A DNA stretch of 64,000 nucleotides from Candidatus Gracilibacteria bacterium CG17_big_fil_post_rev_8_21_14_2_50_48_13. GTDB lineage: Bacteria; Patescibacteriota; Gracilibacteria; 1-14-2-50-48-13. The translations under genes and the position numbers were made by a program. The stretch's first letter is position 1; the number at the start of each line of letters is the position of its first letter. The DNA lies in NCBI GenBank assembly GCA_002783265.1, contig PFFG01000004.1:35598-99597 (forward strand), in the 5' to 3' direction. The notes beneath the pieces were generated by a model, which was given only the letters and a program-made list of their open reading frames with translations, was not told the origin of the DNA and made no database searches. Below are positions 1-64,000 of the stretch, piece after piece.

Positions 1-88
1 CGGCCGCATGGGCGGGCAGAAGGAACGTCGTCAAAGCAAAACTCAGGCTTGCAAGGACGATCGTAAAGCGAGGAAGGGGAAAACGCAT
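1..88 (-). CDS. N-terminus of an exported protein (partial, runs off left edge)
   Basis: An ATG at 86-88 on the minus strand opens a frame that stays open to base 1. Its first 29 residues form a textbook signal peptide: a short basic start (MRFPLPRF), a hydrophobic core and an AHA-A cleavage site. The mature protein lies outside the window, so its function cannot be read. It follows the Fur-family gene on the same strand, and a perfect 7-1-7 palindrome sits 12 nt upstream of its start. A metal-regulated exported protein, such as a metal-binding solute receptor, is therefore plausible but only inferred. Confidence 0.6.
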   Translation of the reverse strand, partial: MRFPLPRFTIVLASLSFALTTFLLPAHAA

Positions 89-99
89 GCGGAAAAGAG

Positions 100-114
100 T
101 AGTGATTATCACTA
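100..114. promoter_or_regulatory. 7-1-7 palindrome, candidate Fur-family operator
   Basis: TAGTGAT-T-ATCACTA is a perfect inverted repeat with 7-base arms and a single central base. This is the geometry of Fur/PerR/Zur boxes (compare TGATAAT-N-ATTATCA). It lies between the Fur-family gene and the exported-protein start at 88. The position fits autoregulation of, or repression by, the neighbouring regulator. The metal sensed cannot be told from the site. Confidence 0.5.
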
Positions 115-159
115 TACTCTCTAGCAGAACCCAAAGGGCCTGGCAATCGGAAAGATGTG

Positions 160-588
160 CTAGTCTTGGCACGTGGGGCAACGTCCAAAAAACTCGAGGG
201 CGTGTCTTTCAATCACAAAGCCGGTCTCTTTCGCGATACGTACTTCTTCGGTGAAGAGTTCGTTGGACAGTTTCACATCAAGAATGTCGCCGCACTGTGT
301 ACAGATCACATGGTGATGGTGGTCATCACACGCAAGCTCGTAGCGTTTTTGGAGATCGCCAAAATCAATTTCGAGGATGATCTCGTGATTTTTGAGCTGT
401 TCCAGTTGACGATAAATGGTGGTTTTATTTGCAAGAATGCCCTGCCCATGGAGATGTTCAAGAATCATGCCCACCGTCACGGGAGCGACATTTGCCTCAA
501 AAAATTCCAGCGTGGCAAGCAGAGCTTTGGTGCGTCTAAGCCCTGTTTTTTTCAGTTTCTGCTGGGAGGTGGACTTGTGCTGGTGCAT
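160..588 (-). CDS. Fur-family metal-responsive transcriptional regulator
   Basis: This 142-residue protein has the Fur fold order. An N-terminal winged helix (about 10-75) contains the recognition-helix sequence NKTTIYRQL. A metal-binding and dimerisation half follows, with DDHHHH at 88-93, a CxxC at 96/99 and a second CxxC at 137/140, the usual structural zinc pair. The length is normal for Fur, Zur or PerR, and sequence alone does not separate these. The ATG at 588 lies 53 nt inside the upstream nucleotidase gene, and no later start would keep the DNA-binding domain, so the two genes overlap and are probably co-transcribed. The palindrome at 100-114 just downstream is a likely target. Confidence 0.88.
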   Translation of the reverse strand: MHQHKSTSQQKLKKTGLRRTKALLATLEFFEANVAPVTVGMILEHLHGQGILANKTTIYRQLEQLKNHEIILEIDFGDLQKRYELACDDHHHHVICTQCGDILDVKLSNELFTEEVRIAKETGFVIERHALEFFGRCPTCQD

Positions 589-1444
589 GAAAAGAAAGGG
601 AAGAATTCATTGGAGCCCTTGCGTCCAGAAGGATCTCCTGCACGGGACGTAGAGAGCCGTTTCCAAACAGTATGGCATCAAAATAGGTTTGGTATTCCGG
701 AAGCATGTGTGCCTGATGATCCCCTAAGATGCCAATTCGTAGGACCATCGCATCGGGAAACATGTGGGCCATCTTACTATCGCCGACACTGTCGCCAAGC
801 ACAAGACAATGTGTGGGGCGAAGATTTGCAAGTCGGGGGGCGTCTAGGAGCCGTTTTGTGGTGTGCTTGTTATAGTTATGCATAATCGGCGCACTGATAT
901 CGAAGGAGCGGCCAACCTCGTCATAGAGAAAGAAATTGGAGACGATATCCGTCATGTGATAGAGGTCTTCCTTTGTATAGAACCCTCGAATGACTTCACC
1001 GAGACCTGCAGACAGAGTAATAAATGGGATATCTGCTTGCGCACAAAAATGCATCAAATCCCGTGCACCCTCACGAAGTCTAAAAAATCCCGCTTCGCTT
1101 CCTGCACGAAAGAGGAGATCCTGGGAGATCCCTTCCGAAAACATGAGCTGATAGTGGCGGCTCCACCATTCGTGCATCTTTTCCGCGCGCTCCTCAAAAG
1201 AGAGCAGAGGATCAATATCGAAATGAATGAATTGCTCGTACAATGCAGCGGCTTCTCGTCGGTATCTGAGCGTTGTTTCCTCCATTTCACGAACACAACC
1301 TACAGAAGAGTACACCCGCCGCCCATCCTCATGCGTAAAGGCCGTGAGGGTATAATCAAAATCACTAATGACGGCAAGCCGTACGCCCTCTTGACGGAAA
1401 GAGTGCATCAAATTTTCCCAAACAACACGGTCGGTGATGAGCAT
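536..1444 (-). CDS. UMPH-1 / cytosolic 5'-nucleotidase III-like HAD phosphatase
   Basis: This 302-residue HAD-superfamily protein has the signature set of pyrimidine 5'-nucleotidase (UMPH-1, eukaryotic NT5C3). The nucleophile loop DFDYTLT has Asp28 and Asp30, motif II is TLSAGLGEVI (about 143-152), VSNFF and NKH occur at about 168-194, and GDSVGDSKMA is at 217-226. The family hydrolyses nucleoside 5'-monophosphates, classically CMP and UMP, using Mg2+. It carries no signal peptide, so it should be cytosolic. The family is best known from eukaryotes. It overlaps the Fur-family gene by 53 nt, an odd partner for nucleotide salvage. Substrate is inferred from family only. Confidence 0.8.
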   Translation of the reverse strand: MLITDRVVWENLMHSFRQEGVRLAVISDFDYTLTAFTHEDGRRVYSSVGCVREMEETTLRYRREAAALYEQFIHFDIDPLLSFEERAEKMHEWWSRHYQLMFSEGISQDLLFRAGSEAGFFRLREGARDLMHFCAQADIPFITLSAGLGEVIRGFYTKEDLYHMTDIVSNFFLYDEVGRSFDISAPIMHNYNKHTTKRLLDAPRLANLRPTHCLVLGDSVGDSKMAHMFPDAMVLRIGILGDHQAHMLPEYQTYFDAILFGNGSLRPVQEILLDARAPMNSSLSFHAPAQVHLPAETEKNRA

Positions 1445-1466
1445 GCAAGTCGGTCAGGTTTTTTGC

Positions 1467-1495
1467 TTTGTACTATAGAAAAAGCACAAAGTCAA
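1467..1495 (-). promoter_or_regulatory. candidate promoter of the nucleotidase-fur unit
   Basis: On the minus strand TTGACT (1495-1490) and TACAAA (1472-1467) are separated by 17 nt. Transcription would start near 1460, giving a leader of about 16 nt before the ATG at 1444. The -10 is weak. A better-looking TATAGT at 1477-1472 has only a 12-nt spacer. Confidence 0.35.
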
Positions 1496-1500
1496 TGCTG

Positions 1501-4500
1501 CTACCAATCGAGGGTCTTCTGAACAGCAATTTCTCCCTTTGCTGCTCGTTCCAAAATGTTCGCCATATCCGCAAGGGGTGCAATGCTCAGGAACTTGTTT
1601 GTGTTCATTCCTTCCCAGTGCAGTTTGTTTCCCATGCGCACGATACCGTTCAAATAGTCTTTAAAGACTCGTTCGAAGTCCAGTCCCAGGGTATTCGTTA
1701 AAATAAGGGGACGAATGTGGGCAGGGAGTGGAGGAAGTTCTTCACGTGCCTCTGGATGAACATTTCTCGCAATGAGAGGTGCTTTTTGAGCGGTGTCCGT
1801 TTTGTACAGTGTACGACTTGCAGTCGTGACCTCTAAAAATTCTGGTTGTTGTTCTTTCCCGTCTTCAAGGCGCATGTGAAAGGTCATGGAGTCGCCCAGC
1901 TCGTTGTACATTTCCAGTGAAAGGACATAACCATTTTTGACAATGTTTCGTGTGACCCCATCGCGTTCACCGTAGTTGTGCTGTGAACCCTTTTGGTTAA
2001 TCAAATGATTGTGCTCGTACCGGTCCAGTTTGAAGCCAATGGAAATACATGACTCTGCATGGGGTACGTGAACGACTGCATTACCAAGTTCAGGTATGGT
2101 TATGCTTTGATCAAAGAGTGGAGAGATCTTTTTCGTAAAAAGTCTCGTCAGAAAATCTTCCCAAAGTGTTGGCAGTGTTGTTGTTTGGACATCAACAGGC
2201 AGCTTTTGCTCGTGCGCAAACCCCTCCATTGTTTCAAGAAAGTTCTTCATTTTGCTTTCTTGTTCCCATAAATCCGTCGAAAAAACACGGTGGCCAAGGA
2301 CACGGGTCATCATGCGTGTCGGTGCCTGCATGACAGGTAAAACAAGGTCTTTTCCTGCGGAAGCTTCAAAAGCACTTTCTTCCTGCTGATTGAGCAAATA
2401 GGGTACAGTCACAAAGTTATAGAGTTCTGCCTGGAAATCAGCCCATGCTTCATCCTGGAACTGGTAATAACATTCCGTTTCTTTGTAGCGAATCGGTTTT
2501 GCCGCAAGATGTTGCCCGTGAAATGTATGATCAAAAAACTGATGCAGATCTTTCGTTGGAAAATGTGTTGCGTCAGGCACCTCAAGATCCAGTACTTCCT
2601 GGAGTTGATTACTCACTAAAATCTTTCTTTCTGACTCTTTGTCGAGAATATACCAGCGAAGACCGTCATGTTCGAATAAATACACGCCGACCCCTGTTGC
2701 ATGGTGCGGAGCGGCCTCCATTTCAAGACCATCTTTTGTAATGTTGTCTTTTGAGGAAAAATAGCTGAGAGCCGCGACACGCTTGCGAAGCACTTCTGTC
2801 TCGTCATCGATGAAACAAACCGCTGGAGTAAAATGCCATGACATGTTGAGATGCTCTCCTTTGATAATTTCTGGAAGCAGACGATGGATTTTGAAGTGCT
2901 GGCCGAGATCTTTATGCTGAAGAAAGACAAGATCCATGCGATCATGGCGAGCAAAATTGTCGCCCACCGTTCGACCCGTGAGTTTTGCTGATGAAAGCAG
3001 CGTTCGTAGCTCTTGGTTTTCCCCTTCGTTGATACATTTGATCGTCAGTTTCAGCGTCTTGTGGTCGTTATCGCGAATAGGATGCACAACGGAGATTGTC
3101 CACTCACCTCGATCGCCGTGATAATGTATTCGTTTGATCACACCATTCAGTTCAGGTACGTCTGTGAGAAATTCCATCCCTTCCCGAAAGGATTCGCCAT
3201 GAAAACTACTAATAACATGCACGTTTCGCTGAGCGGCATCGCGACCAATGATTTCAAGAGGCGTGCCTTTCCCAATGGCTGGCAAAAGGCGCACTTTTTT
3301 CATGAATTGTGTGGTAAACTCAAGAGCGTGGTGAGCATGGGGCACATAGGCCGCCATGTCTGGTGATATAGAAACCGTCGTGTAGTGTAATCCTCCCAAT
3401 ATGAGTTCACCGAAGGTTTCACTTGCTCTTGTGGAACCTGCACCAATGTTCATGCCGCGATAGAGTGCCTTATCAAGAACCTTTGGGGTCGACCAAAACG
3501 GGATCCACGCCCCCTCTTTGTTTTGGACAAATGCCCAAATGCTTTCTCCTGGATGTATAAATTTATGAAGCTCAACGGTCTCACCCTGTTCATTTGCCTT
3601 TCCGTAAAATTTGTGCTCGATGACTTCAGGTGCACCTAAGAGTTCCTGTTCTTTTTTTATCCCTTCTTTTTGAGTGATTTGGCAAATCGTATTGTGCGCT
3701 ATTCGCGCCTTGCTCTGGTTGACGGGAATGGGTTTTTCCCGTGTTTCCAGAGAATGCCGCATAAGATGAGGCTGTTTTAAATTGACTGGATTCAGGGACA
3801 CCATTTCTACCTCGGGTTCTGTAACAGGTACCACCACATTGAGAGCAGGCATGTCCGGAATGGACGGGTTTTTTATCACTGCGGTCTGACTCATGCTCTC
3901 CACTTGATCGGGAGCAGATGCAAACCCTGCGTACATAGGTGGTGCGACATTCTCAATAGGCGCGGGGGGAAGTTGCTGCGTAACGGTTAAAATTTCTTTT
4001 TCCGTTGGCGCCAGACTCTTATAATACAGGTCTTTCATTAGTGCTTCCGCATGGAGTTTGAGATCCATACGAGCATCATTCATACGCTGAGAAAGGGGGA
4101 AATAGAGGGTTACCTCTTCAGGTATTTCCTCAAGGGATCGCGGTATTTCTTTCATTTCCAGAAAGGCAAGAATGCGATCCTGCGATTTGGATGAAACTTT
4201 TTCATAAAGCCTGTCTATGTCAGCAATCGTCAAGGTTTCAATGCGATGCAAAAATGCAAGGACAGGGTACTCACGAATAAGCGTTTCCTCGAAAAAGCGC
4301 AGAAAGGGAGCAAAAAGACTGAGCGCATTTTGGCGCTGTGCTCCTGGAAGAACAGCGCTTTCACCAATTTTTCGCCCGATGATAAACAGATTCCAGAGAC
4401 CGCCGACACCAATGTTTTTGAGTGTGGAAAGATCTTTGGGGAACTTGGCTGCGATGGTTTCAAAAAGGGTAATAACATTTCTTCGCAGAAAGAGCTCTGT

Positions 4501-5172
4501 TTCTAAATGATTTGCGGGTACATATTCCAAGGTTGTGGCGAGGAACTGGGCCATTTTCTCCATGGCGTAGGATTCGACACTCGAAAGAGATCGACTACGC
4601 ATTTGCGTCAATATCTCCTGAACTGCTTCTGGAATTTCCTGGGTTACTTTTTGCTCAGAAGTTTCTCGGATTGGTTCTGCGGGGACATCGGGCTTTTGCG
4701 GCGCATCCATATCTTTTGTGAGGAACACCGTTTGGTGTCTCTCCTGTGAGGGTAGTTCTGGATGGTCCACCAGAGTTGTTGCCAGGTGCTCTTCGTAGGC
4801 AGGCTCTTCTTCAGCTGGCGTTTCTACGGAACTTTCCTGTTCTGGCGCTGTTGAGCGCTTGAGATATTTTGCCATTCTCGCTGCCATTTCTTTTGGGTCC
4901 GTTGTCGTGGCGCGTTTTGGGGCTTCTGCCTGAGGAAGCTGAATTCGGGATGCAAAGGGGTCGTTCCTTCCCGTGTCGCGTTTTTCCCCAGCATGTTGCT
5001 TTGCGCGCGCTTCCGCTTCGCGTTTAGCTTTCATACGCTCCATCATAGTCATGGGCTTCTCGTTTGCGGTGGGGGCCATGTTTTGAGCAGAAGCAAGATT
5101 CAATTTTCGCTTCAATTCAGAGGCGCGTTCTTCAGGTGTTGGGGGGATCGGTGTATTTCCTCCGTTCATAGG
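1501..5172 (-). CDS. large orphan protein of about 1220 residues
   Basis: I do not recognise a family. The protein has no signal peptide or membrane segment. Its first 170 residues are charged and low in complexity (Lys/Arg/Glu/Pro-rich, with METMERMKAKRE-like stretches), so they are probably disordered. A helical region follows (about 190-400). The rest is mixed alpha/beta and rich in His and aromatic residues, as in RIHYHGDRGEWTISVVHPI. It is not repetitive at a level visible by eye. I prefer the ATG at 5172 because a -10 element (TATACT, 5205-5200) would place transcription start near 5193, after the alternative GTG at 5196. A cytosolic structural or scaffold protein is possible but unsupported. 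Confidence 0.75.
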   Translation of the reverse strand, partial: PMNGGNTPIPPTPEERASELKRKLNLASAQNMAPTANEKPMTMMERMKAKREAEARAKQHAGEKRDTGRNDPFASRIQLPQAEAPKRATTTDPKEMAARMAKYLKRSTAPEQESSVETPAEEEPAYEEHLATTLVDHPELPSQERHQTVFLTKDMDAPQKPDVPAEPIRETSEQKVTQEIPEAVQEILTQMRSRSLSSVESYAMEKMAQFLATTLEYVPANHLETELFLRRNVITLFETIAAKFPKDLSTLKNIGVGGLWNLFIIGRKIGESAVLPGAQRQNALSLFAPFLRFFEETLIREYPVLAFLHRIETLTIADIDRLYEKVSSKSQDRILAFLEMKEIPRSLEEIPEEVTLYFPLSQRMNDARMDLKLHAEALMKDLYYKSLAPTEKEILTVTQQLPPAPIENVAPPMYAGFASAPDQVESMSQTAVIKNPSIPDMPALNVVVPVTEPEVEMVSLNPVNLKQPHLMRHSLETREKPIPVNQSKARIAHNTICQITQKEGIKKEQELLGAPEVIEHKFYGKANEQGETVELHKFIHPGESIWAFVQNKEGAWIPFWSTPKVLDKALYRGMNIGAGSTRASETFGELILGGLHYTTVSISPDMAAYVPHAHHALEFTTQFMKKVRLLPAIGKGTPLEIIGRDAAQRNVHVISSFHGESFREGMEFLTDVPELNGVIKRIHYHGDRGEWTISVVHPIRDNDHKTLKLTIKCINEGENQELRTLLSSAKLTGRTVGDNFARHDRMDLVFLQHKDLGQHFKIHRLLPEIIKGEHLNMSWHFTPAVCFIDDETEVLRKRVAALSYFSSKDNITKDGLEMEAAPHHATGVGVYLFEHDGLRWYILDKESERKILVSNQLQEVLDLEVPDATHFPTKDLHQFFDHTFHGQHLAAKPIRYKETECYYQFQDEAWADFQAELYNFVTVPYLLNQQEESAFEASAGKDLVLPVMQAPTRMMTRVLGHRVFSTDLWEQESKMKNFLETMEGFAHEQKLPVDVQTTTLPTLWEDFLTRLFTKKISPLFDQSITIPELGNAVVHVPHAESCISIGFKLDRYEHNHLINQKGSQHNYGERDGVTRNIVKNGYVLSLEMYNELGDSMTFHMRLEDGKEQQPEFLEVTTASRTLYKTDTAQKAPLIARNVHPEAREELPPLPAHIRPLILTNTLGLDFERVFKDYLNGIVRMGNKLHWEGMNTNKFLSIAPLADMANILERAAKGEIAVQKTLDW

Positions 5173-5199
5173 TGGACGTAAAAATCGTAGGGTCACTCC

Positions 5200-5227
5200 A
5201 GTATAACACGGCTGTTCTACATCTGAA
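5200..5227 (-). promoter_or_regulatory. promoter of the 1220-residue orphan gene
   Basis: On the minus strand TTCAGA (5227-5222), a 16-nt spacer and TATACT (5205-5200) form a sigma-70-like promoter. The predicted start near 5193 leaves a leader of about 20 nt before the ATG at 5172. Confidence 0.45.
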
Positions 5228-5274
5228 ATAGGGAATTGTAAAGCGACAAACGGTGCGAGGACGTCACTTTTGCC

Positions 5275-5280
5275 TATACT
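5275..5280 (+). promoter_or_regulatory. -10 element of mscL
   Basis: TATACT lies 25 nt before the mscL ATG at 5305, so the leader would be about 18 nt. No convincing -35 hexamer is visible at the right distance. The sequence before the ATG is pyrimidine-rich (CTTTTCTCTCCTT) and has no Shine-Dalgarno motif. Confidence 0.4.
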
Positions 5281-5304
5281 CGGAGCACATACTTTTCTCT
5301 CCTT

Positions 5305-5787
5305 ATGGCAACAACAAAAAAATCCCCCAAGGCGGCCGATATCTCCGGAAACCCGAAAAAGTTTCTCGCAGAATTTCGTGACTTTATTTCACGGGGAAAT
5401 GTGCTCGATCTCGCTATTGGAGTGATTATTGGTGGAGCCTTTGGCAAGATTGTAACGTCACTGGTTGAAGATGTCATTATGCCACCCATTGGTGTGTTGA
5501 TGGGCGGCGTCAATTTTACGGATTTCAAGTGGGAGATGGTGCGTGCGTCCGTGGATGAAACGGGAAAAGTAATACCTGCGGTGTCTCTGAATTACGGTCG
5601 TTTCGGGCAAAACTTGTTTAATTTTCTGATCATTGCTTTGACCGTATTTGTTGCTATTAAAGTCATGGTGACACTGAAATCTCGGGTATTGAAAAAGGAG
5701 GAAGAGGAGGCAAAAGCAGAAAAGAAGAAGGATGCGGAAGAACTGAAAGTGCTGAAAGAGATTCGCGATCTGCTCAAGAAGGCATAG
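5305..5787 (+). CDS. mscL: large-conductance mechanosensitive channel MscL
   Basis: This 160-residue protein matches MscL, the homopentameric inner-membrane channel that releases solutes on hypo-osmotic shock. After a basic N-terminal extension of about 20 residues comes the amphipathic helix and first membrane span, with the conserved FISRGNVLDLAIGVIIGGAF (about 28-47). A periplasmic loop follows, then the second span (about 108-124, NFLIIALTVFVAIKV). The C-terminal helix is unusually long and charged (Glu/Lys-rich, about 128-160) and ends in the typical bundle EIRDLLKK. Length is slightly above the usual 130-150. It stands alone, transcribed away from the orphan gene, which shares the short divergent promoter region. 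Confidence 0.95.
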   Translation: MATTKKSPKAADISGNPKKFLAEFRDFISRGNVLDLAIGVIIGGAFGKIVTSLVEDVIMPPIGVLMGGVNFTDFKWEMVRASVDETGKVIPAVSLNYGRFGQNLFNFLIIALTVFVAIKVMVTLKSRVLKKEEEEAKAEKKKDAEELKVLKEIRDLLKKA

Positions 5788-5846
5788 TTTTTCCTTTACT
5801 TCTCCAGTGAAAATCAGTACAACTGGTGCGTGTCCCATCACTGCAT

Positions 5847-5932
5847 GCCGCGATGGTGAAATGGTAGACACGCACGCTTCAGGTGCGTGTGGGAGCAATC
5901 CTGTGAGAGTTCGAGTCTCTCTCGCGGCACCA
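5847..5932 (+). tRNA. tRNA-Leu(CAG), CCA encoded
   Basis: The acceptor stem GCCGCGA (5847-5853) pairs perfectly with TCGCGGC (5922-5928), followed by discriminator A and an encoded CCA at 5930-5932. The anticodon stem CACGC/GCGTG encloses loop TTCAGGT, giving anticodon CAG. The long variable arm (GTGGGAGCAATCCTGTG region) is typical of class II tRNA-Leu. The T arm contains GTTCGAGTC. Its last 19 nt are repeated 66 bp downstream. Confidence 0.95.
5914..5932 (+). repeat. 3' end of tRNA-Leu, copy 1 of a 19-bp direct repeat
   Basis: AGTCTCTCTCGCGGCACCA covers the T-arm and acceptor end of the tRNA. An identical 19-mer is found at 5980-5998. Duplicated tRNA 3' ends are the usual trace of site-specific integration or of partial tRNA duplication. 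Confidence 0.85.
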
Positions 5933-5957
5933 ATTAGTCAGTCAGTACAAACTAAAG

Positions 5958-5979
5958 ACCACCGTAGCGAAGCGGAGGT
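5958..5979 (+). other. imperfect hairpin between the tRNA-end repeats
   Basis: ACCACCG (5958-5964) and CGGAGGT (5973-5979) pair with one A-A mismatch around the loop TAGCGAAG. The hairpin abuts the second copy of the tRNA-end repeat. It has no following T tract, so it is not an obvious terminator. It may be a tRNA-processing structure or part of a small mobile element remnant. Confidence 0.4.
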
Positions 5980-5998
5980 AGTCTCTCTCGCGGCACCA
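5980..5998 (+). repeat. 19-bp copy of the tRNA-Leu 3' end (att-like)
   Basis: This is an exact repeat of 5914-5932, including the CCA. Only 47 bp separate the two copies. No integrase or cargo gene lies between or beside them, so this is at most a footprint of an old or minimal insertion, or a duplicated tRNA fragment. Confidence 0.7.
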
Positions 5999-6032
5999 TT
6001 GAGTTCATGAGCGAGACTGGCGTGTGTTTCTT

Positions 6033-8489
6033 CTATCCTCTATGCCGAAGTGCAAAGAGTCGTTTCATGATTTCCACGACAAGCAGATACAGGAGAACAA
6101 TTCCTCCCAAGAGGAGCAGCATCGGCCAATCGAGTGGCACAAAGCCAAAGAGTTTTCCCAGCGGTGTATAGGGTATAATCCACCCGAAGAGCGTCACACC
6201 AAAGGTGCTAGCGAGGAGCAGAGGATGAGCTGTACTTTCGAGGAAAGGTATTTTCTGCGTACGAATGCTATGAATAATGAGCGTCTGGGTGGCGAGGGAC
6301 TCCATGAACCAGCCTGTTTGGAAGGCACTTGCACCAAGCTGAAAGACAGAAAACAAAAGGAAAAACGTGAGAAAATCGAACAGGGAACTCATGAGTCCGA
6401 AGGTCCACATGAAGGAGCGTAATTTCTGCATATTCCATTTTTTGGGCTGGGTAACTTCTTCTTCATCCACATGATCATCAGGAATCGTAATCTGCGAAAA
6501 ATCATACAGGAGATTGTTGAGCAAAATTTGTATGGGGAGCATAGGTAAAAAAGGCAGAAACGCGACGGCGCCGAGCACACTAAACATATTCCCAAAGTTG
6601 GAGCTTACGCCCATTTGTATATATTTGAGACTATTGGCAAAGGTTCGCCGACCTTCCGTGATACCGCTGAGTAGTGCGCTGAGGTTTTTTTGCGTTAAGA
6701 TAATATCCGCAGATTCCTTTGCTACATCAACGGCGTTACTGACGGAAATGCCAATGTCCGCTGTTCGTAGACTTGGCGCATCATTGATGCCGTCACCCAT
6801 GTACCCAACAACGTGGCCTTTTACCTGCAACGCGAGAATGACACGATTTTTCTGTTGTGGAGAAAAACGGGCAAAAATAGTGGTTTTTTCCACAAGAATT
6901 TGTAGCGCGTCATCGGAAATGTTTGCCATCTCTGAACCAAGGACAATGCCCTGCACGGGTATACCGAGATCATGACAAACTTTTTGCGTCACCAACTGAT
7001 TATCTCCTGTGATAATTTTCATGGTCACACCACGCGCGGCAAGATTTTTGACCGTCACACTCGCGTCAACTTTTGGCGGGTCAAGAAAAGCAATATAGCC
7101 CATAAAGACCATATCCGTTTCTTCCGATGCGTGAATAATACCCTCGGGTACCTTTTCCAGAACTTTTTGAGCAACCGCAAGCACCCGGTACCCCTCCTGA
7201 CTGAGTCGCTCATAGGCGGCAATATGGGGTGCCTTCTGACCAGTGGAAAGGGGTTGGATACCCCCCGCACTTCGTATATGGGAGCAGGTGTGAAAAATTT
7301 CCTCCGGAGCTCCTTTGGTAATCAGGAGGGTTTTGTCATGTTTCTTAACCACAACACTCATGCGCCGACGTACAAAATCGAATGGAATTTCATCGACTTT
7401 TTCAGCGCCATCCAAAGAGAGAGAGCGGAAGGATTTCAAGGCGTCATCGAGCGGGTTTGCGATATTGGTTTGAAAAACACTCGTAAGGTAACCCAAATAG
7501 AGTACTTCTTCATCGGTTTCACCAAAAGGATTGATATACTGCACCACGGTAATTTTGTCCTGCGTCAGGGTTCCTGTTTTGTCCGTACACAGCACATCCA
7601 TGCTGCCAAAATTGGGGATCGCGTTCAGCTTTTTCACAATGACGCCGCCTTTGGCCATTTTCAGCGATCCTTGACTCATGGTGATGGAAAGAATCATGGG
7701 CAGGAGCTCCGGGGTGATACCGACCGCAATGGCAATAGCAAACATGAGGGATTCGAGAATGTTCCCCTTCAAAAAGCTATTGAGGAAAAAGACCCCGAGA
7801 ACGATGAAAATACTTGTTTTGAGGATGAATACACTAAAGTTCTGGATGCCAAGCGCAAAGGCACTTGGTTGCTCACTAGTTCGAAGGCTTTTGCCAATAT
7901 GTCCAAATTGTGTGTGAGGACCCGTGGCAAACACCTGCGCCTGTGCAGACCCCGTGATAACATTGGTTCCCGCAAAAACCTTCTTGCGATCCCGAGGGAA
8001 ATCGGGAGATTTTTCGACGGGGAGCGACTCACCCGTAAGGGAAGACTCATTCACAAAAAAATCTTTTGCAGTCAGAAGCATCGCGTCCGCGGGAATCAAA
8101 TCACCTGCCCTGAGCACCAAGACATCTTCCGGCACCACCTCTCTTGGATGAATGGTCGTTTCCTTGCCGTCACGGAGTACCAGACACCTTGACCCCAGGT
8201 GCCCTGCGAGTTTTTTTGCTGCATTGTCTGCACGAAATTCCTGGAAGAAGTTGAGCAGAGTGCTGAAGAGAATAATCGTTAGAATGATGCTGCCATCGAT
8301 GGGTGAATGCACGCTGAAGGAAATACCCGCTGCCATGAGTAATATGAGCGTGAGCGGATTCTGAAACTGCGCAAGGTACTGCATCAGGTATCCCCGTTTT
8401 TTGTTTTCCACAAGGACGTTTCGGCCGTATCTTTTCTGTGCGAGCCGCGCGTCTTCTGTGCTGAGTCCTAGTTTGGGCTTTCTGGACAT
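6033..8489 (-). CDS. mgtA: MgtA-like P-type ATPase (Mg2+ / divalent cation importer type)
   Basis: This 818-residue P-type ATPase has the actuator motif TGES (152-155), the phosphorylation site DKTGTLT with Asp303, the KGAPEE nucleotide-binding motif and the hinge GDGINDAP. Membrane spans sit at about 40-80, 220-275 and six C-terminal helices. The C-terminal half contains LLNNLLYDFSQITIPDDHVD, close to the IIIB (MgtA/MgtB) subfamily, whose members import Mg2+ into the cytoplasm. Length is a little short of E. coli MgtA (about 900) because the N-terminal tail is minimal. It is monocistronic, with its own promoter at 8513-8542. Ion specificity is inferred from subfamily motifs. Confidence 0.88.
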   Translation of the reverse strand: MSRKPKLGLSTEDARLAQKRYGRNVLVENKKRGYLMQYLAQFQNPLTLILLMAAGISFSVHSPIDGSIILTIILFSTLLNFFQEFRADNAAKKLAGHLGSRCLVLRDGKETTIHPREVVPEDVLVLRAGDLIPADAMLLTAKDFFVNESSLTGESLPVEKSPDFPRDRKKVFAGTNVITGSAQAQVFATGPHTQFGHIGKSLRTSEQPSAFALGIQNFSVFILKTSIFIVLGVFFLNSFLKGNILESLMFAIAIAVGITPELLPMILSITMSQGSLKMAKGGVIVKKLNAIPNFGSMDVLCTDKTGTLTQDKITVVQYINPFGETDEEVLYLGYLTSVFQTNIANPLDDALKSFRSLSLDGAEKVDEIPFDFVRRRMSVVVKKHDKTLLITKGAPEEIFHTCSHIRSAGGIQPLSTGQKAPHIAAYERLSQEGYRVLAVAQKVLEKVPEGIIHASEETDMVFMGYIAFLDPPKVDASVTVKNLAARGVTMKIITGDNQLVTQKVCHDLGIPVQGIVLGSEMANISDDALQILVEKTTIFARFSPQQKNRVILALQVKGHVVGYMGDGINDAPSLRTADIGISVSNAVDVAKESADIILTQKNLSALLSGITEGRRTFANSLKYIQMGVSSNFGNMFSVLGAVAFLPFLPMLPIQILLNNLLYDFSQITIPDDHVDEEEVTQPKKWNMQKLRSFMWTFGLMSSLFDFLTFFLLFSVFQLGASAFQTGWFMESLATQTLIIHSIRTQKIPFLESTAHPLLLASTFGVTLFGWIIPYTPLGKLFGFVPLDWPMLLLLGGIVLLYLLVVEIMKRLFALRHRG

Positions 8490-8512
8490 AGGAAAGGGAG
8501 TGACTTCATGAC

Positions 8513-8542
8513 AGTATACTCCCCGTACCTTTGCTTTGTCGA
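8513..8542 (-). promoter_or_regulatory. promoter of the MgtA-like gene
   Basis: On the minus strand TCGACA (8542-8537), an 18-nt spacer and TATACT (8518-8513) precede the ATG at 8489. The leader would be about 17 nt and pyrimidine-rich (CACTCCCTTTCCT). No long Mg2+-sensing leader like that of enterobacterial mgtA can fit here. Confidence 0.5.
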
Positions 8543-8546
8543 TGTT

Positions 8547-9155
8547 CTACCGGTCGACGATCTGTTCTAAAATGTCTCTCTCCGCAACCTCCACAAAGAG
8601 GAGCATGGTGGCTTCGTTTCTTGTGTTTTCTGAGAGAGGCAGTGTCAGTGCTTTTCGCAGCATACTACTACTCCAATAGTGATGACGAATCATGTAGGAG
8701 AGGAAGTTTTTGTGCAGCTGGTCCATGGGAATGCCTTCCGTTTCCATAGGAAGAGGTATGGTTCCAGGCAGGGGCACGCTCTCTCCCTGTGCTTCGCGTG
8801 CTTTTCGCAGGCCAAGGAGGACGCGCAAATAGCGTCGCATCATACTGTCTGCAAGGCCTTGAATTTCAGGATCTTCGGACACACTTCGCATGTATTTTGT
8901 CAGCACAAACGCTTTGTTGTAATGTTCATAGAGCAAACGGGTAAAATGCTCCTCTGTATCCACGGTGCCTTGCAGTGTTCCGGAACCCGTATGTGATAAG
9001 TACAGCATTTCCGTCGGGTGCATTGCGGGAAACGGAAATCCCGATCCAGTGGAAACAGGTGGTGGGGGAACACGCTGAATTGCAGCAGCAAAAAAGTAGA
9101 CCCCCGCAAGGAGGCCCACTGTGAGGGCGAGCAAAAATTGTACTGGTGCCCGCAT
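8547..9155 (-). CDS. membrane-anchored protein with divergent DUF305-like repeats
   Basis: This 202-residue protein starts with one hydrophobic segment (about 5-26, FLLALTVGLLAGVYFFAAA), so it is anchored or exported. The rest looks like two diverged DUF305 helical units. One has FTRLLYEHYNKAFVL followed by EDPEIQGLADSMMRRYL. The other has FLSYMIRHHYWSSSMLRKAL. These resemble the F..xM..HH..A and DPE.R.LA patterns in the clear DUF305 protein at 32333-32947. DUF305 proteins are exported four-helix proteins, some linked to copper. Only the second unit keeps a His pair. The gene follows the cytochrome b5-like lipoprotein gene by 6 nt and was probably transcribed with it. The family call is tentative. 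Confidence 0.55.
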   Translation of the reverse strand: MRAPVQFLLALTVGLLAGVYFFAAAIQRVPPPPVSTGSGFPFPAMHPTEMLYLSHTGSGTLQGTVDTEEHFTRLLYEHYNKAFVLTKYMRSVSEDPEIQGLADSMMRRYLRVLLGLRKAREAQGESVPLPGTIPLPMETEGIPMDQLHKNFLSYMIRHHYWSSSMLRKALTLPLSENTRNEATMLLFVEVAERDILEQIVDR

Positions 9156-9161
9156 GGGGAA

Positions 9162-9542
9162 CTACTGGGAAAGAGCTCCGAGACGGTAACGCGCAAGACG
9201 CTTTACCTGGATCGCCATGGGAACACCTCCTGGGTGCTCCCAAGAAGTGATATCCTTACCACAAGCACCCATGATTGCCTCAGACCCACCAGGATGGCGA
9301 TTCACCCAATCCGTGAGATCGTAAACCATGCCGTCGACGCTTGCCCAGCAATCGGAAGCCTGGTTGTGGGCTGCTATATCCGCTGCGGTAAAAGTAGACT
9401 GTCCTTTCATGGCTGAACCAGAAGTTGTGCTGCCAGAGCCGGTTTGAACAGGTGTTCCAGTTGCTGAGTTTGGTGTGCCCATAAGGCTGCAGCTTGCAAG
9501 AAGAAGGGATGATGTGAGAACGATGGGAAGGAGGTGCTTCAT
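9162..9542 (-). CDS. cytochrome b5-like heme-binding lipoprotein
   Basis: I start this 126-residue protein at the ATG at 9542, which gives a clean lipoprotein signal peptide with lipobox LLASC. Upstream in-frame codons lack a signal. A Ser/Thr/Gly linker follows, then a cytochrome b5-type domain (about 50-126) with FTAADIAAHN, CWASVDGMVYDLTDWV and the heme-ligand motif HPGG. A second His occurs 20 residues later (SWEHPGG), a shorter spacing than in animal b5, so heme coordination should be tested. It would act outside the membrane as a one-electron carrier. Partners are unknown; the DUF305-like gene follows directly. Confidence 0.82.
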   Translation of the reverse strand: MKHLLPIVLTSSLLLASCSLMGTPNSATGTPVQTGSGSTTSGSAMKGQSTFTAADIAAHNQASDCWASVDGMVYDLTDWVNRHPGGSEAIMGACGKDITSWEHPGGVPMAIQVKRLARYRLGALSQ

Positions 9543-9612
9543 AAACCAAAATGAAAAAATTGACGGCATCACCCTACAGGAATATGGAATTTTCGCAAGA
9601 AAAGGCGGTGTC

Positions 9613-9621
9613 TGGTATACT
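9613..9621 (+). promoter_or_regulatory. extended -10 promoter of the guanine deaminase-like gene
   Basis: TGGTATACT is a complete extended -10 element (TG-N-TATACT). Transcription would start near 9628, about 16 nt before the ATG at 9644. This supports that start over an upstream in-frame ATG at 9551. Confidence 0.5.
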
Positions 9622-9643
9622 GGAAAAAAGCTTATCCACATCT

Positions 9644-10114
9644 ATGAATCATACCTATTTTTTGGAATACGCGGCGAAACTTGCTCTTCGCAATGTTGAA
9701 GAAGGAAAGGGAGGCCCTTTTGGCGCAGTCATCGTGAAAAATGGAGAGATTCTCGCGGAGGGAGCAAACAGTGTCACGCGACTTGCAGATCCAACGGCCC
9801 ATGCGGAAGTCATGGCGATTCGCGCTGCCTGTGAGGTTTTGGGTACATTTCAACTGACCGGGTTAACCCTCTACAGTAGTTGTGAGCCATGTCCTATGTG
9901 TTTAGGTGCGATATACTGGGCAAGACCCGAAGCCTTGTATTTTGCTGCAGGCAAAGAGGATGCCTCTGCCGTGGGTTTTGATGATTCGTTTATTTACGAT
10001 GAAATTGCCGTAGGGCTTGATAAGCGGACGCTACCGACCACGCAGATCCATGTCCCCTCAGAGCTACACGCCTTTGAACGTTGGCAGCGTACGCAACAAA
10101 AAGAGGCTTACTGA
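9644..10114 (+). CDS. guaD: guanine deaminase-type cytidine/deoxycytidylate deaminase family enzyme
   Basis: This 156-residue protein belongs to the zinc-dependent CDA superfamily. The zinc and proton-shuttle motif is TAHAEV (His53, Glu55), and the second motif is SCEPCPMCLGAIYWA with Cys83 and Cys86. GGPFGAVIVKNG near the start and the tail with FIYDEI and ERWQ match the GuaD group, which deaminates guanine to xanthine, more closely than TadA. The expected chemistry is hydrolytic deamination of a purine base in the cytoplasm. Guanine as substrate is inferred by similarity; tRNA adenosine or cytosine derivatives are alternatives. It ends in TGA and overlaps the small convergent gene by 7 nt. 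Confidence 0.82.
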   Translation: MNHTYFLEYAAKLALRNVEEGKGGPFGAVIVKNGEILAEGANSVTRLADPTAHAEVMAIRAACEVLGTFQLTGLTLYSSCEPCPMCLGAIYWARPEALYFAAGKEDASAVGFDDSFIYDEIAVGLDKRTLPTTQIHVPSELHAFERWQRTQQKEAY

Positions 10115-10308
10115 CGTTTCTCTGGGCGGATCTTATGCAGGAGCTTTTTCATGCGAGATGCGCCCTTGTGCGCATTTTTCTTCTGTGTAAGACTCTGTAT
10201 ATGCGCTTTACGAATACCTTTGGCGAGATACTGCATCAGAACATTGCGCACCTCCGGTTGGGCCCAGAGGGTTTTGGCGAGATCTTGAAGAATTTTTTTC
10301 GTCGACAT
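10108..10308 (-). CDS. small basic hypothetical protein (66 residues)
   Basis: The frame begins at the ATG at 10308 (MSTKKILQDL), with a TTG three codons upstream as an alternative. The product is strongly basic, with Lys/Arg clusters in its second half (KGIRKAH, RMKKLLHKIRPEKRQ), and is predicted helical. No family is recognised. It lies 41 nt downstream of the RNB exonuclease gene on the same strand and fills the space up to guaD. This makes it a credible small gene, possibly an RNA- or nucleic-acid-binding partner, which is inference only. Confidence 0.5.
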   Translation of the reverse strand: MSTKKILQDLAKTLWAQPEVRNVLMQYLAKGIRKAHIQSLTQKKNAHKGASRMKKLLHKIRPEKRQ

Positions 10309-10349
10309 TTTGCTCAAGTAATGATGGACGCAAAGAAGATTTGCAGAGA

Positions 10350-11816
10350 CTAGAGGGCGCGGAAGTCAATGAAGCCTTTTTCCACATTGACGGCCTCCAG
10401 TCGGAGGTGGACAGATTTGCCCATGTACATGGTTTGATTGCTTGGGAGAAGTTTTCCTTCAACAGGTGGTGTCACCACACGTGCCCAGGCACCAACGGTG
10501 CTGAGTCCACTGACAACACCGTCAAACTCTTCTCCGATACGATCTTCCAGTAATATGGCTTCGGAACATTTGCGCACAAAACGTTCCAGTTTCTTACTCA
10601 GATCTTCTGCTTCCGTACAGCGATTGGCAAGGGCTTCTAACTCGTCTTTTGTATAGGGAGATTTTTTTGCCGCAAGGGCTGCCTTGAGGAGTCGCTGCGT
10701 GATGAGATCGGGATACCTGCGGTTTGGGGCAGTAGAATGCGCATAATCCTTTATGGCGAGACCAAAGTGGCCATCGACACTGCCACCAGGCATCATCAGC
10801 ACATATTCACCTGCTCCAAGGAGTTTGATGATGGTCAGCGATAGGTCGGGAAAACGGACGGGGTCCATATCGCGCTGCTGCAAAAGAAAGGCATCGAGCG
10901 CTTTGGAATCCGGTGTCTCTGGAAGCCTTGTTCCGTATTTGAGGGCAACTTCGGTAATAGCATCCCACCGTTTGGGGACTTTCACGACCCGACGAAGCGT
11001 GGGGTAGCCTTTTTCCGTCAAAAACCGTGCGGTACAGCCATTGGCTGCCACCATAAATTCCTCAATGATATCCTTTGATGTACTGCGTTTTTCTACGTGC
11101 AAATCCACAAGGGTGTCACCCTCAAACACTGGTTTTGTTTCAATAGTTTCAAAATCGAGGGATCCGCGTGCGTGGCGATGGGCGCGAAGCATGACAGCCA
11201 TGGCATATTGCAGAGTTACATTATCCGCAAGGCCGGGGACCCGTGCCATGGCTTCGGGCATGGGAGCCAGGTTATCCAACCACGCTGCCACGGCATCATA
11301 GGCGAGCTGTGCCTGATTGTGCACAATTGCCTCATAGATTTCGTAGTCTACTAGAATACCGCGGCTATCAAGACGCATATCAATGACCATGGCGGAGCGG
11401 TCGACGCCTGGATTGAGGGATGTCAGGTCGGTGGAAAATCGTTCCGGCAGCATGGGAAAAATGACTGCAGGTGTGTAAACGGAGGTGGTATTATGGGCTG
11501 CCCAGAGATCGGTTTTTGACCCTTTGGGAACCAAAGCATCCACATCGGCAATGGCTACCAGAACGCGGACATGACCGTCCGGTTCTGGCACCGCAAGAGA
11601 GAGCTGATCGAGATCACGCGAATCGTCGTTATCGATGGAACACCATAAAAGATGGCGCAGATCTTTTTTCTCTGAAAATGCAGAGATGGGGAGTTCATGA
11701 CTTCCCTCGACTTCCGCAAGGACAGCAGGAGAAAAGTCGGGATGGAGGCCCCGCTCGACCATGGCATCTCGTGCAAGTTTCGCAAGAAGTGCCCTATGTG
11801 TATATTCTGTATGCAT
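10350..11816 (-). CDS. RNB-domain (RNase II/R family) 3'-5' exoribonuclease
   Basis: This 488-residue protein is dominated by an RNB catalytic domain (about 50-400). The metal-binding signature is SIDNDDSRDLDQL, near 61-73, where the spaced Asp residues coordinate Mg2+. VLVAIADVDALV and the ATPNRRYPDL-like TAPNRRYPDLITQRLL follow, also characteristic. The family degrades RNA processively from the 3' end. A short C-terminal beta region resembles a degenerate S1/OB domain. The N-terminal cold-shock domains of full RNase II/R are missing, and the total length is well below the usual 640-800. RNA capture must therefore differ. Confidence 0.88.
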   Translation of the reverse strand: MHTEYTHRALLAKLARDAMVERGLHPDFSPAVLAEVEGSHELPISAFSEKKDLRHLLWCSIDNDDSRDLDQLSLAVPEPDGHVRVLVAIADVDALVPKGSKTDLWAAHNTTSVYTPAVIFPMLPERFSTDLTSLNPGVDRSAMVIDMRLDSRGILVDYEIYEAIVHNQAQLAYDAVAAWLDNLAPMPEAMARVPGLADNVTLQYAMAVMLRAHRHARGSLDFETIETKPVFEGDTLVDLHVEKRSTSKDIIEEFMVAANGCTARFLTEKGYPTLRRVVKVPKRWDAITEVALKYGTRLPETPDSKALDAFLLQQRDMDPVRFPDLSLTIIKLLGAGEYVLMMPGGSVDGHFGLAIKDYAHSTAPNRRYPDLITQRLLKAALAAKKSPYTKDELEALANRCTEAEDLSKKLERFVRKCSEAILLEDRIGEEFDGVVSGLSTVGAWARVVTPPVEGKLLPSNQTMYMGKSVHLRLEAVNVEKGFIDFRAL

Positions 11817-11841
11817 GGAGTTTGTATTATTGATTCATCTC

Positions 11842-11870
11842 AGTATACCGTTCAAAAGATCTCACGTCTA
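11842..11870 (-). promoter_or_regulatory. promoter of the RNB exonuclease gene
   Basis: On the minus strand TAGACG (11870-11865), a 17-nt spacer and TATACT (11847-11842) place transcription start about 19 nt before the ATG at 11816. Confidence 0.45.
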
Positions 11871-11926
11871 TGTTCGCTTCCTCTGGATGTTGCGAAATGC
11901 TTTTGCGTTGATGCAATAGCCCCTCG

Positions 11927-11954
11927 TTGACGGAAGAAGCGTCATGCCTATGCT
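11927..11954 (+). promoter_or_regulatory. promoter of the HExxH lipoprotein gene
   Basis: TTGACG (11927-11932), a 16-nt spacer and TATGCT (11949-11954) give a start near 11961, about 18 nt before the ATG at 11979. Confidence 0.55.
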
Positions 11955-11978
11955 TGGCGGGTATTTTTTTGTTTTTTG

Positions 11979-12809
11979 ATGGCCTTTTCTTTTCGTCATT
12001 CAGCCCTTTGTGGGAGCCTGCTTCTCTCGGCCATCACTGCCTGTTCGCCGAGTAACGGTGACGCGGATTTTCAGCGACGCAAAGAGCATGAATCGACCAT
12101 ACACAAAAGAGAGCGTCTTGTGCACAATGCACGAGTTCTCATCAAAAAAACACAACTTCCCATGAGGAATGAGCTCCTCAAACTACTTGGTCAAACTGCT
12201 TCTGTCGAAGTGACGCATCATCAGGGAAAATTGTTCGTGAAATTTCTTGAACAGAATCTTCGCGGGCGTATGGAACATTTGCTTGGCGTCGCCTTCGTGA
12301 CGAGCGAACAGATGGAGTTGTTGCCCTTGGGGCACCAGTCTATGGCGCAGTATAGCCCCACGTTGCATACAATGATTATGCGGGAGGTCACGAATGTTTC
12401 AGAGGAGTGGGAAGCAGTGAGTTTTACCCACGAGCTTCTCCATGCAGAGAGGACGTTGTCGAAACATGCAGCAGTAGACCATTGTGAAGAAGAGGCAGCA
12501 GTGCGAGAGATAGAGGGGCAGCTTCTGCGTGCCCTGAGTTCAGAAGAATACCCAGACCTTGTAGAACAGATGACGTCTTACGCGGCGCCAGAAGACATTG
12601 CATACCCTGACTTTGATCGCGTTTTTGGTAGACCCTTTTCCGAAGAAGAGCGTGTGCTTCGGGACAGCATGATTCATATTCAAGTACTCTTTGCGAAGGA
12701 ACGACAGCGAAAAACCTCAAAAGTACCGGTCTCTGCCCGTCTCGCCAAGGTCTACTGCGATGTCGAACAAGCAATGATCAAGGAGTCTACACGCCACCGC
12801 GCGAAGTAA
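11979..12809 (+). CDS. lipoprotein with HExxH, putative zinc metallopeptidase
   Basis: This 276-residue protein starts at the ATG after a TTG. It has a lipoprotein signal with Cys22 (lipobox ITAC), so it should be lipid-anchored on the outer face of the membrane. FTHELLHAER (HExxH at 151-155) is followed by an acidic stretch, CEEEAAVREIE (169-179), that could supply a glutamate third ligand as in gluzincins. The intervening length is short, and no known peptidase family is recognised. The region before it is helical and charged. The gene is monocistronic, has its own promoter and overlaps the convergent U32 gene by 23 nt. Peptidase activity is a motif-based inference. Confidence 0.65.
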   Translation: MAFSFRHSALCGSLLLSAITACSPSNGDADFQRRKEHESTIHKRERLVHNARVLIKKTQLPMRNELLKLLGQTASVEVTHHQGKLFVKFLEQNLRGRMEHLLGVAFVTSEQMELLPLGHQSMAQYSPTLHTMIMREVTNVSEEWEAVSFTHELLHAERTLSKHAAVDHCEEEAAVREIEGQLLRALSSEEYPDLVEQMTSYAAPEDIAYPDFDRVFGRPFSEEERVLRDSMIHIQVLFAKERQRKTSKVPVSARLAKVYCDVEQAMIKESTRHRAK

Positions 12810-14421
12810 GTTTTTCACCGATCTTTTTCTCACGCATGAGGGCCCTTGCCTCCTTGTATTTATCATCGTGCCAGAAAATCATACAGCCATTGCACCCCTT
12901 TCCGCAGCAACCTTCCGAACCCATTTTGGGTCCAGGCTTTGCCACTTTCATACGACGCACCGTGTCTTCTTCACTGCGCAATAATTCGAGGGCTCGCTCA
13001 CGTTTTGCCGGGTCAGGGAGACGCTGTTCCAGCTCCGCCTTGCGTGTTTCAATGTCCAGTAACAAGCGCGCCTGTTCCTGTAGCGTGAGTTTTTTCTTTT
13101 TGCGTGCAACGGTGTAGGTAGGAAGAATGTCGCGAATATTCTGCCCTTCAAATTGTTCGAATATGGCCGCCGGAATGCGGTAAGTGCGCTGCTGTCCAGC
13201 ATGGACTTTTTCAAAGGTTTCTCCTGTTTCCGCATCTTCAAAAGTAGCCAAACGTACGCGGATAGGTTCGAGAAAGTTCGGCGACAAAAATTGTAAGAGT
13301 TCTCCGCCACTGATGGTGTTTTTTGCCTGAAAGAGAAAGGAGTCTTCTTCCCAGGCGACAATGTGTCCTGCGTATTCATAACTGGCCACGGATGCGGCGT
13401 GATCGTAGTTGTGCGCGAGATTCGTGAGACGTCCGTCATGGAAGGCTTTTGTATACCCACGGTTTTGCACCGTATCGAGCTCTGCCATGAAGGGGGCTGG
13501 GTCGAAATGCTCAGGATCTTTGCGCCAGGCGTCAATGGCAGCGCGGTATGCTCTCGCAACAACGGCTGCATAGTATTCCGTCTTGTGCCGTCCCTCGATT
13601 TTCAGGGAATCCACACCAAGAGCGAGGTAATCAGCCAGATGCGGCATGAGACATAAATCGCGTGCATTGAGAATGTACGCTCCACGCTCATCTTCCACAA
13701 TGGGCATCAGTTCACCTGGGCGAAATTCTTCTTCCAGCAAAAAGTCGAATAGTTCCCGTGTTTGGTCGTTGAGAGGAATATCACTGATGGTACCGTCCTT
13801 GAGGCGAATCTTTACTTCGTAGTTCCAACGGCAGGATTGGGCACAGTTACCCTGGTTTGCTCCACGTTCTGCCATAAAATTCGACAGGAGACAGCGTCCT
13901 GAGTAGGTCATACACATGGATCCGTGGACAAACACCTCAAGTTTGATGTCGTCATGATCGCGGCGAATCTGTGATAGTTCATCAAAACTCACTTCACGGG
14001 CAAGAACCACGAGGGAAGCACCTTGTTTTTTCCAGAAGTCTACGGTAAGGCTTGAACACACATTTGCCTGGGTCGAGATATGCAGCTCAAGGTTTGGTGC
14101 GTGTTCTTTGACATATTGAAAAATACCCGGATCCGCAATGATGACACCATCCGGATTCACTTTTTTTATCGTGTCAATGAAGCTGGGCAGGCGCTCCATA
14201 TCCTTGTTGTGGGAAAACAGGTTGAGCGTTAAGTAGACTTTCTTCCCACGCATGTGGGCAAAGTTGATCCCCTCCTGTAATTCCTCGAGGGAAAAGGCAG
14301 ACTTGGTGCGCAGACTCAAATCCGGTGTGCCCGCATACACGGCATCGGCACCGTAGAGAATGGCCGTCTTTAACTTTTCTAAAGATCCGGCGGGCATTAA
14401 AAGCTCAGAAGTATGCTGCAT
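12787..14421 (-). CDS. U32 family protein (TrhP-like tRNA hydroxylation / peptidase U32)
   Basis: This 544-residue protein has the U32 barrel. It opens with ELLMPAGSLEKLKTAILYGADAVY, and further in has ISTQANV, LAREVSFDEL, EVFVHGSMCMTYSGRC and NQGNCAQSCRW, with the conserved cysteines of the family. TrhP (YegQ) and RlhA take part in hydroxylation of tRNA U34 and rRNA; some members were first described as collagenases. RNA modification is the more likely role in the cytosol. The C-terminal 45 residues carry a compact Cys cluster, CCGKGCNGCMIFW, not part of the minimal U32 domain. It overlaps the 3' end of the convergent lipoprotein gene. Confidence 0.85.
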   Translation of the reverse strand: MQHTSELLMPAGSLEKLKTAILYGADAVYAGTPDLSLRTKSAFSLEELQEGINFAHMRGKKVYLTLNLFSHNKDMERLPSFIDTIKKVNPDGVIIADPGIFQYVKEHAPNLELHISTQANVCSSLTVDFWKKQGASLVVLAREVSFDELSQIRRDHDDIKLEVFVHGSMCMTYSGRCLLSNFMAERGANQGNCAQSCRWNYEVKIRLKDGTISDIPLNDQTRELFDFLLEEEFRPGELMPIVEDERGAYILNARDLCLMPHLADYLALGVDSLKIEGRHKTEYYAAVVARAYRAAIDAWRKDPEHFDPAPFMAELDTVQNRGYTKAFHDGRLTNLAHNYDHAASVASYEYAGHIVAWEEDSFLFQAKNTISGGELLQFLSPNFLEPIRVRLATFEDAETGETFEKVHAGQQRTYRIPAAIFEQFEGQNIRDILPTYTVARKKKKLTLQEQARLLLDIETRKAELEQRLPDPAKRERALELLRSEEDTVRRMKVAKPGPKMGSEGCCGKGCNGCMIFWHDDKYKEARALMREKKIGEKLTSRGGV

Positions 14422-14432
14422 GTGGGCAAAAA

Positions 14433-15503
14433 TTATTGAAGTTGGCTCAGATCAGGGAGGCGGTCGAAACGACGTCCGTCGAATAAGACCGTGGGTATTT
14501 TTTTGGTACGCACCTGCTCTTCGACGATGGCGCGCTGCGCAGAAATGGTTTTCGACACCTCTTCACTGCTACGAAGAAAGTCTATACGACGAATTTCCTC
14601 TTCTGTAAAGCCAGTGTCCTGCAGAACTTTCCGTAGGGCAGACTCTGCTTGTGCTGGGGTCATGGCTGTGTTGAGCAGGTTTTGCAGGCTGTCCGCCTCG
14701 TCTTTTTCCGTTTCGAAAATACGATCGAGGACCTCCCAGTCTCGTGCACGCGTGGACTGCTGCTCTTTGTCGAGGAGTTTGACCGCCTCAAGCAAGCGCA
14801 CCACGTCGCCAGAGAAGGGAAACTTTGTCCCAATACCACCGTCAGGTATGGCATAGGCGATGTACGTCAGATTGTAGCGGGTCGCAAAGTCCGTTTCCTT
14901 GATGCGGCCGGTGAGTTTGCGGCAAACAACGCATCCCGGGTCAATAATTTCCAGTGCTGTCGGTTTTGTGGGGTTATAGGTATTTCTGTACGTTGCTGTA
15001 GGGGAAAGGTAGTCTTCTGCCTGCCAGGTTTTGAGGCGGTCGGGTATGCGTGAGACGGTGTCTGCAAAAGTCGTGAAAGGTCGCATGGACCAGGAAAGGA
15101 GTTCGCCCTTCGCAGCGGCCTCAAGGAAACCCGGAGCAGTGGAACCAATGGAACATGCTTCACCGCCCAGCGAACAGGACTCTGACTGGTTTGGGTCGCA
15201 CGTGTCGTATATCCAGAGATTGAGGCCTATGACCATGACACTGAGCAGACTCCAGAGGGAAAGGAGCACAAAGATCCAGGCAAGAAGATCTGCCCAGCGG
15301 AGAAAATAGGCGGCTAGTCGTGGTGAGCGTTTCATGAGCGACCCTGCAACCATGCCCCGAACATCGTCACGAAAAGTGGAGTCACAGGGGCGAAAGGTGA
15401 CGCGGTGCAGTACACAGTTCCATGCGTCCACAGCGAGTCTTCTGTAGCGAAGTGAAAAAATCCCGAGCAGGAGAAAAACGAGAAAAGCGGCAATACAAAA
15501 CAT
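14433..15503 (-). CDS. membrane protein with periplasm-facing DsbA/thioredoxin-like domain
   Basis: This 356-residue protein has a hydrophobic N-terminus (about 1-18), a second membrane segment at about 66-95 (LLAWIFVLLSLWSLLSVMVI) and a C-terminal soluble thioredoxin-fold region. The redox motif is CVVC (in DPGCVVCRKL, about 192-195). A typical end, IPTVLFDGRRF, contains the likely cis-Pro. Helical residues between them fit a DsbA-type insertion. The extra cysteines at about 101-116 could form a disulfide. It would act as a thiol oxidoreductase on exported proteins; no partner gene such as vkor is seen nearby. It lies 3 nt downstream of the cysteine desulfurase-like gene and is likely co-transcribed with it. 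Confidence 0.7.
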   Translation of the reverse strand: MFCIAAFLVFLLLGIFSLRYRRLAVDAWNCVLHRVTFRPCDSTFRDDVRGMVAGSLMKRSPRLAAYFLRWADLLAWIFVLLSLWSLLSVMVIGLNLWIYDTCDPNQSESCSLGGEACSIGSTAPGFLEAAAKGELLSWSMRPFTTFADTVSRIPDRLKTWQAEDYLSPTATYRNTYNPTKPTALEIIDPGCVVCRKLTGRIKETDFATRYNLTYIAYAIPDGGIGTKFPFSGDVVRLLEAVKLLDKEQQSTRARDWEVLDRIFETEKDEADSLQNLLNTAMTPAQAESALRKVLQDTGFTEEEIRRIDFLRSSEEVSKTISAQRAIVEEQVRTKKIPTVLFDGRRFDRLPDLSQLQ

Positions 15504-15506
15504 GAT

Positions 15507-16688
15507 TTACAGGTGACGAAGAGATGAATCAAGGACGGTAGCCAGGTGTTCCAGATCGCGCATGGTATTGTGGTGGCCGAGGGAAACCCGCACATGCGGT
15601 GGTAGGCCGTGCTCGTTTTTGAGGTAGTGATGACAGCAAAAATATCCGCTGCGCACCATGATACCCTGACTATCCAGCATTTTTGCGAGCACATGACTGC
15701 CAATTTTTGGCGTATGGAAGGCGATGGTAGAATGGTGTTCCTCCGTGGTAAAGAGCAGGTCGTTTCTGGATCGCAAGAGGCGGTGCAGCTCCGCTGTGAG
15801 GGGCTCAAGCTTTTGCTGCTGATCTAGCCATGACAGTGCGCGGCCAAGTGCAATGATGCCCGCCCAGTTTTGCAGACCTGGTTCCAGGAGTGCAGGGTCT
15901 GCACCCTGAAGAAATGTGACGTGATGGCCGGACACATCCTCTACCATGCCACCTCCCGTGATGGTCCAACGCATGTGGGCAAAAATTTCTTTCCTGACAA
16001 GAAGCACACCAAGAGAAGGGGCGTAGGCTTTATGGGCAGAAAATACGATGATATCTGGTTTCGCCTCGCCCACCCATTTGGGTCTCTGGGCCGCCGTTTG
16101 CGCTGCATCGATGAGGCTGATCCCCCCATGATGCCGCACATGTGCAACAACGTCCGGAAGGTTACGGAGTTCTCGTCCATCAATATTCGAGGTGGCATTG
16201 CCCATGAAGAGTATAGGTGCTTCTGGCAACTCCTCAGCATGCACGCTTCCGTCAGGTTCGCGGGTAAGAATCTGGTGGGGAACCTGCCAGCGCTCGCTTA
16301 TCGCAAGGCTTGGCAGGAGAATGGAGTTATGTTCAATATCTGTCGTGATGACCTGTTCTCGCTCTTTTCTTTCGAGTTGCTCGGTAATCAAGTTCACGGC
16401 ATAGGTTGTGCTCTGCGTGAAGGCGACGATATACTCTTTTTCAGACACGCCAAAGTGCGACAGGACGCTCTTTCGCGTCTTTGCCACTTCCTCATCCACC
16501 TTTTTCCCCCAGCTGTACTGCACTCGTCCGCCACATGCGTTATAGGTTTTGTAGTAGTTGAGTTCTGCGTCAATTACCTCTTCTGGACGCAACGTTTGAC
16601 AAGCGGAATCAAAATACACGCTGTTTTCTGGTAGATAGCCAAAGGATCCCGCTCCCTTTATTTGTTCCGCTTCCCGACGAAAAAACAT
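15507..16688 (-). CDS. SufS/CsdA-like cysteine desulfurase (class V aminotransferase fold)
   Basis: This 393-residue PLP enzyme has the family order. AFTQSTTYAVNL is near 89-100, and TDIEHNSILLP (116-126) contains the His that stacks on the cofactor. LIDAAQTAAQ is at 192-201. The Schiff-base lysine is Lys220 in FSAHKAYAP. The mobile loop RSGYFCCHHYL near 346-356 holds two adjacent cysteines, one of which would be the persulfide-forming residue. The reaction is Cys to Ala plus enzyme-bound sulfane sulfur for Fe-S clusters or thio-modification. The Cys-Cys loop differs from the usual RxGxHCA of SufS. No scaffold gene is adjacent. The DsbA-like gene follows after 3 nt. Confidence 0.82.
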   Translation of the reverse strand: MFFRREAEQIKGAGSFGYLPENSVYFDSACQTLRPEEVIDAELNYYKTYNACGGRVQYSWGKKVDEEVAKTRKSVLSHFGVSEKEYIVAFTQSTTYAVNLITEQLERKEREQVITTDIEHNSILLPSLAISERWQVPHQILTREPDGSVHAEELPEAPILFMGNATSNIDGRELRNLPDVVAHVRHHGGISLIDAAQTAAQRPKWVGEAKPDIIVFSAHKAYAPSLGVLLVRKEIFAHMRWTITGGGMVEDVSGHHVTFLQGADPALLEPGLQNWAGIIALGRALSWLDQQQKLEPLTAELHRLLRSRNDLLFTTEEHHSTIAFHTPKIGSHVLAKMLDSQGIMVRSGYFCCHHYLKNEHGLPPHVRVSLGHHNTMRDLEHLATVLDSSLRHL

Positions 16689-16700
16689 ATTGATGCGTGC

Positions 16701-16752
16701 AAAAGAGTACCATTCGCAAGGCCATGGCCTGATGCTGCTAGGGTACTCTTTT
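16701..16752 (-). terminator. long-stem hairpin between the giant SLH gene and sufS-like gene
   Basis: AAAAGAGTACC (16701-16711) and GGTACTCTTTT (16742-16752) are perfect 11-bp arms, and a smaller palindrome, GGCCATGGCC, lies in the loop. Read on the minus strand, the hairpin ends in a run of four U. It lies 17 nt after the giant gene's stop and only 12 nt before the sufS-like ATG. It may terminate the surface-protein transcript or act as an attenuator in the sufS leader. The plus-strand U tract is longer (six). Confidence 0.6.
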
Positions 16753-16769
16753 TTCTGTAAAATCCAAGT

Positions 16770-19700
16770 TTAACGTTGCTGCGATAAAGAGAGAACCTTG
16801 ACGCCTTCCAGAAGGAAGTGAGCAATATCGTTTTTCGTTGCTGGTTCCATAGGGCGGAAGAGAGTCTCTGCATCGATTATCCCACGTTTTGCCGCAAAAG
16901 TCATGTAGCGGTAAAACCACGCGTCCGGCGCAATATCTGCGGGAACAGGTTCCTGATCTCCGGATATATGGGGATAGCTTTTTCTAAAGAGCACTTCTAG
17001 CACAATCTTGAGGGCTTCAGCACGTGAAATGCTATTATCCGGTTTAAAGGTGCCATCACTTAAGTATCCTGTCACAATATCTTGAATTTTGGCGACGCCA
17101 ATGTAGAGCGCATCCTTATGAAATTTCGGCACGTCGGGGAAAGGGGCATCCTTGGACTTCGGTATAGTGAACGCCCCACACTGTGTTTGAAGAATGAGCC
17201 GCAGGATTTCTGATCGGGTTACTTCGCGCATGGGATCTGTTGCGCCCTCTTCATCAGAAATGATGAGGCCAAAGTCTCGCACGAGTGTGCGGAAGTCACT
17301 TTCCTCTATATCGTCTACAGAAATATTGGTTCCGCGCAGGAGGTTTTGCTTCTGAATTTCGCAGAGAGAAATTTGTGGTTCGCCAGAAGGGTCTGTTGGT
17401 GCTGCAGGCCGGGTAGTTATACCTGGGTTTTTGTTCCCTCCTAAATCTATGGTGGGGATTGTCGGGTTCGTTGTTCCTTGCTTCTCTGGTGAGCTGAGGT
17501 TAGGCATTGTGTCCTCTGCACCTGCAAGGTATTCTCCTAAACTATTTGGTGCGACAGTAAATCCACCACCTCCTCCCAAGTAAGGAGATGAAGGCGCGAT
17601 GGTCACGGTCGCTGCGGGGTCCTGCACCGATATGGTCACGTCGCGCAGTGTTTGAGAGAAATAGTAGGGATCTGTTGTGACAAAACTATGCGTCAAGGTG
17701 ACGGTACGATTTCCTTCCCGCACGCCTGTGTCTGTGAGGGAGATGTTGACACTCTGCGGTACATTCCAGTTATCAGGTGTAAACGTAAGGCTACTTGCTG
17801 AAAGCGTTACGCCACCTGGGTTGTTGATATTTACCACCACATTCCCCGATGGCTGTGAGTTGAGGACGATGGAATAACTGTCACCTGCTGTGCCCTCTAC
17901 CACAATGGTGGACCCACTTGTTTCCGTCAGAGAACTACCTACATTGACCACCATGGCCATACTGAATCGCCGGTCTGTAGTGGTTTCATATTGAATGAGG
18001 TTAGGTGGTGTCCCAAAAGGATGTTGTAAGACAAAACCGTCACCTTGTGTTCCTTGCGTATAGCCTGGTCGGAAATCCGGACTATCTGTTTGAAAGACCA
18101 GGTAGTAGTCGCCAGCAGCAAGGTTCGTCAGTGCGTTCGGCGTTCCGTCCGCAATGGAAACGGTATACCAGGTATTATCTGCAGCTGTTGGAATGGAGGC
18201 ACTGGACCAAACAAGATTTTTGTTTGCGTCATACAATGACGCTTGGAGATTACCGCCAGCCGTGTGTGCATAGACACGCAAACTATCGACCGTATTGGCC
18301 ACTCCGGAGAGGGTCATTTTTGTTCCCCACAGGGCACCTCGGAACCCTACAAGAGTTTTCACAATGGTTGCTGCGGAAACATCATGATACGTGAAAATTG
18401 CGCCACGAGCCACATCATAAATGGCATCAATTGCACTTTCCTCGTAATTATCCAGGGTTATATTTCCTAGCAGTGTCTGGGAAGAGCGCTGGAATAGACC
18501 AACCTGTGATGGATTTGTCGCATTAAACTTTGTGACAGGGTAGAGATCTGAGTTTATGCGGTTTTTGGTAAAGTCCCAACCTGTGAGCACCGTCGGTTGA
18601 TCAACGACTGTTGTGAGGTCTGATCCGTTGAGAATCGTTCCATCAGAGAGATACAACCGATCAAGGGTGAGGTCGTAGTCAATAATCTGCGGTTGTCCCA
18701 CAAGGTTATGGGTCGCTGTTACGGCAAGAGTATTTGTATCAATCTTGTAGACGGTTTTATTCGTGAGGGTTGTATTTGGAAACGCGACGGTATAGAGGGA
18801 ATCTGTCGCTTCATTGAGATACAAGCCTCTTGGAATTCGGATATCCACGCCTATATCCTGCACACTATCAATGGTAAAGGTATTGAGATCGATTTTATAA
18901 ATACGAGCATTGGTATAAGACACGGATGCAAGTCGAACACCGGCAGTGGCGACATAGGCAAAACTGCCATCACTTTCCATGGTACTCGCAACGGGCTGGT
19001 TTCTTTGCCCAAAACGAAGTTCGCCTGTAGCGCTCATGGTTGCAGGATTAACGCGAAGATACCCCCCATTTGCCGTGGTTGCACTGGTCCCATAGGCACC
19101 TACATAGACGGCTTCTCGCACATTGTCATAAAGAATTGACGTCGTCCCAAGGTTGAAGGTGTTATAGTCTGGACTGTAGTTTCGAATCGAAAAGGCAGGC
19201 TCGAGACGTTGCATGGTGTCTTTATTGACTTTCACCACTCCTTGATTTGATGTGAGTGTGTATAAAAACGCACCATCTGGGTCCTGGGTCATGTCGCGTG
19301 GGTTTTCCTCCACCGCATTTGTCGGACGTGAGAGGGTAACGCTTTCTGTTGTGAGGCTGTATTTGCTCATGGCGCCATTGTAATCGCCAAATACGATTTC
19401 ATTAGCAACTGTGTTCAAAGCAGCGCCGTTGGTATTGGCCGGTATGGTTTTTGTGCTGATGAGTGCGCCGGTTTGCAGGTCGACAATTTGCATGGTTTGA
19501 TCGTAGTCTATGGCGTAACCTCGTTTCAACCCGGGGTGTACAAGGGTGACTTGTACATCACCACCTACCGCAGTGAGTTCAGCACTCGATACCTCCTGAG
19601 TCGTTGTGTTCCATCCAATGAGAATATCGTTACCCGCATTGGATCCAATAAAGTAGACCTTACCGTCGACAGGCTCTGAAAATGCGTGGTAGATACTAAT

Positions 19701-22700
19701 GCTACTGAGATTTGGAAAGCCGACAGTACCTTGAATATTTGTGGAAGCGACGACGCTCATGGTATCTGTATTGATCTGTTTTATGGTTTGTCCTTTTCCA
19801 TAGTAGAGCCTGTTGTTCGTTTCATCTATGGCAAGACCGATAATAAATCCGCCTGTTGTATCCGTATAGGCTGCTACACGGGTCATAGTACTAGCATTGA
19901 TTTTGACAATCTTTGTGGGTGTTGTATTTGTGATGACATAGAGCATGTCATCCCCCTTATCCATCACCATGGCTTGTGTCCGATTCTCGCCCGCGGGCAG
20001 GTTCAGCTCACTCATGACTTTGAAGTCACCTAGGCGTATTTTTGCAATAGCGGCTGGACTTCTGTCCATGCCATAATAGACATAGCCATCGGCCGTATCG
20101 ATGGCGGATACTTTCGTAAAAAACTGCGATGCTCTCGCTGCTTCTTTCGGGATGAGGGTGTCCGCATCAAACTGTTGTACAAAGGGTTCATCCATACCAA
20201 AGGTGATCAGATTGTTGGTTGGGTCGAACTGACCTGCATACATACCGCCATCAAGAGGGTTTAACCGCGCTTGATCAAGACGAAACAGTCCTCCATTGGG
20301 GTAGGTTGACGATCCGATACTGGTATTTCCGGTAATGGACCCAGCTGGCGGAAGGCCTGAGGCATCCGTGACAAATACCTGAACATCAGCAAGTGCATCC
20401 AGGGCAAACTCTGGAAGAGTCGAAACGATAGTGTGGGTGAGCGTTTCAATACGGTTTGGCGCCGCTGTTGCATCATCAGGAATGGAGAGGGTCACAATTT
20501 GCGGAACATTCCAGTTAGCTGGTGTAAAGAGAAGGCTGGAAGAAGAAAGGTTCACACCTCCGCCAATGGCCAGATTGACGGTGACATTGGCGATTGGGGC
20601 GTTTTGCAGAACAATACTCACGGTGTCCTGGACGCTGCCTTCCGTAATTTGTGTTGTGCCACTCGACTGCGTTTCAAGAAATCCTGCACCAGAACTGAGA
20701 TGCATGGCATAATTTGCCGTCGTCAGGGTAGCTCCTGTGATGGTATTAGGAATAGAACCAAAGCTTTGACGATAGGTAAATCCCGTACCGGCTCCACCTG
20801 CACTATAGCTCGCAATGTTCGCATTACTGTCCGTTTGGAAGGTCAGCCAGTAGTCTCCCGCGGGTAGATTTGCAAGGGTCGTTGGTGTTCCTGCGGAAAT
20901 ATCCACATGCACCCATCCATTTGCTGCCGTATTTGTTACATTTGGGCTTTCCCAAACTTTGTTGAATGCACTATCGAGTATTGCAAAACGAAGATTGCCT
21001 TTTGCAGTATGGGAGTACATGCGAAACTGCTGAACATCGGTCATTGCACCTACCAACGTCACTTTTGTTCCATAGACTTCTCCTTTATGGGAAATATCAA
21101 TTTGGTGAATTTCTGCGGGCGACGTATTGGAAATGACGAAGGCGAGGCCCCTGGTACTATCCAAGCCAATGGCAGTAGTGTCGTTGACATCAAGGACAAT
21201 CTCTCCGAGGGACGTCATACTACTGAGGTCGAACTTGAGCACACGTGCGGGAGTATCGAGACTGCTTGCATATCCAATACCATTCGCAGTATCGAGGGTA
21301 ATACCCTCAAAGTAACTGGTGCTGGGAAAATCAAGATTTGTATCTCGTGTCCACGTAGCAATATCAATTTTGGTAATATCTCCATTGGTTTGATTACCCA
21401 CATAGAGTTTTCCGGCACTTTCATCCAGGGCAAGACCTTCCGTGAACCATTCGTTGAGATCAAAGGTAAACACTTCAATAGGAGTGAGAACATTCTGGGG
21501 AAAGTTTTGGCGCAAAACAACGCGTCGGTTGAGCGTCGTGTTATTTGCAAGGGTATAGAGGTCGTTCGTACGCGAATCAAAGGCCATGGACGTCAGATTC
21601 TGGTACTTGGCGTTTAAGATCACACTTGTTTGAAAACCAAGTGTACTCAGATTTAACCGTAAAATGCGATTGGTCGCACCGCCAGTCGTCGCAAAGTAGG
21701 CATAGTTTCCTGTGTTATCTATGGTACTGGCACTGATATCTGCTGTCGTTCCTGTGCTAAATTGTGTGCCGTAGGTAAAGGTGTCTAAATCGACTATTTG
21801 GATGACGTCATTTACACCAGTGTTGTTGTTCAAAAGAGCAAGAATGAGCCGATTGCTCACAGAATCGAGGAGTGGCTCCGAACGAAAGTTTATACCGTAT
21901 CCCGCGGGTATGGGGAGACTTGCAACTCGAAGACCCGTATCGAGATCGAATTTTACGAGAGAGTCGGGATCCGTATCCGTGAAGGTGTACCCGAAGCCAT
22001 GTGCACTGTCGATGGCAATACCTTCCCCCCAGTCTTCTGTCTGTGGGAGTTGTGCATTGTAGGTTTCCGCAAGGGTATCTGCGTTTCTTCTACTTATATG
22101 ACCTGATGTTCCTCCAGATATATCTTGGAAGATCATTAGCTCATTCGTCCCACTGAGATATTGCATCCCGCGATAGTCTTGATTGATAGACGTTGCTGTA
22201 GTGGTCGTCAGGGGTGTTAGTGTTCCGAGGTCAATTTTGGTAAATACTTTGTTTGGAAACGTTGCGCTGCCAAAGGTGAAGAGTGCGTTTTGGGCAGCAT
22301 TATACACAAAACTAAACGCAAGCCATTGGTCGCCCGGGTATGTGTACGACCTACTTATTGCCATGGTTGCTGGATCAATTTCGAGGAGGACACCTGGTGC
22401 ATTTGTTGTAGCGGTACCAACGAGAAAGTAGAGTTTCCCGTTAATTGGAAAGTTCCAGACGGCGTCTGTTAGTCCATCGAAACCTGGGTAACTGGTGACA
22501 TCGATTCTTGTCATGGTCGTCGTGTTTACACGGGTGACATTGAAGGGTGTTGTCCAGTTTCCTATGTAGAGAATTCCTGTATTGGGATCGAGAATGATTC
22601 CCTCTGAATATTCTTCACCAGCACCAAGTACGAGAGTGTTCGATAGCGTCATGGTGGACGTGTCGATCTGGTATAGCGTGCCGGGCGAAGAATCAACGAC

Positions 22701-23198
22701 TAAATATGCCTTATTGTTTGTATCATCTAAGACGCTCGCTCCGATACAATTTGATGCAGGAAGGTTCATGGTGGCAACAATTTCCATCGTTTCTGTGGAA
22801 ATTTTGTGGTATTGGGGAGGTGTTCCAGAACAATAGTCAGCAGTATAAATGAATTTCTTGTCTGCGGACATGTTTGTTGCCCATGGATAGCCAATATTTG
22901 GTAAGTTCACTGTTTCAGCAACAGAGTTGTCGCTGATACGGATTTTTGACAAGCTGTAGCTTGTTGCTGTTCGGCTACGCAGTGCATAAAAGTATCCGTT
23001 TGCCTCATCGAGAAATGTGCTTCCGGCATAGGTGCCGTTCATTACCGTTCGTGCGCGGCCCAGGCTTTGCATTTGACCATTTGGATAGGAGGCCACTCCC
23101 GGAATTGTTGTCCCATTTATTGCGGCGTGTGCCTGCCCTAGCGAGCAAAGAAAAAAAAGTGCTGTTAAAGCAACATGAATGTGTTTAGCAATGTGCAT
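16770..23198 (-). CDS. giant SLH-anchored surface protein with duplicated beta-propeller modules
   Basis: This 2142-residue protein has an N-terminal signal peptide (to AHA-A, about residue 26). Two copies of the same long module follow. Each has a beta-propeller of many YVTN/NHL-like blades (about 27-700 and 950-1620; blades read like I-D-T-x-T-M...V). A beta-sandwich comes next (about 705-820 and 1622-1735; G-T-K-x-T-L, RxYxHTAxGNL, GDYxLxFQTDS), then a Calx-beta-like repeat ending FTPxNWNVPQ. A Gly-rich linker (PYLGGGGGF) leads to SLH domains (about 1970-2142; ISRAEALKIVLEVLF). SLH domains bind cell-wall polymers, so this is probably a major surface or adhesion protein. It is monocistronic, with a hairpin downstream. 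Confidence 0.88.
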   Translation of the reverse strand: MHIAKHIHVALTALFFLCSLGQAHAAINGTTIPGVASYPNGQMQSLGRARTVMNGTYAGSTFLDEANGYFYALRSRTATSYSLSKIRISDNSVAETVNLPNIGYPWATNMSADKKFIYTADYCSGTPPQYHKISTETMEIVATMNLPASNCIGASVLDDTNNKAYLVVDSSPGTLYQIDTSTMTLSNTLVLGAGEEYSEGIILDPNTGILYIGNWTTPFNVTRVNTTTMTRIDVTSYPGFDGLTDAVWNFPINGKLYFLVGTATTNAPGVLLEIDPATMAISRSYTYPGDQWLAFSFVYNAAQNALFTFGSATFPNKVFTKIDLGTLTPLTTTTATSINQDYRGMQYLSGTNELMIFQDISGGTSGHISRRNADTLAETYNAQLPQTEDWGEGIAIDSAHGFGYTFTDTDPDSLVKFDLDTGLRVASLPIPAGYGINFRSEPLLDSVSNRLILALLNNNTGVNDVIQIVDLDTFTYGTQFSTGTTADISASTIDNTGNYAYFATTGGATNRILRLNLSTLGFQTSVILNAKYQNLTSMAFDSRTNDLYTLANNTTLNRRVVLRQNFPQNVLTPIEVFTFDLNEWFTEGLALDESAGKLYVGNQTNGDITKIDIATWTRDTNLDFPSTSYFEGITLDTANGIGYASSLDTPARVLKFDLSSMTSLGEIVLDVNDTTAIGLDSTRGLAFVISNTSPAEIHQIDISHKGEVYGTKVTLVGAMTDVQQFRMYSHTAKGNLRFAILDSAFNKVWESPNVTNTAANGWVHVDISAGTPTTLANLPAGDYWLTFQTDSNANIASYSAGGAGTGFTYRQSFGSIPNTITGATLTTANYAMHLSSGAGFLETQSSGTTQITEGSVQDTVSIVLQNAPIANVTVNLAIGGGVNLSSSSLLFTPANWNVPQIVTLSIPDDATAAPNRIETLTHTIVSTLPEFALDALADVQVFVTDASGLPPAGSITGNTSIGSSTYPNGGLFRLDQARLNPLDGGMYAGQFDPTNNLITFGMDEPFVQQFDADTLIPKEAARASQFFTKVSAIDTADGYVYYGMDRSPAAIAKIRLGDFKVMSELNLPAGENRTQAMVMDKGDDMLYVITNTTPTKIVKINASTMTRVAAYTDTTGGFIIGLAIDETNNRLYYGKGQTIKQINTDTMSVVASTNIQGTVGFPNLSSISIYHAFSEPVDGKVYFIGSNAGNDILIGWNTTTQEVSSAELTAVGGDVQVTLVHPGLKRGYAIDYDQTMQIVDLQTGALISTKTIPANTNGAALNTVANEIVFGDYNGAMSKYSLTTESVTLSRPTNAVEENPRDMTQDPDGAFLYTLTSNQGVVKVNKDTMQRLEPAFSIRNYSPDYNTFNLGTTSILYDNVREAVYVGAYGTSATTANGGYLRVNPATMSATGELRFGQRNQPVASTMESDGSFAYVATAGVRLASVSYTNARIYKIDLNTFTIDSVQDIGVDIRIPRGLYLNEATDSLYTVAFPNTTLTNKTVYKIDTNTLAVTATHNLVGQPQIIDYDLTLDRLYLSDGTILNGSDLTTVVDQPTVLTGWDFTKNRINSDLYPVTKFNATNPSQVGLFQRSSQTLLGNITLDNYEESAIDAIYDVARGAIFTYHDVSAATIVKTLVGFRGALWGTKMTLSGVANTVDSLRVYAHTAGGNLQASLYDANKNLVWSSASIPTAADNTWYTVSIADGTPNALTNLAAGDYYLVFQTDSPDFRPGYTQGTQGDGFVLQHPFGTPPNLIQYETTTDRRFSMAMVVNVGSSLTETSGSTIVVEGTAGDSYSIVLNSQPSGNVVVNINNPGGVTLSASSLTFTPDNWNVPQSVNISLTDTGVREGNRTVTLTHSFVTTDPYYFSQTLRDVTISVQDPAATVTIAPSSPYLGGGGGFTVAPNSLGEYLAGAEDTMPNLSSPEKQGTTNPTIPTIDLGGNKNPGITTRPAAPTDPSGEPQISLCEIQKQNLLRGTNISVDDIEESDFRTLVRDFGLIISDEEGATDPMREVTRSEILRLILQTQCGAFTIPKSKDAPFPDVPKFHKDALYIGVAKIQDIVTGYLSDGTFKPDNSISRAEALKIVLEVLFRKSYPHISGDQEPVPADIAPDAWFYRYMTFAAKRGIIDAETLFRPMEPATKNDIAHFLLEGVKVLSLSQQR

Positions 23199-23330
23199 GT
23201 GTATTGAATTCTAGGAGTAATCAGAGCATAGTACCATGCATCTCTATGTGGGGCAAATGAAGGAAGTGTCTTTTATGCAAAACATTTATATGGCATAGTG
23301 CACCTATATTGTGTGATTGACCCTTTATCC

Positions 23331-24521
23331 ATGCCACCTCAGTTCCAAAAATTTCTTTTGCAATTACAAAAGTCACAAAAGGAAAACAATTATATTCTTA
23401 TGTTGTTAGGCAGTTACAAGGGCGGAGAAAAAGATCTGCGTAGTTGTACAATTCGCCCAGTTCTTGTGCGTGGAAATTTGCAATTTCAAGCGGTGTTTCG
23501 CTATACATCTCGAGATGTTACCAAGGTTTGGACCTCTCTGGAACTGCAGAGTCATGTGGCTGCTCGGATCGGACATTCAGGGTTTCGTGATGCAGTGCTC
23601 CAAACAAAGTTGGGTGAATTTGCCGTGCATGTGGTGACGAAAGATCGATGGAAATGGAAACAAAAGCTGGTTACGAACGCGAAAGAAGTCAGTCTAGAAC
23701 ATAATCGTGTGAAGGAGCGCCTCATTCCGGAATCCCGCCCCTTCCTTCGGGGATTGGGCCTCACAGATAATCACGGAAAGGTGCAGGCGCATTCCATGGA
23801 TAAGTTTGTGCAAATTAATCGGTTCGTGGAAATGATGGCAGCACCCCTTGCCACTTTGCAGCAAAAGGAAATTCGCCTTTGGGATATGGGGGCAGGCAAG
23901 GGCTATGTGACCTTTGCGATGTATGACTATTTGGAGCGGGTTCTTGGGAAAATGCCCAAAGTTACGGCTGTAGAACAACGGGCAGAGCTGGTGGCGCAGG
24001 GAAACAAACTTGCGCAGGCGGTGGGCTTTGATCACCTTACTTTTCGTGCAGAAAGTATCGATCGGGCACGTGTCGAGGCGGATGTCGTCATCGCTCTCCA
24101 TGCCTGTGATACGGCGACGGATGATGCTATTTTTCATGGCATTCGCGGTGGTGCACAAGTGATTGCAGTTGCTCCCTGTTGTCATAAGGAAGTTCGGCGC
24201 GCCATGGCGAAAAAATTGCCCATGGAAATTGCGCTGAAAACTCGATTTGGGATTTTGAAGGAGCGGGAAGCGGAAATGGTGACGGATGCACTCCGTGCGC
24301 TCCTCCTTGAGTATGCGGGCTATCAGGTCACTCTCGCGGACTTCGTTTCTGATGTGCATACACCAAAGAACGTGTTGCTGCTCGCAGTAAAAAACTCCCA
24401 GCCACTGAGTGCGCAGAAGGCAAAGGAACTTTGGGATCAAGCAGAACACTTTTTAGCTGTGTATGGTCTTAGGACGCAGCGCTTGTTTGGTCTTCTCGAA
24501 GGTTGGAAGCGCTCTGCATAG
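23331..24521 (+). CDS. SAM-dependent methyltransferase (Methyltransf_32-like)
   Basis: This 396-residue protein is read from the ATG at 23331; a GTG at 23298 is possible. A basic N-terminal region of about 170 residues has no recognised domain. A Rossmann methyltransferase follows, with motif I LWDMGAGKGYVTFAMYDYL (about 184-202), an acidic residue for the ribose in TAVEQRA, and IALHACDTATDDAI. The APCCHKE motif (about 280-286) is the hallmark of the Methyltransf_32 / RRNAD1-METTL25 group, where it replaces the NPPY-type motif. The substrate, RNA or protein, is not known. It faces away from the giant SLH gene. Confidence 0.8.
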   Translation: MPPQFQKFLLQLQKSQKENNYILMLLGSYKGGEKDLRSCTIRPVLVRGNLQFQAVFRYTSRDVTKVWTSLELQSHVAARIGHSGFRDAVLQTKLGEFAVHVVTKDRWKWKQKLVTNAKEVSLEHNRVKERLIPESRPFLRGLGLTDNHGKVQAHSMDKFVQINRFVEMMAAPLATLQQKEIRLWDMGAGKGYVTFAMYDYLERVLGKMPKVTAVEQRAELVAQGNKLAQAVGFDHLTFRAESIDRARVEADVVIALHACDTATDDAIFHGIRGGAQVIAVAPCCHKEVRRAMAKKLPMEIALKTRFGILKEREAEMVTDALRALLLEYAGYQVTLADFVSDVHTPKNVLLLAVKNSQPLSAQKAKELWDQAEHFLAVYGLRTQRLFGLLEGWKRSA

Positions 24522-24705
24522 GAATGTAGTATTTCATGTTTTTACGGAGTTCTTCCGTCAGTAGCAACACAATTGCACTTTCTTCCCGAATGCGGTCGAA
24601 ACCAAAAAAACGCTTGAGAAGTTTTGTTTGTAGGGAAGAAGCACTTATGTGCAGCACTTCTAGAAAATGGCTCTTTGATGCATAACGTTTTTCCCACCGA
24701 TCCAT
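24469..24705 (-). CDS. small hypothetical protein, possibly the 3' part of a broken gene
   Basis: A 78-residue frame opens at the ATG at 24705, two codons after and in frame with the TAA that ends the frameshifted gene 24709-25069. Either it is a tightly coupled small gene, or the TAA is a nonsense mutation and this was once the C-terminus. The product is basic and helical (LLKRFFGFDRIREESAIVLL). It overlaps the convergent methyltransferase gene by 53 nt. No family is recognised. Confidence 0.4.
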   Translation of the reverse strand: MDRWEKRYASKSHFLEVLHISASSLQTKLLKRFFGFDRIREESAIVLLLTEELRKNMKYYIPMQSASNLREDQTSAAS

Positions 24706-24708
24706 CTC

Positions 24709-25069
24709 TTAGCAATGCGCCATGAGGAGATTGTCTGGCGTCCGTTCGAGGGAGGCGAACCGATGACAAATGTCACTGACAAACTGTGTAAAAAACAAGG
24801 TTTCCTGTGTTTCGGTAAGGCCAAGAGCTCGTACGACAAATTGTTCAAGATCTAGGGCAGGGAAGGCACATTGTGCATCCGCAGTTCCATATATTTCTCG
24901 AAGCATGCGATCGTTGGCGAGGAGTGTAGGTACTGTATTGGTACCAAAAATGCATCGTCAAAACCAGAGAAGCGCGCAAGGTCTTCTTGACCCGGTTGTG
25001 CCAGAGTTTTTTTGCATTGGATGGTAAACGGATCGTACGTAGAATTCTTGTTGCAATATCCTTTCCCAT
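24709..25069 (-). pseudogene. frameshifted gene (two homopolymer indels), unknown product
   Basis: Three minus-strand frames join into one credible protein if one base is added at each of two runs. The first frame starts at the ATG at 25069 (MGKDIATRILRTIRLPSNAKK) and breaks at the A7 run (25007-25013 as T on plus). The second (TLAQPGQEDLARFSGFDDAF) breaks at the T5 run (24946-24950 as A on plus). The third (GTNTVPTLLANDRMLREIYG and onward) runs to a TAA at 24709. The corrected product is about 120 residues and unrecognised. Causes could be sequencing error, true decay, or -1 frameshifting on the A7 run. The divergent ogt ATG is only 3 nt away. Confidence 0.5.
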
Positions 25070-25072
25070 CCT

Positions 25073-25621
25073 ATGCAAGAGCCAACGATACGTTTTGTTA
25101 CCCCAGATATGCACGAGCAAGGAATCGTGCTCTTGTATACAAGTATCAGCACTCCCTTTGGTAAAGCTTGGCTTGCTTCAACAAAGGAAGCGGTGTATCG
25201 ACTCAGTTTTACGGACAGTGAGGAAGACTTTTGTGCAGAGCTGGTCAGCTGCCCAAAGGTTACCCTGCAGAAATCGCCCCTGGTTCCTTTTCAAAACCTG
25301 GTGGAGTCCTGGCTTAATGGCGAACAAAAGGGGGATGTTTCCGTTGCTTTGTTGGGGACCGACTTTCAGCGATCCGTTTGGGAGATGCTTATCCGCGTGC
25401 CTAGAGGCGATACAACAACCTATTCTGACATTGCTCGGCAGGTTCAGCGCCCCAAGGCAGTGCGGGCAGTAGGTACGGCAGTTGGTGCAAATCCTGTTGC
25501 GTACCTTATCCCATGCCATCGCGTGCTTCGGCAGGACGGTGGGATTGGAGGCTATCATTGGGGACTTTCCCGCAAGGAGGCTATGTTAGCGAGGGAGCGA
25601 GCGAAAACGAAGGCTTCTTGA
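25073..25621 (+). CDS. ogt: O6-methylguanine-DNA methyltransferase
   Basis: This 182-residue protein has the MGMT/Ogt layout. A short N-terminal domain is followed by the DNA-binding helix-turn-helix (GTDFQRSVWEMLIRVPRGDT, about 95-114) with the arginine finger in RAVGTAVGANP. The acceptor site is PCHRV with Cys148, and the end is GIGGYHWGLSRKEAML. It repairs O6-alkylguanine and O4-alkylthymine by stoichiometric transfer to the cysteine. The ATG at 25073 follows pyrimidine-rich sequence like other starts here; Met13 (25109) is the alternative. Its 3' end overlaps the convergent hydrolase gene by 67 nt. Confidence 0.92.
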   Translation: MQEPTIRFVTPDMHEQGIVLLYTSISTPFGKAWLASTKEAVYRLSFTDSEEDFCAELVSCPKVTLQKSPLVPFQNLVESWLNGEQKGDVSVALLGTDFQRSVWEMLIRVPRGDTTTYSDIARQVQRPKAVRAVGTAVGANPVAYLIPCHRVLRQDGGIGGYHWGLSRKEAMLARERAKTKAS

Positions 25622-26412
25622 TTGGGGGCTTCACATGGACGTGTGAACAAGAGAAATCCATCTGCTGGTGCTGTAATGGTCACATCCCCATCACGACCTA
25701 TCACGTCTTTGTCTTCTACAAACGCAAAGTCCGCAAACGGGTTTTGCGGGATGAAACTCCTCTGTGAGGTGTATTGCCAGACAAGGGAGTATATCATCGG
25801 ATCAGGAATGGCTATAGGTTCATATTCGATCATGCCAAGAAGAGACAGTAACGCACGTGCACCTTCAAATGCACGAACTGTACTGAACGGATCTCCAAGA
25901 AATCCACTCTCGAGACAAAGACCAACTTTTCCCGTCTTGTTCGCATACCAGTCCGTACCCCCTGGTTGAATTACATCGAAACCAGAAACAATTTTTGCGA
26001 TACCCATCTTGGTGGCAAGTGCATACCCATTGGATTCACAAATGAGAAACGGCTCCGACGTTTTACTTGTGCTCGCGTGCAGATCAAGCACGATATCCGT
26101 ATGGTCGATATAATTTTTTAGCTCCTGAGCACGTTGATATTCTCTACTGTTTTGTTCTTGGGAAGTTGGACAATTTCTTTCGTCAAACATGCGATTGAGA
26201 TCTGTATCAAGGAAGCGTTTGTTTGCTCTAAAGGCAGCTGGGTTTCCAAGAACACAGGTAAGTGTCCCTCGGAGGAGGGGGAGTGCAAAGATGTCCGGCA
26301 GGACATTGGCTCCACAGGGTTCATTACCGTGAACACTTCCTAAAATGAGTACGCGAGGTCCAGAAATTGGTCCCTTCTTTGTTTTTGGGGTCATAAAATC
26401 TTCTGGTTTCAT
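25555..26412 (-). CDS. succinylglutamate desuccinylase / aspartoacylase family zinc hydrolase
   Basis: This 285-residue protein of the M14-like AstE/AspA family has the zinc site SVHGNE (His28, Glu31), the substrate-binding stretch NPAAFRANKRFLDTDLNR and DLHAS (about 112-116) with the third zinc ligand. CLESGF further on fits the catalytic Glu region. The family removes acyl groups from N-acyl amino acids or cleaves related amide bonds in the cytosol; the exact substrate cannot be told. A C-terminal beta domain (about 205-285) matches the usual lid. It overlaps ogt at its 3' end. Its start overlaps the end of the upstream GNAT gene by 4 nt, so these two are probably one unit. Confidence 0.83.
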   Translation of the reverse strand: MKPEDFMTPKTKKGPISGPRVLILGSVHGNEPCGANVLPDIFALPLLRGTLTCVLGNPAAFRANKRFLDTDLNRMFDERNCPTSQEQNSREYQRAQELKNYIDHTDIVLDLHASTSKTSEPFLICESNGYALATKMGIAKIVSGFDVIQPGGTDWYANKTGKVGLCLESGFLGDPFSTVRAFEGARALLSLLGMIEYEPIAIPDPMIYSLVWQYTSQRSFIPQNPFADFAFVEDKDVIGRDGDVTITAPADGFLLFTRPCEAPNQEAFVFARSLANIASLRESPQ

Positions 26413-27005
26413 AGGCTTTTAGCAGAAAGGATACGCGCATCCTGGTCGCCATAGTCATAAACCGTTTCAAATCCTTCTGTTTGGATGAGTGAATAAAGTT
26501 CTGATCGCATGGAAGTACGGAGAATAACTGGAGTATTTTTTGGGAGCGTAGCAAGAAGGATGCGTAGGAGGATCCGACCATAGCCCCTTCCGCGTTCTTC
26601 AGTACTCACGCCAAGTTCCGATAGGTAAAACCAGTTGGCTGATCTCGTTCCTAACTCGGCAATTTCTTTATAATCCACCGAGAGTTTTTCCTCGTTTATT
26701 TCCGGCAGAGACCCTTGCCATCCCCAGCTAAATCCGCTGAGATCTTGCGTAAAGAGTCGTACGATTTGAAACCCGAAGTTTTCCTGCGCAGACTGGATGC
26801 TTTGGCGCACTTGCTCATCAGCATAAAAATCTGTTACATTTTCCTGACAACACGTTGTTGGTGCTTGAGACAGTCGAAACTTTTTCCCACATGCAGCGCA
26901 TTTTTTTCCTTCTTCCCAATTGGATTCTCCAAAAACTTGTTTATATGCACCTGTGAGCGCTGTGATTTCTTGCTCATCTAAGGAGCTGGTAATACGAATG
27001 TTCAT
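26409..27005 (-). CDS. GNAT acetyltransferase with a cysteine-rich (zinc-knuckle-like) insert
   Basis: This 198-residue protein has a GNAT core in its second half. ELGVSTEERGRGYGRILLRI (about 134-153) contains the acetyl-CoA-binding loop RGRGYG. TPVILRTSMRSELYSLIQ and the closing strand near VYDYGDQDAR follow. Unusually, residues 36-54 carry CAACGK and TCCQ, two cysteine pairs 12-13 residues apart that could bind zinc, in a region that normally holds helices alpha1-alpha2. The substrate is unknown. It starts the unit with the aspartoacylase-family gene and lies just after the terminator downstream of the YerC-like gene. Confidence 0.75.
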   Translation of the reverse strand: MNIRITSSLDEQEITALTGAYKQVFGESNWEEGKKCAACGKKFRLSQAPTTCCQENVTDFYADEQVRQSIQSAQENFGFQIVRLFTQDLSGFSWGWQGSLPEINEEKLSVDYKEIAELGTRSANWFYLSELGVSTEERGRGYGRILLRILLATLPKNTPVILRTSMRSELYSLIQTEGFETVYDYGDQDARILSAKSL

Positions 27006-27018
27006 AAAAATTGATTAT

Positions 27019-27045
27019 AAAAAAACCTCATCAAGGGCGATGAGG
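27019..27045 (-). terminator. rho-independent terminator after the YerC-like gene
   Basis: On the minus strand CCTCATC (27045-27039), the loop GCCCTT and GATGAGG (27032-27026) form a perfect 7-bp stem followed directly by seven T (27025-27019). It lies 22 nt after the stop of the YerC-like gene and ends transcription before the GNAT gene. Confidence 0.85.
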
Positions 27046-27067
27046 CGATGAAAGTGTTCTCTGTACG

Positions 27068-27349
27068 TTACACCTTGCGGTGCAAACGTGACAAAACAGC
27101 ATCATAGCCTCCTTCGCCATGATGATACCAATGGGCAACACGCGTAACCGTTGTTGTACTGATCTGAAGTTCCTCGGCAATCTCACGGTATGATACGCCT
27201 TGATTCAAGCGTTCTGCAATGCGCAATCTCTCCGCGAGGGAAGCAATTTCCTTGAGGGTACAAATATCACGCAAAAATGCGCTGCGTTCCTCGGTGGAGG
27301 TAAGCGTCCCTAGGGCCTGTGCGAGATAGGTAAGGTCTGTTGTTTTCAC
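27068..27349 (-). CDS. YerC/TrpR-like DNA-binding regulator
   Basis: This 93-residue protein matches the YerC/YecD branch of the Trp-repressor superfamily. A helical N-terminal dimerisation region precedes a C-terminal helix-turn-helix with LNQGVSYREIAEEL and STTTVTRVAHW (about 48-72). Trp repressor binds its operator with tryptophan; YerC-type proteins lack a proven ligand. It starts at a GTG at 27349. The strong terminator after it suggests a single-gene transcript. Its targets are not known. Confidence 0.85.
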   Translation of the reverse strand: MKTTDLTYLAQALGTLTSTEERSAFLRDICTLKEIASLAERLRIAERLNQGVSYREIAEELQISTTTVTRVAHWYHHGEGGYDAVLSRLHRKV

Positions 27350-27486
27350 AGTTGTTTTAGTGTAGTAACACAGTTATTGTATGCGCCACTGAAATTTTGG
27401 CAAGAAGAAAACCGTACAGCAAATGATAATGCTGAATGATGTACGAATTCCCGACTATTTCCCGTCCAAGCAGTTTTTCCAAATTT

Positions 27487-27999
27487 TTATGCCTGCATCT
27501 CCATTTCCTCCATAGGCATTTGTATTGCACCACTGGTCGTCGAAAAGGTACTGTGTTTTCCCGTATAGTGAAACCCCTTCGCCTCATAAAATGCTTTTGC
27601 ACGCTGGTTGTAGGTCACTACATCCAAAGATATGGTTTGCCCTCGGTAGTACTCTACGACTTTCTCAAGTAAAGCACTCCCAATCCCTTTCCCAAAAAAG
27701 TCCGGATGGACGTACAAGGCACCAAGACGATTGCGACCGCTTTCATCTTTTCGTGGTGCGACAAATCCCACAACACGCTCGCCTAGGGGCGCTACCCAGA
27801 TGGGGTATGTCTTCTCTTCTGCAGTTGCGGAAAATAGCTTTTGGTAACGCTGGACTCTTTCTGTATGATTTGCATATAGTGCATCAATTTTTTCCTTGGT
27901 GACCCCCATTGCTTCGTTCACATAGGCGGAAAGCCAGCTCTGATGATGAAGATCCACCAAGGCTTCGGAATCGGTGATGTTTGCTCTGCGAATGTTCAT
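27487..27999 (-). CDS. GNAT family N-acetyltransferase
   Basis: This 170-residue single-domain GNAT opens with NIRRANITDSEALVDLHHQSW, typical of RimI-like members. Strand beta4 leads into ALYVHPDFFGKGIGSALLEK (about 92-111), holding the acetyl-CoA pyrophosphate loop. It ends in VVTYNQRAKAFYEAKGF with the conserved Asn and Tyr. The substrate is not predictable. It lies 3 nt downstream of the antiporter gene on the same strand, so the two are likely co-transcribed. The 137 nt between it and the YerC-like gene hold no clear element. Confidence 0.85.
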   Translation of the reverse strand: MNIRRANITDSEALVDLHHQSWLSAYVNEAMGVTKEKIDALYANHTERVQRYQKLFSATAEEKTYPIWVAPLGERVVGFVAPRKDESGRNRLGALYVHPDFFGKGIGSALLEKVVEYYRGQTISLDVVTYNQRAKAFYEAKGFHYTGKHSTFSTTSGAIQMPMEEMEMQA

Positions 28000-28002
28000 T
28001 CT

Positions 28003-29766
28003 TTAATCCAAAAAATAGAAAGGCACATGCATATTCTTAATTTCCCCCAAGCGAAAGTCCAGAACTCCTTTGCCCACAAAAAGCACCGTGACGCTGGAAT
28101 CTTTATTACACGCCTGTTCAATATTTTTATGGAGCATCCCTTGCTGAATAAAGAGCTGGGTTTCCAGTTCAATCCCTTCTTCCGTTCGTAGGCGTTCGTT
28201 GAGCCGGTGAAAAAGACGCATGGTGCTATCGCGCAGTGTCTCTTCAAAATCCGGGGTGTAGTCATCTTCGGGGCAGAGCAGGACACTCAGGCGGCGAATA
28301 CCATGGTGAGCAGCCCAGTCAAAAACCTGTGGTAGACGCCGTAAATGGGAGTGGCCTCGTGAAGCGAATAATGCGGAAGGTAACGGTAAGACGGGAAGAT
28401 TATTTGCTGTGGTCATGCATTCACCAATATTGAGGCGTTTTGCAAGCCATGGGGTGAGCGGGGGCTCCAGGACCAGGGTGGCAATAATAATCCAAAGTCC
28501 GATGGGCAAAATACCTGCCATCTCCGTTGCGTGACCGGAACTGACCACCGTCACCAGCAAAACCGCTGGAATCGCACCCGTTTCTCGAACACATGCAATG
28601 AAGAGGGCCTCCCTAAGGGGCATACGCTGTTTGCCAAAAATCATCCAGGGGGACAAACTGATAAAGACCGTGAGTGGCCGAAGTACCAGCATGAATATCG
28701 CTGCGCTAAGTATACCAATCCCGGCATACTGAAAGAGTTCTGAAAAACTGACCAATCCACCGAGGACAATAAAAATAATCGGCTTTAAAAAGGCATCAAT
28801 GAGGTTGTTAAAAAAATGTTCTGTTTCATGCAAATGTTCTGTGAGATGCATGATGAGCCCCGCAATGAAGGCAGCTAAATAGCCACTGCCACCAAACACT
28901 CCCGCGACAAAAAATGTGAGGACGGGAATGGCAATAAAAAAGGCAATATCACCACTTTCCTCCCGCGCACCATTCTTTTTATGCCGATGGATGCTGTCTA
29001 AAATAAGAAATCCCGCACCGCCTGCAACGACGCCAAAGAGAATCTCTTTGAGTAATACCATGCCAGAGGCAGGACTGATCAGGAGCCCGTAGGCGCCTGG
29101 GATACTGGTGAGGGCAACTCCAGAGGCAAGGGCCGTGAGAAAGACCGAGGTGAGCAGCGTGCCCGTAACGTCGGTTACGGCACTTTCTGAAATGATGATT
29201 TCCTTTACATCTCGATTGGTAAAGCGAAGTGATCGAAGAATAGGAATAATCGCCGCGGGATCCGTCGATGCTAAAATCGCACCAAGGAGGATGAGGCCTT
29301 CCATGCCAAGTGTTGCACCCGTTAGAGGGGCAAATATCTGCAGGCTATAGGAAAAGAGTACGGCGGTCAGTCCAAGTCCAATAAAGGATAAGGAGAGAAT
29401 TTTCGGGCTAAGGCGCACAAAGTTTTTGTAGGGCACTTCGAGCCCACCACCAAACAGAATAAGCGTTGCCCCGAGTGCTACAATGGCCGAAAGAAGGCTA
29501 GGATTGTGCGTAATCGGGGTGAGTAGGGGCCCTGTGAAAAGACCAAAGAGTAATGCATACACAAAGGGTGGAAGCCCTGTGCGTTTAGCTGCTAACTCTA
29601 CAAAATAACTGAGTAAAAAAAGCAGCGACAACGTAAAAAATACCTGCAGCAGTTCACCTTCAGGAGCAGCCTCAATAACAGGCAGAAGGATGGGGGCAAG
29701 ACTTCCGAGTCCCCATACGCCGAGAAGAATGAGCAGGGCTACTCCGTAGGTTTTTAAATGCTTCAT
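28003..29766 (-). CDS. CPA1-type cation/proton antiporter with C-terminal cytosolic domain
   Basis: This 587-residue protein has about 12 membrane spans over residues 1-430. The monovalent cation:proton antiporter core carries LFGLFTGPLLTP, LILFGGGLEVPYKNF, LASTDPAAIIPIL (the ion-binding region with Asp) and ISESAVTD. The family exchanges Na+ or K+ for protons to control pH and ion balance. After residue 440 a soluble part of about 145 residues, with RRLSVLLCPEDDY and SVTVLFVGKGV, resembles a UspA-like or TrkA-like regulatory fold. Ion specificity is unknown. It is the first gene of a two-gene unit with the GNAT. Confidence 0.87.
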   Translation of the reverse strand: MKHLKTYGVALLILLGVWGLGSLAPILLPVIEAAPEGELLQVFFTLSLLFLLSYFVELAAKRTGLPPFVYALLFGLFTGPLLTPITHNPSLLSAIVALGATLILFGGGLEVPYKNFVRLSPKILSLSFIGLGLTAVLFSYSLQIFAPLTGATLGMEGLILLGAILASTDPAAIIPILRSLRFTNRDVKEIIISESAVTDVTGTLLTSVFLTALASGVALTSIPGAYGLLISPASGMVLLKEILFGVVAGGAGFLILDSIHRHKKNGAREESGDIAFFIAIPVLTFFVAGVFGGSGYLAAFIAGLIMHLTEHLHETEHFFNNLIDAFLKPIIFIVLGGLVSFSELFQYAGIGILSAAIFMLVLRPLTVFISLSPWMIFGKQRMPLREALFIACVRETGAIPAVLLVTVVSSGHATEMAGILPIGLWIIIATLVLEPPLTPWLAKRLNIGECMTTANNLPVLPLPSALFASRGHSHLRRLPQVFDWAAHHGIRRLSVLLCPEDDYTPDFEETLRDSTMRLFHRLNERLRTEEGIELETQLFIQQGMLHKNIEQACNKDSSVTVLFVGKGVLDFRLGEIKNMHVPFYFLD

Positions 29767-29833
29767 TTGCTGGTATCACAGGAAAAACTTTGCCATGCTA
29801 GACTCCTTTTTTGGTAATGCAAGTTTTCTTTTT

Positions 29834-30982
29834 CTAGTTTGCAGAACGAGATATTTCTACCCAGTAATGACTCCCCGTATCTTCATCGTAGGTGTCAATA
29901 AGGGAAAGAGTATCAAATTCATTGGGTGTCCAGTCGGTACTGAGCTTCACAAATCCAGCATCTTGCAGTGTCCCCAGATCTGTCGGATCATCCCACTGGA
30001 GAGTGAGGAATTGCCCAAAGGTTCCAGGATTAAGACTGAAGGTACAGTTTGCTGCAACGGCACAGTCGGATTTCAGGCGCAAAAAAGACCGGTCGCCAGG
30101 AGTAATGGTCATGCCTCCATTGGGAATATTTTGAATGAGTTCATTATTGTTGTGCAGAGCGATGGCACCACCACTGACAAAACTAGCATCGACTGCTGTG
30201 GTATTCACACCGAGCCCATTATTGGTCACCCGCACTTTGTCGTTTCCGTTCACATTGAGTAGCCATCCTGGGAGATTGGTGATGCCTGTGTCAATAAAGC
30301 GTTTGAGAAAGACATCCGTGTTCGATGCTCCACCTGCACCAAATTCCAGCTGCATCATGGGATAGGAGTTGAGGCGAAACAGGGGGACAGAATCCCCTGC
30401 AAAAAATCCTTCAAAGTGACTTCCGGGAACTCCAGGTGAACGTACAGAGGCAACCGTTCCCGTATCTTCAATTTCAAATACAGACTTCTCTGGCGTCACG
30501 GAGTCCTGGTACATAAAACGAATAATGGGGCTTCCAACACCTGCAATGATTATGCGGCCAAGCTTGAAGACGGGGTTTTCATGATCCGGCGCAACACCGG
30601 GATTTGTTGGATCGGGAAAGGTCATGGCCCGATGAAATTGCAGTTCCTGTTCTGCAGCAGAGCTCATGAGGATATTGCCATTTTGTACCTGAAGTTTTTC
30701 TCCGGGGTCAGCTCCAATGCCGAGTTTCTGGGGTAGGGTGATGTCCTGGGTAATGCCATGGAGGTCTGTAATGTCACCATTATCCCCTGAAGCTGCCGGT
30801 GGAATGACGGTACAGTTTGGCGTCCCCGGGGCGCAGGTGGGGTTCAACGTTTCTCCAAGCGCATACTTACTTGCGGGTGGTGCCGCTTCCACATGGAGTG
30901 TCGTGTAATACCAGGTAACGACTCCTGAAATAACACTGAGTCCCGTAATGGTGCCAAGGAGTATTTTGTGATGAGTTTTCAT
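29834..30982 (-). CDS. exported surface protein, function unknown
   Basis: This 382-residue protein has an N-terminal signal or anchor (about 6-28, ILLGTITGLSVISGVVTWYY) and a beta-rich, Gly/Asn/Thr-rich body with no charged helices. It reads like a tail-fibre or cell-surface fibre protein (KLGIGADPGEKLQVQNGNIL, GITNLPGWLLNVNGNDKV). The stretch LNPTCAPGTPNCTVIPP near 45-62 has two cysteines that could be disulfide-bonded. The closing segment (GTFGQFLTLQWDD, DTGSHYWVEISRS) resembles C-terminal beta domains of such fibres. It is transcribed away from the lipoprotein gene at 31128. A surface or adhesion role is inferred from composition only. Confidence 0.7.
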   Translation of the reverse strand: MKTHHKILLGTITGLSVISGVVTWYYTTLHVEAAPPASKYALGETLNPTCAPGTPNCTVIPPAASGDNGDITDLHGITQDITLPQKLGIGADPGEKLQVQNGNILMSSAAEQELQFHRAMTFPDPTNPGVAPDHENPVFKLGRIIIAGVGSPIIRFMYQDSVTPEKSVFEIEDTGTVASVRSPGVPGSHFEGFFAGDSVPLFRLNSYPMMQLEFGAGGASNTDVFLKRFIDTGITNLPGWLLNVNGNDKVRVTNNGLGVNTTAVDASFVSGGAIALHNNNELIQNIPNGGMTITPGDRSFLRLKSDCAVAANCTFSLNPGTFGQFLTLQWDDPTDLGTLQDAGFVKLSTDWTPNEFDTLSLIDTYDEDTGSHYWVEISRSAN

Positions 30983-31127
30983 GAAGATAGTCAGGGAAAT
31001 GCATATTCATCAAAGTATATCACGAAATAGTGGCGATTTGGGAAAAGTGGGCTCAAGGTTTCCCTCTATACAGTTTTCTAGATTCGTGTACAAATTTGAG
31101 CATAACTAAATGTCTTATTTTTGCTCT

Positions 31128-31793
31128 ATGCAACGTTCACACGGCGCTACATTAGCCCTCATGACCAGCGCAGCCCTGCTGCTTTCCGGATGTTCCTTTT
31201 CCTTTGAAGTGAACAGCAATCGTACGGCTGTGACGACGAATGCCAATTTAAACACCAATGCAGCTTCCTCAGACACAAAAACAACTAGTGTTCTTCCGGC
31301 CGCAACATCACCAAAACCACCAGTGCAAGCAAACGGGGTAGCCTCCAAAAAGCTCATGACCTATACAGGATCATGGTTTTCTGTGAACGTCCCTGACAAT
31401 TTTGAAGCCTCGCCTGCACTAGAGGCAGGGGATCGAGCCGAGACCGATGAGGCACGCTTTACGTCACCGGATGGGCGCGTGGAATTTTTTGTGTACTCTC
31501 CTCAGTGGGGTGGAGAAACAGGCTATACGGAAGTGCTACCTACGGAACAAATGCAGGATGAGCAAACAACAACCTCCGGAGAAGGGTACAATAAAAAAGT
31601 ATCTCGCTATGTAACACTTGCGGCAAAGGATGGATCGTACATGCGTTCTTTTGTGCGCATTCGCGGGCAAGTCGATACGGGCAGTGAAACACAGATGGTT
31701 TTTGGTATCCGTTACAAGGATCAAGCGTCCTACGATGCCTACAAAGAAGCCTATGTTGCCTTCAAGGAATCTCTTGAACAGTATGCAGACTAG
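31128..31793 (+). CDS. lipoprotein of unknown function
   Basis: I start at the ATG at 31128, which puts the lipobox LLLSGC about 20 residues in. The upstream TTG-type start at 31110 would add residues of no signal value. The mature 200-residue protein has a Thr/Asn/Ala-rich linker (about 25-65), then a compact alpha/beta domain beginning MTYTGSWFSVNVPDNFEA, with RFTSPDGRVEFFVYSP and FGIRYKDQASYDAYKEAYVAF. This looks like a PsbP/Mog1-type fold (DUF1795-like), which is a guess. It is the first of three plus-strand genes with short gaps. Confidence 0.72.
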   Translation: MQRSHGATLALMTSAALLLSGCSFSFEVNSNRTAVTTNANLNTNAASSDTKTTSVLPAATSPKPPVQANGVASKKLMTYTGSWFSVNVPDNFEASPALEAGDRAETDEARFTSPDGRVEFFVYSPQWGGETGYTEVLPTEQMQDEQTTTSGEGYNKKVSRYVTLAAKDGSYMRSFVRIRGQVDTGSETQMVFGIRYKDQASYDAYKEAYVAFKESLEQYAD

Positions 31794-31808
31794 GTTTCCC
31801 CTACCACA

Positions 31809-32336
31809 ATGATCAATATTTCCTACCTGAGTACGAATCCAACGGAAAAGATGTTAAGTAATTTGACGCATGCTCCCTTTGAAATGGATGGACACAGGTT
31901 TGCTTCTGTGGAAGGATTCTGGCAAGGTATAAAGCGAGCATATGGGGACACGGAGCGTGATCAAATTTTTCAATTGTTTGGTATTCCTGCGAAACGAGCG
32001 GGTCGCTTAGAGGAACCACCAGAATTTGCTTGGTATCAGAATCAAGCCTTTCCCATGGGGAGTCAATGTCACCAACTACTTTTGAAACGTGCGGTTGCCC
32101 ATAAGCTTCGGGATAATCCGGATATAGGGCTCTTGCTTCTTGCCACAAAGGATGACGTTATCCTTCATGACCCAAAGAAATCCAATGGTGAATCCTTTCC
32201 CAATAGTGCTCTTATTCCCAACGAAGTTTTTGCCTCCTTTGTCACAGAACTCCGATCAGAATTTCGTCAGCGCTATGTTCCAAGTTTAGTCCCCATACAA
32301 ACGTACCTTAAAAATATCTCAACGCATTCCTTATGA
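31809..32336 (+). CDS. NADAR-domain (YbiA-like) protein
   Basis: This 175-residue protein has LSNLTHAPFEMDGHRFASVE near its start, WQGIKRAYGD, KRAGRLEEPPEF and a C-terminal FPNSALIPNEVFASFVTEL. These resemble the NADAR/DUF1768 domain. Known members cleave N-glycosidic bonds of riboflavin-pathway intermediates or remove ADP-ribose from guanine; others sit in phage and defence contexts. The usual NADAR core is well covered but diverged, so activity is not certain. Its TGA stop overlaps the ATG of the DUF305 gene (ATGA at 32333-32336), implying translational coupling. Confidence 0.65.
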   Translation: MINISYLSTNPTEKMLSNLTHAPFEMDGHRFASVEGFWQGIKRAYGDTERDQIFQLFGIPAKRAGRLEEPPEFAWYQNQAFPMGSQCHQLLLKRAVAHKLRDNPDIGLLLLATKDDVILHDPKKSNGESFPNSALIPNEVFASFVTELRSEFRQRYVPSLVPIQTYLKNISTHSL

Positions 32337-32947
32337 AAACTCTTCTTCCATTATTGTGCGCGTCAGTGTTGCTCGCAAGCTGCGGGGGTGCACCTGCAAC
32401 GACAGGTACATCGAGTGTACTTGGTGACACACTGAGCATGCCGAGCACCGGCGAAACGATGTCCGGCATTTCCATGACCGGTTTTGTGCTTTCCGAGCAC
32501 GATGATCATTCCATGATGATTCATTCTGATCAGGAATTTTTAGTAGAAATGGTCGCCCATCATCAGGAAGCGGTGGATGCGTCCAAAAAGCTTCTGTCCA
32601 TGGGGCCAACGAAACCCCAGGTCCGTTCGCTCCTTTCCAACATTATCACCAACCAGGACGAAGAAATTCGTTCCATGGGGAAAATGTATGCCCAGTGGTA
32701 TGGAGAGCCTCTTCCGGTATCCACCACCTATGCACCAATGATGCGCTCCCTCGCCTACGTTTCACCACGCGATGCAGAACGACAGTTTGTTGAAGATATG
32801 GTGAAACACCATGAACATGCCATTGTTATGGCGCAAATGATTTACAGCATCACAGATCGACCAGAACTCCGCACACTCGCGGAGAATATTGTGCGCGATC
32901 AAAGCAAAGAAATTACTATGATGCGAGACTGGCTTTCTGCCTGGTAA
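32333..32947 (+). CDS. DUF305 family lipoprotein
   Basis: This 204-residue lipoprotein has lipobox LLASC at about 13-17. A linker rich in Ser, Thr and Gly and a HDDHS patch follow, then two DUF305 units. Unit one reads EFLVEMVAHHQEAVDASKKL with KPQVRSLLSNIITNQDEEI. Unit two reads FVEDMVKHHEHAIVMAQMI with RPELRTLAENIVRDQSKEI. Each has the family's M..HH..A pattern. These exported helical proteins are found with copper and stress genes, and the His pairs suggest metal binding. It is coupled to the NADAR gene by the ATGA overlap. It converges on the hydrolase gene with only 16 nt between. Confidence 0.88.
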   Translation: MKTLLPLLCASVLLASCGGAPATTGTSSVLGDTLSMPSTGETMSGISMTGFVLSEHDDHSMMIHSDQEFLVEMVAHHQEAVDASKKLLSMGPTKPQVRSLLSNIITNQDEEIRSMGKMYAQWYGEPLPVSTTYAPMMRSLAYVSPRDAERQFVEDMVKHHEHAIVMAQMIYSITDRPELRTLAENIVRDQSKEITMMRDWLSAW

Positions 32948-32963
32948 GACCAATACAGGCAAT

Positions 32964-33938
32964 CTATTGCAAGGTTTTCATGAAGACGTCATATACGGCG
33001 TCTTTTTTTTCTTGAATATTTTCCGGATCTATCAAGTCGTGGGGGTAACCAAGTGCTTTTTCAAAAACAATAGTACGCACGTCGGCGCCAGCCCGTGCAA
33101 ACTTGTCTGCAAGCATCAGAAGGCTATCTTCGCGTAGAGCTTTATCTGCTTCATTGATGATAAAGGTCATTTTTTTCGAGAGGACTCCTGGACGAAGTTG
33201 CTGTTCTGCAAAGGCAGCAATATGGAGGATGGCGCCCATGGAACGACTTGCGTAGCCTCGGTAGGCGTGAGCAGGTCCCGGCAGGCGCTCTTTTTGTTCC
33301 TTATCCCACCAGGAGAACTCACTGGGGGTCCATGCTGCGTAGCGAATGACCGCATTGCGAAGTAGGGGTTCAAACCCTCGTGGGTATGCTACCGGTGCGA
33401 TAGCAATAAATTCATCGACGGCGGGTTCAAAGAGAGCTGCCCAGAGTGTGAGCGTTCCCCCTCCCGAAAGACCCACAAGGGTAACCGTATCTCCCATAGC
33501 ATCGGCAATGGCGATGGAGGCATGTGTGTAGGTAAGAAAGTCTTTTGCAGTCACAAAACTCAAGGCATCCGTTGCCCGATCGGCATACCCGTGACCAGGT
33601 GCGCGCGGTATAAGCACGTTTACCCCCTGCGCATGGATACGCTCGCCGAGCTCCAAAAACTGTTTCGGACAATTGGTATAGCCGTGAAGTAAGACAACGA
33701 CTCGCGCTTCTTTTTTTCCGCTATGGAGCGCAATACTCCGACAGTCGTCTCGCAGTTTGTCTGATTCTGTTACATCAAGCGTCGGAATGGCGCGAATTGC
33801 GTCGTCAAAGGACGCGTAAGAAATTTGCGCCAGGGGTGCAGGGAGAGGATTTTCCACTGGAAAAAAGAGCATCGAAGCGATGGTCGCGAGCAGTCCTATG
33901 AGGATAAAAACACCAATAGTCAGAATTTTTTTCAGCAT
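32964..33938 (-). CDS. membrane-anchored alpha/beta hydrolase
   Basis: I use the ATG at 33938 (MLKKILTIGVFILIGLLA). The 22 residues upstream in the longer frame are not signal-like. After one N-terminal membrane segment comes a serine hydrolase domain. The oxyanion region is LLHGYTNCPKQF, the nucleophile elbow GLSGGG, a likely acid lies in INEADKALRED, and the His is in GYPHDLID near the C-terminus. The body resembles carboxylesterases or monoglyceride lipases. The substrate is unknown; the active site should face outside if the N-terminus is a signal anchor. It is transcribed away from the SLH protein at 34061. Confidence 0.82.
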   Translation of the reverse strand: MLKKILTIGVFILIGLLATIASMLFFPVENPLPAPLAQISYASFDDAIRAIPTLDVTESDKLRDDCRSIALHSGKKEARVVVLLHGYTNCPKQFLELGERIHAQGVNVLIPRAPGHGYADRATDALSFVTAKDFLTYTHASIAIADAMGDTVTLVGLSGGGTLTLWAALFEPAVDEFIAIAPVAYPRGFEPLLRNAVIRYAAWTPSEFSWWDKEQKERLPGPAHAYRGYASRSMGAILHIAAFAEQQLRPGVLSKKMTFIINEADKALREDSLLMLADKFARAGADVRTIVFEKALGYPHDLIDPENIQEKKDAVYDVFMKTLQ

Positions 33939-34060
33939 CGCGTCACATAAAGAAAGAAGATTTCCATCATCATAAGGAAGAACTCCGCTTCGTAAAGGGG
34001 GCATACTTGACCAACGTTTCGCCTAGGCGTAGGTTTTTCTATATCGTTACTCTCCTCCCT

Positions 34061-35014
34061 ATGAAGAAGATCCTTTCCCTCGTGACTCTCCTTGCATTGT
34101 TGTTGCCGACTGCACAGGCAGCAACTATGCGCACCTCACTGATCAGTGCCATGTCGCGTGCACCAGAAGTGTTCAACGATTTGCCCTCCGATCAGGCAAA
34201 TTACCCGGCAATTATGTTCCTCCACGAGCGAGAAATAGTGCAAGGGTATGAAAATGGAAGTTTTCGCCCAAATGGATTGGTGAATCGTGCAGAGTTAGTG
34301 AAAATGGTGGTGGGTATGATAGGGGGTGATGTCTCACAAGTAGGTGGCACCAATTGTTTTCCTGATGTGCAAACAGAATGGTTTGCGCCCTACGTTTGTT
34401 ATGCAAAGGACCAAGGTTGGATTGGTGGATATCCAGACGGCACCTTTAAGCCTGCCAATTCTGTGAGTCGGGTCGAGGCGATGAAAATTGTCCTCAATGC
34501 TATGATTGCCAGTGATTATTGGCCATCACCGACGGATTTTGAAAAAAGCATGCAAATGCCAAAGGATGCGGACGTGAAACAATGGTATGCGTCGTTCTTG
34601 CGTTTTGCCATCGCAAAGGAATTGCTGGATGGGGCACATGTCGAACTTGACGCAGATGGCGCGTATCTTTACCGACCTGGTGATCCCATGACCCGAAAAG
34701 AAGTGGCCGAACTTATGTTCCGCACCTACGTGTATATGGCTGAGCGGGTGGAAATCGCCAATTTACTTGGTATGACCATGTGTTTCCAGCTGGAGCATGC
34801 CACAGACGATGAAACAACTGCGCACGAGCGGTGGGTGAATTCCTTTCTTGCTGATATGGGGTACACGGAGGCGGAAGTCGATGCACTCAATACGAAATAC
34901 AAAAGTGATGACCTCATTACTGACATGGCGGATGCCGTGCGAGAGTCCTCTTGCGGAGATCCAAGTGCAGTAGATCTCTCCCGCTGGGAGGGACTCAAGA
35001 TTTTTGGTCTGTAA
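34061..35014 (+). CDS. SLH-domain surface protein
   Basis: I start at the ATG at 34061 (MKKILSLVTLLALLLPTAQA), a clear signal peptide; codons upstream in the longer frame are not. The mature protein of about 300 residues is mainly three SLH units. FNDLPSDQANYPAIMFLHER begins unit one, with VNRAELVKMVV. Unit two has FPDVQTEWFAPYVCYAKDQG with VSRVEAMKIVL. Unit three is diverged, with MTRKEVAELMFRTYV. SLH trimers hold proteins to secondary wall polymers. The C-terminal 90 residues are helical, with two cysteines and no known domain. No large cargo domain is present, so this may be a small S-layer or wall-anchor protein. Confidence 0.88.
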   Translation: MKKILSLVTLLALLLPTAQAATMRTSLISAMSRAPEVFNDLPSDQANYPAIMFLHEREIVQGYENGSFRPNGLVNRAELVKMVVGMIGGDVSQVGGTNCFPDVQTEWFAPYVCYAKDQGWIGGYPDGTFKPANSVSRVEAMKIVLNAMIASDYWPSPTDFEKSMQMPKDADVKQWYASFLRFAIAKELLDGAHVELDADGAYLYRPGDPMTRKEVAELMFRTYVYMAERVEIANLLGMTMCFQLEHATDDETTAHERWVNSFLADMGYTEAEVDALNTKYKSDDLITDMADAVRESSCGDPSAVDLSRWEGLKIFGL

Positions 35015-35032
35015 ATTGCCCCTGTTACTCCC

Positions 35033-38000
35033 TTACCGGGACGTAATACTGGGCCTCAACGTTACAGCCCGAGTCAAAAGAACAATGACGTCGCGAAGAC
35101 GCATAGGTTCATCGGGCTGATAGCGTTGTGTCATACTCAGAAGATTTTTTCTTACGGCAAATCGGAGATATTTGCCGTACCACTGCGTCAAATCAATGCC
35201 AGCCAAGTCGATATCTGGTCCATCAATGATTTCTGTTCCTCGAATCATGTTTTCAATGGCAACCTTCATAGCTTCCGCGTGACTGATGGTTTTGTCTGCT
35301 TCAAAGTGCCCATTGTGCAAATAGCCATTGACGAGGCCGTATTTGCGGCCAAGTAATATGTAGAAATCGTTTGGATGTGTCGGTGCAACGTCGGGGAAGC
35401 GGGGAACGGTACTGACGTCTCTATTAAAGTCGTTACAGGTTAACTGCAGGAGATATTTGAGCATTTCAGAACGGCTGACGAGTGCATCCATATCTAGTGC
35501 TCCGGGTTGTGCTCCAGAGAAGTTGACGCCGAACTTTTGTAGGAGGGCAATATCCTCCCGTTCAGTTGTGGTGAGTGAGGCAGGAAGCGTGTAATTGTAG
35601 GGGTCTTTCATTGCGTCACAGGCATCTTTTCCTTCTGCTGCAGAGCGCAATCCGTCTTGCCCGGAACGAACACCATCACTTATTGATCGGAGCGATGCAC
35701 TGCCAAAGAGATTTCCATCGATGGTCGGAATTTGAATGGGTTTATCGGTGCTACTCCTTGTGCTAGTGTCTTCTGTTTGCGTTGTAGGAGAACCACTTCC
35801 TTGGAGAAGATCCACGAGCGTTGCCGAAAACCCACCTCCTGAGCCCAGAAACGGCGTACTCGGTGTGGTACTCGCTGCAGCAAACGTCGTAAAAGATCGG
35901 TTCTCTGTCGTTACATTACCTGCGGCATCACGTACGGAAATCACCAGAGCAACGGTTTGCCCCGCTGTAAAGTTTGTGGTGCGTACAATCTGAACGGGTA
36001 CATTTGTGCCAGATGCTCCAAGAGTACAGGTAAAGCCTGCCTGGCAAACACCAGCGGATATGGCATTTGCACCATCTATTTGCACATCGAGTGTCGATAT
36101 GTCGACGAGGAAATCATCTGTTAGTGTGAAGTCAACGGCACTATCGAGTGCAACGCCGGTCGCTCCCTGGCTTGGTGTGATTGTGCTCAGTGAAGGGGCC
36201 GTCAGATCGGGAATAGCAAAGGTATAGGTTGCCGAGTAGGGAGAGACGAGTCCACTACTATCAAAGAACCGCATACGGAGGTAGTAGGTTGTGTTGTAGT
36301 CAAGCGTACTGGTATTGAGAGTGATATCTTCTGAACGGGCACCATTTGCGACGGATGAGGTGAGTGCAGTGTATCCACTTGATGCGACTATGCTCGTAAA
36401 TCCTGCATCAGAGGCAATGTCATAGCCAAAATGCGTCGCGGGTAAGAGGGCCGTCGAGGCTTGAAACTCGGAAGAGAACACAAGTGATGTACTATCAAGC
36501 TGCAAAGGTGTCGGCGTATTGGTTGTTGCTCCGTTTGTTTGTGAATTGAGAAAGACATTGGTTGGCGTAAGGGGCAGTGTATTGTTTTCCTCAGCACCGA
36601 GAGCAACACTTGGTTCAGCATAAATATACTCACGCAGACGAATAAACTGCCAAAACTGCTGGGAGGTTGGTCCGGTTCCCAGGTCAAAACTTGGGTCACT
36701 GAAGGCGCGTTTTCCTAAGTAGATGACTTTGCCAATTAGCGTCGATGTATCGTAATCGTTATAGTCTTGTGCATCCCAGGTTGTATTTTCGAGTAATCTC
36801 GATCGCGCGAGAAAGTAGTTGTTCTTCGTTGCGAGGGAAATCAAAATATTTTGACCCGTTGTGTAATTTGTCCCCACCTTATCTGCGCGGTTCCCGTTAT
36901 ACCAGATGCGCAGGCGATCGGTTGGAACAGTTCCTGCATTGTATTGGACAGGACCCGTGACAATATTTTTCGTGGGATCACTGCCCGTAAATCCAATGGC
37001 GGGATTGTATTCTTCTCCTTGGAAACTACCAACGTATCGCACGGAAGCTTCGAGCGCTTTACCGTCGACGGAGGGTGCGTAGGCCTGGGTGAGGTAGGCT
37101 CGTGCATTTTGTTGTTCTTCCATTTTGACTTCACCCCCCACAACCGTAATCACTCCAGGTGTGTAACTGTAACTGAACCAATCAGATATGTCGTTATCTT
37201 CGAAGCCGTCAAAATAGGGAAAGACGTTGTATCCGTTCGATGTTGTGGTGGCAGCACCATTTCCATAATACAGGAACATCATTTGCTCGGTGTTTGCTGG
37301 AATATTCGTGAGTCCAACCCATATACTCGCTTGCTGAGTCCCGCTGTTGTAATATTCAATCCAGTGGGGAAGGACGGTGCCATCAGGTAAGATAAAACGA
37401 AGATCTTCTCCATTGGCCTGTGCATCTGCGAAGGTAAAATTCCCCGCATTGAGTCGTACATTGACCTGATAGCTGCCAAGGGCGGAATTCACTTTAGTAT
37501 TATTGACGTGCATACTCTGGCGATGAGCCCAGGCCGTATCCCACCATCCAGCGGGGGCCATTTGTACAGAGCCGCTTGCGAGCTGAGCATCCGCACCATC
37601 TCGTGAAGAAATGATAATGGTATGGGGACCTGGATCAGAAGGATTCGCGAGGTCGCCCAGGGGGCCGTTGCTATCGCCTATGGTTATTTGTATGGGCGCC
37701 GTGATGGGAGCACTCGCCGTGAAGTCCAACAAAATTGTGCGAGCTATAGCATCTATAGTGACCGTGGTTCCAGTGATCTGTGCGTGTGCTGCGACGCTGA
37801 TAGAAGGCCCCGTGAGAGCATTCAGTCTCCCTGCGTATGCACTGGGAAAACTGAGGAGCAGGCTACCCCCATCGGGAATAGGCATATTTGGTGTCACTGA
37901 AAAGTTGTATGTGGTTTGTAGTGCTCCGGGTAAGCCCGTGGAAACAGACATGTAGGGCGAGAGTTTCAAGGATTCGACTCCCGCAACGGAGGTCGTTGGC

Positions 38001-39079
38001 TCACTTGGTGCATATTCACGCACACGTACCCAGTCCCACGTGTTAAAGGCCTTACTCCCTCCAAGAGCGACGTTGCTGGTTGGCTGTTTACCCAGGACGA
38101 TACTTGCATTATCTAGTGTGGATCCTGTATAGGCGGAGACAGTTGCTCCTTCCCAAGTGTTGCTTGCATCTGCGCGCAGCGCCGTTTCCACCTGGCCACT
38201 ATTCGGAAAGGAGATACGATCCACCAGCCCGACACCTAGCCCGTAGGAAAATATTGGCGTGTTCACGCCTGGTGCCGAGACACCATCAAGGTAATAGCGT
38301 AAATTGTTGACGGGCAACGTACCCGCGCTCCACTGTACAGGCCCCACGCTGAGGTAGGTGGAGTTATCTTTAAACACGCTCATGGTTGGGTGAAAGGATT
38401 CTCCGATCTGGTTTGAGGTGCTATCGGGAATTCCCGTGTTGGGGAAACCATATTCAAACTTCGACTCCACGGTTTTGCCAACAAAGGAGCCTGTATATGC
38501 TTTACGGATATTACCGTAATCTATAGAACCAACATTGAGACCGACTTTCCCGTCATAAAAATGGATTTCTGAACTGACACCAAGATTGACAAAGTTCTTC
38601 GTCCAGTCGGAAATATCGTAGTCGGAAAAGTCGTCAAAGAAGGAAAAGGTTTGGTTTCCGTCTGATCCTTTGTCTGCAAGGGAATTACCATAGTACAGGT
38701 ACAACGTTGTGTCGCTGCTAGCAGGAAGGGAGTCAACCTTTACCCAAATTTTTCCCGTTTGTGCATCCTGGTCATAGGACTCTATCCAGTAGGGGAGCAA
38801 GGTTCCAACGCTATTCGTAAAACGCAGATCTGCCCCGTTTGGTATGGCTTCAGCAAAGGCAAAGTTGGTGGAATTGAGCGTGACCTGCACTTGAAAGTTT
38901 GACAGTGGTGTTGCATTGGGATTATTCACGGTGACGGTTGTGCGGAAGAGCCACGCATTATCAAACCAGGCTGCGGCGGCAGCTGCAGAGGGGAGCGGGC
39001 GGAGGGGAGCGACCATACTGATGCCGAGCAGAAGGGCCATACAAAGGACGCCAGAAAGGGTTTTTCGCAGAAATTGCAT
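35033..39079 (-). CDS. large SLH-anchored protein with two DUF2341-type modules
   Basis: This 1348-residue exported protein (signal to about residue 35) has two copies of a DUF2341 plus concanavalin-like module, at about 36-380 and 511-830. Each starts with a WxDxAWxxR-type strand and includes LPYWIESYD or LPHWIEYYN, then LYLYYGN or MFLYYGN and FFDDF or YFDGFE. A fibronectin/Ig-like region follows (about 850-1080, with ITPSQGATGVALDS). A linker with PFLGSGGGF leads to SLH domains (about 1180-1348, VSRSEMLKYLLQL, ISHAEAMKVAI). DUF2341 domains bind carbohydrate-like ligands in secreted proteins, which is inference. A wall-anchored adhesin is likely. Confidence 0.88.
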   Translation of the reverse strand: MQFLRKTLSGVLCMALLLGISMVAPLRPLPSAAAAAAWFDNAWLFRTTVTVNNPNATPLSNFQVQVTLNSTNFAFAEAIPNGADLRFTNSVGTLLPYWIESYDQDAQTGKIWVKVDSLPASSDTTLYLYYGNSLADKGSDGNQTFSFFDDFSDYDISDWTKNFVNLGVSSEIHFYDGKVGLNVGSIDYGNIRKAYTGSFVGKTVESKFEYGFPNTGIPDSTSNQIGESFHPTMSVFKDNSTYLSVGPVQWSAGTLPVNNLRYYLDGVSAPGVNTPIFSYGLGVGLVDRISFPNSGQVETALRADASNTWEGATVSAYTGSTLDNASIVLGKQPTSNVALGGSKAFNTWDWVRVREYAPSEPTTSVAGVESLKLSPYMSVSTGLPGALQTTYNFSVTPNMPIPDGGSLLLSFPSAYAGRLNALTGPSISVAAHAQITGTTVTIDAIARTILLDFTASAPITAPIQITIGDSNGPLGDLANPSDPGPHTIIISSRDGADAQLASGSVQMAPAGWWDTAWAHRQSMHVNNTKVNSALGSYQVNVRLNAGNFTFADAQANGEDLRFILPDGTVLPHWIEYYNSGTQQASIWVGLTNIPANTEQMMFLYYGNGAATTTSNGYNVFPYFDGFEDNDISDWFSYSYTPGVITVVGGEVKMEEQQNARAYLTQAYAPSVDGKALEASVRYVGSFQGEEYNPAIGFTGSDPTKNIVTGPVQYNAGTVPTDRLRIWYNGNRADKVGTNYTTGQNILISLATKNNYFLARSRLLENTTWDAQDYNDYDTSTLIGKVIYLGKRAFSDPSFDLGTGPTSQQFWQFIRLREYIYAEPSVALGAEENNTLPLTPTNVFLNSQTNGATTNTPTPLQLDSTSLVFSSEFQASTALLPATHFGYDIASDAGFTSIVASSGYTALTSSVANGARSEDITLNTSTLDYNTTYYLRMRFFDSSGLVSPYSATYTFAIPDLTAPSLSTITPSQGATGVALDSAVDFTLTDDFLVDISTLDVQIDGANAISAGVCQAGFTCTLGASGTNVPVQIVRTTNFTAGQTVALVISVRDAAGNVTTENRSFTTFAAASTTPSTPFLGSGGGFSATLVDLLQGSGSPTTQTEDTSTRSSTDKPIQIPTIDGNLFGSASLRSISDGVRSGQDGLRSAAEGKDACDAMKDPYNYTLPASLTTTEREDIALLQKFGVNFSGAQPGALDMDALVSRSEMLKYLLQLTCNDFNRDVSTVPRFPDVAPTHPNDFYILLGRKYGLVNGYLHNGHFEADKTISHAEAMKVAIENMIRGTEIIDGPDIDLAGIDLTQWYGKYLRFAVRKNLLSMTQRYQPDEPMRLRDVIVLLTRAVTLRPSITSR

Positions 39080-39105
39080 AGGCAGGAAAAAGAAAACTTC
39101 GTCAC

Positions 39106-39114
39106 ATTATATCA
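39106..39114 (-). promoter_or_regulatory. extended -10 promoter of the DUF2341-SLH gene
   Basis: On the minus strand TGATATAAT is a perfect extended -10 with consensus TATAAT. Transcription would begin near 39099, about 20 nt before the ATG at 39079. No clear -35 is visible, as expected for an extended -10 promoter. Confidence 0.6.
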
Positions 39115-39197
39115 AAGAACCCCTGATTTATAAAGTAAGTACCAGTGCATTCTCGATGGATGGTATGCAATTACCTAGGTATACCGCTCAGATTTTC

Positions 39198-41897
39198 TTA
39201 AAATTCAAAGCTGTACCCACCTGCAGAAAAAGTACCATGCATGGTGCTGCCGGCTTCCAGTTGTCCTGATGCACTAAAGCCCACACTGGATCCACCGGAA
39301 TAGGATTGACCCATGACTGTACTGGTAGAAAATCCGGAGGCACCGCCTTGGATACTAAATCCGCCCGTATCGGAAACGGTACCGTTGCAACTTGTGGATT
39401 TGCCTTTCCCAGAACTGTGAATGGCAATGCCCTGATAGGATCCGCTTACATTTTGTGTGGCGTTGAAGGAGCATGTGATCTCTCCAGTGTTATTCGCAGT
39501 CAGGTGAAGGTCGATAGTCCCGGTACTCCGCAGGCCACTGACGGTAAAACTAAAAGGAAATGTACTGTTGTACACGCCAGCGAACTGCGCTACAGGTGGC
39601 TCTGTGAGCTCGTCTAGACGCTGTTTGAGAGCGTCTAGAATTGCTTTTTTCAGCTCGTCGCTGAGCCCCTGCATACTGCTTTCTTCTTGTTCCTGTACGG
39701 TTTGTACGGCCTCCGTCGCAGCTTTGAGTCGTTCTTTCGGCGTGAGAGGCAGGGAAAGATGCACGATCTGGTTGCTAAGAACACTTCCCGCCTCAGAAGC
39801 GGTGGTGTTTTCCGGAGAAGAGAAATACTGGAGTGCACTGCGGGTGCCATTTTTGATTTGGTCATCTGCAGCACTCAGAATAACATTTTCTAGATAACCG
39901 GTTAGCCACTCACGAGGCGTGTCGCCGGTGGTACCAAAAACGGTATCCAGAACTTCTCCGAAGCCTTTTTTCTCAAAGAGCCCTTTCCATGCTTCAGGAA
40001 TGTCCTTGGTGATTTTTCCATGGAGCGCATTGTAGCCATCGTCAAGGAGGCCTTTTGCCTTGCTTGCGCCACTGCGAGCCACATCGTCGAGAGTGCCAAG
40101 GGCATTTTTCAGACTGCCAGGAGTAAAGAGACTGCCGACTTTTGCAGCAACGCCATCTTTAAAAAACTCTTTGAGTCCGCCTGAAATTTTTGTGGGGGAG
40201 AGATTCGTGAGAAACTGTTTCCCCGCTGTAAAAAGGTTTTTGGTCGTTTTCGCACCATCTTTGAGGAGGTTGGTTGGTTTTGCGGCACTGCCCGAACCAC
40301 CAACGGCTGTCAGCGCCAGGCCAAACATCCCCATGAGCGTATCTTCTTCGCTGGCATCGGGGTTGAGAACATCATAACTATCTTTAGCGAGTCCCGTAAA
40401 AAAACCCGTTGTCGTCTTTGCGAGAAATCCCGTAGTGGTACTGATGATTCCAGGGCCAATGATTTTTTCCGTGGTCTTTTGCGCGAGATCACCCACGGCA
40501 TTTTCCGCACCTTCCATCATTTTTTTCGCATCCGTATATACATTTGCTCCTGCCTTACCATTTTTTACCCGGTTAAATGCTTCACTGTAATTTTGCTTCA
40601 CCTGGGCAAATATTTTTGAGGGTGGTTCACCATAATAGGCGCTGATACCCGTATCAAGCGTGCTTTTCATGGTTGCATCGACGGTTTCAATGGCCGTACC
40701 CACGATCTGCCCCGTGGTTTTCGCTGTTACAATGGCGACGTCCTTGACCACTCCTGCAGTTGCTTTGACGCCGTTCCAGGTCATGCTTGCACCCGCAGCG
40801 GCAATATCTTTGGCTCCCACAGCCGCATCTTTCAGTTTGCCCCCAAACCATGACATGGTGTCACTAAATCCCGCATGGGCCGAAAAACTCACTTGAGATG
40901 TACGCTTAGGGGTTGGAAGCAGTTTCGACGCGTCCGTATTTTTTATTGCTTCCTTCAGCACGAGTAGGCGTTCCTCTGCTTCTGTGAGTGAAAGCCGTAC
41001 AAGCGTTTTGTCTTCTTCTGTCACGAAGGAAGACCAGATGTCTTTTTCGATCCGCTCCTTCTGAAGTGGCAATTCTTTCTCAAGATAGGCAAGTGCATCC
41101 ATGGCATAGGAATAATCAGCGGATGCAAGAACCTGCGTACCGTACAAAACCCGTGCCTGCGATTGATGGGCGTCAGATAAAGCCCGTGCTAGTGGCCCTG
41201 AAGCATCTTGCAGATTTTGAGACCACGTAGCCGCTATAGCCTTCATTCCCGTGTCGTTTGCATAGGCAGCGCGATCTTCAATGAGCTGTTCCATCGTGTA
41301 GATGGCAGCCATTTCCAGGCGGATACCCTCGGTAAGATCTGCCGTCTGAGCAAGGAGCAAATGCGAAAGAATAGCGCGATTATCCTGATCGGTCGCCTGA
41401 TCTCGAGCCTCGAGGGTGCTTTCTATCAGGGAAAACTTTGTCGTATTCATGAGTGCAATATGCACATGGTTTGCTGCTTCTTGGAGGATCGTATCGCGCG
41501 ATTCCGGAAATAGTGACGCCGCGAAGAGGAGGTTGTAGGCACTCGTACTGCGCAGGACTTTTATCTCCTGCAGTGCGGTTTTCAGTGCTGCTGCGCTATG
41601 ACGTTGCTGCTCTTCAACTTGTTGCACGTAATCCGTTCGTTGATGCATATATTCCATGGTGTAGGCATCCCTGCCAGAAAAACTCCCCAAGGAAAAGACA
41701 CCAGCAAGTTCTTGCATATCGAGGGGTGTTTCACCGAGGGCTGCACTAATTGCATCCGGTGTCCATGCGGAGGTATCCGTAAAGGACTTTTCCGGAAGGG
41801 AGATCTGATTGTTGCCTGGTGCCTGAACGCCACAGGAACTGAGCACAAAGGCAAACAGGAAGAGGCTCGTGAAGAGACGGTGTATGCGAGTATTCAT
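39198..41897 (-). CDS. large lipoprotein, paralogue A of a two-member family
   Basis: This 899-residue protein has a lipoprotein signal with lipobox LSSC (about 19-22). Three regions follow. The first is a helical N-terminal part (about 30-330) with YAMDALAYLEKELPLQKERI. The second is a central run of Ala/Gly/Thr-rich amphipathic helices (about 340-560; MTWNGVKATAGVVKDVAI, AYYGEPPSKIFAQVKQNY). The third is a C-terminal beta domain (about 770-899) rich in Ser/Gly with paired cysteines. The 842-residue lipoprotein at 44880 has the same plan and matching segments, for example YAMDALAYLEK against YALGMESLAYMER. No known family is recognised; a surface role is likely. Confidence 0.78.
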   Translation of the reverse strand: MNTRIHRLFTSLFLFAFVLSSCGVQAPGNNQISLPEKSFTDTSAWTPDAISAALGETPLDMQELAGVFSLGSFSGRDAYTMEYMHQRTDYVQQVEEQQRHSAAALKTALQEIKVLRSTSAYNLLFAASLFPESRDTILQEAANHVHIALMNTTKFSLIESTLEARDQATDQDNRAILSHLLLAQTADLTEGIRLEMAAIYTMEQLIEDRAAYANDTGMKAIAATWSQNLQDASGPLARALSDAHQSQARVLYGTQVLASADYSYAMDALAYLEKELPLQKERIEKDIWSSFVTEEDKTLVRLSLTEAEERLLVLKEAIKNTDASKLLPTPKRTSQVSFSAHAGFSDTMSWFGGKLKDAAVGAKDIAAAGASMTWNGVKATAGVVKDVAIVTAKTTGQIVGTAIETVDATMKSTLDTGISAYYGEPPSKIFAQVKQNYSEAFNRVKNGKAGANVYTDAKKMMEGAENAVGDLAQKTTEKIIGPGIISTTTGFLAKTTTGFFTGLAKDSYDVLNPDASEEDTLMGMFGLALTAVGGSGSAAKPTNLLKDGAKTTKNLFTAGKQFLTNLSPTKISGGLKEFFKDGVAAKVGSLFTPGSLKNALGTLDDVARSGASKAKGLLDDGYNALHGKITKDIPEAWKGLFEKKGFGEVLDTVFGTTGDTPREWLTGYLENVILSAADDQIKNGTRSALQYFSSPENTTASEAGSVLSNQIVHLSLPLTPKERLKAATEAVQTVQEQEESSMQGLSDELKKAILDALKQRLDELTEPPVAQFAGVYNSTFPFSFTVSGLRSTGTIDLHLTANNTGEITCSFNATQNVSGSYQGIAIHSSGKGKSTSCNGTVSDTGGFSIQGGASGFSTSTVMGQSYSGGSSVGFSASGQLEAGSTMHGTFSAGGYSFEF

Positions 41898-41978
41898 GGT
41901 ATTGGCATGAAAAAATATGCAGCAGAACGGGGACCGTCTACCACTCTACTCCTTCCACGAGATTTCGTATAGAGGCCT

Positions 41979-42512
41979 CTAGCTTTTTCCGCGTAAAAGG
42001 CGACCGCCGAGATCCTTGGGGCCGACGCCAAAGGGAAGGAGGTCTTCTATGCCCTGAAAGCGAAGAATTTTTCTTTCTGAGAGAAGAAGGACCGTGAGTG
42101 GTCGTCCACCAAGGTCTTCGACCTCACGGAGATCCTGGCGGCATTGTCCACAGGGAGAAATGGGGTCATGCATCTGCTGGCTGAATTTTTCATCTATAAG
42201 CGGCCCACCTGCAATGGCAATGGTGGTGATATGCGCCTTCTCTCCGGCTGTTGCTGCACTATCGAGGGCAACTCTCTCCGCGCAACTCCCCTTAAAGTTG
42301 ACATTTTCTTGATTGCATCCCACGTAGGTTTTGCCTTCTCTGGTGATGAGCGCAGCTCCAACACTAAAATGGGAGTAGGGAGCATAGGCATTTTCCCGTG
42401 CCAACAGGGCACGTTCCGCAAGGGTTTGTTCCTCGATGGAGAGCTCAGACATGCTTTCGTACTCTTCGTAGCTCAGGATTATTTCTCGTTTTTTCATGGG
42501 ATGGATGGGCAT
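41979..42512 (-). CDS. cdd: cytidine deaminase
   Basis: This 177-residue protein has the CDA fold. YSHFSVGAALITREGKTYVG is at about 46-65. The zinc/catalytic motif CAERVAL has Cys77 and Glu79, and the second zinc motif is PCGQC with Cys121 and Cys124. It converts cytidine and deoxycytidine to uridine forms, feeding pyrimidine salvage. It is longer than typical 130-residue bacterial Cdd because of about 30 extra N-terminal residues and a C-terminal tail (LLPFGVGPKDL). The ATG at 42497 (Met6) is an alternative start. It is transcribed away from the P-loop protein gene. Confidence 0.93.
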   Translation of the reverse strand: MPIHPMKKREIILSYEEYESMSELSIEEQTLAERALLARENAYAPYSHFSVGAALITREGKTYVGCNQENVNFKGSCAERVALDSAATAGEKAHITTIAIAGGPLIDEKFSQQMHDPISPCGQCRQDLREVEDLGGRPLTVLLLSERKILRFQGIEDLLPFGVGPKDLGGRLLRGKS

Positions 42513-42639
42513 AAGAGCGCCAACTGTACCGTACTTTTTTTCTGCGCGCTAGAGAAAGCATTTTTTCGCACCACTATGCCCCTTGTTTTCTCGTCCGCTC
42601 TCTTGTACAACGTAGATGTTTGCCCCTCCTCCAATGCAT

Positions 42640-43227
42640 ATGCCGAGACATCTCATTATTTCCGGTGCCCCTTCCACTGGAAAATCTACCCTCATACGTG
42701 CCTTACGTGCTGAGTTTCCGGAGCTTGAAGATCAGTGTGAATTTATTCTTGATGGAGGCCGGTGGTGGATCGAACAAGAACGACAGGCTGGCCGACATGT
42801 GGGATCCATAGACTCTATGACCACGAGAGAGAGGGCTGCTATGCAGAGAGGCATTGTGCAATATTACGTCACCCGCATTAAAGCCGCAGAAGCGTCTTCA
42901 AAGGTTATCGTTTCCGATGCTTTTTTTGCAGAAGTCTATGTGTATGGACTTGATTGTCTTGCTCCCCAGGATCTGGAAGAAATTCGGGGATACTTGGAGG
43001 CCCATAGAGATTTCATTCATGTTTTGTTGCTACCCTCAGCCCAGTTGCCCCTCGAACAGGATGGCCTTCGGCATGGAGACGAGGTGTTTCGTACCTCCGT
43101 TGAACAGCATTTGCGAGCAATATATCAGGAGTTTTCCATCGTATTTCTCGAGCCACAAACAAATACCCTGGAAGAACGGGTCTCCCTTGCACGGGGTTTG
43201 CTGCTCCAGGAGAAGGTCTATGCCTAA
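42640..43227 (+). CDS. P-loop nucleotide-binding protein, NadR/AAA_28-like
   Basis: From the third in-frame ATG (42640; others at 42616 and 42634) the protein is about 195 residues. It opens with HLIISGAPSTGKSTLI, a Walker A loop. A Walker B-like segment, KVIVSDAFFAEVYVYGL, and LLLPSAQLPLEQDGLRHGDE follow. The layout matches small AAA_28 or NadR-kinase-like ATPases, which phosphorylate nucleosides, cofactors or small molecules. EVFRTSVEQHLRAIYQEF near the end is the typical helical cap. Substrate is not predictable. The gene starts a short plus-strand pair with the orphan at 43303, 75 nt apart. Confidence 0.78.
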   Translation: MPRHLIISGAPSTGKSTLIRALRAEFPELEDQCEFILDGGRWWIEQERQAGRHVGSIDSMTTRERAAMQRGIVQYYVTRIKAAEASSKVIVSDAFFAEVYVYGLDCLAPQDLEEIRGYLEAHRDFIHVLLLPSAQLPLEQDGLRHGDEVFRTSVEQHLRAIYQEFSIVFLEPQTNTLEERVSLARGLLLQEKVYA

Positions 43228-43302
43228 GAATAGTGCATTTGTCCTTGCAATTTCTAGACAGAACGCTTACTTAAGTATGCAATAAATTTTTGACGTGTGC
43301 CT

Positions 43303-43794
43303 ATGAATGCATTCCACGATGAGTATGAAGCGATGCTCCGAAAAACCAATTCACCCTTAGCAGATCTTCTTCATGAGTCAAAGGATGAGGAATCGTCAGC
43401 TTCTCAGCAAGATTCTATGCCCACCTTGGAGGGACAAATTGAGGAACTAAAAAATCTCCTCAAAGACTCGGGACGTTTTGATAAAGATGCTGTATTCACA
43501 GCGTTAAAGTCTTTTCCAAACCTCCGTCAGGCCCGCACGACCGTGATACAGATTTTAGAGGATGTGCAGCGAGGTGACGCACCTACCCGAGTACAGATTG
43601 AGCACGCTATTAGCACGATTTCTTCCGTTCAAAAGGAAATAACGGCAACAGGACATGTTGAGCATGGACCGACGGCCCAGTCTCTCGTGAACTATTTTCA
43701 TGCGCTATTGTTCATGCAGCTCGATATGCTCCCTGCAACAGAGGGCGCGCCGATCGTTTCTCGAAAAGATGTGTCCTCAGACTTATTTGCGTAG
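43303..43794 (+). CDS. hypothetical cytosolic protein, helical
   Basis: This 163-residue protein starts at the ATG at 43303, with a GTG two codons upstream. It is acidic at the N-terminus (LLHESKDEESSASQQDS), then helical with heptad-like leucine spacing (LEGQIEELKNLLKDSG), and has no Cys, signal or membrane segment. I recognise no family. Upstream, TTGCAA (43245-43250) and TACTTA (43268-43273) with a 17-nt spacer could form a promoter. It ends 6 nt from the convergent membrane protein gene. Confidence 0.6.
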   Translation: MNAFHDEYEAMLRKTNSPLADLLHESKDEESSASQQDSMPTLEGQIEELKNLLKDSGRFDKDAVFTALKSFPNLRQARTTVIQILEDVQRGDAPTRVQIEHAISTISSVQKEITATGHVEHGPTAQSLVNYFHALLFMQLDMLPATEGAPIVSRKDVSSDLFA

Positions 43795-43800
43795 GGCGTA

Positions 43801-44052
43801 CTAAGACGTTTTTTCCACCTCTTTGGTTAAACTGGTGCTGGTGACGGCATAATGATCGAAGCTCATACCCACGCCGAGAATCACCAGGAGTTCCAGAAAA
43901 AGCTCGTGGGAGAGATAGGGCGTCGCATAGCGAAAAATAATGAGTGCAAAATAGGCAACACCTAACACGGCAATCTCGAGAAAAGCGAGGTTGGCGAGGG
44001 TCTTTGTCTGCATGCGCACACCGAACATATGACAAACAGTTCGGACAGCCAT
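43801..44052 (-). CDS. small two-span membrane protein
   Basis: I favour the ATG at 44052, because it lies after the lgt stop and is preceded by the pyrimidine-rich CTTTCTCCCT typical of local starts. The ATG at 44091 would overlap lgt by 29 nt. The 83-residue product has two hydrophobic helices (LAFLEIAVLGVAYFALIIF and FLELLVILGVGMSF) separated by a short polar loop and a soluble Ser/Thr/Glu tail. No family is recognised. It lies downstream of lgt on the same strand. Confidence 0.55.
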   Translation of the reverse strand: MAVRTVCHMFGVRMQTKTLANLAFLEIAVLGVAYFALIIFRYATPYLSHELFLELLVILGVGMSFDHYAVTSTSLTKEVEKTS

Positions 44053-44062
44053 AGGGAGAAAG

Positions 44063-44872
44063 TTACGGGGTATGTTTTGAGTATACGCCATAGTGACGTA
44101 GGCCCCAAATAATGGACAGGAAAAGAACCACGATGTAGATAAGTGGGTACATCCAGACGGGCGCGCTATCGGTTTGGGCCCGTACGAAGCCAATGAGCAG
44201 GCGGGCAAAGGAGAAGACTCCCAAGAACAGTGCGGTGCGGAGGCCTGTTCCCCTAGGAAGGAGGGTTTTGGGCATGGTCAACAGGAGAAGGGCGAGGACA
44301 AGAGCCGAGGCGCCTTCATAGAGTTCCGTTGGATGCACAGCATGAACTGAAAACAGAGAACCGCCATGCTCCAGCTGATAGAGATGTGCTGGACTGGTAA
44401 AGGGAAAGGTGACGCCCCAGGGAAGATCAGTTTCAACACCAAAACAACATCCATGTAAGAAACACCCTATCCGAACAAGGGCGATGCTCAATCCTGAGAC
44501 GGGAATCCATGTGTCACTCAAGTGTGTTGGAGACCACTGAAGAATCCATGCGCCGATCAAGGCAGTTATGCCAGCAAAGAGAAAACCTCCGTAGAGAGAG
44601 AATCCGCTGGAACTCCAGGCGAGAAACTGCACAGGGTCTGCCGCATAGGTCGCCCAGTTTCCCAGGGCAAAGAATAGGCGTGCTCCCAGGAGCGCGAACA
44701 CCCCCATAAGGCTGAGCAGCAGAAGCTGCTTTTTCCATGGATACCCTACACGGGTTCCCAGAATGACGCTCACTACCACAGCAGTCGTGAGCGCAAGCCC
44801 AAGGAAGAGACCATAGGGGCCGAGGTTGAGGCTGACACCCAAAAGGTCTATGTGGAGTTCAAATGGGTACAT
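44063..44872 (-). CDS. lgt: prolipoprotein diacylglyceryl transferase
   Basis: This 269-residue integral membrane protein has about seven spans and the Lgt pattern. GPYGLFLGLALTTAV comes first, then SGFSLYGGFLFAGITALIGA, RIGCFLHGCCFGVETDLPWG in place of the usual RxGNFxNGE segment, and VHPTELYEG for the conserved HPxQLYE. It ends FSFARLLIGFVRAQTD, matching the family end. Lgt attaches a diacylglyceryl group to the lipobox cysteine of prelipoproteins, of which this window encodes six. It starts 8 nt after the stop of the 842-residue lipoprotein gene, so enzyme and substrate gene are probably co-transcribed. Confidence 0.85.
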   Translation of the reverse strand: MYPFELHIDLLGVSLNLGPYGLFLGLALTTAVVVSVILGTRVGYPWKKQLLLLSLMGVFALLGARLFFALGNWATYAADPVQFLAWSSSGFSLYGGFLFAGITALIGAWILQWSPTHLSDTWIPVSGLSIALVRIGCFLHGCCFGVETDLPWGVTFPFTSPAHLYQLEHGGSLFSVHAVHPTELYEGASALVLALLLLTMPKTLLPRGTGLRTALFLGVFSFARLLIGFVRAQTDSAPVWMYPLIYIVVLFLSIIWGLRHYGVYSKHTP

Positions 44873-44879
44873 AAGCGTA

Positions 44880-47408
44880 TTATTGTGCGGGAAGTGGGGC
44901 GGGCGCAGTTTTACTTATGCCCGTATCGGCATCGAGGGTTATGGCACCATTCATGTAGTCGACCTTGAGTGGGCCTTTTGCCTCAAGTTTTCCATTGGTC
45001 TCGGCAACTTCCATAGTGACCTCCATCACGGCGCCCTGTTTCTCAAAATGACCTTTGAGCATGCCGTCTTCATACACAAAAGGTATACTGCGACTATCAT
45101 CGTCACCCAGTTTGACATGCATGGTGCCTTCCGTCTCGCTGGAGGGTTCAATCATGAGGTCCATAGTCTGGCTTTTTCCTTTCTGTTTTTCCACCTCAGA
45201 AAAGTCACAGCCTTCTGCGTCCTTTGAATTGCGAAATGCTTCAGAAACTTGAACGTCCCGAATAGTCATACTTCCCGTATCCCATTTGCCAGCAAGCGAT
45301 GCGAGATCGGGTGCTGTGGGGAAACCAACGACGATACCTTTGTCTGCAAAGTCTTTTGCCATGGTTTTGAGAAGATCGCTGGCTTTGTTTTCGATAAGGT
45401 TATCAATATACTCCGTCGCATCCTTGCCGAGCACATTGATCAGGGCGTCGCGATATCCCTTGAGACTGTTTTCAAACGCTTCTTCAGCAAACTGTTTGTA
45501 GGCAGCTTTTGCCTCGACGGTTGCATTGCTCGTTATCGTTTTCCCAGCATTTTTAAGCAAAGTTAGGAACTCTTGGTTCAACCGTTTGCCCATTTGCACC
45601 ATTTCCGCTTCCAGTGCCTCTCGTGCCTCAATTTCAAGAGCATTACTGAGGAGAATTTTCACTTCCTCCGGCGTCAGTTTTACTTTGGTGAGTAACTCTG
45701 CAGTGACCCGCTTCAAGGTTTTCAGGTCACTTTTTACCAGAAGCTTTTCCACAAAGTTCAGACCTTTTTTGCCGAGGAGTTTCAAAGCTTCTGTCCCCCC
45801 TTTAGCTGCTTGAGACCCTTTCACCAGAACCTTTGACCCTCCAATAAAGGAAAGACCAATATCGAGGCTTCCTTCAATAATTTCACCCGTGGTTGCCTGT
45901 GTGTCGGCAACTTTCGTTATCCCTTTCCCAAGGCCGGTAAACATATTGACGGTTATTTTGCCCACATGCCCCGCGAGCCAACTGGTCCACCCTTTGCCGA
46001 GTGTTTTTTCCACAGCTCCTTCCGCGAGCGCTCCGCCAGTGTTTTCAGCCCCTTCAAAATATCCTCCTGCTGTTTTTAAAACGCGGCTGCCTGAAATCCC
46101 TTTTTTGTAGTTGGAGGCCACTTCCTGAAAATTCCATTTGATATTGCTGATGATTTGCGCACTGGATTCTTTTTCGTAGACGCCAATAACGATATCTTTT
46201 CCAGACTGCACGCCTGCGGAAAGGGTGTCGAGGGTGACGCCGGTGACTTTTTTTGCTCCCTGGTACGTGGTTTTTATTGCGCTCCATCCTAGGTTTGCTG
46301 CAGATCCAGCAAGGTTTGCGGTTTTTTTCCCTGCACTGGAGAGGAGATCAAAAGCGCGCTTGGTGTAGCTGTTTTCCTCTGCCTGCGCTGTTGGAAACAG
46401 GAGGGAGGCTTCGAGCGGCGTTGGGCTTGGAATAAGTTCTTCAGTGGGAGTTTTCTGCAAAGTCTCGCGGAGGTCTTTTACTTCTGATGTATAAAAAGCA
46501 AGAAGCTCCTTTGTGAAAGTCATATCCTCCTCAGAAAAGTCTGCACCTGCTTTCATGGTATCAAGCTTTTCTTTGAGTACGGGAAGTGTTCGCTCCATAT
46601 AGGCAAGGGATTCCATTCCCAGGGCATATTCCGCGCTATTGATTGCTTTGAGCGTCTCTCCATGCGCCTCCAGGTCTGATTGAAACTGGGAAAGACTGTT
46701 ACCCAAGGTGTCAAAGAGAGGAGGTACGGTGGTATCAATTTCGGCGGCGAGACGAGTGAGCGCTGGATCTTCGCTCGCATTCAGCGCTTCCTGGAGAGAG
46801 AGGAGACCTGCGGCCAGCAAGGCGGCATGGTTATTCATATGTTCTTCGGCACTGGCAAGGAGCGTTAGGCGCTGGAACTCAAGAAATGCCCGTGTAGCAG
46901 GTTGGTTTGTCTCTACAGCAATACTGTCAAATTGGGCGAGATCACCGAGGTAGCCAACCTGTTCTCGCATGGGATCTACAAGTAGATTTTTTGCGCTTTT
47001 GACAAATTTTGGATGTACCACTACCACTTTGCCGATGAGATCGACGTAGGCACTGGAGACACTCTCGAGACTTTTGACGACTTCTCCTGCCTTCGTGCGT
47101 GTAATCTCCAGAGAGGAGACGAGTTCCGCCACCGCCTGGGTTTTCAGGTCATCAAACATGGCGATGGCAGGTTGCTCAGATTTTCTGTTTCCGACATACA
47201 GGGGGCCTGCACTTGCGATGGTATCGAAGGAATCATTTTCTGTGAAACTTCTGAGCACCGTTTCGGAATAGGGGTATTCTAGTGCAAAGGGCGTTTGAAT
47301 CGCCGCTTCTCGGGCACTTTGGGTAGTTGTATCACCCGGCGAACCAAAACACGACGTCAGCAAAAAAGAAGCAAGCACAACAGCTGCAAGGGGAGAAGAG
47401 GTCTTCAT
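44880..47408 (-). CDS. large lipoprotein, paralogue B of a two-member family
   Basis: This 842-residue protein has lipobox LLTSC near residue 20. Like paralogue A (39198-41897) it has an N-terminal helical part with YALGMESLAYMERTLPVLKE, and a central Ala/Gly-rich helical region with LGWSAIKTTYQGAKKVTGV and AQIISNIKWNFQEV. A charged helical segment follows (about 520-690) with several LTEEV/KLTPEEV-type repeats. It ends in a C-terminal beta domain of about 130 residues with a lipocalin-like alternating pattern (SIPFVYEDGMLKGHFEKQG). It lies directly upstream of lgt. Function unknown; the conserved plan suggests a shared surface structure. Confidence 0.78.
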   Translation of the reverse strand: MKTSSPLAAVVLASFLLTSCFGSPGDTTTQSAREAAIQTPFALEYPYSETVLRSFTENDSFDTIASAGPLYVGNRKSEQPAIAMFDDLKTQAVAELVSSLEITRTKAGEVVKSLESVSSAYVDLIGKVVVVHPKFVKSAKNLLVDPMREQVGYLGDLAQFDSIAVETNQPATRAFLEFQRLTLLASAEEHMNNHAALLAAGLLSLQEALNASEDPALTRLAAEIDTTVPPLFDTLGNSLSQFQSDLEAHGETLKAINSAEYALGMESLAYMERTLPVLKEKLDTMKAGADFSEEDMTFTKELLAFYTSEVKDLRETLQKTPTEELIPSPTPLEASLLFPTAQAEENSYTKRAFDLLSSAGKKTANLAGSAANLGWSAIKTTYQGAKKVTGVTLDTLSAGVQSGKDIVIGVYEKESSAQIISNIKWNFQEVASNYKKGISGSRVLKTAGGYFEGAENTGGALAEGAVEKTLGKGWTSWLAGHVGKITVNMFTGLGKGITKVADTQATTGEIIEGSLDIGLSFIGGSKVLVKGSQAAKGGTEALKLLGKKGLNFVEKLLVKSDLKTLKRVTAELLTKVKLTPEEVKILLSNALEIEAREALEAEMVQMGKRLNQEFLTLLKNAGKTITSNATVEAKAAYKQFAEEAFENSLKGYRDALINVLGKDATEYIDNLIENKASDLLKTMAKDFADKGIVVGFPTAPDLASLAGKWDTGSMTIRDVQVSEAFRNSKDAEGCDFSEVEKQKGKSQTMDLMIEPSSETEGTMHVKLGDDDSRSIPFVYEDGMLKGHFEKQGAVMEVTMEVAETNGKLEAKGPLKVDYMNGAITLDADTGISKTAPAPLPAQ

Positions 47409-47490
47409 AGGCGTGGCAGTTAGAAACTAACATCACTCTCCTTTAGGTATCTGCCTCTTTCGCGGGAAAATCAAGTTTTTTGCGACCCTT

Positions 47491-48207
47491 TTACGCCGTG
47501 CGCTCAAGTTTTGCGAGATGCGCCGCGACATCTTTGTGATAGTCGGTGATAGATTTGCCGCCGGAATCCTTGAGATTTCCCACGGATTTGTCACCTTTTT
47601 GGAGTGCAGTAGCGCGGCTTGCTCCACCAAACCAGGCAACACTCACTAAATCCCATTTTTTGTAGTGCTGATAATAGCCAGAGAGTTTTTTTGCTGCTAC
47701 TTGTACCTGTTCCTCGACATCAGCATTTTTCCCGCTTGTGAGCCCCCATTCGCGAAAGTTGGCGGGCATAATTTGATACAGACCAAATGCACCGCTGGAT
47801 CGGTTGACTTCCTTGGGATTATGACCACTTTCCTGCTGAGAAAGAGCCATCATGTATTTCCAAAGACTCACCTTGTCGACGTTGTGAATTTCCTCAGAAG
47901 GTAGTGCCTGAATGGCTCGCCAGACCTTTCCGGCTATGGCGTAAAATTCTTTTCGCTCCTTATTGGCGTCAATAATCTTACGGACCTGTTCTATTGGTGC
48001 TTCTCCGCTTTCGTTTGTACTCTCCGTACTTCCTGCATTTGCTGTTTTTCCGAAAATATTCTCCTTCAGAGAACCCAGCGCAGAGCGTGTTGAATCTACT
48101 AATGTCTTGATGCCCTCCATAAATCCTTTGAAGGCACTCAGCGCATCCGTCAAAAAGTTGCGCGATTCTGGTTGCTCTTTCGGGTGATGCGTCTCTGGGT
48201 TGGCCAT
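47491..48207 (-). CDS. lytic transglycosylase (SLT) domain protein without signal peptide
   Basis: This 238-residue protein has an SLT/lysozyme-like domain in its C-terminal two-thirds. MALSQQESGHNP has catalytic Glu126, SSGAFGLYQIMPANFREWG follows, and the C-terminal helices have VSVAWFGGASRA. Lytic transglycosylases cleave the glycan strands of peptidoglycan to give 1,6-anhydro ends. The N-terminus (MANPETHHPKEQPES, then amphipathic LTDALSAFKGFMEGI) is not a Sec signal. It may be exported by another route or act in secretion-machine assembly. It is upstream of the lipoprotein B-lgt unit, 82 nt away. Confidence 0.82.
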   Translation of the reverse strand: MANPETHHPKEQPESRNFLTDALSAFKGFMEGIKTLVDSTRSALGSLKENIFGKTANAGSTESTNESGEAPIEQVRKIIDANKERKEFYAIAGKVWRAIQALPSEEIHNVDKVSLWKYMMALSQQESGHNPKEVNRSSGAFGLYQIMPANFREWGLTSGKNADVEEQVQVAAKKLSGYYQHYKKWDLVSVAWFGGASRATALQKGDKSVGNLKDSGGKSITDYHKDVAAHLAKLERTA

Positions 48208-48280
48208 AGGTGTCTTGTAAACGGTCGTACCATACTACCATAGCTCAAGGAAACTTTCAAATGAAGGCGGGAACTGCTCG

Positions 48281-48308
48281 TTGACTTCACTTTCTTCTCG
48301 CGTAGGGT
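48281..48308 (+). promoter_or_regulatory. candidate promoter of the spermidine synthase-like gene
   Basis: TTGACT (48281-48286), a 16-nt spacer and TAGGGT (48303-48308) lie in front of the TTG start at 48338, giving a leader of about 23 nt. The -10 is poor. If it is real, the TTG at 48281 cannot be the start codon. Confidence 0.35.
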
Positions 48309-48337
48309 TGAAGTGTCTATTTTGTGATTGTGGTATT

Positions 48338-49840
48338 TTGAAGAGTATAAAAGCCTATATATTTCTTGCGGGGTTTGCTGTCACGGGTGTCGAAATGGCA
48401 GCATCACGGTTTCTTGCTCCATATTTTGGCACGTCCAGTGTGGTGTGGGCAAATGTCATTGGGGTGATTTTACTGGCACTCGCACTCGGCTATACTGCGG
48501 GTGGACGCCTCGCAGACCGCTTTCCGAACCGACAGCTGTTTTTTAGCCTGGGTGGGGTCGGTGCCATGATTTTAGCACTTCTGCCTTTTGCAGGATCTCT
48601 TGTGCTAAAGGGGCTTTCTGCTGGTTTACTCCAAACCTCTGGTGGTCTGATTGTGGCGACCTTTCTTGCAAGTTTACTGCTCTTTGGCTTTCCCGTTTTC
48701 TTTTTTGCGTGCCTTAGCCCCTTTGCTGTACGACTGCTCAGTCAGGAAGTGTCCGTGGTCGGAGCGAGGTCGGGTGCGCTCTCTTTTTGGTCTACTTTAG
48801 GAAGTATCCTTGGTATCTACGTTACCTCGCTCTATTTAGTTCCCGTGGTTGGGGTCCGGGAAAGTATTTGGATTTTTTCAGCACTCCTGTTTTTCCCCAG
48901 CGTGGCCTTCCTCCCCAAGAAAATTCCTGTGCTGACCGCCTTTGTGTTGGTATTTACTACGTCCTTTATTCTGGTCCCGCCAGCAAAAAGTTATGCTGCA
49001 GGCCAAATCCTCCATGAACAGGAGAGTACGTATCAGTTTTTGCGTGTTGTGGAAAATGCAGAGGGTACACGTTTGCTGACCTTTAACGAAGGGCAGGGTG
49101 TGCAGTCCATGTATAATCCGCGTCGTGTGTGGACAGGTGCTTACTACGATTATGCTGCACCCTTGCCTTTGCTCAAGCGGTTCTCTGGAAAAAAGGAGCT
49201 CAGCATTCTTGTGCTTGGGTATGCGGGCGGTACGCTGGGAAAAATTCTTCGCGCCTCAGCACCAAAGGACATGCAGATCACAATTGATGCAGTGGAAATT
49301 GACCCTGTCGTCACGGAGCTGAGCAAACAATACTTCGGTGTCCGCGACGATGAACGCACGATGTACACCATGGATGGGAGGTCATTCCTGCAGCAGTCGA
49401 AAAAACAGTATGATCTCATTTTTATCGATGCCTATAGTCAGGAAATCTATATTCCACCGCATATGCTCTCAACAGAGTTTTTCTCCGAGGTGGCAGCGCA
49501 TCTTACCCCCGAGGGCCTCGCGGCCTTTAATATCAATGTTGTTTCCAATGAAGGAAAACTGTTTCAATCCGCAATTGCGACAGTGCGTTCGGCAGGGTTA
49601 TCTGTGTATGACATGGCCGTTCCGGGCTCATACAATCATTGGATTCTCGCATCCAAGCAGGATTTTGTGGCGGAATTTGCACCAGTAACGGAGGATCCTC
49701 TCCGCAACCTTGTGGAGTACTTTTCTACAAACCTGCACGAAGTCTTTGCCCCCTCTTTTGTTGCGCCACTCACCGACAATCGTTCCCCCGTGGAACTCTT
49801 TATTCATGAGGAAATCCTCAGGGGTATGTGGGGAAAGTAA
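48338..49840 (+). CDS. membrane-fused spermidine synthase-like protein
   Basis: Read from the TTG at 48338, this 500-residue protein has an N-terminal membrane domain of about 7-8 spans (AYIFLAGFAVTGVEMAASRF, NVIGVILLALALGYTAGGRL), like the MFS-related part of fused spermidine synthases. A C-terminal Rossmann domain follows. Its motifs are LVLGYAGGTLGKILRA (about 290-305), DAVEIDPVVTELSKQYFGV and YDLIFIDAYSQEIYIPPHML, close to the aminopropyltransferase fold. The gatekeeper Asp region DAYS is present, but the substrate is unknown; membrane-bound versions may not make spermidine. Start choice is uncertain. It is monocistronic and converges on nrdG with 15 nt between. Confidence 0.8.
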   Translation: MKSIKAYIFLAGFAVTGVEMAASRFLAPYFGTSSVVWANVIGVILLALALGYTAGGRLADRFPNRQLFFSLGGVGAMILALLPFAGSLVLKGLSAGLLQTSGGLIVATFLASLLLFGFPVFFFACLSPFAVRLLSQEVSVVGARSGALSFWSTLGSILGIYVTSLYLVPVVGVRESIWIFSALLFFPSVAFLPKKIPVLTAFVLVFTTSFILVPPAKSYAAGQILHEQESTYQFLRVVENAEGTRLLTFNEGQGVQSMYNPRRVWTGAYYDYAAPLPLLKRFSGKKELSILVLGYAGGTLGKILRASAPKDMQITIDAVEIDPVVTELSKQYFGVRDDERTMYTMDGRSFLQQSKKQYDLIFIDAYSQEIYIPPHMLSTEFFSEVAAHLTPEGLAAFNINVVSNEGKLFQSAIATVRSAGLSVYDMAVPGSYNHWILASKQDFVAEFAPVTEDPLRNLVEYFSTNLHEVFAPSFVAPLTDNRSPVELFIHEEILRGMWGK

Positions 49841-49855
49841 CTTTCTAGACTTGTA

Positions 49856-50545
49856 TCATCGATGTGTAACACTCTGAAGTCCCAAACCTTGCAAAGCAGT
49901 TACGCGTGTTTTGAGATCGTGCTCCGTACATGCGGGTTCCTTTTCCATAGAGGTTTCCAGTGTACACTCAGGTCGAAAAGCCTGGAGATTCCACTTTGGT
50001 GCTTTCCTGAGAAATGTGGCCATGGTTTGCATGGTCTTCTCGTTGTGATGAGAGGCAATAACCGTGGTGCGGATTTCGTAAGGCACACGGCTTTGCAGTA
50101 GTATCTGGAGCGAGGTGTGAATTTGTTTCTCAAAGCGTCCTGCTTTACAGAGCTCTTCCAGTCTTCTACCAGTCGTTTTGAAGTCCATAGCTACGTACTG
50201 CACGAGGGGGAGTACTTTTTTCAGAATTTCCGGGTTTGAGCCATTGGTGTCCAGTTTGACTTTGAAGCCCATGGTTCGAATCTGCCCAATAGCATCGATG
50301 AGACCTGGCTGTAGGGTTGGTTCACCCCCGCACAGTACCACGCCTTCAAGCATACCTTGCCGACGCTCCAAAAAGTTGAGGACCGTTTCCCAGGGAATCA
50401 GCTGCACATCATGCCCTCTTGGATCGACCATTTCAGGGTTGTGGCAGTAGGTACAGCGAAAGTTGCACCCCTGCGTGAAGAGGATGCAACTTGGCGTGTC
50501 AGGGAAATCGAGCAGTGTGCACGGGGTAATGGCAGCAATATTCAT
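49856..50545 (-). CDS. nrdG: anaerobic RNR-activating radical SAM enzyme
   Basis: This 229-residue protein has the radical SAM motif CNFRCTYC (Cys27, Cys31, Cys34) and VVLCGGEPTLQPGL for SAM binding. Its opening, ITPCTLLDFPDTPSCILFTQGC, is typical of NrdG. NrdG reductively cleaves SAM to make the 5'-deoxyadenosyl radical that generates the glycyl radical on NrdD. Here the glycine is on a separate protein (50790-51020). The length is longer than E. coli NrdG (154) and resembles the PflA-like branch. It overlaps the redoxin gene by 4 nt (ATGA-type) at the end of the nrd unit. Confidence 0.9.
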   Translation of the reverse strand: MNIAAITPCTLLDFPDTPSCILFTQGCNFRCTYCHNPEMVDPRGHDVQLIPWETVLNFLERRQGMLEGVVLCGGEPTLQPGLIDAIGQIRTMGFKVKLDTNGSNPEILKKVLPLVQYVAMDFKTTGRRLEELCKAGRFEKQIHTSLQILLQSRVPYEIRTTVIASHHNEKTMQTMATFLRKAPKWNLQAFRPECTLETSMEKEPACTEHDLKTRVTALQGLGLQSVTHR

Positions 50546-50802
50546 GCAGGCAAATGTTCAGAGATATACCGCTCAGCCACGCCAATGTCATCCGTGCGAA
50601 AGATTTCTTTCCCCTCACGAAGGAAAAGCAATAAGGGCGCTGCGGTTATATCAAAGGTTTGTGCCGTTTCAAAAAAGTTTGCTGCAGTGTTATCCAGTAT
50701 TTCTCCCTGGATGTTGAGCAGATGCTCCGCAACCCATGCCTTCATGGCAGGGCACTTTGGACAGGTAGTAGTGGTGAAGAGCAGGTAGGTTATTTCAGAC
50801 AT
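50542..50802 (-). CDS. NrdH-like redoxin (thioredoxin/glutaredoxin fold)
   Basis: This 86-residue single-domain redoxin has CPKC at 14-17, just after the first strand (ITYLLFTTTT), and cis-Pro in ITAAPLLLFLREGKE. Size and motif fit NrdH or small thioredoxin-like electron donors. Some class III RNRs use a redoxin of this kind instead of formate. Its place between the glycyl-radical gene (13-nt overlap) and nrdG (4-nt overlap) makes it the probable reductant of this RNR. No thioredoxin reductase is in the window. Confidence 0.85.
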   Translation of the reverse strand: MSEITYLLFTTTTCPKCPAMKAWVAEHLLNIQGEILDNTAANFFETAQTFDITAAPLLLFLREGKEIFRTDDIGVAERYISEHLPA

Positions 50803-51020
50803 ACGGCAGCTGGCTTATGAGTCGAGGCGTATTTTTTCATAAAGGCGGTGGAAGGATGCTCCTCCTTATAATAGACACGAGAATAGAATTCGGATTTTTT
50901 CCCTTTGTTAAATTGGCTCACGGGGCGATGGTAGCCCATGACGCGGGTCCATACTTCACACTTTGTGCGCTGTTTTTGCGTTGGTGTTTTTGGCGTTTCG
51001 TTGTTCAAAGAAGAGCTCAT
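50790..51020 (-). CDS. stand-alone glycyl-radical domain of class III RNR
   Basis: From the ATG at 51020 the protein is 76 residues. Residues 20-50 are the C-terminal end of an NrdD protein: KCEVWTRVMGYHRPVSQFNK, with candidate radical Gly29 in the RVxGYxRPV motif, then GKKSEFYSRVYY. The preceding nrdD gene stops before this motif. The first 18 residues are a polar linker. A longer frame from 51173 exists but overlaps nrdD and has no fitting sequence. A separately encoded glycyl domain, acting in trans like GrcA/YfiD for PFL, is the likely meaning. Known NrdD proteins are normally one chain. Confidence 0.82.
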   Translation of the reverse strand: MSSSLNNETPKTPTQKQRTKCEVWTRVMGYHRPVSQFNKGKKSEFYSRVYYKEEHPSTAFMKKYASTHKPAAVCLK

Positions 51021-51033
51021 AGAAAAGAAAAAG

Positions 51034-52881
51034 TTAGGAAAGAAGAGATGAAGCTTTAGTTGCGGAGGTGTGTAACTGACGAACAGAGGTGTCCTTATGT
51101 CGATCTTGCTCTGAGAGGCCAATTTCATCGTCGCAGCGCGGACAGTAATCGTGTTCTCCTGGTAAGTGCCCATGTTTCGGACAAATGCAAAAGGTGGGAG
51201 ATATGGTCAGGTAGGGTAAACGAAAGGAGGCTAAGGCGTTATGAACCAGTTTTTTGCAGGCTTCTGCACTGGAAACGGATTCCCCTAAATACAGATGCAG
51301 CACCGTGCCGCCTGTGTAGAGTGTCTGAAAACGGTCTTGCAGTTCTAGGGCTTCAAAAGGATCATCCGTGTACTCCACAGGGAGTTGGGAAGAGTTGGTG
51401 TAGTAGGGATATTCCTCTGTTCCCGCTTGAATGATGCCAGGGAAGCGCTTTTGATCTTCACGGGCAAAGCGATGACACGCACCTTCGGCGGGGCTTGCCT
51501 CCAGATTGTACATATTGCCTGTTTCTTCCTGGAACAGGACGAGTTGCGCGCGCATGTAGAGCAATATTTCTTCAGCAAGATCGCCACCTTCCTTTGTGGT
51601 GATGTCGTACGCACCATCGCTAAAGTTCAAAATTGCCTCGTTGATGCCATTGATCCCAATGGTAGAGAAATGGTTGTTGAGATGCCCGAGATACCGCTTG
51701 GTGAAAGGGTAGAGACCGTTCTCCAGCCAGTGCGTAATGGCTGCACGTTTGAGTTCCAGCGACGTTTGTGCAAGCAGCATAAGCTCGCCGAGTCGCGCAA
51801 GCAAAGCTTCCTTGTCACCTTTGTGCACATAGCCAAGACGTGCGCCATTGATAGTCACGACGCCAATACTTCCTGTCATTTCTGCAGAGCCGAAGAGACC
51901 ATTTCCTCGCTTGAGAAGCTCCGTCAGGTCGAGCTGCAATCGGCAGCACATAGAGCGAACGTGGTGCGGTTTGAGGTCTGAATTCAGGAAATTCTGAAAG
52001 TAGGGAAGCCCATATTTTGCCGTCATTTCAAAGAGCGGCGTCGTATTGGGGTGATCCCACGGGAAATCTGTGGTGATATTGTAGGTCGGGATAGGAAAGG
52101 TAAAGACGCGGCCCTTTGCGTCGCCGTGCATCATCACGTCAATGTACGCTTTGTTGATCATATCCATTTCCTGCTGCAACTCGCCAAAGGTGTACGCAAA
52201 GTATTCACCGCCCAGCTTAAGACGCTTTTCAAAGAGGTCCACGGGGCATGTCCAGTCGAGGGTGATATTGGTGAAGGGTGTTTGCGTTCCCCAACGTGAA
52301 GGAACATTGAGATTGAAGACAAAGGCCTGAATACATTGGCGCACATAATGATACGTTTTTTCCTCAATCCACTGCTGTTTTGCCTCCTCTGAAGAAAAGT
52401 TCATACCAAATTCGTCTGTTTCCTTCGCGAGGGAAAGGGCATATTTTTTGACGAAGGGTGCAAGGTACGTGTCAAAGGAAGAAAAGGCCTGCGCTCCTGC
52501 CCATTCGTTTTGCAAGGTACCAAGGAAATTGACCATTTGACCGACAGCCGCACTCAGATTTTTTGGTGGATCACATTCTATTTTGTTGGGAACTCCATTA
52601 AACCCTTCTTCGAGGAGCTGGCGGAGTGACCAACCCGCACAGTACCCTGAGAGAAAATCAAGATCGTGGATGTACAGGTCACCCTGACGGTGCACCTCAC
52701 CTACTTCGAGGGGGTATACACAAGAGAGCCAGTAATTCGCAGTGATTTTTCCTGAATTGTTGAGAATCATTCCACCGAGGGAGTATCCAATATTCGAGTT
52801 GGCATTCACGCGCCAGTCTTGTTGATAGAGGTACTCCTCGAGGGTTCTTTTGTAGTCAATGTCGTGCATATGTGGGGGCAT
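51034..52881 (-). CDS. nrdD: class III ribonucleotide reductase, catalytic chain lacking the glycyl domain
   Basis: This 615-residue protein follows NrdD from the start of the barrel. NANSNIGYSLGGMILN (26-41), SGYCAGWSLRQLLEEG (Cys81), NVPSRWGTQTPFTNITLDW, RSMCCRLQLD (Cys312/313) and NLEASPAEGACHRFA fit the family. Near the end is the zinc site, CICPKHGHL and YCPRC (565-583). Normally EVYSRVxGYxRPV follows a few residues later. Here a 30-residue polar tail ends the chain, and that motif is encoded by the next gene, 13 nt away. The N-terminal ATP-cone is absent. Met5 (52869) is an alternative start. The gene follows nirK by 26 nt. Confidence 0.92.
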   Translation of the reverse strand: MPPHMHDIDYKRTLEEYLYQQDWRVNANSNIGYSLGGMILNNSGKITANYWLSCVYPLEVGEVHRQGDLYIHDLDFLSGYCAGWSLRQLLEEGFNGVPNKIECDPPKNLSAAVGQMVNFLGTLQNEWAGAQAFSSFDTYLAPFVKKYALSLAKETDEFGMNFSSEEAKQQWIEEKTYHYVRQCIQAFVFNLNVPSRWGTQTPFTNITLDWTCPVDLFEKRLKLGGEYFAYTFGELQQEMDMINKAYIDVMMHGDAKGRVFTFPIPTYNITTDFPWDHPNTTPLFEMTAKYGLPYFQNFLNSDLKPHHVRSMCCRLQLDLTELLKRGNGLFGSAEMTGSIGVVTINGARLGYVHKGDKEALLARLGELMLLAQTSLELKRAAITHWLENGLYPFTKRYLGHLNNHFSTIGINGINEAILNFSDGAYDITTKEGGDLAEEILLYMRAQLVLFQEETGNMYNLEASPAEGACHRFAREDQKRFPGIIQAGTEEYPYYTNSSQLPVEYTDDPFEALELQDRFQTLYTGGTVLHLYLGESVSSAEACKKLVHNALASFRLPYLTISPTFCICPKHGHLPGEHDYCPRCDDEIGLSEQDRHKDTSVRQLHTSATKASSLLS

Positions 52882-52907
52882 ATGGTTGGGGGTTAGAGAA
52901 AGGTGAT

Positions 52908-54002
52908 TTAATGACCTGCATGTTGATGGTCGTCGACGCCGTCAAAGGTGGTGGTTTGTGGGGTACCACTTGCTTCAATGGTTGCCCAGGCGCCTCGGTC
53001 GACACGTGCAAGGGCATGATCCACGAGAATATATTTGCCTGGCACATCAATGGTAAAGTCGACGATAGTGGCACCACCTGCGGGAACAATGGTTGTCTGC
53101 ACATTCTGCAAACGTGCGGAATTTTCACCTATCGCGCCTTCCGGATACACTGTGTCCATAACTTCACCAATAATATGGAAGGAAGACACCATATTCACAC
53201 CACCGTTACCCACGTAGAGGCGAATGCGCTCACCGGTTTTCACCTGCATTTTATTCACCGCACCCATGGTTTGCCCATTGAAGACAACATATTCAGGGGT
53301 TCCCATCAGCATTTTCTTGCCATCAAAGTGCTGCATGCCTTTTTCGCCGATGGTGCCAGTGGTATACAGCTCGCCCTGCATGACGTAAAACTCTTTATCT
53401 ACTGGGGGAAGGGGCTTTTGTGGTTCTACAAAAATGAGCCCGTACATACCATTTGTCATGTGCATGGCTGCGTTGCCGTGTGCACAGTGATAGACGTAGA
53501 TTCCTGGGTTTTTCGCAAGAAAGGTGAGTTTTTTTGACTCACCTGGGGCGACGTTGGTGACGGTCGCACCTCCACCTGGGCCAGACACAGCATGCAAATC
53601 GATATTGTGGTGGTATTGGCTTGTCGCATCGTTGGTGAGGGTCAGCTCCACCGTGTCACCCTCACGAACTCGAAGAAATGGACCAGGGACTGTGCCGTTG
53701 AAGGTCCAATAGGTATAGAGAATTCCTTCTGCAATAGGTGCAATGACTTCCTTTGCAAGCAGGTGAATTTCCACAGGAGAAGGGGAGGTGCGCGCAATAG
53801 GCGCTGGTATTTCACTGGGGTTTTTGGCAATGTCCGCTTGCGCTGTGAGATGCGTTGTTGATTGATCTGCAAGAACAGGGCCATCTGCCGGACCAAAGGT
53901 CATTGGAGAGCTCGTAGGCTTCGTGAAAAGAAAAAACCACAAGAGGAACGACAAAATGAGCAGCCCAATCATGAAAAGAAGGCGCTGGAGAACAGTGAGC
54001 AT
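52908..54002 (-). CDS. nirK: copper nitrite reductase, AniA-type NirK, membrane-anchored
   Basis: This 364-residue protein has an N-terminal membrane anchor (about 4-26), a Ser/Thr/Pro linker and two cupredoxin domains. It resembles Neisseria AniA. HHNIDLHAVSG supplies type-1 His132, catalytic Asp135 and type-2 His137. YVYHCAHGNAAMHMTNGMYG supplies His172, Cys173, His181 and Met186. VSSFHIIGE supplies catalytic His276, and ILVDHALARV supplies His329. All copper ligands and both catalytic residues are present, so nitrite reduction to NO outside the cell is likely. The C-terminus is His-rich (DDHQHAGH). It lies 9 nt after the arsR-family gene and 26 nt before nrdD. Confidence 0.93.
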   Translation of the reverse strand: MLTVLQRLLFMIGLLILSFLLWFFLFTKPTSSPMTFGPADGPVLADQSTTHLTAQADIAKNPSEIPAPIARTSPSPVEIHLLAKEVIAPIAEGILYTYWTFNGTVPGPFLRVREGDTVELTLTNDATSQYHHNIDLHAVSGPGGGATVTNVAPGESKKLTFLAKNPGIYVYHCAHGNAAMHMTNGMYGLIFVEPQKPLPPVDKEFYVMQGELYTTGTIGEKGMQHFDGKKMLMGTPEYVVFNGQTMGAVNKMQVKTGERIRLYVGNGGVNMVSSFHIIGEVMDTVYPEGAIGENSARLQNVQTTIVPAGGATIVDFTIDVPGKYILVDHALARVDRGAWATIEASGTPQTTTFDGVDDHQHAGH

Positions 54003-54011
54003 TGGGGGGAG

Positions 54012-54329
54012 TTATGAAGAAATTGCTGCGAAGGAGTTGAGCGTGCGCAGTTCATGCAGTACGCGGCATGGCTCAATGATGCGCGCGTCCATAATGGAGT
54101 AGAAGGCGCGAAGACCATCTCGTCGTACATGCACAAGACCAGCATTGCGGAGGATACTCAGATGCTGCGATAAATTGGCTTTTGAAACCGCCACAAGTCG
54201 CAACAGATCTTCCACACTCACTTCCTCGTGCTTCATAATATTCAAGATTTCCAGACGCGTTGGATGCGCAAGAACCTTGTATACTTCAGCATTTGCTCGG
54301 TACGTCGTTTTGGGGAAAGGCGATACCAT
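54012..54329 (-). CDS. ArsR-family winged-helix repressor
   Basis: This 105-residue protein has the ArsR/SmtB fold. EVYKVLAHPTRLEILNIM opens it, DLLRLVAVSKANLSQHLSIL is the recognition helix region, and GLVHVRRDGLRAFYSI is the wing. The usual alpha3 Cys pair (ELCVCDL) is absent (here VEDLLRLVAV), so it is not a classical arsenic or zinc/cadmium site. A lone Cys in EPCRVLHEL near the C-terminus could take part in another sensing mechanism such as redox or NO. It is the first gene of the possible arsR-nirK-nrd unit and has a promoter overlapped by an inverted repeat. Confidence 0.9.
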   Translation of the reverse strand: MVSPFPKTTYRANAEVYKVLAHPTRLEILNIMKHEEVSVEDLLRLVAVSKANLSQHLSILRNAGLVHVRRDGLRAFYSIMDARIIEPCRVLHELRTLNSFAAISS

Positions 54330-54339
54330 GGGGGAAAAG

Positions 54340-54361
54340 TAGTTTAGAAACTTCGAAACTA
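54340..54361. promoter_or_regulatory. inverted repeat, candidate ArsR operator
   Basis: TAGTTT-N10-AAACTA surrounds a second, overlapping AGTTT/AAACT dyad. It touches the downstream edge of the -10 element (54366-54361) and covers the predicted start point. Binding there would block transcription of arsR and the genes after it. It sits 11 nt upstream of the arsR ATG. Confidence 0.55.
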
Positions 54362-54389
54362 GTATGTCCTTTTCGTGTTTTCCTGTAAA
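54361..54389 (-). promoter_or_regulatory. promoter of the arsR-nirK-(nrd) unit
   Basis: On the minus strand TTTACA (54389-54384), a 17-nt spacer and CATACT (54366-54361) place the start near 54354, about 25 nt before the arsR ATG at 54329. Confidence 0.55.
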
Positions 54390-54464
54390 AGGTTTTTTCT
54401 GGATAGCATTGCCCTATATCGGGAATATTTCCTGTTATTGCAATATGCTCACGAGACTTCGCCT

Positions 54465-54492
54465 TTGATCACAACGAGCCCTGCAGTATACT
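54465..54492 (+). promoter_or_regulatory. promoter of the PhnA-like gene
   Basis: TTGATC (54465-54470), a 16-nt spacer and TATACT (54487-54492) give a start near 54499 and a leader of about 21 nt before the ATG at 54520. Confidence 0.6.
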
Positions 54493-54519
54493 TTTCATGA
54501 TTTCTATAAAAAGAACCTT

Positions 54520-54870
54520 ATGCAACATTTTGCCTGTGCGGGTTGTCATACGAGTATGACAGACATGAGTATTTGTGAAACGGATGGATGTACTAGTCAG
54601 TGGGAGATGATGACGGAGTGCGACTGCACGGACGGTCAGCACGGTGCGGGGAAGGAAGCGCTTGTGGTGACAGATGCAAATGGGAATATTCTTTCCGATG
54701 GTGACAGTGTCGCGCTGATTAAGGATCTTACCCTGCGCGGAACATCTCAAGTGATTAAACGGGGAACAAAGGCGAAGGGGATTCGTCTTACGGAAAGTCC
54801 GGAAGAAATTGATTGTAAGATAGATGGAACAGCCATTGTGCTTCGGACGGAGTTTGTGAAGAAGCTGTAA
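54520..54870 (+). CDS. PhnA/YjdM family protein
   Basis: This 116-residue protein has an N-terminal Cys-rich part (CAGCHTSM, ICETDGC, CDC within the first 47 residues), probably a zinc ribbon. The PhnA domain follows: DANGNILSDGDSVALIKDL, QVIKRGTKAKGIRL and EEIDCKIDGTAIVLRTEFVKK. PhnA/YjdM was named from a phosphonate locus but is not a phosphonatase; its role is unclear. The zinc ribbon is more cysteine-rich than in E. coli YjdM. It is transcribed away from arsR with its own promoter. Confidence 0.85.
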   Translation: MQHFACAGCHTSMTDMSICETDGCTSQWEMMTECDCTDGQHGAGKEALVVTDANGNILSDGDSVALIKDLTLRGTSQVIKRGTKAKGIRLTESPEEIDCKIDGTAIVLRTEFVKKL

Positions 54871-54917
54871 AACACACTTGTTGACACATATGGTTAAGCT
54901 GCCAAAATAACAATGTA

Positions 54918-54946
54918 TTGACGGCAGTTCTTCTTATCTCTAGAAT
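54918..54946 (+). promoter_or_regulatory. promoter of the 89-residue orphan gene
   Basis: TTGACG (54918-54923), a 17-nt spacer and TAGAAT (54941-54946) are close to consensus. The start near 54953 leaves about 17 nt before the ATG at 54970. Confidence 0.65.
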
Positions 54947-54969
54947 AGCCGTACATTTTTTGCCGTACT

Positions 54970-55239
54970 ATGAACAACCATACACCAGATTTTATCGAAG
55001 ATGAGGAGTTTGATCTCACGACCCGGGGCTATAACGTCGAACTTGATCATGGCAAAGTCGTTGTGAGCATACCAATGCGGCAGATTCTTGGTCGTCATGG
55101 GGAAGTCACGGACACCATCTCGATTCATCAACAAAAAACAGACGGCACAACCTTAGTGATTGGGGTTGTCCGTGAGGGACGCAAAAACGTGCGCTTGGTT
55201 ATCCAAGATCCCGAGGAGGAGCAAAATATTCCGGAGTAA
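54970..55239 (+). CDS. small hypothetical protein (89 residues)
   Basis: An acidic N-terminus (DFIEDEEFDL) precedes a beta-rich core (VELDHGKVVVSIPMRQIL, TTLVIGVVREGRKNVRLVI) and an acidic tail (DPEEEQNIPE). No family is recognised. A strong promoter with a short leader directly upstream supports a real gene. The 3' end overlaps the convergent 513-residue orphan gene by 41 nt. Confidence 0.65.
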   Translation: MNNHTPDFIEDEEFDLTTRGYNVELDHGKVVVSIPMRQILGRHGEVTDTISIHQQKTDGTTLVIGVVREGRKNVRLVIQDPEEEQNIPE

Positions 55240-56740
55240 CCAACAAATGCGTAAGGTATTCTTTTAAACTTGCATAGTTCACCCAGGGGCGGTTCCCTCG
55301 TACGGTCTGTGCTTCAAGGCGAAACACCTGCTCGAGACCATCGACGTTCAGAACACCAGAGCCCTTTTCATAGGACTCGGTCTTGATAGCGTGAATAGCG
55401 TAGGTGAGCAACGGAAGCCACAAGGTTGGGTCAAGGTAGATAACCTTTTTTTGTATGTGATCAGCATCAAACTTGAAAGGGTTACCCGTTGCGTCCCAAG
55501 GCTCGATCATGATGTCTTCCGAGTATTTCTCCACATGTTCAACAAACCGTTCGAAGTTATCGTAACGATAGTCATTGTTTGTGGCGACAAACCGCTCGTG
55601 CTTCTTTTGTTTTTCGTAGTATTCATGGGCAGAGGTGGTGAGGTCTGCGGCAATATACTGTTGCGCTCGTGTTGGATGGGCAGTGTAGACATCGACACCC
55701 TTCGAATCACAGAGCTGAGACCCGACAAAGGCAACATGTTCATTCATGTCGTCATCGCTGTACACAACGCGTTTCACGAGATCCATAAACAGCGGTTCAA
55801 GGAGCTTCGCCCGTGTAAGTTTTTGGAGATTATTTGCAGCAAAACTCGTGGGCTGCTTCATGGCAAGGTCAGTTTGCATTTGAGCGTAGTCCTCCAGTGC
55901 CTCCTCGGTCTCGCGTGTCAGTTTTTCCAGAGATTTTTTTGCGCGCCCCTGTTCATCAGGTGCCCCTTGTAAAACAGCTCTCTGCATTGCGGCTTGTTTC
56001 TCTTGTAAGGATACAATTATCTTCTTTGACACATCCAGGACACGCTGAATTTCACTTTCAAAATTCTGCATTTGCATGGTATCGACCCATATATTCACCC
56101 GTGTTTGTGCAAGGATACCTACATATTCCCGGAGGTAGGCTTCAATACTCTCAGGTGTCCACTCACTTTCTGCTGGTAGAGAGGCTGCTAAAAGCGCAAA
56201 GCCCGTTGCTTCCACTTTTTTATTTTTCCAGATGCCGTTTTCCTGCACAGTAACTAGGCCAGGAGACATGTACTTCTGACTGAGGAATTCCACAAGCTGA
56301 CTGGGGTCTTTTAAATTCGCAACAAAAGCGCTGAAGCCGGAGGGGATTTTTTTTCGGATCATATTGGTTTTCAGCTGCTCCATGACATGTGGCCCGAAAA
56401 TTTGCTGAATAGACTCATCAGCTTTGCGCAGTTCTGGCGGTACGACCATCTGTTTGGTTTCTTCGTTGAGGAGGAGACGAATGAACTCCACTTCTGCTGG
56501 AGTTTCATTGCCCGAGAGCTCTGCATGGGTAAAACCGGAGTCGATGGAAAAATCGACTTTTGATGTACCAATAGGTGAGGCCCTTTGCGCTGCGGGTGAG
56601 AGGTCAAGAGTATCTTGCACATGGGGCGTACTTCGCGCCGTTGCAGGAAGGGGGGCGACGACAGATTTTGCGCCTGTCGGTTTGGTTGGGGGGATCAAAG
56701 GCTGAGAAATGCCTACGGGTCGATGAGAGTTGAGTGCCAT
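55199..56740 (-). CDS. hypothetical cytosolic protein (513 residues)
   Basis: No family is recognised. The first 60 residues are Pro/Ala/Ser-rich and probably disordered (PLIPPTKPTGAKSVVAPLPA). The middle is helical, with long heptad-like helices (about 210-300, FESEIQRVLDVSKKIIVSL, KSLEKLTRETEEALEDYA). The C-terminal half is mixed and rich in aromatic residues (NNDYRYDNFERFVEHVEKY). There is no signal peptide or membrane span. Its disordered-then-helical plan recalls the 1220-residue orphan at 1501, without visible sequence identity. It lies 63 nt downstream of copA but is unlikely to be part of copper handling. Confidence 0.7.
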   Translation of the reverse strand: MALNSHRPVGISQPLIPPTKPTGAKSVVAPLPATARSTPHVQDTLDLSPAAQRASPIGTSKVDFSIDSGFTHAELSGNETPAEVEFIRLLLNEETKQMVVPPELRKADESIQQIFGPHVMEQLKTNMIRKKIPSGFSAFVANLKDPSQLVEFLSQKYMSPGLVTVQENGIWKNKKVEATGFALLAASLPAESEWTPESIEAYLREYVGILAQTRVNIWVDTMQMQNFESEIQRVLDVSKKIIVSLQEKQAAMQRAVLQGAPDEQGRAKKSLEKLTRETEEALEDYAQMQTDLAMKQPTSFAANNLQKLTRAKLLEPLFMDLVKRVVYSDDDMNEHVAFVGSQLCDSKGVDVYTAHPTRAQQYIAADLTTSAHEYYEKQKKHERFVATNNDYRYDNFERFVEHVEKYSEDIMIEPWDATGNPFKFDADHIQKKVIYLDPTLWLPLLTYAIHAIKTESYEKGSGVLNVDGLEQVFRLEAQTVRGNRPWVNYASLKEYLTHLLVTPEYFAPPRDLG

Positions 56741-56803
56741 AAAAAAGAGGGTTATCTTTTCAGTATACCGTATCTTTGGTATGGGGACTACAATTTTCTC
56801 GTC

Positions 56804-59020
56804 CTAGTTCATGGTCCAGCGTCGAAGCCGCAATGCATTAAGCACAACGCTTATGGAGGAGAAGGCCATGGCAATCGCTGACAGGGCAGGATTAAGTAGT
56901 CCTAATGCTGCAATGGGAATGCCGATGACATTGTATAAAAACGCCCAAAAGAGATTCTGCTGAATGTTCCGCAGGGTTGCTTTGGACAGTTCGATCGCTT
57001 CTACTGCCTTGAAGAGATCACCTTGCACGAGAACAATGTCACCTGTTTCCACAGCAATATCTGTGCCTGTTCCCATGGCGATGCCCACCTGCGCCGTTGC
57101 CAGCGCCGGTGCGTCATTTATGCCATCACCAACCATGGCAACGTATTCACCTTCAGCCTGCAGTTGTTTGATGAGTGCTAGCTTTCCATCGGGTGTGATG
57201 ACTGCATGGACTGTGGGAATCCCGACATTTGCAGCTATGGTTTGTGCAACATCGGGGTTGTCGCCCGTCATCATAATGGTTTTTATGCCACGGGCATGCA
57301 GTGCTTTAATGGCATGGTGGGCATTGTGTTTTTCCGTGTCTTGCAGGGCGAGAAATCCTTGGTATGTGGTATTAACTGCAGCGTGAAGAATGGTCTTTCC
57401 TTCCTTTGCAAAACGCTTCGCATCTTTGAGCGTGTTTTGGTCGATGGAGATGTTTTTTTCCTGGAGAAGATCCGCGCTCCCAACCACGACCGACTGTGTC
57501 CCTACTGTACCCGCTATTCCTCGCCCAGGGAGAGCTGTTGCCTTCGAGGCCGCAAGGAAGGATACATTCTTTTCGAGAGCATACCGTACAACGGCTTGTG
57601 CAAGTGGATGTTCCGACTGTCTCTCGAGGGAGGCGACGAGCTGGAGCATGTCGTTTTCAGCTCCCCACAACTCCATGTCTGTGACGCGCGGTTTCCCCTC
57701 TGTAATTGTTCCTGTTTTATCAAAACAAATGGCGGTAATTTTATGCATTTTTTCTAGGGTTTCGGCATTTTTTAGCAGGATACCCATTTGCGCACCCTTG
57801 CCTGTTCCCACGACAATCGAAATAGGGGTTGCGAGCCCAAGGGCACAGGGGCAGGCGATAATGAGTACGGCAACGGTGGTGATGAGTGCCATGGAAAAAT
57901 CACCCGTAGTTGTGTACCAGGCTCCAAACGTCACGAGCGCAATAAGGACAACTCCCCAAACAAAATAATTGGAGATGAGGTCGACGAGCTTTTGAATGGG
58001 AGCGCGGCTCATCTGGGCTTTTTCCACCATGCGTGCCATTTGCGCAAGCACGGTCTCTTTACCCACGTGCTCTGCGCGCATGGTGAAGGCAGTTGTTGTG
58101 TTGAGGGTAGCTCCGATGACCTTGCTACCCACCGTTTTTTCGACGGGTAGACTTTCTCCTGTGATCATGGATTCATCGATACTTGCGCTGCCGTCCGTTA
58201 TCATGCCATCTACGGGGATTTTTTCACCCGGCTTGACGAGGAGAAGGTCAGAGACCTGAAGTGTGTGCGTGGGGACGTCCTGAATATCGCCGCTTACGAC
58301 TTTATGTGCGACTTTTGCGCCCATGTGGAGAAGTTTGCGCACAGCAGAACTTGCCTCCCCCTTCGATCGTGCTTCCAAGTAACGGCCAAACATGATGAAG
58401 GTGGAAATGAGCGCCGCGTCCATAAAGTAGGTTGCGTGCGACTCCATGGTCCCTGCGTGTGCAAAAAAGACATTGTATGTGGAGTATAAAAAGGCACTGC
58501 TCACACCAAGCGCGACGAGGGTATCCATGTTGGGGCGCCCGCGGAGAAAAAAAGCGGGGATACCTTTAAGAAAAAACTCGCGCGCCGTGTACGCTAGAAG
58601 ACAAAGTGTCAGAAGGAAAGAAAGAACGCCTTCGTAGGGAAGCACAAGAACGAAGTCGAAGGCGATTAAAATGATGCTGATGGTCAGACCAAAAAGCGCT
58701 TTGAACAACTTTTTTTGCACGTCCTTCTCAGACTCTGCCTGCGCGTGGGCAGCGTGGTCTTCATGATGCATGTGTTCATGGGGCATAGACTCTGTGCTCC
58801 CAGGCTCACGGAGTATCGTTGCCGTATAGCCAGACTTTTTGATAAAGTCGACGATGGACTCTGAGGAAATTTTCTGTTCGTCAAACATAACTTCTGCCTT
58901 GTTCGTGGCAAAATTCACCACAATATGGTGAACGCCAGGGAGTTTGCCCACATCGCGCTGGATGTTATTGACGCAGGAGGCGCAGTCCATGTCAGCTATG
59001 CTGAGTTGTATGGTGGTCAT
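56804..59020 (-). CDS. copA: copper-exporting P1B-type ATPase
   Basis: This 738-residue ATPase begins with one heavy-metal-associated domain whose site is MDCASC (Cys13, Cys16). A His-rich stretch ([17 protein letters not shown], about 80-96) follows, then the membrane domain. The ion site CPC is in [29 protein letters not shown], the SEHPLAQAV motif and GDGINDAPA mark the actuator, phosphorylation, nucleotide-binding and hinge regions. The final spans have the N and MxxSS-type residues of Cu+ pumps. It exports Cu+ from the cytosol. The multicopper oxidase gene lies 19 nt upstream, pointing to joint copper detoxification. Confidence 0.95.
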
Positions 59021-59039
59021 ATGGTGCTTTGGTTATTGC

Positions 59040-60638
59040 TTATTTTTTTGCTTGTACAGTGTACTCAAACATCATACCACTATGGAGATGTTCTGCGATG
59101 TGACAATGGGCCATCCATGTGCCAGGATTACTCATCTCGACAAGAAGATCGACGGTGTCTCCGGAGGGAACAAGGGTGGTGTCTTTCCATACCAAGTTGG
59201 TATTTTCAACCCCATTGGTCGATAAAACAACGAAGCGTTGACCATGGAAGTGAATAGGATGCTGCATCGGATGCGCCCCTCGAGGATCGTTGTAGAGACG
59301 AATTTTCACGAGGTCTCCTTGTTGAAACGTCCATGCGATGTCCATGTTTGCCTTCCCCGTTTGGGCGTCGATAATTTTCCACACGGTGTTTTCACTAGTC
59401 ATCATGCGGTTCATACCTGGCATGGTGTCCTCCCATTCAATTTTATCGCCGTCCGTACCCATCATCATTTGGTGATTCATGCCGCCCATGCCCATATCAA
59501 GGTCAAGTCGGAGTTCCTTGTCCGGTGATTTGCTCACAAGTGCATGCAAAGGGGCCATCTCTTGCGTTACATCGGATTGTACATGAAGTGTTTCAAATTC
59601 CTTTTGTTGCACCGCATCTGTTGAACCAGCAGAAACGGTTACGTCGCCTAGTTTGTACTGGCTGATGGGCGTCGAATGAAGAAGGGTGTACGAGCCTGCC
59701 TTTGGAAAGAATACATCAACAATGTACCGCTCTGTTGGTGCGATGGTGAGCTCGTCGACAAAAGTTTCCCGTTCGTAAAGCCCCCCGTCACTTCCCACGA
59801 GTTTTATTTTGGCACCGGGAAGGGTCAGTCGAAAGGTGCGTGTATTCGCGCTATTGGTGATATACAATCTTTTGATCTCGCCTTCTTGAGCGCTCAATGT
59901 ATAGTCAGTCTTCCAGTTGACCATCATGGTCTCGCCGAACCTACCCATGAGTGCGTAGTTTGTGAAGGCTTGAAAGAAAGGAGTTAGACCATTTGCATCA
60001 AGGGAAATATCATCGATAAACAGATATTCTTCCGCAGATTTTTTTGCAGGTTTTGCCGAGGAACGTGGCTCGACACGGATATTGGCATAAAGACCAGACT
60101 CCTGCTGGAAGTCATCGCGAACATGGGGGTGATACCAGAAAAGTCCTGCGTCGGGGAAACGGAGTTTGTAGGAAAAGTCTTCACCTGGTTTGATGGTTTT
60201 TTGTGTCACGTCTGCGACGCCATCGAACGCATTATCAACACGTACACCATGAGGATGGAGGGTGGTTTCTATATCACTGGCGTTGTGCAAAAGAATAGTC
60301 ACCTCATCGCCTTGTTGGACTCGTAAACGTGGACCCGGAAGCATGCCATTGTAGGCGAGGAGTCGGATTTCCTTCCCGTTGATAGTTTTCTTTACTGCGC
60401 TCACAGTCATGGCGTAGGTGTCGCCGTTCTTTAAGACGACTTCCTCGCTGGGTTTTGCTTCAGGAAGGTTGTCCGTCGATCTCGAAAAATATACAGACTC
60501 ACCCTGTGTGGTGGGGGTAGCAGTTTCGGTGCGAGGACTTGGAAATTGCATGTGCATGGGGTATTGCACAAAATTGAAAACAGCCCAACCGAAAAGGAAT
60601 AGGGGCAAAATGAAAAAAAGAGGAAAAAATTTATGCAT
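59040..60638 (-). CDS. multicopper oxidase (CueO/CotA-like)
   Basis: From the ATG at 60638 (MHKFFPLFFILPLFLFGWAV, a signal or anchor) the protein is 532 residues. All copper sites are visible: TTLHPHGVR and GLFWYHPHVRDDFQQ in domain 1, HPIHFHGQRF in domain 3, and the T1/T3 motif MAHCHIAEHLHSGMM at the end. A Met-rich stretch, MGMGGMNHQMMMG (about 400-415), resembles the CueO Met-rich insert that binds Cu+. It probably oxidises Cu+ outside the membrane, using O2. A longer frame from 60716 has no signal. It sits between the His-rich exported protein and copA. Confidence 0.92.
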   Translation of the reverse strand: MHKFFPLFFILPLFLFGWAVFNFVQYPMHMQFPSPRTETATPTTQGESVYFSRSTDNLPEAKPSEEVVLKNGDTYAMTVSAVKKTINGKEIRLLAYNGMLPGPRLRVQQGDEVTILLHNASDIETTLHPHGVRVDNAFDGVADVTQKTIKPGEDFSYKLRFPDAGLFWYHPHVRDDFQQESGLYANIRVEPRSSAKPAKKSAEEYLFIDDISLDANGLTPFFQAFTNYALMGRFGETMMVNWKTDYTLSAQEGEIKRLYITNSANTRTFRLTLPGAKIKLVGSDGGLYERETFVDELTIAPTERYIVDVFFPKAGSYTLLHSTPISQYKLGDVTVSAGSTDAVQQKEFETLHVQSDVTQEMAPLHALVSKSPDKELRLDLDMGMGGMNHQMMMGTDGDKIEWEDTMPGMNRMMTSENTVWKIIDAQTGKANMDIAWTFQQGDLVKIRLYNDPRGAHPMQHPIHFHGQRFVVLSTNGVENTNLVWKDTTLVPSGDTVDLLVEMSNPGTWMAHCHIAEHLHSGMMFEYTVQAKK

Positions 60639-60722
60639 AAAGAAAGAATTACAGGAGGAAGAATGTGCAAACACAATATTTTGATAGCGAAGCATCAAGA
60701 CATTGCTGAAAAACACTTGTTC

Positions 60723-61130
60723 CTAATTCTGTCGCTGCACGCTCCGTAACTGTTCGAAAAAAGTTGTTGGATAGACCTCACGGAGTTTGCTGAACCCTTT
60801 TGGTGGTGCGTTCGCGTGATTCTTCCTCTCGAAAACTGGCACGAACAAAAAAATTGGAGAAGAAAATTGACTCTGAGTCTTCTGAGGACTGATAATTTTC
60901 GGAATGGATAATTCACTTGCTGTTGATTGTGTTGGAGAACAACAGGGCTGTTCTGGGCCTCCCTGGTGATGCATATGTGCTGGAGACTCAATAGCCATTG
61001 TTTTTGTCTTCGTTGGGACGTTGGTGTGCGTGTGTGCAAAAACATGACTACACGTTATGCTCAAAGAAAAAATCACTATAAACAGTGATGCGAGAGGTTT
61101 GAGTATTTTCTTGAGAGAATGCGATGGCAT
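60723..61130 (-). CDS. small His/Cys-containing exported protein of the copper cassette
   Basis: This 135-residue protein has a signal peptide (LASLFIVIFSLSITCSHVFA). A short His-rich mature start (HTHTNVPT, HMHHQGGPEQPCC) could bind copper, as in small exported copper proteins next to CopA/CueO. The rest is polar, with a Phe-rich segment (SSPIFLFVPVFER) that may be a weak membrane element. No family is recognised. It is the first gene behind the near-consensus promoter at 61155-61182, and the oxidase and copA follow on the same strand. Confidence 0.65.
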   Translation of the reverse strand: MPSHSLKKILKPLASLFIVIFSLSITCSHVFAHTHTNVPTKTKTMAIESPAHMHHQGGPEQPCCSPTQSTASELSIPKIISPQKTQSQFSSPIFLFVPVFERKNHANAPPKGFSKLREVYPTTFFEQLRSVQRQN

Positions 61131-61154
61131 AAGTATGCAGTGGAAGCTGTGGGA

Positions 61155-61182
61155 AGCATAGCGCGATCGAGGGCATTGTCAA
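61155..61182 (-). promoter_or_regulatory. strong promoter of the copper cassette
   Basis: On the minus strand a perfect -35 TTGACA (61182-61177), a 16-nt spacer and TATGCT (61160-61155) lead to a start near 61147, about 17 nt before the ATG at 61130. No obvious CsoR or CueR operator was recognised around it. Confidence 0.7.
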
Positions 61183-61290
61183 AGATGAATGGCAATAGAA
61201 TTTCCAGGTGAACAAAGAGATGCTTGAACATAAAAGCTACAGTAGATCATGCGTAGGCACATACAACCAACACCTTCTAAAATTCCCCTC

Positions 61291-61318
61291 TTGAGAAGAA
61301 CAACAACCCTTGTATGCT
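61291..61318 (+). promoter_or_regulatory. promoter of recQ
   Basis: TTGAGA (61291-61296), a 16-nt spacer and TATGCT (61313-61318) give a start near 61325 and a leader of about 18 nt before the ATG at 61343. This supports that start over the in-frame upstream TTG-type start at 61310. Confidence 0.6.
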
Positions 61319-61342
61319 CTAGTCGTACTTTTTGAGCACCCC

Positions 61343-63130
61343 ATGCATACCATTCTCAAGGAAAATTTTGGATACGACAGCTTCCGCGCGCAGCAGGAGG
61401 AGATCATCACGCATGTGCTCTCAGGGAAGGATACGGTGGTGCTCATGCCGACGGGGGGCGGGAAGTCGCTGTGTTTCCAAGTGCCTGCGTTGTTGCTGCC
61501 TGGTGTGACGCTGGTGGTTTCGCCGCTGATTTCCCTGATGAAAGATCAGGTGGATAGTCTGCAGGCCAATGGCGTCGCGGCGGCGTATCTCAATTCGTCT
61601 CTTTCCATTGAGGAACAGTTGGCGATTATGGCCGATGTGCACTCGGGCATAATAAAGCTGCTCTATGTCTCGCCGGAGCGTTTGGCCAATGCGTATTTTC
61701 AAGAGGAGTTGCATCAAATGCAGCTCTCGCTCGTTGCGGTAGATGAAGCCCACTGTATCTCACAGTGGGGGCATGATTTTCGGCCAGATTATACGAGTCT
61801 TTCTTATATTCGAGAGACCTTTCCAAAGGTGCCCATCATTGCATTGACAGCTACCGCTACGGATATCGTGAAGGAAGATATTTGCACGCAGCTTCGCCTG
61901 CAAAAACCCAAGGTTTTTCTCTCCAGTTTTTTTCGCGATAATCTGCATCTGCATGTGGAGGCAAAGGACGGAACCTTCGAGAAAATTGTAGATCTTCTTG
62001 ATGAACATCGAAGCCAACCTACAATCATCTACGCGTTTTCCAGAAAAGATACGGAAGAACTGGCGAAAAAACTTACGAAACAGGGGCACCGCGCACTTCC
62101 GTACCATGCGGGGCTGAGTGGCGAGGTGCGCGAAAAACATCAAAACCTTTTCATTCGCGACAAGGTGACGACTATTGTTGCTACCGTGGCTTTTGGCATG
62201 GGGATTGATAAGCCCGATGTGCGCCTCGTTATTCATCACACCCTGCCAAAAAACCTGGAAGGCTATTACCAGGAAATTGGCCGTGCAGGTCGAGATGGAT
62301 TGCCGAGTAAATGTGTCCTCTTTTATTCCTACGGCGATACGCAGAAACATCAGTATTTTATGCATGGCATGGCGAACCCTGTGGAGCGGGAAGCGTCGCA
62401 AAAAAAGCTCCAAGCCATGGTGAACTTTGCAGAGTATACGGGGTGTCGTTGGCGATATTTGGTGGAATATTTTGGTGAACAACGCAGTGAGAAGGAATGC
62501 GGTATTTGCGACCGGTGTTTGGGATCACTTGCCATGCAGGATGGAACAGAAATTGTGCAGAAAATTCTCTCGACGGTCATCAAGACCGGTAATCGCTTTG
62601 GGCGTATGCATGTGGCGCAAGTGCTGCTTGGCGCGAAGGTGCAGAAAATCATCGATCTTGGGCATCATGAGCTTTCTGTGTATGGCATTGGAAAAGAGTA
62701 TTCGAAGGTGCAGTTGATTTCCATCATCGCTTATCTGGAGCAAGAGGGTATTGTAGAGAGACAAGGCGACACGTACCCGGTGGTGCTCATCACAGAAAAG
62801 GGACGCGCAATTCTACAGGAACGGCAGCAGGTGGATATTCCTGTGGTGCAGAAAGCAAAAGCAACGAAAACTGCAAAAACTCGCGCAAAGAAAAGTGCAT
62901 TTGCAGGAGAATACGATGAAAAACTGTTTGATGCCCTGCGTGCGAAACGTCGCGAGCTTGCGGATCAGGCAAGAATCCCACCCTTCATGGTGTTTGGCGA
63001 TAAAACGCTCTACGCTATGGCGGCAACCAAACCCACGACGGATGGGGAGTTTTTAGAAATCAGTGGTGTTGGAGCAGCAAAGTTGAAAGCTTTTGGGGAA
63101 GTTTTTATGGGGGTGATTCGTGGGCAGTAA
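61343..63130 (+). CDS. recQ: RecQ ATP-dependent DNA helicase
   Basis: This 595-residue superfamily 2 helicase has the Q-motif region FGYDSFRAQQEEII, Walker A TGGGKS (37-42), DEAHCISQWGHDFRPDY for motif II and the aromatic-rich loop, and TATATDIV for motif III. QEIGRAGRDG is motif VI. The zinc-binding RQC domain has CRWRYLVEYF and CGICDRC, and a winged helix follows. The C-terminus, after a Lys/Ala-rich linker, is an HRDC domain (LFDALRAKRRELADQARIPP). RecQ unwinds DNA at stalled forks and during recombination. Length is typical. Confidence 0.95.
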   Translation: MHTILKENFGYDSFRAQQEEIITHVLSGKDTVVLMPTGGGKSLCFQVPALLLPGVTLVVSPLISLMKDQVDSLQANGVAAAYLNSSLSIEEQLAIMADVHSGIIKLLYVSPERLANAYFQEELHQMQLSLVAVDEAHCISQWGHDFRPDYTSLSYIRETFPKVPIIALTATATDIVKEDICTQLRLQKPKVFLSSFFRDNLHLHVEAKDGTFEKIVDLLDEHRSQPTIIYAFSRKDTEELAKKLTKQGHRALPYHAGLSGEVREKHQNLFIRDKVTTIVATVAFGMGIDKPDVRLVIHHTLPKNLEGYYQEIGRAGRDGLPSKCVLFYSYGDTQKHQYFMHGMANPVEREASQKKLQAMVNFAEYTGCRWRYLVEYFGEQRSEKECGICDRCLGSLAMQDGTEIVQKILSTVIKTGNRFGRMHVAQVLLGAKVQKIIDLGHHELSVYGIGKEYSKVQLISIIAYLEQEGIVERQGDTYPVVLITEKGRAILQERQQVDIPVVQKAKATKTAKTRAKKSAFAGEYDEKLFDALRAKRRELADQARIPPFMVFGDKTLYAMAATKPTTDGEFLEISGVGAAKLKAFGEVFMGVIRGQ

Positions 63131-63156
63131 TTTTTTAAAACTCTTCAAGGTACTTT

Positions 63157-63696
63157 ATGGAAATGCTTCCCCTGATCATTCAAGGTCTCCTTCTCATCGC
63201 CTTTGCTGTCTTTGCTTACTTCTCTTTGGTGCGCTCCAGTTTATCCCTCGCGCCTTGGGTCCCCACACGGAGCAAAGACTTTGCGCGAGTGCAGAGTATT
63301 ATTTGTTTGAAACCAGGTCAAAAACTCTATGAAATAGGGTGCGGAGACGCGCGAGTCGCCATTTCTATAGCGAAGCGATTTCCAGAGGCCTTGGTTGTTG
63401 GTGTTGAGATCTCACCACTCATGTATTGCATCGCGTGTGCGCGCACCTTTTTTTCAGGTGTCAAAAACTTGCGCATTCAGTGTGCTGATGCATTGAAAAT
63501 GAATTTACGTGATGCCGATGTTGTCTATGTGTATGCACTGCCGAAGACGGTGAATCAGACGCTCATGCCGAAATTGCGTTCCGAACTCAAACGAGGATCG
63601 GTGCTCATTTCGTATTCGTTTTCCATCAACGATGAAGGGGTGGTTGTGCATTCTATACCGGGGGAGGCGAATATTTATGTACTCATGATGACGTAA
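63157..63696 (+). CDS. membrane-anchored class I SAM methyltransferase
   Basis: This 179-residue protein begins with a hydrophobic helix (LPLIIQGLLLIAFAVFAYFSL). A Rossmann methyltransferase follows, with motif I LYEIGCGDARVAISIAKRF (about 58-76), the acidic residue in VGVEISPLM, and DVVYVYALPKTVNQTLMPK. It is short for this fold and lacks a substrate domain. Related short proteins are often annotated as ribosomal L11 or lysine methyltransferase-like; the true substrate, perhaps membrane-associated, is unknown. It starts 26 nt after recQ on the same strand. An AAGG 8 nt upstream is the nearest thing to a Shine-Dalgarno sequence in the window. Confidence 0.75.
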   Translation: MEMLPLIIQGLLLIAFAVFAYFSLVRSSLSLAPWVPTRSKDFARVQSIICLKPGQKLYEIGCGDARVAISIAKRFPEALVVGVEISPLMYCIACARTFFSGVKNLRIQCADALKMNLRDADVVYVYALPKTVNQTLMPKLRSELKRGSVLISYSFSINDEGVVVHSIPGEANIYVLMMT

Positions 63697-63713
63697 TCTT
63701 AGTAGAGAGTACT

Positions 63714-64000
63714 TTAGCTACTACCTTTTCCTAAATGCTCTGCCTGATTGTAGGTAAGAACCCGGAATTGCGTTGGCAGGTCGGGCGTATACTCTAGGCT
63801 TGTTATCGAAGTATTCAGTGGTGTATTGCCGTGTGTGACAGGGAACCCAACGAAATAATGCAGCATACAACGAATGACGTTGCCATGGCTCACAATTGCC
63901 ACATGTTGGGAACCTTGAGTCTTTGGCACAATTTCTTGTGTGAGTTTCTGAAATAACCGCATTCCTGCTTGTCGGTCTGATTCTCCTCCTGGTGGCAAAA
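63714..64000 (-). CDS. histidine phosphatase (phosphoglycerate mutase-like), C-terminal part
   Basis: The frame is open to the right edge, so the catalytic RHG motif near the N-terminus is missing from the window. The visible 94 residues contain PPGGES and VAIVSHGNVIRCMLHYFVG, the second catalytic His and its context in the histidine phosphatase superfamily. The group includes phosphoglycerate mutases and phosphatases of small phosphoesters; no more specific call is possible. It converges on the methyltransferase gene with 17 nt between. Confidence 0.8.
   Translation of the reverse strand, partial: LPPGGESDRQAGMRLFQKLTQEIVPKTQGSQHVAIVSHGNVIRCMLHYFVGFPVTHGNTPLNTSITSLEYTPDLPTQFRVLTYNQAEHLGKGSS

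Follow-up and report, generated by a model that had tools for sequence, protein, structure and literature searches.

We identify the minus-strand gene at 52,908–54,002 of the window (the whole 64,000-nt stretch of DNA analysed) as one that codes for a complete two-domain AniA-type (class II) copper nitrite reductase, NirK, an assignment confirmed by sequence comparison and structural modelling. The protein is a further member of the Patescibacteria NirK clade known since 2017. In the reading that we favour and consider likely, it would be an extracytoplasmic, membrane-anchored enzyme that reduces nitrite to NO with copper supplied by CopA, acting as an electron sink under anoxia and releasing the NO formed. 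NirK in CPR bacteria was described in 2017 (Danczak, PMC5581439) and by 2025 the MAGs carrying it numbered more than 140 (PMC12931201).

The 364-aa protein comprises an N-terminal transmembrane helix (residues 2–26), two cupredoxin domains and a His-rich C-terminus. Its N-terminus is well bounded, because the frame extends no more than 3 codons upstream of the ATG start codon (367 aa), which also rules out a missed upstream start adding a second transmembrane helix. It scored 308 bits against the copper nitrite reductase model TIGR02376 (curated cut-off 296.3, E 8e-92) and matched 185 distinct PDB sequences, the best being 2zoo and the next ones other AniA-type enzymes. Identity to the AniA-type structures (AniA of Neisseria gonorrhoeae, Pseudoalteromonas 2zoo and the core domains of the Ralstonia and Bradyrhizobium enzymes) was 45–48%, with the same ligands. 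Alignment located the type-1 copper ligands H132, C173, H181 and M186, the type-2 ligands H137, H172 and H329, and the catalytic positions D135 and H276 together with I278; all ten positions were intact, in a pattern common to 76 other rows. The predicted structure (pLDDT 91) consists of helix 2–26 followed by two beta domains and has the same fold as AniA and 6the (TM-scores of 0.91–0.98), with a TM-score of 0.98 and an rmsd of 1.0 over 301 columns against 6the, the Bradyrhizobium core domain, and of 0.94 against AniA 5ue6. Class I enzymes fitted the model less well (28–31% identity), and their outgroup rows formed a long separate branch in the tree. The sequence-only reading had proposed a complete AniA-type enzyme with all copper ligands and an Asp135/His276 pair, and had suggested structure prediction as a check; each of these claims held, the two residues being correct in the protein's own numbering, and the model agrees with solved nitrite reductases. 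The enzyme is presumably a homotrimer, whose type-2 sites would each be shared by neighbouring subunits, and it probably works, converting nitrite to NO.

The same reading had seen a membrane helix in place of a lipobox. The window NirK indeed has no lipobox Cys, which rules out anchoring as a lipoprotein, and helix 2–26 takes its place. As a special feature, however, this anchor does not stand, since a transmembrane N-terminus without a lipobox is the rule in CPR NirK. None of the 23 clade relatives with complete N-termini carries a lipobox, and the anchor of the window protein is therefore ordinary for the group. At least two transmembrane segments were predicted in 22 of the 23, most having two helices, whereas the window NirK has one. 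AniA, for its part, is held in the outer membrane as a lipoprotein and receives electrons from periplasmic donors; the window protein differs from it in its transmembrane anchor and in having no recognised donor.

Phylogenetic analysis placed the window NirK within a set of 31 rows (support 98/94), nearly all of them from CPR genomes, the exceptions being two Gammaproteobacteria, one Chloroflexota and one Woesearchaeota. This tree was built without the laccase-like rows, which a quicker tree had drawn into the CPR clade by long branches. The set is the Patescibacteria NirK clade of the two published studies (PMC5581439, PMC12931201), whose members share, besides their sequence relationship, intact copper and catalytic sites and a transmembrane anchor without a lipobox. 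The nearest NirKs found in a contig search came from Zambryskibacteria (58%) and Doudnabacteria (61%), and also from Yonathbacteria and Kaiserbacteria. The description of the genome as CPR-like is likewise confirmed, the NirKs of two genomes of the same phylum (G573 and G483) being identical to Yonathbacteria and Doudnabacteria NirKs. Over the TIGR02376 cut-off, NirK was present in 7 out of 353 genomes of the same class and in 8 out of 380 sampled from the phylum; no other member of the host's family was among the comparison genomes. NirKs fused to CopA, described below, form their own branch of five rows including G674 (support 100/99). Constraining them together with the window NirK was rejected (AU p 0.003), as was constraining the window NirK together with L035 and L036 (AU p 1e-5), and thus NirK was probably gained more than once in the class.

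The 2017 study calls the type-1 ligands conserved in CPR NirK (PMC5581439). In our alignment the type-1 axial Met is replaced by Gln in sixteen CPR rows of one branch (support 100/99; L035, L036, L068, L074, L076, L077, L082, L084, L086, L088, L090, L091 and L149–L152) and separately in L075, so that the tree calls for two changes. In copper proteins, type-1 sites that have Gln as a ligand are lower in potential, which may hold for these NirKs too; the window NirK retains the Met.

On the minus strand the gene stands second in a row of five. It is preceded, at a distance of 9 bp, by a gene for an ArsR/SmtB-family regulator (54,012–54,329; NF033788, 81.7 bits against a cut-off of 55; PF01022), the probable operon leader, and followed after 26 bp by nrdD, for the anaerobic (class III) ribonucleotide reductase (51,034–52,881; PRK08270, 950 bits; TIGR02487 over cut-off). 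Then come a gene for a small thioredoxin/glutaredoxin-like protein with a CPKC motif (50,542–50,802), recognised by reading its sequence and matching no family, and one for NrdG2, the radical-SAM activase of NrdD (49,856–50,545; TIGR02495, 191 bits, over cut-off). This arrangement is probably an operon. A −10-like hexamer and the start of the ArsR gene flank a 22-bp imperfect palindrome (54,340–54,361), a possible operator but a weak one, because 4.5% of shuffled sequences scored equally well. A class I ribonucleotide reductase is encoded elsewhere in the host genome, so NrdD is the anoxic enzyme, and NirK, being co-directional with it, is likely used without oxygen. Neither this row nor the copper genes nearby had been mentioned in the sequence-only reading.

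The probable operon with a class III ribonucleotide reductase sets the window gene apart from the rest of its clade. Some ribonucleotide reductase adjoins NirK at 5 of about 31 CPR loci examined, the window included: L084 and L086 have class I NrdB-NrdA and, running divergently from it, ArsR and NirK as a pair, L076 has NrdB-NrdA ahead of NirK and a divergent ArsR, and L069 has a partial ArsR-NirK-ribonucleotide reductase row. The window ArsR gave no alignment with that of L084, which rules out one ArsR common to the CPR loci, so the link is a likeness of context and not of regulator. As to translation in the window, Shine-Dalgarno-like motifs stood upstream of 3 out of 35 gene starts, G was underrepresented from about −10 to −18, and 60% of the starts had C at −3; initiation in the host genome may proceed without a Shine-Dalgarno leader.

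Upstream of nirK, at 2.8 kb, lies a second minus-strand unit, made up of copper-related genes. It consists of a gene for a three-domain multicopper oxidase (59,040–60,716; PF07732, PF00394 and PF07731; 158 bits against the CueO model, below its cut-off) and, 19 bp downstream, one for a CopA-like Cu+ P1B-type ATPase (56,804–59,020; TIGR01511, 572 bits, over cut-off) with the HMA CxxC, CPC, DKTGT and MxxSS motifs. The window ATPase and NirK are separate genes, whereas a Cu+ ATPase and NirK share a single frame (L034:7146-10463, L039:6580-10053, L040:3168-7100 and L041:1124-4948) in four genera, all from one family of the same class (genomes G150, G199, G222 and G157). The ATPase part of these frames reached 628–632 bits against TIGR01511 (cut-off 397), and the NirK part was over the TIGR02376 cut-off in three, that of L041 being interrupted by an assembly gap. 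Each contains the HMA CxxC, CPC, DKTGT and MxxSS motifs and, after them, one additional transmembrane helix that would place NirK outside the membrane. Their neighbours encode small HMA proteins, HMA-DsbD_2-cupredoxin proteins, DUF305 proteins and a multicopper oxidase, and unfused NirK occurs near CopA in L036, L067 and L070. A second kind of fusion joins DsbB, NirK and a plastocyanin-like cupredoxin in one frame in one genus (G214, L037:8913-10973), and in Doudnabacteria NirK, DsbB and DsbA follow each other as separate genes (L064:8274-10733). The NirK domains of both kinds of fusion are 46–54% identical to the window protein, belong to NirK clades separate from its own and carry an added transmembrane helix predicted to place them outside; neither kind occurs in the window. 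More than one NirK clade, each separate from the other, shows a tie to copper export. A literature search conducted largely outside the subscription journals found no published report of either kind of fusion; copA has been linked to nitrite/NO stress in Neisseria (PMC9280163).

Three further observations concern these families. The HMA-DsbD_2-cupredoxin proteins beside NirK or CopA (L039:4980-6323, L040:8693-10048 and L036:10802-12212, the last one split) are membrane proteins that possibly carry copper or electrons across the membrane. DUF305 proteins, found beside CopA and NirK in relatives, are also encoded in the window at 8,547–9,155 (a weak match) and 32,333–32,947 (a clear one). Finally, what is left of a DsbB-NirK-cupredoxin gene at L042:1974-2678 (G209) is a C-terminal piece in which no DsbB could be detected, so that the gene has apparently decayed.

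The source of electrons had been put as a question by the sequence-only reading, which called for a whole-genome check for NO reductase, azurin and cytochrome c, and the search bears the question out. Family searches of the host genome (1.28 Mb in 11 contigs) found no heme-copper oxidase/NorB family member, no cytochrome c of PF13442, no cupredoxin other than NirK, no complex-I/Mrp pump subunit and no UbiA. These absences refer to the named families in this one 97%-complete assembly, and control genomes gave positive matches. Both CPR studies propose a cupredoxin donor (PMC5581439, PMC12931201), but the host genome has no cupredoxin beyond NirK, and the cupredoxin route is therefore unfit for it as assembled. 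DsbB and a DsbA-like lipoprotein are encoded on the same contig, 47–52 kb from NirK, and a protein search of that contig found no CcdA/DsbD-type carrier. The cytochrome b5-like lipoprotein (9,162–9,641; PF00173) that had been named as a candidate donor is possible but unsupported, a domain match being its sole evidence and its gene lying 43 kb from NirK. The window also encodes, at 14,433–15,503, a membrane protein that matches no Pfam family and contains a thioredoxin-like stretch with CVVC.

Could NirK have another main task? It might act in copper tolerance together with CopA and the multicopper oxidase, turning CopA-exported Cu(I) into less toxic Cu(II) with nitrite merely as the oxidant, an anoxic counterpart of CueO. 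The ATPase and oxidase genes 2.8 kb away, the CopA-NirK frames of four genera with their copper-related neighbours, the loci where unfused NirK lies near CopA and the lack of an ordinary electron donor in our family searches all speak for such a role, which we nevertheless think unlikely, for the window NirK belongs to a tight co-directional row that includes nrdD and none of the copper genes, and any copper-needing enzyme may adjoin a copper pump. A narrower version, in which copper export in this class would run through a machine with NirK as its outer half, CopA handing over Cu(I) and NirK oxidising it with nitrite, strikes us as a long shot. If true, such a machine would do, without oxygen and driven by nitrite, what the cuprous oxidase CueO does, with the CopA-NirK fusion as its dedicated form and the window NirK with CopA and the multicopper oxidase as the unfused one. 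We would give equally small credence to NirK as a sink for the electrons that DsbA and DsbB draw from periplasmic disulfide formation. The DsbB-NirK-cupredoxin protein of G214, the NirK-DsbB-DsbA row of Doudnabacteria and a host genome with DsbB and a DsbA-like lipoprotein, in which we found neither UbiA nor an oxidase of the family searched, point that way, while DsbB lies 47 kb from NirK in the host genome and was undetected in 6 of the 10 genomes searched, no direct route from DsbB to copper is known, and the multicopper oxidase could fill this role with O2.

That the gene is a recently acquired and little-used one seems to us very improbable. The host genome is alone in its family in the comparison set, NirK of the class falls into several clades (the AU tests against single clades gave p 0.003 and 1e-5), and a decayed remnant exists in G209; against this, the frame is complete, all catalytic positions are intact and the operon context is tight. 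Least credible by far is a two-domain, laccase-like multicopper oxidase or another enzyme that does not act on nitrite. Such proteins share the fold family, and two-domain ones occur in the same class, but they have the ligand pattern HHHHCHLHHH in place of the HDHHCHMHIH of NirK. In them D98 and I257 are replaced by His and the axial ligand is Leu, and the His replacements are absent from the window protein, which is over the TIGR02376 cut-off and was placed among the NirKs. Placement among non-reducing two-domain multicopper oxidases had been raised as a possible refutation; ligand pattern and clade together rule out the two-domain laccase reading.

The reading that we prefer thus remains that of an anchored nitrite reductase. 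NirK would sit outside the cytoplasm, held by its one N-terminal helix, and would be made under anoxia together with NrdD and NrdG. Its copper would be delivered by the Cu+ ATPase, because relatives fuse ATPase and NirK; since the window ATPase is transcribed in a unit of its own and the CopA-fused NirKs belong to another clade, supply by CopA is proposed by analogy. Against the reading speak the small share of CPR loci at which a ribonucleotide reductase adjoins NirK (5 of about 31) and the failure of the window ArsR to align with that of other loci; moreover, with neither a recognised donor nor NO removal, nirK could be poorly used. NirK would be a sink for electrons and would not pump protons, with the NO leaving the cell, and the electrons might come by a thiol/DsbB-type route, from Cu(I) itself, from the cytochrome b5 lipoprotein or from a partner cell.

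How electrons reach NirK in symbiotic Patescibacteria without respiratory chains was asked in 2017 and again in 2025. The host genome sharpens this question, the proposed cupredoxin being missing from it along with cytochrome c, NO reductase and a UbiA-type enzyme. The link to the anaerobic ribonucleotide reductase suggests when NirK is used, and the fusions of NirK with a copper pump and with DsbB in relatives turn the question of its donor into one about concrete proteins open to expression and assay.
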